Shown here: in pieces, positions 1-20,004 of the stretch
Position numbering within the stretch: the stretch's first letter is position 1
Layout of the letters: every line of letters starts with the position of its first letter
From: a virus
Length of the DNA stretch: 20,004 nt
IMG/VR virus record: IMGVR_UViG_3300030099_004271
Coordinates: 1 to 20,004 of that record
Strand: one strand, 5' to 3'
The notes under the pieces: generated by a model
Seen by the model: only the letters and a program-made list of their open reading frames with translations
The model's database searches: none
Told to the model about the DNA's origin: nothing
Position numbers and translations under genes: made by a program

Positions 1-1137
1 AACGAAAATCATAATATTGACTATCCATTACTTCTTGTAATACCTCCCAACTCTACTCTTCCCGCTACGGATAAAGACCCTATAAACGCACACATAAGAG
101 AGGAGTTTGATTTTGAGGTAATATTTGCAAGACCTTACAGAACAAGCACAACAAACACAGGTGCTAACGACACTAATACAAACTTAGATGTCATATACAC
201 ATTGCTAGAAAGTGAGGCTTATAATTGGCTACAAGCATTTTTAGATAGCTATCCAAATAAGCAAGTAACGCTAGTGCCGACACCTATAACAGTAGAAAGA
301 GAAACAAATCAGCAAAACGACAAGCTTGTTCAGATAAGAATGAACTTTACGGTTGATACATTTAGCCACGCCTTCGCTTCGTTTGACGACCAATTCATTA
401 GAGACCTTAGCCCTCTAGCTTGGCTTAGAAGTGATGTTGGAGTAAAAACAACATATTTTGGAGGCAAAGAAGTTGTTAGCAAGTGGATAGACCAAAGCGG
501 TAATGGTAATGACTTTGCTCAAACCACTTCAGCAAAACAGCCTGAATATGTGTATGAAATGGTTGATGCCTCATATCCAAACGACAGATACCCATTCATA
601 AAGCTAGATGGCTCTGATGACTTCTTGGAGTGTACTCAAGCTGCAATGGGTGGTAGCGGTCTTGATGGTAGAAACACCATTTTCTTTGTTGCAAAAATGA
701 ATGATGTGAACTCCACAGCAGGAAAGCTTTTTGGATATAACGCAGGAAATAATAGCGGATATGAAATAGGTATTAGGTCAACTACAAAATCGTTCTCATC
801 AAGAATAGTAGATGCTTCAGGAGATGCTCTTATAGATAACGAAAGCGAATCTTCAAGCAGCGTAAAGCTAAAGGTTAGAGCTTTGGAGTTGGAGACAGCA
901 ACAAGTAAGCATTGGGTAAATGGAAGCATTGACGCAACAGACACAACAACAGGTTATTCAGAGGTAAGTGCATTTGGTGGCGTTTCAACAAAGGCTTTGA
1001 TTGGTACTGACAGCACAAGCTCTTCTGATTTTTTAAACGCATCAATACAAGAGATTATTGTATTTAACACAGATTTAAGTGATTCAGCTATAACGAAAGT
1101 TTCTGACTACTTAAATCAAAAATATAGATTATACTAA
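1..1137 (+). CDS. Tail-associated protein with C-terminal LamG-like lectin domain (5' end outside window)
   Basis: The frame is open from the first base, so the gene begins upstream; 378 residues are visible before the TAA stop. A TTG at 202 could be mistaken for a start, but coherent protein sequence runs through it. The first ~125 visible residues look like a virion-attachment part. From about residue 137 the sequence has the pattern of a concanavalin A/LamG-type beta-sandwich: 'LAWLRSD' opening, 'WIDQSGNGNDF', a 'YPFIKLDGSDDFLEC' strand, and a closing helix 'YLNQKYRLY'. Such domains in phage tails usually bind host surface glycans. The stop shares one base with the start of the next tail gene (TAATG), so it is probably co-translated with it. 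Receptor or glycan binding is inferred from the domain and location; the exact tail position cannot be told from sequence. Confidence 0.72.
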   Translation, partial: NENHNIDYPLLLVIPPNSTLPATDKDPINAHIREEFDFEVIFARPYRTSTTNTGANDTNTNLDVIYTLLESEAYNWLQAFLDSYPNKQVTLVPTPITVERETNQQNDKLVQIRMNFTVDTFSHAFASFDDQFIRDLSPLAWLRSDVGVKTTYFGGKEVVSKWIDQSGNGNDFAQTTSAKQPEYVYEMVDASYPNDRYPFIKLDGSDDFLECTQAAMGGSGLDGRNTIFFVAKMNDVNSTAGKLFGYNAGNNSGYEIGIRSTTKSFSSRIVDASGDALIDNESESSSSVKLKVRALELETATSKHWVNGSIDATDTTTGYSEVSAFGGVSTKALIGTDSTSSSDFLNASIQEIIVFNTDLSDSAITKVSDYLNQKYRLY

Positions 1138-3473
1138 TGGCTTTATCAGAACTCATAGATTTTCCTGAGAATGACATTTTTAATAGCGTGTATAGCCCTA
1201 TTAAATTCACATTGAGGGTTTCAGGTGGTATTTCAGATGGACAAACACAAACCGTTGACGATTTTGTCAGCATGAGGGTTACCTTTAACCCATTCAACGA
1301 AACCTTTGACCTTTTTGAAAATGGGGGGGAAGGAAGCCTTCCTGACAGGATATTTAGCGTAAGAGTTCCATACACACCTTTTGTTCATGGGCGTTCGCAT
1401 ACATCACAGCCCAACACAGGCGTATATAGATATTTTTCAATAGATGTAGCTCCCCTTATGCGAAACTATCTTAGCTACAATCTTAGACCTTGCTCTCACG
1501 ATGTTACAAACAACAAAATTAAGAGAGATATAACACTTTCTCAGGTGGCAATAAACCTATTTCGTAGATATGAAATTGTTTTAACACCTGAATACATAAC
1601 AAGCTCAGGGAGTCTTAAATCAGCAGACAACAGCGCTCCTGAAAACATTAGAAAGTTTAGATACCCTAGAGTCATAAACACAGCTCTTAGCTACGAAGAG
1701 GAGATGAATGGTTATCTTTCAACACAAATAAATACTGATGCTGATGTTTATGGTGCTTTATTGCAGCATAATGTGATGCACGACCTTTACACTCACGACT
1801 CAAATATAGACCAAAAAAAATATGGTAAGATGAAGTATCTTTCCGTAAAACCAACACACAGAGTCATAGGTGTTGATGAGTCCGAGTATATTACTTTTGC
1901 GGCAAAAAATGGTGCTGATGGTATTAAAGGTGTAATAACATTTTACGATTCTTCAGGTAGCGTTATTCATAATGGTCTTTCAAATGGATATTATGGAGCT
2001 AACTTAAATGCTGCTGTAAATGGCGATGGAACAAGCGCAGGTAATGGCGGTGTTTTTCACTACGGACTAAACGATGACGGGAGTAAAAACACTAACCCTG
2101 TGTATGGTGTTTTTCAAATAGGAGTTGGTACTAGGAATATTAAAGAGCTAGGTATTACAAACCCTGCTAAATTTAGAAACGCACAGCCTTTAACAGACTT
2201 TTCTAATGTAGCATATTATACTGTTGCTACCACTATGAGCGGTAATGATGAGATTCAAATAGGAGAGACCATAACATACCACATTGACCACAATAGAAAA
2301 TCCTACGGAGACACAGTTCGTTTTCATTGGCAGTCTAGGTTGGGTGGTATTGATAGCTACACCTTTGATGGCTCTTCAATGAGGGGTATAGAGGTAAGCT
2401 CATCAACTTTTCAGCAAAGCATATACCCAAAATTCAACGGTCAATTATCAATTCCCAACAGCACCTCTTTACTTATTGGAAACCATGAGGCTCTAACAAC
2501 ATCAAGTAAAGATGGAGGTTCTTTTATACAAAGAATATCAGGTGTTACAGATGACCAATATCCTTCTATAAGAAAGCATCATGTTGACGCTTATGGCAAC
2601 GGAACAGCAATAAGCAGACCAATATCGCAAAACGAAAGAGAGATGATGGAAGACCTTATATCTAGCCCTAATGTGTGGACAGAAAGAGGTTGGGAGGCTA
2701 AGGAGGTGTTTAGGGAAGACTTTAGCTCTTATAGCTCCGTTTCAGAATTATCAAATAATTGGCACGACCCTGCTACGGGAGACCTTACAACAGACGCTTC
2801 ACTCCCTACCGATGAAGGTCATACAGCAGGTACTAAATCATATAAAAAGGGTAATCAAACAGATAACGACCAAGTTTGGGCTTCAAGCAAAAAACTATTT
2901 AAGTACGACCCTAACAAGTTATATGAATTAGAGGTAAGATTTAAAGAATCAGGAGGAGCTGACAATAATTTTTACTTTGGTCTAACAGGTTATTCAGCAG
3001 CTAGTAATGGTGTTTTTGATACAACAAATACAGTTACAGCCGCAAATGCTAGCGGAAGCTTTGGCTCGGCACACTATATCGCTGTTGCAAATGAAGGATT
3101 TAATAATAGTGATACTTGGATAGTACGCAGAGGATATATTAGTGGTCATGTGAGAGAAGGTGGTACTTATGGTACTGTTAGAAACAACCCCATGAATCAC
3201 GCAAGAGCAGCAGAGGATGTAAGGTTTTTTGCACCTATGTTTATACTTAACCACCCTAACGAAGAGGGTATTGCTTTTGTTGATTACATCAAGGTTACTG
3301 AATATACTCCTGAGCAAAAGACTCAAGCAAAGCTTTGGTCATCTTTAAACAGACACTACTACGTTCCTGTTGTAATAAAAGATAGCAGTCAAGAGCTGTT
3401 CAATAGCGAAGAGGTAAGTACGGTAAGTGTTAACTATGTAGAAAGTAGAAAGAAAAGAGGTATTAGAAACTAA
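1137..3473 (+). CDS. Large tail protein (778 aa) with probable inserted jelly-roll domain
   Basis: This 778-residue protein starts at the ATG that overlaps the previous stop and ends in another TAATG junction with the next tail gene. The N-terminal ~210 residues and the middle ('RFHWQSRLGGIDSYTF', around residue 395) look like a beta-rich structural protein of the kind found beside tail-tip genes in flavobacterial phages. Between about residues 522 and 727 lies a separate block, beginning 'REDFSSYSS' and ending 'VDYIKVTEYTP', that reads like a carbohydrate-binding jelly roll; strands such as 'YELEVRFKE' and a closing 'FVDYIKV' strand are typical. After it the tail sequence resumes ('YYVPVVIKDSSQELF') to a basic C-terminus. 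No signal peptide or membrane segment is seen. Role as a distal tail or adhesion component is inferred from position; the exact family is not recognised. Confidence 0.65.
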   Translation: MALSELIDFPENDIFNSVYSPIKFTLRVSGGISDGQTQTVDDFVSMRVTFNPFNETFDLFENGGEGSLPDRIFSVRVPYTPFVHGRSHTSQPNTGVYRYFSIDVAPLMRNYLSYNLRPCSHDVTNNKIKRDITLSQVAINLFRRYEIVLTPEYITSSGSLKSADNSAPENIRKFRYPRVINTALSYEEEMNGYLSTQINTDADVYGALLQHNVMHDLYTHDSNIDQKKYGKMKYLSVKPTHRVIGVDESEYITFAAKNGADGIKGVITFYDSSGSVIHNGLSNGYYGANLNAAVNGDGTSAGNGGVFHYGLNDDGSKNTNPVYGVFQIGVGTRNIKELGITNPAKFRNAQPLTDFSNVAYYTVATTMSGNDEIQIGETITYHIDHNRKSYGDTVRFHWQSRLGGIDSYTFDGSSMRGIEVSSSTFQQSIYPKFNGQLSIPNSTSLLIGNHEALTTSSKDGGSFIQRISGVTDDQYPSIRKHHVDAYGNGTAISRPISQNEREMMEDLISSPNVWTERGWEAKEVFREDFSSYSSVSELSNNWHDPATGDLTTDASLPTDEGHTAGTKSYKKGNQTDNDQVWASSKKLFKYDPNKLYELEVRFKESGGADNNFYFGLTGYSAASNGVFDTTNTVTAANASGSFGSAHYIAVANEGFNNSDTWIVRRGYISGHVREGGTYGTVRNNPMNHARAAEDVRFFAPMFILNHPNEEGIAFVDYIKVTEYTPEQKTQAKLWSSLNRHYYVPVVIKDSSQELFNSEEVSTVSVNYVESRKKRGIRN

Positions 3474-6385
3474 TGGATGAAATTAGAATAGAATTAAGAG
3501 GCTTCGGCACTAGCTCAGGAACTGCTGACGATGTAGTAGGAGATTTAGATGTTACATCGAACGAGGACTTTCCTCTATCATTGACATTTCAAAACTTTGA
3601 TGTTAGGGATTTCTCAACTAGAAATGGTGCTTTTAGCAAAACATTTTCAATACCCGCAACATCAAACAACAACTCTGTATTAAGAAACCTTTGGCACTCA
3701 GGTTGGGTAAGGGGTTCGGCTAATTCGACAGGAAACATACCCTGCACCATATACGCTTCCAATATTCCTATAACATCAGGTAAGCTAAGGGTTACAAAGG
3801 TTGTTAAAGACACAGATGTAAAAAGCTATGACTGCACATTTCTAGGAGACAATATGGATTGGGCTTCAGGAATAAAAGACTTAGACCTTAAAGACCTGAA
3901 GTTTAGTAGTGAGCCATACGACACATATTACAGCACTAGCGGAGACTCTTTAGAAAACGGAGGTATTCAGGCGCAGCCATTTGTATTTAGCAACATTCAA
4001 GGAGATGATGACCTTGTTGACGCTGTTGATGCCCAACACTATCAAAAGAATCACGATAGGCTTGTTTACCCTCTTCTCTCTATTGGAGAAGGTGTTTCGG
4101 ATAGAAAGCACGCTACCGACTTGGAGTTCATACCTTGCGTTTACATAAAAAATGTTTGGGATAAGATATTTCAAGCTCAAGGGTATGAAGTAGAAAGCAC
4201 CTTTTGTGATAGCGAATATTTCCGTTCTCTTATTATGCCTTTATTCTTCAGGAGACAGGGCGGTATGATTGATGGTGGCTATGGAGAAATAAGAGAGACA
4301 AGAACTAATGAAGACCTAACGGGTGCGTATTTTTATAACGACTCGAGTAACGCTAGTACCATAGCCGCACACCTAAACACTACACAAGCTAACGCAATAG
4401 GGAATGTAGCTGTTAATATGAGGATTGGCAATTTGTCAACTGATGCCTTAACAGATTTAGGCATCTCAACAGATTTGAATAATCTTCAAAGACCTAGAGC
4501 TAGATATGCTTTTACGGGGGACTTTATTGACGACACAAGCAGTCAGGAAGGCGTGCCAACACAGGTTGGGAATGTTGTTTATGGTCAAAGCATAAGACAC
4601 ACAGTCCTTCGCAAGTTAACAAGCTCCCCTGCTACAATAACATTTAAGCCAAGAGTAAGGCATTTTAGGCTTGAAGATGACTTTGGTGGAACTTTTAAGT
4701 ATAAATTAGTTGCTGAAATATGGAAGGTTCCATCTGTGGGCGGTTTACCGCAAGACGACAACAGCAATATATATAAAGTAATGGCTGAGGCAACCTCAGG
4801 AGACGCAACCAATAGCAATTTTGTGTCTAACACCAATTATGAGGGATTTAGAAGAGTAAGATATGCAGACATAGCTATTGAAAAAAATGGCAGTGCTGAG
4901 TATAACGGTCAATATAATGACAGCATAGTTGGTGATGAAGGGGTGTGGGATGATTTATGGTCGCCAACATTAGAATTTACGGATAACGGAACTGCTACCG
5001 CAAACTACATAGGCGTTATATCTGCTGTCGTAACGGATTATCCTGATGGATTTATTGGAGATATTATAGGTACTGATTTTGGAATTGGTGGAGATGGAGG
5101 TAGTGTAGAGATACAATATCAAGCAGGTAGCCAATTTACAATATCAGGGGAGGAAGAATTTAGAATAGGAGATGATATGTCAGACATTCAGTTTATGCTA
5201 CCAAAGGGCAAGCAGTCTGATTTTGTTATGGGCTTGGCTCAGATGTTTAATCTTCAGTTTCACACAGACCCAATAGCAAAAAAGGTTTTTGTAGAACCTT
5301 ACGATTACTTCTACAATAAAACAAACAATGCACTAGATTGGTCTGAAAAGATTGATTACTCTAAAAATATTACAGAAGAGTTCTTGCACGAGATAAAATC
5401 AAAACTTGTGTTTAAATATAAAGATGCTGATAATGACGCCCTTTTGAGTCAGTACAACAAAAAACACAATGTTGATTGGGGAGCTTATGAAGAGGTGGAT
5501 GAAGATGGTCTTTTTCAAAAAGGCGAGTACCTTGTAGAAAACAAGTTTTTCTCTCCTTCATTCAACTACAAGTGTGCAGAATATACAGATGTTGTAAACT
5601 CAATACAAATACCTAGTTATGACTCTTGGTGTACTTTTCCTATATACCTTGACGAGTATGCTGCTGTTGGTGTTCAAAGAGATGTAGATTTTCCTGAAAA
5701 GAATTTCGATATAGGGGCTAGGATTTTATGTTTAGTACCTGCTGAAGTAGGGTACGAAGCTTTTGCTGCAAATGACGAGTACATTAACTTAGGGGGTGAT
5801 ACAAACAGAAGAATGTATAGAAGCCACCTTACAGGGACAGGTCAGGTCTATTCACAAGCAACAAATAATGATTTAGATGCTGCAAGCACGCTAGTTGGCG
5901 AGTTTGCAAGAGGAAACTTCTTTCATCTTGACAGAAAAAACGGTAACAAAGGTACGGGCGTTGATTTAGGTCTTGTAACACTAGGAATTGGTCATAAAGA
6001 TGCTAGTGGTGTAGAAATAGAACTAGACCCAAACCTTTCTTATAATAGGGTAAAGCATGTTGAAATTAGCGAGGTTGATAATAATTACACTATAACACAG
6101 AATGGGTTGTATTTTTACTTTCATAGTAAAATGGTAAATCAGCTTAAAAATAATCCACGATTAAAAGTTGTTTATCTAAACCTAGACTATCAAGATATTT
6201 TGACATTAGACTTTAGAGACCTAATATATCTTGACGGAGTTTATTATAGAATAAATAGAATATCAGACTTTAAGCCGCACAAAAACGAGTCAACAAAGGT
6301 AGAGCTTATAGAATATTTTGAGCTAGGAACACAAACATCATTTGGCGAGGTAATGGATTTAAGAACCAATGGATTACAGATTTAA
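3473..6385 (+). CDS. Large tail protein (970 aa), tail-tip/hub candidate
   Basis: The start is fixed by overlap with the preceding stop (TAATG). The N-terminus ('FPLSLTFQNFDVRDFSTRNG', then 'FSKTFSIPAT') is a beta-structured opening I associate with tail proteins of Bacteroidetes phages. The later part contains 'FVMGLAQMFNLQFHTDP' followed by 'KKVFVEPYDYFYN', and a C-terminal 'YYRINRISDFKPHKNEST', which resemble the ring-forming hub or tail-associated proteins at the tip of long tails. At 970 residues it is the largest protein in the window, consistent with a tail-associated (Tal-like) or baseplate hub protein. No peptidase or lysozyme motif was recognised, so peptidoglycan cleavage cannot be claimed. 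The next gene starts two bases after its stop. The tail assignment is fairly firm; the specific hub role is inference. Confidence 0.62.
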   Translation: MDEIRIELRGFGTSSGTADDVVGDLDVTSNEDFPLSLTFQNFDVRDFSTRNGAFSKTFSIPATSNNNSVLRNLWHSGWVRGSANSTGNIPCTIYASNIPITSGKLRVTKVVKDTDVKSYDCTFLGDNMDWASGIKDLDLKDLKFSSEPYDTYYSTSGDSLENGGIQAQPFVFSNIQGDDDLVDAVDAQHYQKNHDRLVYPLLSIGEGVSDRKHATDLEFIPCVYIKNVWDKIFQAQGYEVESTFCDSEYFRSLIMPLFFRRQGGMIDGGYGEIRETRTNEDLTGAYFYNDSSNASTIAAHLNTTQANAIGNVAVNMRIGNLSTDALTDLGISTDLNNLQRPRARYAFTGDFIDDTSSQEGVPTQVGNVVYGQSIRHTVLRKLTSSPATITFKPRVRHFRLEDDFGGTFKYKLVAEIWKVPSVGGLPQDDNSNIYKVMAEATSGDATNSNFVSNTNYEGFRRVRYADIAIEKNGSAEYNGQYNDSIVGDEGVWDDLWSPTLEFTDNGTATANYIGVISAVVTDYPDGFIGDIIGTDFGIGGDGGSVEIQYQAGSQFTISGEEEFRIGDDMSDIQFMLPKGKQSDFVMGLAQMFNLQFHTDPIAKKVFVEPYDYFYNKTNNALDWSEKIDYSKNITEEFLHEIKSKLVFKYKDADNDALLSQYNKKHNVDWGAYEEVDEDGLFQKGEYLVENKFFSPSFNYKCAEYTDVVNSIQIPSYDSWCTFPIYLDEYAAVGVQRDVDFPEKNFDIGARILCLVPAEVGYEAFAANDEYINLGGDTNRRMYRSHLTGTGQVYSQATNNDLDAASTLVGEFARGNFFHLDRKNGNKGTGVDLGLVTLGIGHKDASGVEIELDPNLSYNRVKHVEISEVDNNYTITQNGLYFYFHSKMVNQLKNNPRLKVVYLNLDYQDILTLDFRDLIYLDGVYYRINRISDFKPHKNESTKVELIEYFELGTQTSFGEVMDLRTNGLQI

Positions 6386-6387
6386 CT

Positions 6388-7332
6388 ATGGCGCAAAGAA
6401 GAATTAGAGACGCTAAAAAAAGCATTACTAATAACACTCTTTATTGTGTTATTGATGGTGTGTATACTCCCGTTGTGTATCAGCAGGTTGCAGAAGATGA
6501 AGACCTTTACTATAATGAGGTGAAGGTTATGCCTAGAAACAAGATTGCAAGAAGAGAGTCTTTGGGGGGCGGGCATCAACCTGTTGTAATAAAAGAGTTT
6601 GTAACGACAACAACAACAAAGCCTCAAGGCACAACGACAACAACAACAGTCTCTAGCGTATCTCCTTTAGCTATATTTGATTACAGGGCAAATGTGCAGC
6701 ACACAAGCGAGCTTATAGGTTCTTGGGATTCTACCTTAACATCGGTATATCTTGAGCAGACAACATCAGCTAATAAGCCTCGTTTAGGAAGAAGAAAGGG
6801 TGGTTCTGCCAACAATGTAGCTCCTTTCTTTATTAAAGGAACTAGCAATGATACAGGAGGCTTTATGAGCTTCAATAGTGCTTTGACTATTTCAGGAGAC
6901 TTTACCATAATGGCATATTTTAGACCAAACAATGAAAAGTATGTAAGAATACTAGGTAGCTCATCTGACTCCAATATATTTTTATCCTTCAATGAAGACG
7001 CAAATAAAAATCTTCATTTTGGATTAGGTTCAGGTAAAACGCACGCTATTTCATTAGGAACAAGCGCAATAGGTTTTGATAGGGACTATCAAGTTACAAT
7101 ACAGAGAAGTGGCACTACTCTTTACGCTAGAGTTGATGGAACTCAGGTAGCAACAGCAACCGTTACAACAGATGATTTTGTTGTTGACCAATTAGGAAGG
7201 GTGGGTACAGATGTTTTAACTTTTGGAGGACATATAATGAACTTATCTATATATGACGGGTACATAACTAGCAGGCTTCCCTATTTAGAAAAATCAATTA
7301 CCAAAACCTCATCTAAAGCTCAGTTAGACTAA
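6388..7332 (+). CDS. Tail fibre/receptor-binding candidate: anchor, threonine hinge, LamG-like domain
   Basis: The 314-residue protein has three parts. Residues 1-70 form a small basic anchor ('MAQRRIRDAKKSITNN...'). Residues 72-90 are an extreme threonine-rich linker, TTTTTKPQGTTTTTT. Residues ~95-314 look like a concanavalin A/LamG-type domain: 'LAIFDYRANVQHTSELIGSWD', 'GDFTIMAYFRPNNEKYVRILGS', 'DRDYQVTIQRSGTTLYARVDG' and a closing 'MNLSIYDGYI' strand. This layout fits a virion-anchored adhesin on a flexible tether. It is the second LamG-like protein of the cluster, and its fold is only distantly like the one ending at 1137, so the two may recognise different surface sugars. It starts two bases after the 970-aa tail gene and its stop overlaps the next start (TAATG). 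Receptor binding is inferred. Confidence 0.66.
   Translation: MAQRRIRDAKKSITNNTLYCVIDGVYTPVVYQQVAEDEDLYYNEVKVMPRNKIARRESLGGGHQPVVIKEFVTTTTTKPQGTTTTTTVSSVSPLAIFDYRANVQHTSELIGSWDSTLTSVYLEQTTSANKPRLGRRKGGSANNVAPFFIKGTSNDTGGFMSFNSALTISGDFTIMAYFRPNNEKYVRILGSSSDSNIFLSFNEDANKNLHFGLGSGKTHAISLGTSAIGFDRDYQVTIQRSGTTLYARVDGTQVATATVTTDDFVVDQLGRVGTDVLTFGGHIMNLSIYDGYITSRLPYLEKSITKTSSKAQLD
6603..6648 (+). repeat. Perfect 16-bp direct repeat encoding the threonine hinge
   Basis: AACGACAACAACAACA occurs at 6603-6618 and again at 6633-6648, each encoding a run of threonines, separated by 14 bases encoding KPQG. The low-complexity ACA/ACG triplets lie exactly at the boundary between anchor and lectin-like domain. 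Such repeats can expand, contract or recombine in frame. Confidence 0.9.
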
Positions 7333-7799
7333 TGAACGCATCTTTAAAAATAATATTAAAAAAGATTGGCAACGACCTTGTTAAAGATTTAAGACAAGAG
7401 CTTGATAAGCAAGACTATTTTGCTAGCGGCTCTCTAAATAGGTCTATCAAAGCAAAGGTAACAAGTAATGGTCTTGACATTGTTGGTAATGGTTACGGTC
7501 ATATTATAAACTATGGTAAAAAAGGTTCTGATTGGTCAAGGATGCCAAACATAGAAGATTTAAGAGATTGGGTAAGAATCAAAGGATTTGCTAGCGATGA
7601 AAGAGAGGTAAAGCAAATAGCTTACTTCGTTGGTAAGAAAATTATGAAAGAAGGCTTGCCGAACAAAAACAGAAATGCTCCAAAGCTAAACTTCATTGGC
7701 AATGTTTTAGATAAAGCAAAAGACAAGATTGTTACAGATTTAACAAATGCAGCAATCAATGAAATAATGGTTGACATAAAAAAATTAAACAAAGAATAG
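7332..7799 (+). CDS. HK97-gp10-like tail completion/neck protein
   Basis: The 155-residue protein looks like the HK97 gp10 family, which joins head and tail or completes the tail top. It has an N-terminal amphipathic helix ('LKKIGNDLVKDLRQELDKQD'), 'ASGSLNRSIKAKV', a short beta strand 'GLDIVGNGYGHIINYGKKGS', a 'RDWVRIKGF' helix, and 'IAYFVGKKIMKEG', where gp10-type proteins have a conserved helix followed by 'N.F' ('KLNFIGNVLDKA' here). Length is typical. The start overlaps the LamG-like gene stop by one base (TAATG) and the tape measure starts two bases after its stop. Its place directly before the tape measure, between tail-tip and tape genes, is unlike the usual head-proximal location of such genes. 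The fold assignment is fairly good; the precise role is inferred. Confidence 0.68.
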   Translation: MNASLKIILKKIGNDLVKDLRQELDKQDYFASGSLNRSIKAKVTSNGLDIVGNGYGHIINYGKKGSDWSRMPNIEDLRDWVRIKGFASDEREVKQIAYFVGKKIMKEGLPNKNRNAPKLNFIGNVLDKAKDKIVTDLTNAAINEIMVDIKKLNKE

Positions 7800-7800
7800 A

Positions 7801-10545
7801 ATGGCTCAAAAAAAAGAACAAGTATTTCTTAGTGTTGTAGTACAGGGTACTGACAAGATTGTAGGGATGAAGCAGCAGATGGTTGAATTAAAAAAAGCCA
7901 TTAGCGACACAAAAACTCAGTTAAAGAAAAAAGGGGCTAATTTAAAAGATTTAAGCAGACAGCTTGCTCAACAAGAAGTAAATCTAAAAAAGACAACAAA
8001 GCTTTACAGAGAAGAGCAGAGGGCTATATTGTCAAGCAACAAAGCTAAAAAAGCCGCTAGCAGCTTTACTATGAAGATGGCTACCGCTTTCGGTGCGGCT
8101 AATATTGCGACTTCTCTTTTTATGGGTTCTATGCGTGCTTTAAAAAAAGCTATTAAAGATGGAATTGTAACTTTTAAAGATTTTGAGTTCCAAATGGCTA
8201 AGGTAAAAGCTATTAGTGGAGCTAATGATAAAGAGTTTAAAAAACTAAAAGATTCTGCACAAGAACTTGGTAGAACAACCTTCTTTACCGCATCACAAGT
8301 GGGGGAGCTTCAGCTTAACCTATCAAAGCTTGGTTTTAGACCTGAAGAGATACTCCAATCACAAGAGGCTATCCTTATGCTTTCAACAGCGATGGGTGAG
8401 GACTTGGGAAGAACAGCAACAGTTGTAGCTGCTAGCCTTAGAGGTTTTGGAGAAAGTACAGAAGAAACAGGTAGATTTGCAGACGCTATGGCTGCTGCCT
8501 TCTCTAACTCAGCATTAGATATTGAGAAGTTTCAAACATCTATGTCTAAGGTTTCTGCTATTGCTGCTATGGCAGGGTTTTCGTTTGAAGAAACAACAGG
8601 GCTGTTAGCGTTACTTACAAATAGTGGTATGGAGGCTTCTATTGCGGGTACATCACTTCGTAATATATTACTACACCTGCAAGACCCTACATCAGACCTT
8701 TCACAAAGATTAGGAAGAACTGTTCACTCAGGAGAAGACCTTATTGTAGCATTAAAAGAACTTAGTGATTCGGGGATTGATGTTGCGGGTGTAATGGAGA
8801 TTGTTGATAGAAGACAGGTTCAGGCGATGAACTCATTTATAGCAGGAGCTGATACACTTACTGAGTTCAATAAAATACTTAATGCTTCTTCAGGGTCAGC
8901 CGAAGATATGGCAGATATAATGGAGAACACTCTTGGTGGTGCTTTACTAAAATTAAAATCAGCATACGAAGGTCTTACTTTAGCCTTTGTGAATGGTTCA
9001 GGCGTAATGCAAAGTGCTGTGGAGTTTTTAGCTACAACTTTAAATAGTTTGGCTGATAGTTTTACATCGGCAGACACGAAAGCGGAAAAATTTGTGACCA
9101 CAACAATAAAAGATTTAAAGAAAGAGTTTAAGGAACTTTCTGAATCTGAAGAAGATTTTGATGGCACTTTATCAGGAATGATGGCTCATAGAAGAGGGAG
9201 GATGGAGCAAAGGCTTCAGGACACCAAAAAAGATTTGGAGTTGTTTTTTGAGCAAAACAGCAAATTTGCTATTGCTAGAGATAATGATTTAATTGCTCAA
9301 CAAAAAGCTCTTGAAAAAGAGATAAAAATTAAAGAGTTGGCTGTTAAAAAAATGGGAGCAGCTATAAGCGCCCAAACAGATAAAGAGAAAGAGGCTGCTG
9401 ATAAATTTGAAGAAAACGAGAAGAGAAGGTTAGCTTTATTAGCAGCAGAGGCAGAAGCTAACTCATCTCTTATTAAGATACAAGAGGATAAGTTAGAACA
9501 AGCAAAAAAATTACCTGAAACTACGGAAGCTGAGATTACCTCTAAAAATATATTGATAAAATCAATAGAAACCGAGATAAAAAGACTAAAAGAGCTTGGT
9601 ATAGAACAACAAAAAATTGACTTTAGTATTCCTGAAGCAAATATCGGAGAGGGGTTTGCTGCTCTTGTAAAAGATAGAATGGCGGAACTAGATGCTGAAA
9701 TAAAAGAGCAAGAGGCTCAGTTAATGCAAGATTATGTTGACGGAAGAATAACCTCTGAGGCTGAGTTAAACGAAGCTATATTTAACATGAAAATAGCTAC
9801 TTTTGATGCAGAAAGAAATTTAGTAGGTCAAATGTCTATTGCTCATGATGCGGCAGGTAAAGCTATGATTGAGTTGGAAGGTAAGAAAAAACTTGCAACA
9901 GAAAGAACAACAGAAGCCAATAAAAAGCAAGGGGAGCAGCTTATTGAAAATGCTATAATGGGCGCACAAAGTGTAGAGGAAGCTTTTGCAAGCGTTTTAA
10001 CAGTTAAGATAAATGAAATACTACTTAACGCTTTAGCTTCTATGTTTGAGGATAAAACAATACCATTCTTTGCAAAACTAGCATTGGGCTTAGGAATGAA
10101 GTCAATAGTAACACCTATGATAAACAACCTAGTCGGTATTGGTGGCGGAGGAAGCTCTCAAGTAGAAACTCAAGGGACATTTGCTAAAGGTGGATTGACC
10201 AATGGCGGAATGTTTGAAGGAGCATCACACGCAAACGGAGGTATTAAGTTTGCAGTAGGCGGTAGAATCATGGAGGCAGAAGGAGGAGAGGCTATAATTA
10301 ACAAGCGTTCAACAGCTAGGTTTAGACCAATACTTTCTGCTATAAACTCATACAACGGTAATGGTGTTAAGTTTGCTGATGGTGGATTGATAAACTCAGG
10401 AGAGAAGTTTGCTATGGGAGGAGAGTTAAGAAGTATACAGCAGATGGTAAGCGGAGGAGGAAGCTCAAAAGTTGTTATAGTAGAAAGCGATGTTACCAAG
10501 ACACAAGGAAGAGTTAGCTCACTAGAAGCGCAAGCATCTTTTTAA
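7801..10545 (+). CDS. Tail tape measure protein (TP901 core type)
   Basis: The protein has 914 residues and classical tape measure architecture. Residues ~18-75 are a coiled coil. Residues ~85-110 are a hydrophobic alanine-rich stretch ('MKMATAFGAANIATSLFMG'). Residues ~130-310 carry the TP901-type core ('ELGRTTFFTASQVGELQLNL', 'AMGEDLGRTATVVAASLRGF', 'FSFEETTGLLALLTNSGMEA'). Residues ~430-690 are long charged coiled coils. The C-terminus is glycine-rich ('AKGGLTNGGMFEGASHANGG', 'AEGGEAIINKRSTARF'), as is common for tape measures. These proteins set tail length and are ejected with the DNA; at roughly 0.15 nm per residue the tail would be about 135 nm (rule of thumb, not measured). No peptidase or lysozyme domain was recognised inside. 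It begins one base after the preceding stop and is the last gene of the tail unit, followed by a 67-base promoter-like gap. Confidence 0.93.
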   Translation: MAQKKEQVFLSVVVQGTDKIVGMKQQMVELKKAISDTKTQLKKKGANLKDLSRQLAQQEVNLKKTTKLYREEQRAILSSNKAKKAASSFTMKMATAFGAANIATSLFMGSMRALKKAIKDGIVTFKDFEFQMAKVKAISGANDKEFKKLKDSAQELGRTTFFTASQVGELQLNLSKLGFRPEEILQSQEAILMLSTAMGEDLGRTATVVAASLRGFGESTEETGRFADAMAAAFSNSALDIEKFQTSMSKVSAIAAMAGFSFEETTGLLALLTNSGMEASIAGTSLRNILLHLQDPTSDLSQRLGRTVHSGEDLIVALKELSDSGIDVAGVMEIVDRRQVQAMNSFIAGADTLTEFNKILNASSGSAEDMADIMENTLGGALLKLKSAYEGLTLAFVNGSGVMQSAVEFLATTLNSLADSFTSADTKAEKFVTTTIKDLKKEFKELSESEEDFDGTLSGMMAHRRGRMEQRLQDTKKDLELFFEQNSKFAIARDNDLIAQQKALEKEIKIKELAVKKMGAAISAQTDKEKEAADKFEENEKRRLALLAAEAEANSSLIKIQEDKLEQAKKLPETTEAEITSKNILIKSIETEIKRLKELGIEQQKIDFSIPEANIGEGFAALVKDRMAELDAEIKEQEAQLMQDYVDGRITSEAELNEAIFNMKIATFDAERNLVGQMSIAHDAAGKAMIELEGKKKLATERTTEANKKQGEQLIENAIMGAQSVEEAFASVLTVKINEILLNALASMFEDKTIPFFAKLALGLGMKSIVTPMINNLVGIGGGGSSQVETQGTFAKGGLTNGGMFEGASHANGGIKFAVGGRIMEAEGGEAIINKRSTARFRPILSAINSYNGNGVKFADGGLINSGEKFAMGGELRSIQQMVSGGGSSKVVIVESDVTKTQGRVSSLEAQASF

Positions 10546-10553
10546 CATTGGGT

Positions 10554-10573
10554 TGTTAGTAAACTGTTAGTAA
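10554..10573 (+). repeat. Two 9-bp direct repeats phased by 11 bp, possible operator
   Basis: TGTTAGTAA occurs at 10554-10562 and 10565-10573, one helical turn apart, just upstream of the TATTTTTG box at 10583. Same-face repeats at this position are a common layout for an operator. No protein that binds it can be named. Confidence 0.5.
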
Positions 10574-10582
10574 GTAAATTAT

Positions 10583-10590
10583 TATTTTTG
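10583..10590 (+). promoter_or_regulatory. Bacteroidetes -7 box (TATTTTTG) before the HTH gene
   Basis: TATTTTTG matches the TAnnTTTG -7 consensus of the Bacteroidetes primary sigma factor and lies in the only gap between the tape measure and the HTH gene, 22 bases before the start codon. A TTG at 10553-10555 is too far upstream (27 bases) to be an ideal -33 element, so the promoter may be weak or activator-dependent. Confidence 0.55.
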
Positions 10591-10601
10591 CAACATTTTC
10601 A
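10588..10601 (+). promoter_or_regulatory. Copy 1 of a shared 14-mer overlapping the -7 box (operator candidate)
   Basis: TTGCAACATTTTCA here and TTGCAACTTTTTCA at 10934-10947 agree at 13 of 14 positions and flank the HTH gene. This copy includes the last three bases of the -7 box, so a bound protein would be expected to block this promoter. The function is inferred. Confidence 0.45.
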
Positions 10602-10612
10602 TATATTGTCGT

Positions 10613-10933
10613 ATGATAAAACAAAATAAGCTAGAAATCGTTAACGAGTTTATAGACAAGGTTTACCACGATTTAAAGGCTAAGTATTCTGAAGACGCAG
10701 GAATAAAAAATGTTTTGATATATCTAGCTGAAAGAGGTCTTATCGAGCCAAAAAGACTAAGAGACTATATGGTGGTTTCTGACTTTTCTAAAATACTAAA
10801 AGAAAACGAAGGACACTCTACTCATACATTTATGGATTTGTCTATAAAGTATGATATTTCTGATAGAACTGCAAGAAACATAGTTTACGGAAAAAAGAAA
10901 AGTTTTAGGTTTGATAGCAATATTAGAAAATAG
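10613..10933 (+). CDS. Small helix-turn-helix protein, putative late-gene regulator
   Basis: The 106-residue protein is mostly helical. Residues ~72-95 ('HTFMDLSIKYDISDRTARNI') read as a helix-turn-helix: a helix, a 'YDIS' turn, and a recognition helix 'DRTARNIVYG' followed by a basic cluster 'KKKSFRF'. The pattern resembles the C-terminal HTH of Mor/C-type phage activators ('..KYGLS.R.V..IL'), but similarity was judged by eye. The N-terminal 60 residues ('EFIDKVYHDLKAKYSEDAGI') may be a dimerisation region. It stands alone between the tail and capsid units with a promoter-like gap on each side, and both gaps contain the same 14-base motif. That arrangement suggests control of its own promoter and of the capsid promoter. 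An alternative is a non-regulatory small protein with an incidental HTH-like helix. Confidence 0.55.
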   Translation: MIKQNKLEIVNEFIDKVYHDLKAKYSEDAGIKNVLIYLAERGLIEPKRLRDYMVVSDFSKILKENEGHSTHTFMDLSIKYDISDRTARNIVYGKKKSFRFDSNIRK

Positions 10934-10947
10934 TTGCAACTTTTTCA
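10934..10947 (+). promoter_or_regulatory. Copy 2 of the shared 14-mer upstream of the capsid-unit promoter
   Basis: TTGCAACTTTTTCA begins immediately after the HTH stop codon; it contains the palindrome GTTGCAAC if the preceding G is included. It starts 36 bases before the TATTTTTG box at 10970, the usual place for an activator site. It differs from copy 1 by one base in 14. Confidence 0.45.
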
Positions 10948-10969
10948 CAATCAAAGCATTTAATAAGCA

Positions 10970-10977
10970 TATTTTTG
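10970..10977 (+). promoter_or_regulatory. Bacteroidetes -7 box (TATTTTTG) of the protease/capsid unit
   Basis: TATTTTTG lies in the 48-base gap after the HTH gene. Only four bases separate it from the protease ATG at 10982, so a transcript starting at the normal distance would begin at or next to the start codon. No good TTG -33 element is present at 17-23 bases upstream, consistent with a need for an activator. Confidence 0.55.
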
Positions 10978-10981
10978 CAGA

Positions 10982-11968
10982 ATGAATAATTGGTATGATT
11001 TTCAGAACAAAGCAGAAGTTGTAGAAATTTCTATCTATGATGAGATAGGAGACTACGGAACATCTGCTAAACAATTTATTGACGACCTAAAGTCAGTAGG
11101 TAGCAAAGATATTACGATTCGTATGAACTCTGTTGGGGGAAGCGTTTTTGATGGACTTGCAATTTACAATGTTCTTCGTTCACATCAAGGATATGTTAAA
11201 GTAAAGATTGAGGGTCTTTCTGCTTCTATTGCTAGTATTATAGCTTTAGCGGGAGACGATATAGAGATGGCTGAAAATGGCTTTTTTATGATTCACAATC
11301 CGTTTGGCAAGTCTATGGGTGGAGCTGATGATATGCGTAAGACTGCTGACTTACTTGATAAAATCAAACAAGAACTAATAAACATCTACGCTAACAAGAC
11401 TCAGTTGTCTGAGGAAACTATTTCTAGCATGATGGATAAAGAAACTTGGCTGACAAGTCAAGAAGCTAAGGAGATGGGCTTTATTGATACAATCACAGAG
11501 CCAATCAAGGTAGCGGCTAGTTTTGATTTCTCTAAGTTTACTAATGTGGACAGTAAAGAAGTTAACAACAGATTACAATTAATTAATAATATTAAGAAAA
11601 CAAAAATGACTGAAGAATTAAAATCTTGGTTCAACGGTGTTAAAGAGGAAATCGTTAACGCTGTTAAGGGTGAGGTAGTAGCTGAAGCCCCTGCTAAAGA
11701 AGAAGTATCAGTTGTTCTTTCTGACAACGAGGAGATTGTAAATAAACTTACAGACTTATCAAACGAAAAGGAAGAGCTTACATCTATCATTTCTGAAAAA
11801 GAGACTTGCATCTCTGAATTAGAAAACAAGGTGTCTGAAATGGAGGCTGAATTAGCAAAATTAAACGCTACTGAAACTAAAGTAGAAGCAGATAATGACC
11901 CTGCAATTAACGAAGCTGATGTTGTAGTTAATGAGTGGGATGTTTTTGCAAAATCATTATTAAAATAA
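10982..11968 (+). CDS. ClpP-type (S14) prohead protease with C-terminal scaffold-like region
   Basis: Residues ~12-165 form a ClpP/crotonase-like serine protease: 'ISIYDEIGDYG', 'ITIRMNSVGGSVFDGLAIYN' (oxyanion region), 'GLSASIASIIALAG' with the expected catalytic serine at S82, and 'FFMIHNPF' with the expected histidine at H105. 'ETWLTSQEAKEMGFID' matches the usual end of the fold; the third catalytic residue is not assigned with certainty. From about residue 205 the protein is acidic and coiled-coil-like, ending 'NEWDVFAKSLLK', the typical look of a capsid scaffold. Phage proteases of this type process the prohead and cleave the scaffold. It is directly upstream of the major capsid gene (14-base gap). 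A second start inside the gene may yield the scaffold alone. The next ATG is at residue 48, inside the fold, so 10982 is the likely start. Confidence 0.88.
   Translation: MNNWYDFQNKAEVVEISIYDEIGDYGTSAKQFIDDLKSVGSKDITIRMNSVGGSVFDGLAIYNVLRSHQGYVKVKIEGLSASIASIIALAGDDIEMAENGFFMIHNPFGKSMGGADDMRKTADLLDKIKQELINIYANKTQLSEETISSMMDKETWLTSQEAKEMGFIDTITEPIKVAASFDFSKFTNVDSKEVNNRLQLINNIKKTKMTEELKSWFNGVKEEIVNAVKGEVVAEAPAKEEVSVVLSDNEEIVNKLTDLSNEKEELTSIISEKETCISELENKVSEMEAELAKLNATETKVEADNDPAINEADVVVNEWDVFAKSLLK
11606..11968 (+). CDS. Probable nested in-frame capsid scaffold (internal start)
   Basis: An in-frame ATG at codon 209 of the protease gene would give a 120-residue acidic coiled-coil protein ('MTEELKSWFNGVKEEIVNAV' to '...WDVFAKSLLK'). 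The preceding bases, ATTAAGAAAACAAAAATG, closely resemble the A-rich leader of the capsid gene (ATTAAGAAATTATG) and look like an initiation region rather than a coding constraint. The protease fold has already ended, so the split falls at a domain boundary. The layout mirrors lambda C/Nu3, where the scaffold is made from a start inside the protease gene. No direct proof of internal initiation can be seen; the same segment would in any case be present as the C-terminal part of the protease. Confidence 0.5.
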   Translation: MTEELKSWFNGVKEEIVNAVKGEVVAEAPAKEEVSVVLSDNEEIVNKLTDLSNEKEELTSIISEKETCISELENKVSEMEAELAKLNATETKVEADNDPAINEADVVVNEWDVFAKSLLK

Positions 11969-11982
11969 TAAATTAAGAAATT

Positions 11983-12990
11983 ATGGCAACTTATACAAGT
12001 GCAAGTTTACCTACGGTAAACAAATATGATGTAAACAAGTTCATTCTTGAGCCTTTATTCATGGGTCAAGATTACATGAGCTTTATGGACATTATGCCTA
12101 ATGTGTCAGGAACTATTGTTATTGACAAGTTTAAGGCAATCGGTGGAATTACTAACGCTTTCTCTTCGTCTGCTTTCTCAGGAGAGTCAGGAGAGATTGG
12201 TGAAACTGTAACAATTACTCCTGTTCGTAGAGAAGCAGAAGTAGCTTTTGCAGGAAACTCTTTATACAACAAAATCAAAGGTCAACTTATGAAAGGTGGA
12301 CACGACTTTGATAATGTTGAAGGAACTGTTGTAAAAAACATTTTATTAGATATGATTGGAGCAGGTGTTAAGTCTGACTTCAACAAGCACCTTTGGTTAT
12401 CTGATACTTCTGCATCAGGTGCTTTCGGTGATTTCGATGGTTTATTCGATGCAGCTTTCGCTGTAACAGCAAACAAAATCAACAGAGATACTATTTCTCA
12501 AAGCTCTGACGCTGCTTTAGCTTCAGGAAAAGGACTTGAAGTTCTTAAAGGATTATATGATGCTGCTGCTCCTGAATTATTAGAGGCAGGAAACCATGTT
12601 TACTTTGTGTCAGGAGACATCGCTGACGATTATATGGCTGCAACTTTAGAGTCTTCTAACTTTGCTGCTGCGGGTTATGGTGCTATGGTAAATGGTGTTC
12701 CAAACCTTACTTATAGAGGTATTCCTATCATCGTTCGTAGAGATTGGGATGTAGCTATCGCTGCTAATGTTGCAAACATTAACGGTGCTTCTAACGCTGC
12801 TGAAACTCACAGAGCAATGTTAACTACTAAGGATGCTTTCGTTGTTGCAACTGATTTCGATATGAACTCTGTTGAGCAATGGTATTCAAATGATAACAAA
12901 GAATACCGCTTTAGAGTAGCTTACTCTATCGGATGTGCTTTAAAAGACAGCAAACTAGCTGTTTACTACACACCTGATAACATGGCGTAA
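11983..12990 (+). CDS. Major capsid protein
   Basis: The 335-residue protein follows the protease/scaffold directly and has the features of an HK97-fold capsid protein: an N-terminal arm, an extended region with 'GGITNAFSSSAFSGESGEIG', a long helix around 'VKNILLDMIGAGVKSDFNKH', 'NLTYRGIPIIVRRDWDVA' near residue 245, and a C-terminal 'EYRFRVAYSIGCALKDSKLA' then 'VYYTPDNMA'. Codon choice is visibly different from the neighbours: more TTC, AAC, ATC and CGT, as expected for a very highly expressed gene. The leader AATTAAGAAATTATGG is A-rich without Shine-Dalgarno. A strong hairpin terminator follows the stop. No decoration or cross-linking residues can be assigned. Confidence 0.85.
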   Translation: MATYTSASLPTVNKYDVNKFILEPLFMGQDYMSFMDIMPNVSGTIVIDKFKAIGGITNAFSSSAFSGESGEIGETVTITPVRREAEVAFAGNSLYNKIKGQLMKGGHDFDNVEGTVVKNILLDMIGAGVKSDFNKHLWLSDTSASGAFGDFDGLFDAAFAVTANKINRDTISQSSDAALASGKGLEVLKGLYDAAAPELLEAGNHVYFVSGDIADDYMAATLESSNFAAAGYGAMVNGVPNLTYRGIPIIVRRDWDVAIAANVANINGASNAAETHRAMLTTKDAFVVATDFDMNSVEQWYSNDNKEYRFRVAYSIGCALKDSKLAVYYTPDNMA

Positions 12991-12996
12991 TTTAAT

Positions 12997-13030
12997 TTAG
13001 GGGGATGAAATACTCCCCCTAATAATTTTT
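12997..13030 (+). terminator. Intrinsic terminator after the capsid gene
   Basis: TTAGGGGGA at 12997-13005 pairs perfectly with TCCCCCTAA at 13014-13022 (9 bp, five G-C pairs, 8-base loop), followed by TAATTTTT. The uridine tract is short, so read-through into the tail tube gene 22 bases later is likely; it may set a capsid:tail-tube ratio. Confidence 0.75.
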
Positions 13031-13052
13031 AACACAATAAAATCAAAATAAA

Positions 13053-13616
13053 ATGGCAATAGAAGCATTAGGAGTAAATCACACAGACTTAGAGTTAAGA
13101 GGTGGTTTACGATATATAGCGATTACTGATTTTTCGGATGCATCAGGTGTTACTTTTAATGATAGTGGAAACCATGCTGTTTCTGCTATTGCAGGGGTGG
13201 CAGACGCAAAGCTTTTTGATTTAAAGCAAGGTACAGGTTCTTTAAGCACAAATGGCTCTAAAGAAGGGGGAACAATTATGTTTGAACATACTGTTTCTTT
13301 TTATGTCCCTAATTGTTCTTCTGCTCACCTAAGAGCTTTGGAATCAGCTAGAAATCAAAAATTGATGGTATTTGTTCAAGATTTTAATGGAGCTGCTTAT
13401 GTTATAGGATGCTCTAAGGAATTTGCATTAGAGGATGATATAGCAAATCAGCAAATGTTTGCAACTGTTTCATCTATTGAAGGCGGAACAGGAGCAGCTT
13501 TGGGTGATGAGAATGGAGTAACCGTAACTATCACTTGTCAATCAGGAGAACTTCCTAGAGCATTTACAGGAACATTTACACCTGATTCATCAGCAGGAAC
13601 AGTTACAATTTCGTAA
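13053..13616 (+). CDS. Putative major tail tube protein
   Basis: The 187-residue beta-rich protein follows the capsid gene. The body 'LRYIAITDFSDASGVTF', 'KLFDLKQGTGSLSTNGSKEG' (a partly extended loop), 'GTIMFEHTVSFYVPNCSSAH' and 'AYVIGCSKEFALED' has the alternating-strand character and length of tail tube subunits. The C-terminal ~30 residues ('TITCQSGELPRAFTGTFTPD') are a separate beta tail. A-rich leader AATAAAATCAAAATAAAATGG matches other high-expression starts here, and it lies between two terminators, so it can be made as a short abundant message. Tail tube is the best fit since no other candidate exists in the window, but a capsid decoration protein is the main alternative. Confidence 0.55.
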   Translation: MAIEALGVNHTDLELRGGLRYIAITDFSDASGVTFNDSGNHAVSAIAGVADAKLFDLKQGTGSLSTNGSKEGGTIMFEHTVSFYVPNCSSAHLRALESARNQKLMVFVQDFNGAAYVIGCSKEFALEDDIANQQMFATVSSIEGGTGAALGDENGVTVTITCQSGELPRAFTGTFTPDSSAGTVTIS

Positions 13617-13628
13617 TAATAATTAAAG

Positions 13629-13669
13629 GTAAAAGATTAGGGGTAGTCCCCCTTTTCTTTACTTTTTTT
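13629..13669 (+). terminator. Intrinsic terminator after the tail tube gene
   Basis: Two pairing blocks, GTAAA/TTTAC (from 13629-13630 and 13658-13662) and GGGG/CCCC (13640-13643 with 13648-13652), form an imperfect hairpin with a TAGT loop. Seven Ts follow at 13663-13669. This is a convincing intrinsic terminator and marks the end of the capsid/tail-tube unit. Confidence 0.75.
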
Positions 13670-13673
13670 AATA

Positions 13674-13681
13674 TATTTTTG
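13674..13681 (+). promoter_or_regulatory. Bacteroidetes -7 box (TATTTTTG) abutting the next start codon
   Basis: TATTTTTG is separated from the ATG at 13683 by one base, directly after the terminator at 13629-13669. A transcript from it would be leaderless. No clear TTG element is seen at the normal upstream distance. Confidence 0.5.
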
Positions 13682-13682
13682 T

Positions 13683-13883
13683 ATGTATAAATCAAGGCTA
13701 AAAAAAGGTGTATCATACTTTAAAGGCGCAAAACCTGTTGATTGGTCTTGTGCTACTCAAGAGCAAATGAAAACCGTTTATGAAAGAGGTGATAACGACC
13801 TTGTAATAAAAGTAGAAGATGCAAAACAAAAGAAAACAAAAGCAAAAGCAAAGTCAGTTAAAGCAGACTCAGACAAAGAGTAG
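13683..13883 (+). CDS. Small basic protein upstream of and overlapping the portal gene
   Basis: The 66-residue protein has a compact N-terminal part ('MYKSRLKKGVSYFKGAKPVD', then 'WSCATQEQMKTVYERGDNDL') and a lysine/alanine-rich tail ('AKQKKTKAKAKSVKADSDKE'). I do not recognise the family. It is the first gene of the portal/lysis unit, and its tail-coding region overlaps the start of the portal reading frame by 65 bases in another frame (+1). The next ATG is deep in the sequence, so the start is probably correct. A structural or portal-associated role is possible from context only. Confidence 0.6.
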   Translation: MYKSRLKKGVSYFKGAKPVDWSCATQEQMKTVYERGDNDLVIKVEDAKQKKTKAKAKSVKADSDKE

Positions 13884-15111
13884 TTTTAACACCAAGTACG
13901 CTTTTGTAAACATCAGCACACCAAGTGTTGATAGAGAGGTAAAGCAAATAGACAGGGTAAGAGAAGAGTATATTCCTTTTGGGAAAGATAATCTTTTTCC
14001 TCAGTACCTAGCTGACCTTAAAAGACATTCATCTACACATCGTTCTGTTTTAGCACAGAAGACTACCTTTACAACGGGTAGTGGATTTAAGACAGAAAAC
14101 GAGTCGTTAAAAGATTTTATTGCTGATGTAAATGTTAGCGGTGAATCTTTAAAAGATGTATTCAAAAAATTAGCAGACGATTACTTTACTTATGGTAACG
14201 CTTATTTAGAAGGCGTTATGTATGAGGGGGGTATTAACTTTTACCACAAAGACGCTGCAACAGCTAGGGTAAGCAAAAATAGAAAAAGCGTTTGCTTTCA
14301 CCCTGATTGGGATAATTATAAAAAATCACCTGAAAAGAAGCAGGTAATTCCTATATACCCTAGTGTATCTAACAGCAGCTTTATCATACACTACAAAGAT
14401 TACGAAAGCACATTTAGCTTTTATGGTTTACCTGACTATGTAGCTGCTTTAGAGCATATAGCTATTGATTATGAGATAGGTAAATTTAATCACACAGCTT
14501 TTAAAAATGGATTTAGCCCTTCAGCAATAGTAACTGTAAACGGAGACTTTGGTGAAGCTGAGGCTGAAAAGTTCGTTGAAACTGCTAAGGACACGCTTAC
14601 AGGAAGCGGCAACAACTCAAAAATATTATTCCTTGTAAAGAATGGAGAAGAAAGTCGTGGTACTGATGTTCAGATTCTTAACAACAAGGAAGATGGTGAT
14701 TTCTTAGATTTACAGAAATTAACAGACCAAAACATTATTACTGCTCATAGATGGCAACCTGCCTTGAGCGGTATCGTTTCATCAGGAAAGATGAACAACA
14801 CAGGTAGTGAGATTAGAATAGCTTATGAGTTGGCTATGTCAACAGTTATTAAAGACACTACAAACATATTATTAGACCCAATCAAAAAGGTTATAAATAG
14901 AGAGCTAGGGATTGACACAGAAGACTTAAAAGTAATTTATGAGCCACCTATTTCTTTCCTTTCTGATATAGACCCAAAACAAGTTCTGACCATAAACGAG
15001 CAGAGAGCAATGCTTCATAAAGACTTTGCTGCGCTAAGTGATGGTAATATGTTACTAGCTGATAGACAGCTAATTAGAGTTGAAAAAGAAGAAACAATAA
15101 AAACAAACTAG
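13819..15111 (+). CDS. Portal protein
   Basis: The 430-residue protein has typical portal features: an N-terminal crown 'DRVREEYIPFGKDNLFPQYL', a clip/wing region 'FKKLADDYFTYGNAYLEGVM', a central 'YEIGKFNHTAFKNGFSPSAI' helix, and a 'DLQKLTDQNIITAHRWQPAL' segment. Portals form the dodecameric DNA gate of the capsid and dock terminase. The frame has an in-frame stop two codons before the ATG at 13819 and no other ATG, GTG or TTG before conserved sequence, so the start must lie within the overlap with the preceding gene. The first ~20 residues are an artificial-looking K/Q-rich string, probably because they share DNA with the upstream lysine-rich tail. A +1 frameshift from the upstream gene is the alternative. 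Confidence 0.85.
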   Translation: MQNKRKQKQKQSQLKQTQTKSSFNTKYAFVNISTPSVDREVKQIDRVREEYIPFGKDNLFPQYLADLKRHSSTHRSVLAQKTTFTTGSGFKTENESLKDFIADVNVSGESLKDVFKKLADDYFTYGNAYLEGVMYEGGINFYHKDAATARVSKNRKSVCFHPDWDNYKKSPEKKQVIPIYPSVSNSSFIIHYKDYESTFSFYGLPDYVAALEHIAIDYEIGKFNHTAFKNGFSPSAIVTVNGDFGEAEAEKFVETAKDTLTGSGNNSKILFLVKNGEESRGTDVQILNNKEDGDFLDLQKLTDQNIITAHRWQPALSGIVSSGKMNNTGSEIRIAYELAMSTVIKDTTNILLDPIKKVINRELGIDTEDLKVIYEPPISFLSDIDPKQVLTINEQRAMLHKDFAALSDGNMLLADRQLIRVEKEETIKTN

Positions 15112-15112
15112 G

Positions 15113-15640
15113 ATGGCGAATGTAAGAAATTTAAACAATCTAGTAACAGCTTCAGAGGTTGTTGCTCAAGCTTTTACAAATCAAGCTACCGACCTTGCTT
15201 TAATTTCTGACAGCATCATTGATATTGCTGAGTTGGCTCATCTAAAACCTGAGCTTGGCTTGGATATGTATGAGGAGATTAAAACTCAGAATCACAACTC
15301 TACACTAACAACAGCAAACAATACTCTACTAACAGACTTTATAAAGCCTGCTTTGTGTTGGTATGTTAGGTTTGAGGTTATGAATGAGATTCAATACAAC
15401 ACTACATCAGCAGGATTGGTGGTTAATGTTTCTGACTTTAGCACACCTGTAAATAATGAGCAGTTTAATCAGATGAAGCAAGATACATTTAGAAAAGCTC
15501 AGGTTCTTCTTGATGATATGGTTGCTTACATACAGCACGAAGACCAAACGGGATTATATCCTTTGTTCGGACATGATGGAGATAGCTCAATGCCTGACAC
15601 AGACCAAGCAACAAAAATGAACGGAATAATTTTTTACTAA
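15113..15640 (+). CDS. Putative head-tail connector/adaptor
   Basis: This 175-residue helical protein starts one base after the portal stop and ends in a TAATG junction. The pattern 'IDIAELAHLKPELGLDMYEE', then 'LLTDFIKPALCWYVRFEVMN' and 'NNEQFNQMKQDTFRKAQVLL', resembles connector proteins that sit beneath the portal ring; length and location fit. No catalytic motif is visible. The adaptor role is inferred mainly from the portal-adjacent position. Confidence 0.6.
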   Translation: MANVRNLNNLVTASEVVAQAFTNQATDLALISDSIIDIAELAHLKPELGLDMYEEIKTQNHNSTLTTANNTLLTDFIKPALCWYVRFEVMNEIQYNTTSAGLVVNVSDFSTPVNNEQFNQMKQDTFRKAQVLLDDMVAYIQHEDQTGLYPLFGHDGDSSMPDTDQATKMNGIIFY

Positions 15641-16716
15641 TGGCTACAAATTTTCCAAAGAAAGGTGATGACAAAAAGATTTCTTTACGCAATAGTGAAG
15701 AGAAGCAGTTTCCTTATGAGTTTGCTAAAAACCTAAAGGAGCAACAACCAAAGATATGGAAGGCGGGAGGTAACATTCGTGGTAACGAGGCTTTTATGCT
15801 TTGGGGTAGAGCTAGAAAAGGAGAAGACACAGAGTCAATTAGAGCTTGGATAAAAGAAAGAGAGAGTTGGGCAAAGCGTCATTTTAGAGATGGTCAAAAG
15901 TTCAAAGGTGATGTAGAGCCAAACTTATCAAATGTAGCGGGTGTAGTAGCGCAAATCAAGTGGGGTGTTATTGGAAATCTTGGCGTTCAGGGTATGAAAG
16001 ATGTTATATTAGAACTAACAAAAAAACTAGAGGGTAGAAAAGATAATATGAAAAACAATATAGACCACGACTTACACATAGAGTTTAGTCAAGAAATGAT
16101 GAAAGAGCTACACGAAAAAGGTGAGCTTGAAATGACAACTGATGAAATGGGTGAGCCAATAGTAATCAAGTTTATGTATGACGCTAAGAAAAAAGACGAC
16201 CTTATGAATGTTAGTCCGACAGTTAAGAAAGGATTAGAGGCTAAGGTTGAAGCTCACAACGAAGAGGTGAAGGACATGAAGAAAGATTGGAATCCAAGAG
16301 TAACGTATGCAAAGTTGGAAAAAGTGTTTGATAGGGGTATCGGTGCTTACCGCACAAATAGAAAATCTGTTAGACCAAATGTTAAGTCTGAGGAACAATG
16401 GGCGTACGCAAGGGTAAATTCTTTCCTTTTTGTAATGAAGAAGGGTCGTTTTCAAGGAGGCACTCACGATACCGATTTACTTCCTGAAAATCACCCAATG
16501 AAGAAGGCAATGAAAGAGACGGAAAACGCTAGAAGAAATCCTAAGTGTCCTGATGGTTGGGAGCATCAAATGCCTGATGGCTCTTGGATGTGTGGTAAAA
16601 GACATGGAGGCGGAGGCTATAAAAGTGAAGTAAATGAAAAAGAACTAATTAACTTTCTTAATATAATGAAAGATGAATTAGTAACAAAGATAAAAATAAT
16701 TAAAAAAGATAAATAA
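15640..16716 (+). CDS. Three-domain phage protein of unknown function
   Basis: The 358-residue protein has three recognisable blocks. Residues ~24-122 contain 'FPYEFAKNLKEQQPKIWKAG', 'WIKERESWAKRHFRDG' and 'GVVAQIKWGVIGNLGVQGMK', a combination I associate with proteins from many phages. Residues ~220-286 contain 'VFDRGIGAYRTNRKSVRP' and 'SEEQWAYARVNSFLFVMK', another small domain known from viruses. Residues ~300-318 contain 'CPDGWEHQMPDGSWMCG' and a glycine/histidine run, a possible metal-binding knuckle. Middle and C-terminal segments are charged. No catalytic residues can be named. It is coupled to both neighbours by TAATG junctions, so it is likely made in virion-assembly amounts. A structural, maturation or injected protein is possible; function is unknown. 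Confidence 0.6.
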   Translation: MATNFPKKGDDKKISLRNSEEKQFPYEFAKNLKEQQPKIWKAGGNIRGNEAFMLWGRARKGEDTESIRAWIKERESWAKRHFRDGQKFKGDVEPNLSNVAGVVAQIKWGVIGNLGVQGMKDVILELTKKLEGRKDNMKNNIDHDLHIEFSQEMMKELHEKGELEMTTDEMGEPIVIKFMYDAKKKDDLMNVSPTVKKGLEAKVEAHNEEVKDMKKDWNPRVTYAKLEKVFDRGIGAYRTNRKSVRPNVKSEEQWAYARVNSFLFVMKKGRFQGGTHDTDLLPENHPMKKAMKETENARRNPKCPDGWEHQMPDGSWMCGKRHGGGGYKSEVNEKELINFLNIMKDELVTKIKIIKKDK

Positions 16717-17180
16717 TGGCTTCAACAATAACAAACGCAACGCTTACTTTAACAATAACTGAGAGCCTTACACTAGGAGGGACACAGTTTGGCGGTACTA
16801 AAACTCTAGAGATAGAAAATATTAACGAGGCTTTTAAAAGAATAGTTAAGTGTGCGGCTAGTCAAACAACTACTGTTGCAACATTTAATGGTAACGCTTT
16901 TGCTGCTGACAACGCTATCGACCTAGAGGATGCAAAATATATAAGAGTAACAAATCTTGATGACACTAACTCTGTTGAGTTGGCTATCGTTGGGGCGGCA
17001 ACCTTATATCAAGTAAGACTAAATGCAGGAGAGACGCATATTTTAGGCGCACCTGATGACTTAATGTTGGCTGAGGCTGACACATCTCCTAGTTTTGGAA
17101 CTATGGCGGATATAGCAAGCATACAGGTAAATCCTGCGGGCAACGATGTAGATGTAGAAATTTTAGTAGCAAGCGCATAA
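16716..17180 (+). CDS. Small beta-rich virion protein, decoration or head-fibre-base candidate
   Basis: The 154-residue protein is dominated by short strands: 'STITNATLTLTITESLTLGG', 'FKRIVKCAASQTTTVATFNG', 'YIRVTNLDDTNSVELAI' and 'VRLNAGETHILGA'. I recall similar sequences as short structural proteins in marine phages. It is tied to the preceding gene by TAATG and starts the appendage pair with the next gene. Exact location on the virion is not known. Confidence 0.55.
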   Translation: MASTITNATLTLTITESLTLGGTQFGGTKTLEIENINEAFKRIVKCAASQTTTVATFNGNAFAADNAIDLEDAKYIRVTNLDDTNSVELAIVGAATLYQVRLNAGETHILGAPDDLMLAEADTSPSFGTMADIASIQVNPAGNDVDVEILVASA

Positions 17181-17181
17181 T

Positions 17182-17814
17182 ATGGCAAGTAACGAACATA
17201 GTAGTTTAGAGGAATCGCAACTGCATAACCCAAAGGGATTTAGCACAGCAAGTAACAATACTGTTTTGTCAAAAAATAGTAGCGGTGCTTTAACATGGAG
17301 TAGCAGAACTAGCATAAAATGTATAACGATAGGTGGCTATCATAGCTCTAGCGGGTCTGTTGGTGATTACTATGCAAAGCAATTCTCTGCTGACTTTCAC
17401 AACTTCAATCAAAATGTTGACCCTCAAGATGCCACTAACGGGACTATAAACTCAGGAAGAAAATGGGCGCACATGTATTCTGAGTTCGTTTGTCCAACAT
17501 CAGGTTCAATAGTGTCTTGGAAGATAATGCATGGTGGAACTGCTAGTGCTGATTGGGATTTAGAGCTTTACAAGCTTTCCATTACAGACGCAACAGGAAC
17601 TAATGCAGACCTTACTCAGCTTGGTTCAACCTGTCATTGCACAAACAACGCTAGCGGAAGTGCTTTTGTAGAGATTGTTGATATGAGCGTAAGCGGTACT
17701 TTAACATTTGCTGCAAATGATGTTATTATTTGCCTAGTAAGAAAGCAAACAGCAGGTTCTAAAAATATTTTTTGGAACTCAACTTTGGAAATTATATTAG
17801 ATTACGATTACTAA
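17182..17814 (+). CDS. Putative virion fibre/appendage protein
   Basis: The 210-residue protein opens with 'NEHSSLEESQLHNPKGF', a motif I associate with anchoring segments of phage fibres or head fibres. Then follows a repeat-like 'NNTVLSKNSSGALTWSS' and a C-terminal beta sandwich ('GSIVSWKIMHGGTASADWDL', 'FVEIVDMSVSGTLTFAANDV'). It is separated by one base from the preceding gene and overlaps the next start by one base (TAATG). The fibre role is inferred from the N-terminus and structure; receptor binding is a further step and not shown. Confidence 0.55.
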   Translation: MASNEHSSLEESQLHNPKGFSTASNNTVLSKNSSGALTWSSRTSIKCITIGGYHSSSGSVGDYYAKQFSADFHNFNQNVDPQDATNGTINSGRKWAHMYSEFVCPTSGSIVSWKIMHGGTASADWDLELYKLSITDATGTNADLTQLGSTCHCTNNASGSAFVEIVDMSVSGTLTFAANDVIICLVRKQTAGSKNIFWNSTLEIILDYDY

Positions 17815-17987
17815 TGAAACAGCTATTAGCACAAAACTCAGATGTATTAGGATTAAATAGTGTAACGCTATTTATATCACTTACAGAGGTAGAACAGATA
17901 TTACAGATACTATTACTATGTATCTCTATCATATATACTGCTCAACGATTTATTGACTACAAAAATGGCAAGAAAGGCAATAAGTAG
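17814..17987 (+). CDS. Small membrane protein (57 aa) at start of lysis-like cassette
   Basis: The start at 17814 overlaps the fibre stop by one base (TAATG) and is preferred to an in-frame ATG at 17772 that would run inside the fibre gene. Residues ~25-46 ('VEQILQILLLCISIIYTAQR') form one hydrophobic segment, followed by a basic tail 'DYKNGKKGNK'. Its 3' end overlaps the next small gene by 23 bases. No family is recognised; a holin-like or membrane accessory role is possible. Confidence 0.55.
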   Translation: MKQLLAQNSDVLGLNSVTLFISLTEVEQILQILLLCISIIYTAQRFIDYKNGKKGNK

Positions 17988-18090
17988 TTTTGTAGCTAAA
18001 CCAAAAGTAAAGCGTAAAGGAGTTCACTCTAAAAACTCTTCTAAAGGGCAAAAGGGTTATAAAAAGAAGTATCGAGGTCAGGGCAAATGA
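17965..18090 (+). CDS. Very basic 41-aa protein
   Basis: ATG 17965 to TGA 18088-18090 gives 41 residues: 'MARKAISSFVAKPKVKRKGV', then a lysine-, serine- and glycine-rich C-terminus 'KGYKKKYRGQGK'. Net charge is strongly positive with no acidic residues. The stop shares four bases with the next start (ATGA), and it overlaps the preceding gene by 23 bases, so it is embedded in the operon. I believe similar basic mini-proteins accompany late genes in other Bacteroidetes phages. A nucleic-acid-binding or membrane-active role is a guess. Confidence 0.6.
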   Translation: MARKAISSFVAKPKVKRKGVHSKNSSKGQKGYKKKYRGQGK

Positions 18091-18314
18091 TACAAAAAGA
18101 TTTAACTTTATCAGTAGGAAATATAATTTGGATAATAGGTATTATATTTACTATGGGTATAGCTTATAGTCAAATTGCACAACTTGATGAAGATATATTA
18201 GTCCTTGAAAAAAGACTAGAAAAAAAGATAAAAATACTAAACGAAAACGAAGACCGTATAGTAGAATTAGAAAAAGAATTAGCAACTATAAAAAAATGCA
18301 ACAATGATAGATAA
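18087..18314 (+). CDS. Small membrane protein with coiled coil, i-spanin-like candidate
   Basis: The 75-residue protein has one N-terminal membrane segment (residues ~9-29, 'VGNIIWIIGIIFTMGIAYSQ') and a charged coiled coil (residues ~31-69, leucine/isoleucine heptads in 'DILVLEKRLEKKIKILNENE'). This is the plan of an inner-membrane spanin or of a small holin-associated protein. It overlaps its neighbours by four and eleven bases. No outer-membrane lipoprotein partner was found nearby, so the spanin call is tentative. Confidence 0.55.
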   Translation: MIQKDLTLSVGNIIWIIGIIFTMGIAYSQIAQLDEDILVLEKRLEKKIKILNENEDRIVELEKELATIKKCNNDR

Positions 18315-18399
18315 GATAAAAGCAGCAGCGTGTGTATTATTACACCATGTAACATTTAAGAAGGTGTGTTTTGGTAAATGTAAATACTGTAAACTGTAA
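18304..18399 (+). CDS. Cysteine-rich 31-aa mini-protein
   Basis: ATG 18304 to TAA 18397-18399 gives 31 residues with cysteines at 10, 22, 26 and 29 ('VCFGKCKYCKL', a CxxxCxxC arrangement) plus histidines at 14 and 15. It overlaps the preceding coding end by 11 bases and its stop shares one base with the next ATG (TAATG), the same coupling used by full-size genes here. That junction is the main reason to believe it is real. The cysteine cluster could bind zinc or form disulfides; function unknown. Confidence 0.5.
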   Translation: MIDKIKAAACVLLHHVTFKKVCFGKCKYCKL

Positions 18400-18608
18400 T
18401 GGAAGAAGTATTAAAATTAGTAGAAACCTATGGTATTACATTAGTTTTATTAATAGGTAGTTGTTACGCTCTTTACAAATTTTTCATTTTCAGCATTTAC
18501 GAGGTAAAATCGCAATTTTCAAAATATCACGAGAACAACGCTAAAGATATGCAGCATATCAAAAGCAAGATAGATATTATCTTAGAGTTTATTAAGAAGA
18601 ATAGCTAA
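18399..18608 (+). CDS. Small holin-like protein (BhlA/UviB-like layout)
   Basis: The 69-residue protein has a membrane segment at residues ~12-33 ('ITLVLLIGSCYALYKFFIF') and a charged, helical C-terminus ('HENNAKDMQHIKSKIDIILE'). Length and plan match BhlA/UviB-type small holins, in which the N-terminal helix inserts into the membrane. It starts in a TAATG junction and ends one base before the putative endolysin gene. A second, different holin candidate lies at 19153, so which one sets lysis timing is not known. Confidence 0.5.
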   Translation: MEEVLKLVETYGITLVLLIGSCYALYKFFIFSIYEVKSQFSKYHENNAKDMQHIKSKIDIILEFIKKNS

Positions 18609-18609
18609 T

Positions 18610-19089
18610 ATGGATTTATTGGTATTAAGATTTAGCAGTCAAAAAGATTCAACAAACGGTCTGCTATTTCAAAAAACTGAAAGCTTCGGTCTTCAATTTC
18701 TATGCTACACATTAGAAGATGAGTTTAGGGCGTTGAAGGTTAGAGGCGAAACTAGAATACCTGCGGGTATATACGATATTAAATTTAGAAAAGAAGGTGG
18801 ATTTCATAATAAATACAGCAAGCGTTTTGCCGATATTCATAAGGGAATGTTGCAAGTTATGGATGTGCCTAATTTTGATTATATTTTGTTGCATTGTGGT
18901 AACACTGACGAGCATAGCTCAGGGTGTTTACTCTTGGGCGACTCGCAAGAAAATAATGTTATCATCAAAGATGGATTTATAGGTAAGTCAACAAATGCTT
19001 ACAAAAGAGTTTATCCGCTTATTGCAAAAGAACTAGAATTAGGTAATAAGGTAACTATTGAATATAAAGACTTTGATAAACAATTTTAA
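18610..19089 (+). CDS. DUF5675-type protein, putative lysis enzyme
   Basis: The 159-residue protein appears to be a member of DUF5675, small proteins frequent in phages and Bacteroidetes. Features seen: 'FLCYTLEDEFRALKVRGETR' followed by 'IPAGIYDIKFR', a charged central segment, and 'YILLHCGNTDEHSSGCLLLG' with H95, C96, G97 and a terminal S104-G105-C106. The H-x-G...S-x-G-C pattern recalls the active site of YkuD-type L,D-transpeptidases (HxG and SxGC with a nucleophilic cysteine), though the fold is not established. It sits between two holin candidates, where phages normally place the endolysin, and no classical lysozyme, amidase or peptidase occurs in the window. The enzyme role is inference; a non-enzymatic cell-wall-binding role is the alternative. 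Confidence 0.65.
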   Translation: MDLLVLRFSSQKDSTNGLLFQKTESFGLQFLCYTLEDEFRALKVRGETRIPAGIYDIKFRKEGGFHNKYSKRFADIHKGMLQVMDVPNFDYILLHCGNTDEHSSGCLLLGDSQENNVIIKDGFIGKSTNAYKRVYPLIAKELELGNKVTIEYKDFDKQF

Positions 19090-19115
19090 GGGTTTCTAAA
19101 GGGTTTATGAACCCT
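19088..19115 (+). other. AAGGGTTT direct repeat plus GGGTT/AACCC hairpin between endolysin-like and holin genes
   Basis: AAGGGTTT occurs at 19088-19095 and 19099-19106, 11 bases apart. The second copy forms a perfect 6-bp hairpin, AGGGTT (19100-19105) with AACCCT (19110-19115) and a TATG loop. No uridine tract follows, so it is not an intrinsic terminator; it may stabilise or process the lysis message. Confidence 0.45.
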
Positions 19116-19152
19116 ATATAATAAAGCTAAAGATAAAGTAAAAGATAAGGAT

Positions 19153-19542
19153 ATGAGTATTTTAGGTAAAATATTTAGTAGTGGTGCTAAAGATTTAGTT
19201 GAAAGCGTTGGAACTGCTATTGATAAAATTCACACCTCAGCAGAGGAAAAGGAATTGATAAAAAGCGAAATAGAAAAGAAGATACTAGATTACGATTACA
19301 ATATTCAAAAGGAAGTTACTAAGCGTTGGGAAGCTGATATGCAGGGTAATTGGTTGACAAAATCAATTAGACCTCTTACACTAGCGTTCCTAATGGTTGT
19401 TCTTACTGTATTTACATTAGTTGATTTTGGATATGTAAACATCAGTATATCAGACTCTTGGATTGACCTTTGGCAAATTTTAGCCATTACCTGCTTTGGT
19501 GCATACTTCGGAGGAAGGTCTGTTGAAAAAATTAAAAGATAA
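19153..19542 (+). CDS. Holin of the 3TM/GTA-holin-like type
   Basis: The 129-residue protein has an N-terminal amphipathic region, a charged helix 'EEKELIKSEIEKKI', the motif 'KRWEADMQGNWLTKSIRPLT' and two membrane segments at residues ~74-95 and ~104-121, then 'GGRSVEKIKR'. The 'RWEADM...WL.K.IRPLTL' motif with two close membrane helices is the signature of GTA-type 3TM holins. It lies 63 bases after the putative endolysin; the gap contains a hairpin and repeated TAAAG/AAAGATAA purine-rich stretches, and an AAGGAT just before the ATG. It is the last gene before the 153-base intergenic region. Holin function is likely from family and location. Confidence 0.75.
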   Translation: MSILGKIFSSGAKDLVESVGTAIDKIHTSAEEKELIKSEIEKKILDYDYNIQKEVTKRWEADMQGNWLTKSIRPLTLAFLMVVLTVFTLVDFGYVNISISDSWIDLWQILAITCFGAYFGGRSVEKIKR

Positions 19543-19548
19543 TAAACA

Positions 19549-19575
19549 TTTGCTTAACTATAAATTATATATTTG
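19549..19575 (+). promoter_or_regulatory. Promoter candidate TTTG ... TATATTTG after the holin gene
   Basis: TTTG at 19549-19552 and TATATTTG at 19568-19575 (perfect TAnnTTTG) lie in a non-coding region right after the holin stop. The spacer is 15 bases, slightly shorter than the usual 17-23. Transcription would start around 19580. Confidence 0.5.
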
Positions 19576-19579
19576 CTGC

Positions 19580-19661
19580 CTCATAGTATTTAACCCACTC
19601 GGGTTATCATTGTTTTTAGGTTAACAAAAAAACGAGATTTCTGTTGGATTTCTCGTTTTTT
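19580..19661 (+). ncRNA. Possible ~80-nt small RNA or transcription attenuator leader
   Basis: A promoter-like box (19568-19575) is followed by a perfect hairpin TAACCC-ACTC-GGGTTA (19591-19606) and by an intrinsic terminator ending at 19661, with no open reading frame of note between. The product would be about 80 bases and would stop before the phosphoesterase gene. TTAACC at 19590-19595 can instead pair with GGTTAA at 19619-19624, a mutually exclusive fold. Boundaries are inferred. Confidence 0.3.
19627..19661 (+). terminator. Intrinsic terminator, bidirectional type
   Basis: AAAAAACGAGA (19627-19637) pairs with TCTCGTTTTTT (19651-19661): 11 bp, 13-base loop, with the T-run forming the 3' arm. 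It would end transcripts coming from the lysis genes or from the upstream promoter-like box. The remaining gap to the next start (34 bases) holds only a weak ATATATTG promoter-like match at 19665-19672. Confidence 0.8.
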
Positions 19662-19695
19662 ATTATATATTGCCCCCATCCAATACAGAACTATT

Positions 19696-20004
19696 ATGAA
19701 AAAGATTTATGGTAAAAGACTGAGACTCACACCACAAGAGGTTGAGATGGTTGAAAACCACAGAAACACAAGTAATGTTGGGATAATTGGAGACACGCAT
19801 GAACCCTTCTGCCACCCAAGTTATAGGGATTTTTGCTATGAAGTCTTTAATAGATTTGGCGTATCAGATATAGTGCATATTGGAGATGAAGTAGATAATT
19901 CCGCTCTGTCATATCATGAGAAGATGGCTGAGATGCCTAATGCAGAGAGTGAGGCAGAGAAAGCTCAAGCGGCTATGGAAAAGTGGTATGCAACATTTCC
20001 TGAT
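19696..20004 (+). CDS. Calcineurin-like metallophosphoesterase (3' end outside window)
   Basis: An ATG at 19696 opens a frame that runs off the window after 103 residues. Residues 29-37 contain 'GIIGDTHEPF', with D33 and H35 as the D-x-H metal-binding pair, and residues 59-68 contain 'IVHIGDEVDN', the GDxxD block with D64 and D67. These are the first two metal-site motifs of calcineurin-like phosphoesterases; the NH(E/D) and histidine motifs would lie beyond the window. A charged insert 'HEKMAEMPNAESEAEKAQAA' follows. Phages often carry such enzymes near the packaging genes, and no terminase is present in this window, so terminase may follow. Possible roles are nucleic acid or nucleotide phosphoester cleavage; the substrate cannot be told. 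Confidence 0.8.
   Translation, partial: MKKIYGKRLRLTPQEVEMVENHRNTSNVGIIGDTHEPFCHPSYRDFCYEVFNRFGVSDIVHIGDEVDNSALSYHEKMAEMPNAESEAEKAQAAMEKWYATFPD

Follow-up and report, generated by a model that had tools for sequence, protein, structure and literature searches.

The late genes of this phage raise the question of which protein opens the host cell wall at lysis. In the original prediction no lysozyme, amidase or peptidase was visible among the late genes, which holds true of the window (the whole stretch of DNA analysed, a linear virus record of 20 kb that is incomplete), and a protein of DUF5675 type was put forward as the candidate endolysin. The results described below make it fairly likely that this 159-aa protein is a phage endolysin, cysteine-based and built on an altered L,D-transpeptidase domain. 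The region contains the following features:

18087-18314, plus strand: possible Rz-like spanin of 75 aa, with an N-terminal membrane segment and a charged coiled coil (weak, E 0.02)
18304-18399, plus strand: Cys-rich mini-ORF of 31 aa, overlapping the genes on both sides and kept in three relatives
18399-18608, plus strand: small membrane protein of 69 aa with one N-terminal membrane segment, the second holin candidate (conserved; no credible family match)
18610-19089, plus strand: DUF5675 protein of 159 aa, candidate endolysin (ATG start, profile match, motif, substitution pattern)
18892-18927, plus strand: candidate active-site segment from H95 to C106, HCGNTDEHSSGC, in whose sequence H, G, N, G and C are invariant
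19153-19542, plus strand: holin-family protein of 129 aa (phrog_3427, E 9e-24; weak match to GTA_holin_3TM)

The existence of a DUF5675-type open reading frame at 18610-19089 could be confirmed. It begins with ATG, runs on the plus strand for 159 codons, and its product was assigned to PF18925 (DUF5675) with 87.9 bits against a cut-off of 26.7 (E 5.5e-25). The protein also belongs to PHROG 1501, which is labelled as of unknown function. When the gene was compared with four relatives, third codon positions took most of the differences, and the values obtained against relatives were 0.12-0.14 for dN and 1.2-2.2 for dS where the latter was computable. Since third-position differences dominate and dN is low relative to dS, this is a real gene under purifying selection and its product is a constrained protein.

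The segment LLHCGNTDEHSSGC, which had drawn attention by its likeness to the HxG...SxGC active site of YkuD enzymes, is present in the protein. P-x-G-x-Y occupies residues 51-55 and is followed by H95-x-G97-N98 and then by [ST]-x-G105-C106. In 44 diverse sequences, with identity down to 34%, H95, G97, N98, G105 and C106 were invariant, so that the two residues proposed as catalytic, H95 and C106, withstood the comparison. The motif HxGN-x5-[ST]xGC was retained with fixed spacing in 208 of the 209 unique DUF5675 proteins, which come from two branches; in the sole exception, a protein at a contig end, V replaces G. The YkuD motif HXX14-17[S/T]HGC, as given in the Tlde1a paper, does not describe DUF5675: C106 stands only 11 residues past H95, and GC is preceded by A, S, E, D, G or others, with His in 1 of the 59 branch-2 proteins. 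The motif pattern of Tlde1_dom, that is HxG and [ST]xGC after P-x-G-x-Y, is the one seen in DUF5675.

In the Pfam searches the second match of the window protein was Tlde1_dom (PF10908; E 0.0025), the 18.7 bits of which lie under the curated cut-off of 30.1. Tlde1_dom was likewise the second family in 34 of 44 DUF5675 relatives (E <1, best E 3e-5). YkuD (PF03734) gave no match for the window protein in this search and matched 1 of the 44 relatives, at E 0.099. Sets of proteins with Tlde1 and YkuD domains were taken from the genomes of two proteobacterial classes and of the hosts of DUF5675 loci. In many of the Tlde1 members the motif reads IHGG...S-x-GC, and the residue ahead of GC varies as it does in DUF5675. 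In HHalign comparisons DUF5675 matched Tlde1 with 58% probability (E 1e-4) and Tlde1 matched YkuD with 96%; the value for DUF5675 against YkuD was 3.5%, which is not significant, with the columns of His and of GC aligned to each other, and each of 50 control phage gene families stayed below 1% against DUF5675. The PDB sequence search with the window protein alone gave no match, the one with the DUF5675 family profile gave only chance matches (complement factor B and ribosomal protein S20), and the NCBIfam scan likewise gave chance matches only.

Judged from these sequence comparisons, DUF5675 is probably a distant relative of Tlde1, which is an altered L,D-transpeptidase domain. Tlde1a (PF10908) and DUF5675 agree in the succession of P-x-G-x-Y, HxG and [ST]xGC; the position ahead of GC varies among many Tlde1 members, and the profile match is weak but consistent. 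Tlde1a itself is an effector of type VI secretion, carries a capping subdomain and is no phage lysin, and the window protein stays below the Pfam cut-off for its family. With YkuD enzymes (PF03734; Pgp2, Csd6) the family has in common the succession of Cys and His with Gly, and likewise that of the structural elements. However, since the histidine of [S/T]HGC is absent, the spacing between His and Cys is shorter than the YkuD motif demands, and no significant YkuD profile match was obtained, DUF5675 is not a canonical YkuD domain and is nearer to the altered L,D-transpeptidase domain of Tlde1 type than to YkuD itself. Thus, from the predicted likeness to YkuD, an L,D-transpeptidase-like active site and relationship were retained, while the assignment to YkuD proper gave way to one of Tlde1 type.

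The predicted structures were compared with known folds as well. The AlphaFold model of the window protein was confident (pLDDT 91), and in the Foldseek search of the PDB with this model there was no L,D-transpeptidase among the matches listed. For the model of a divergent member encoded in a Methylobacillus genome (pLDDT 94), the best of 350,542 PDB chains was Pgp2 of Campylobacter jejuni (prob 0.85, TM 0.47, E 0.07), a YkuD-family enzyme that acts as an L,D-carboxypeptidase and has a Cys-His-Gly triad. The anticipated similarity to YkuD folds was thus suggested for the divergent member and not seen among the listed matches of the window protein. According to the Tlde1a paper, the nearest structure of Tlde1a is that of Csd6, a related carboxypeptidase. 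The order of elements in DUF5675 (three-strand meander, P-x-G-x-Y strand, HxG strand, [ST]xGC strand, helix, last strand) is that of L,D-transpeptidases. The fold link drawn from these models agrees with the sequence data and is suggestive, although it is not significant alone.

The absence of a significant Foldseek match to a transpeptidase, the missing His before GC and the direct YkuD profile match of 3.5% would also suit a protein unrelated to L,D-transpeptidases, in which the HxG and GC motifs arose by convergence in a hydrolase of another kind. We consider this quite unlikely, because the Tlde1 profile matches, the order of motifs, that of structural elements and the top rank of Pgp2 in the fold search agree independently of each other.

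The second line of evidence concerns the neighbouring genes, for which holin candidates had been predicted on both sides. The product of 19153-19542 does fall in a holin family, whereas 18399-18608, which ends immediately ahead of the DUF5675 start (18610), could be classed only as the gene of a small membrane protein. The peptides of 18304-18399 in three relatives are MIEKLKVLACILLYKISFKKVCFGNCKYCNL-like and possibly represent a mini-protein of the lysis cassette. A survey of gene neighbourhoods bore out the association with holins: a homologue of 19153-19542 was located at most five genes from DUF5675 in 87 of 146 loci, always on the same strand. Of 17 long genomes, 14 had a holin homologue at this distance, where 2.7 were expected (P 2e-9). 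In phages of the divergent branch a holin (phrog_3427, 217) precedes DUF5675, and what follows it is an Rz-like spanin (phrog_2466, 2536) or a holin and then an Rz-like spanin (phrog_1356, 13). In several of these loci DUF5675 lies directly between the holin and the Rz-like spanin genes, and the slot between holin and spanin genes is the usual place of the endolysin. The placement in a lysis cassette is thus upheld by holin neighbours in the window and its relatives and by flanking holin and spanin genes in the divergent phages. Since the holin profile of the window matched 2 of the 54 divergent-branch loci and the holins there belong mostly to other families, the cassette is conserved in kind, without one fixed holin. 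The DUF5675 protein of a Thiohalocapsa phage, named a peptidoglycan hydrolase, is encoded near an Rz-like spanin, and gp30 of crAss001 comes just after a holin-like gene.

Since the record is incomplete, the absence of a lysin within the window means little alone, and longer relatives were examined. Among 44 of these, neither Amidase_2 nor M15_4 was found, and the single lysozyme domain that passed the cut-off sat inside a 752-aa ORF. The ends of one relative, G002, bear a direct repeat of ~109 bases, and another, G001, carries the same gene set in permuted order; on these grounds the G002 genome (~34.5 kb), which is collinear with the window, is apparently complete. No classical lysin was recognised in G002, whose proteins matched no lysin family, and the recurrent small genes of 20 long relatives matched none either. 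A "peptidase" of G002 (phrog_4191) was considered as a rival lysin and rejected; it has 348 aa, is weakly similar to M42/M28 aminopeptidases and lies in another gene block. This relative of M42/M28-like metallopeptidases (L194, 3714-4757, minus strand) is an odd gene product for a 34-kb phage. In the relatives (the window's own genome being incomplete) DUF5675 is the only recognisable wall hydrolase, and it is present in single copy in 19 of 20 long genomes, the 20th record being covered only in part. Many genes of the relatives match no family, so an unrecognised lysin is possible.

If the DUF5675 protein acts as an endolysin, its release would be expected to depend on the holin, since no signal peptide was seen: it would remain cytoplasmic up to the moment at which the inner membrane is opened by the holin encoded next to it. 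The thiol of C106, activated by H95, would then attack the peptidoglycan, the domain being an altered L,D-transpeptidase of the Tlde1/Csd6/Pgp2 kind. Enzymes of the YkuD family are reported to act on the mDAP-D-Ala bond as transpeptidases, carboxypeptidases or endopeptidases (PMC12729407). In the DUF5675 protein hydrolysis rather than crosslinking would be the relevant reaction, and the most likely cut would be at the mDAP(3)-D-Ala(4) bond of the stem peptide, by L,D-endopeptidase and L,D-carboxypeptidase activity; where the stem so cut is the donor in a 4-3 crosslink, the crosslink would open.

The main activity of the known relatives Tlde1, Csd6 and Pgp2 is the trimming or exchange of D-Ala4. 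This by itself would not necessarily burst a cell, and it counts against the endolysin reading. It favours a role of DUF5675 as a peptidoglycan-modifying L,D-enzyme (D-Ala trimming, D-amino acid exchange, 3-3 crosslinking), which would aid lysis or protect the infected cell while the true endolysin is an unrecognised protein, for which the several genes of relatives without a family would leave room. However, in the divergent branch DUF5675 stands where an endolysin gene would, with holin and spanin on either side, no lysin was found in the apparently complete G002, and all but the partly covered one of the 20 long genomes hold one DUF5675 copy. A purely modifying role is therefore unlikely in our judgement.

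The gene is not confined to lysis cassettes. In T4-like Vibrio and Pseudomonas phages (L372, L083) DUF5675 lies between portal and prohead/scaffold genes, and a DUF5675-like fold is a domain of viral proteins of 868-1251 aa (A0A1L7N1E2 of Ralstonia phage RP31, A0A8S5VTR0, A0A7H0XAI4), which are perhaps virion-associated hydrolases. Both observations would fit an action in the virion or in assembly, either local wall hydrolysis at entry or a part in head assembly, with the nearness of holins being coincidental. On the other hand, the association with holin or spanin recurs in unrelated phage lineages, and the DUF5675 of the window phage is a free-standing protein of 159 aa. Moreover, the annotation of the T4-like Vibrio phage D506 contains no endolysin besides the tail lysozyme, and for this reason DUF5675 may serve as the endolysin there too. 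The virion or assembly role thus appears highly unlikely for the window protein.

The endolysin reading has precedents in annotation. The crAss001 protein gp30 is a DUF5675-type homologue (tblastn E 4e-6) which, like the window protein, is encoded beside a holin-like gene; the two are ~27% identical, and the GenBank name of gp30, L,D-carboxypeptidase/transpeptidase, derives from annotation only. Another crAss-like member gave a BFVD fold match with E 1.9e-9. In the literature no activity was found reported for the crAss-like DUF5675 homologue, and DUF5675 itself was found named in two phage papers, without a function. In the available part of the PhaLP account (PMC8310338) YkuD is a catalytic domain of phage lysins and 10 proteins of L,D-transpeptidase type are given, one of them by PF10908; DUF5675 is absent from what that part says of such lysins. 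These 10 make a rare class in comparison with DUF5675, for which at least 600 matches were obtained in viral contigs. Since GenBank names the crAss-like homologues so and PhaLP lists YkuD, the idea of an L,D-carboxypeptidase/transpeptidase is not new. The new elements are the motif kept across the family, the connection via Tlde1, the survey of gene cassettes and the lack of rival lysins, which are combined here into a case that the members of DUF5675 are widespread endolysins with an altered type of L,D-transpeptidase domain.

In its widest form, namely that the family lyses hosts by cleaving mDAP-D-Ala bonds as thiol-based L,D-endopeptidases in marine Bacteroidota-type phages, crAss-like phages, phages of other Gram-negative bacteria and possibly some microviruses, the proposal is a tentative one, and we would put its chances somewhat below even. 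We know of no experimentally shown phage endolysin with thiol-based L,D-endopeptidase activity. If the proposal is true, a function would be given to DUF5675, a family without an assigned role that is found in hundreds of viral contigs, the gap of the missing endolysin would be filled in many Bacteroidota-type phages, including the crAss-like gut phages, and cysteine-based L,D-peptidases would join the known phage lysis enzymes.

Two unusual arrangements of the domain were also observed. In a 315-aa ORF (L339) the DUF5675 domain is followed, in the same reading frame, by a tail that has a lipobox-like sequence and a C-terminal membrane segment; the tail resembles a u-spanin, and the ORF is possibly an endolysin-spanin fusion. 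In a member of the Gokushovirinae (PV067912, L374) an unannotated DUF5675-like stretch lies at 1681-1950 between the genes of the major capsid and pilot proteins. Other Microviridae also match DUF5675, which may be the lysis enzyme of some microviruses.
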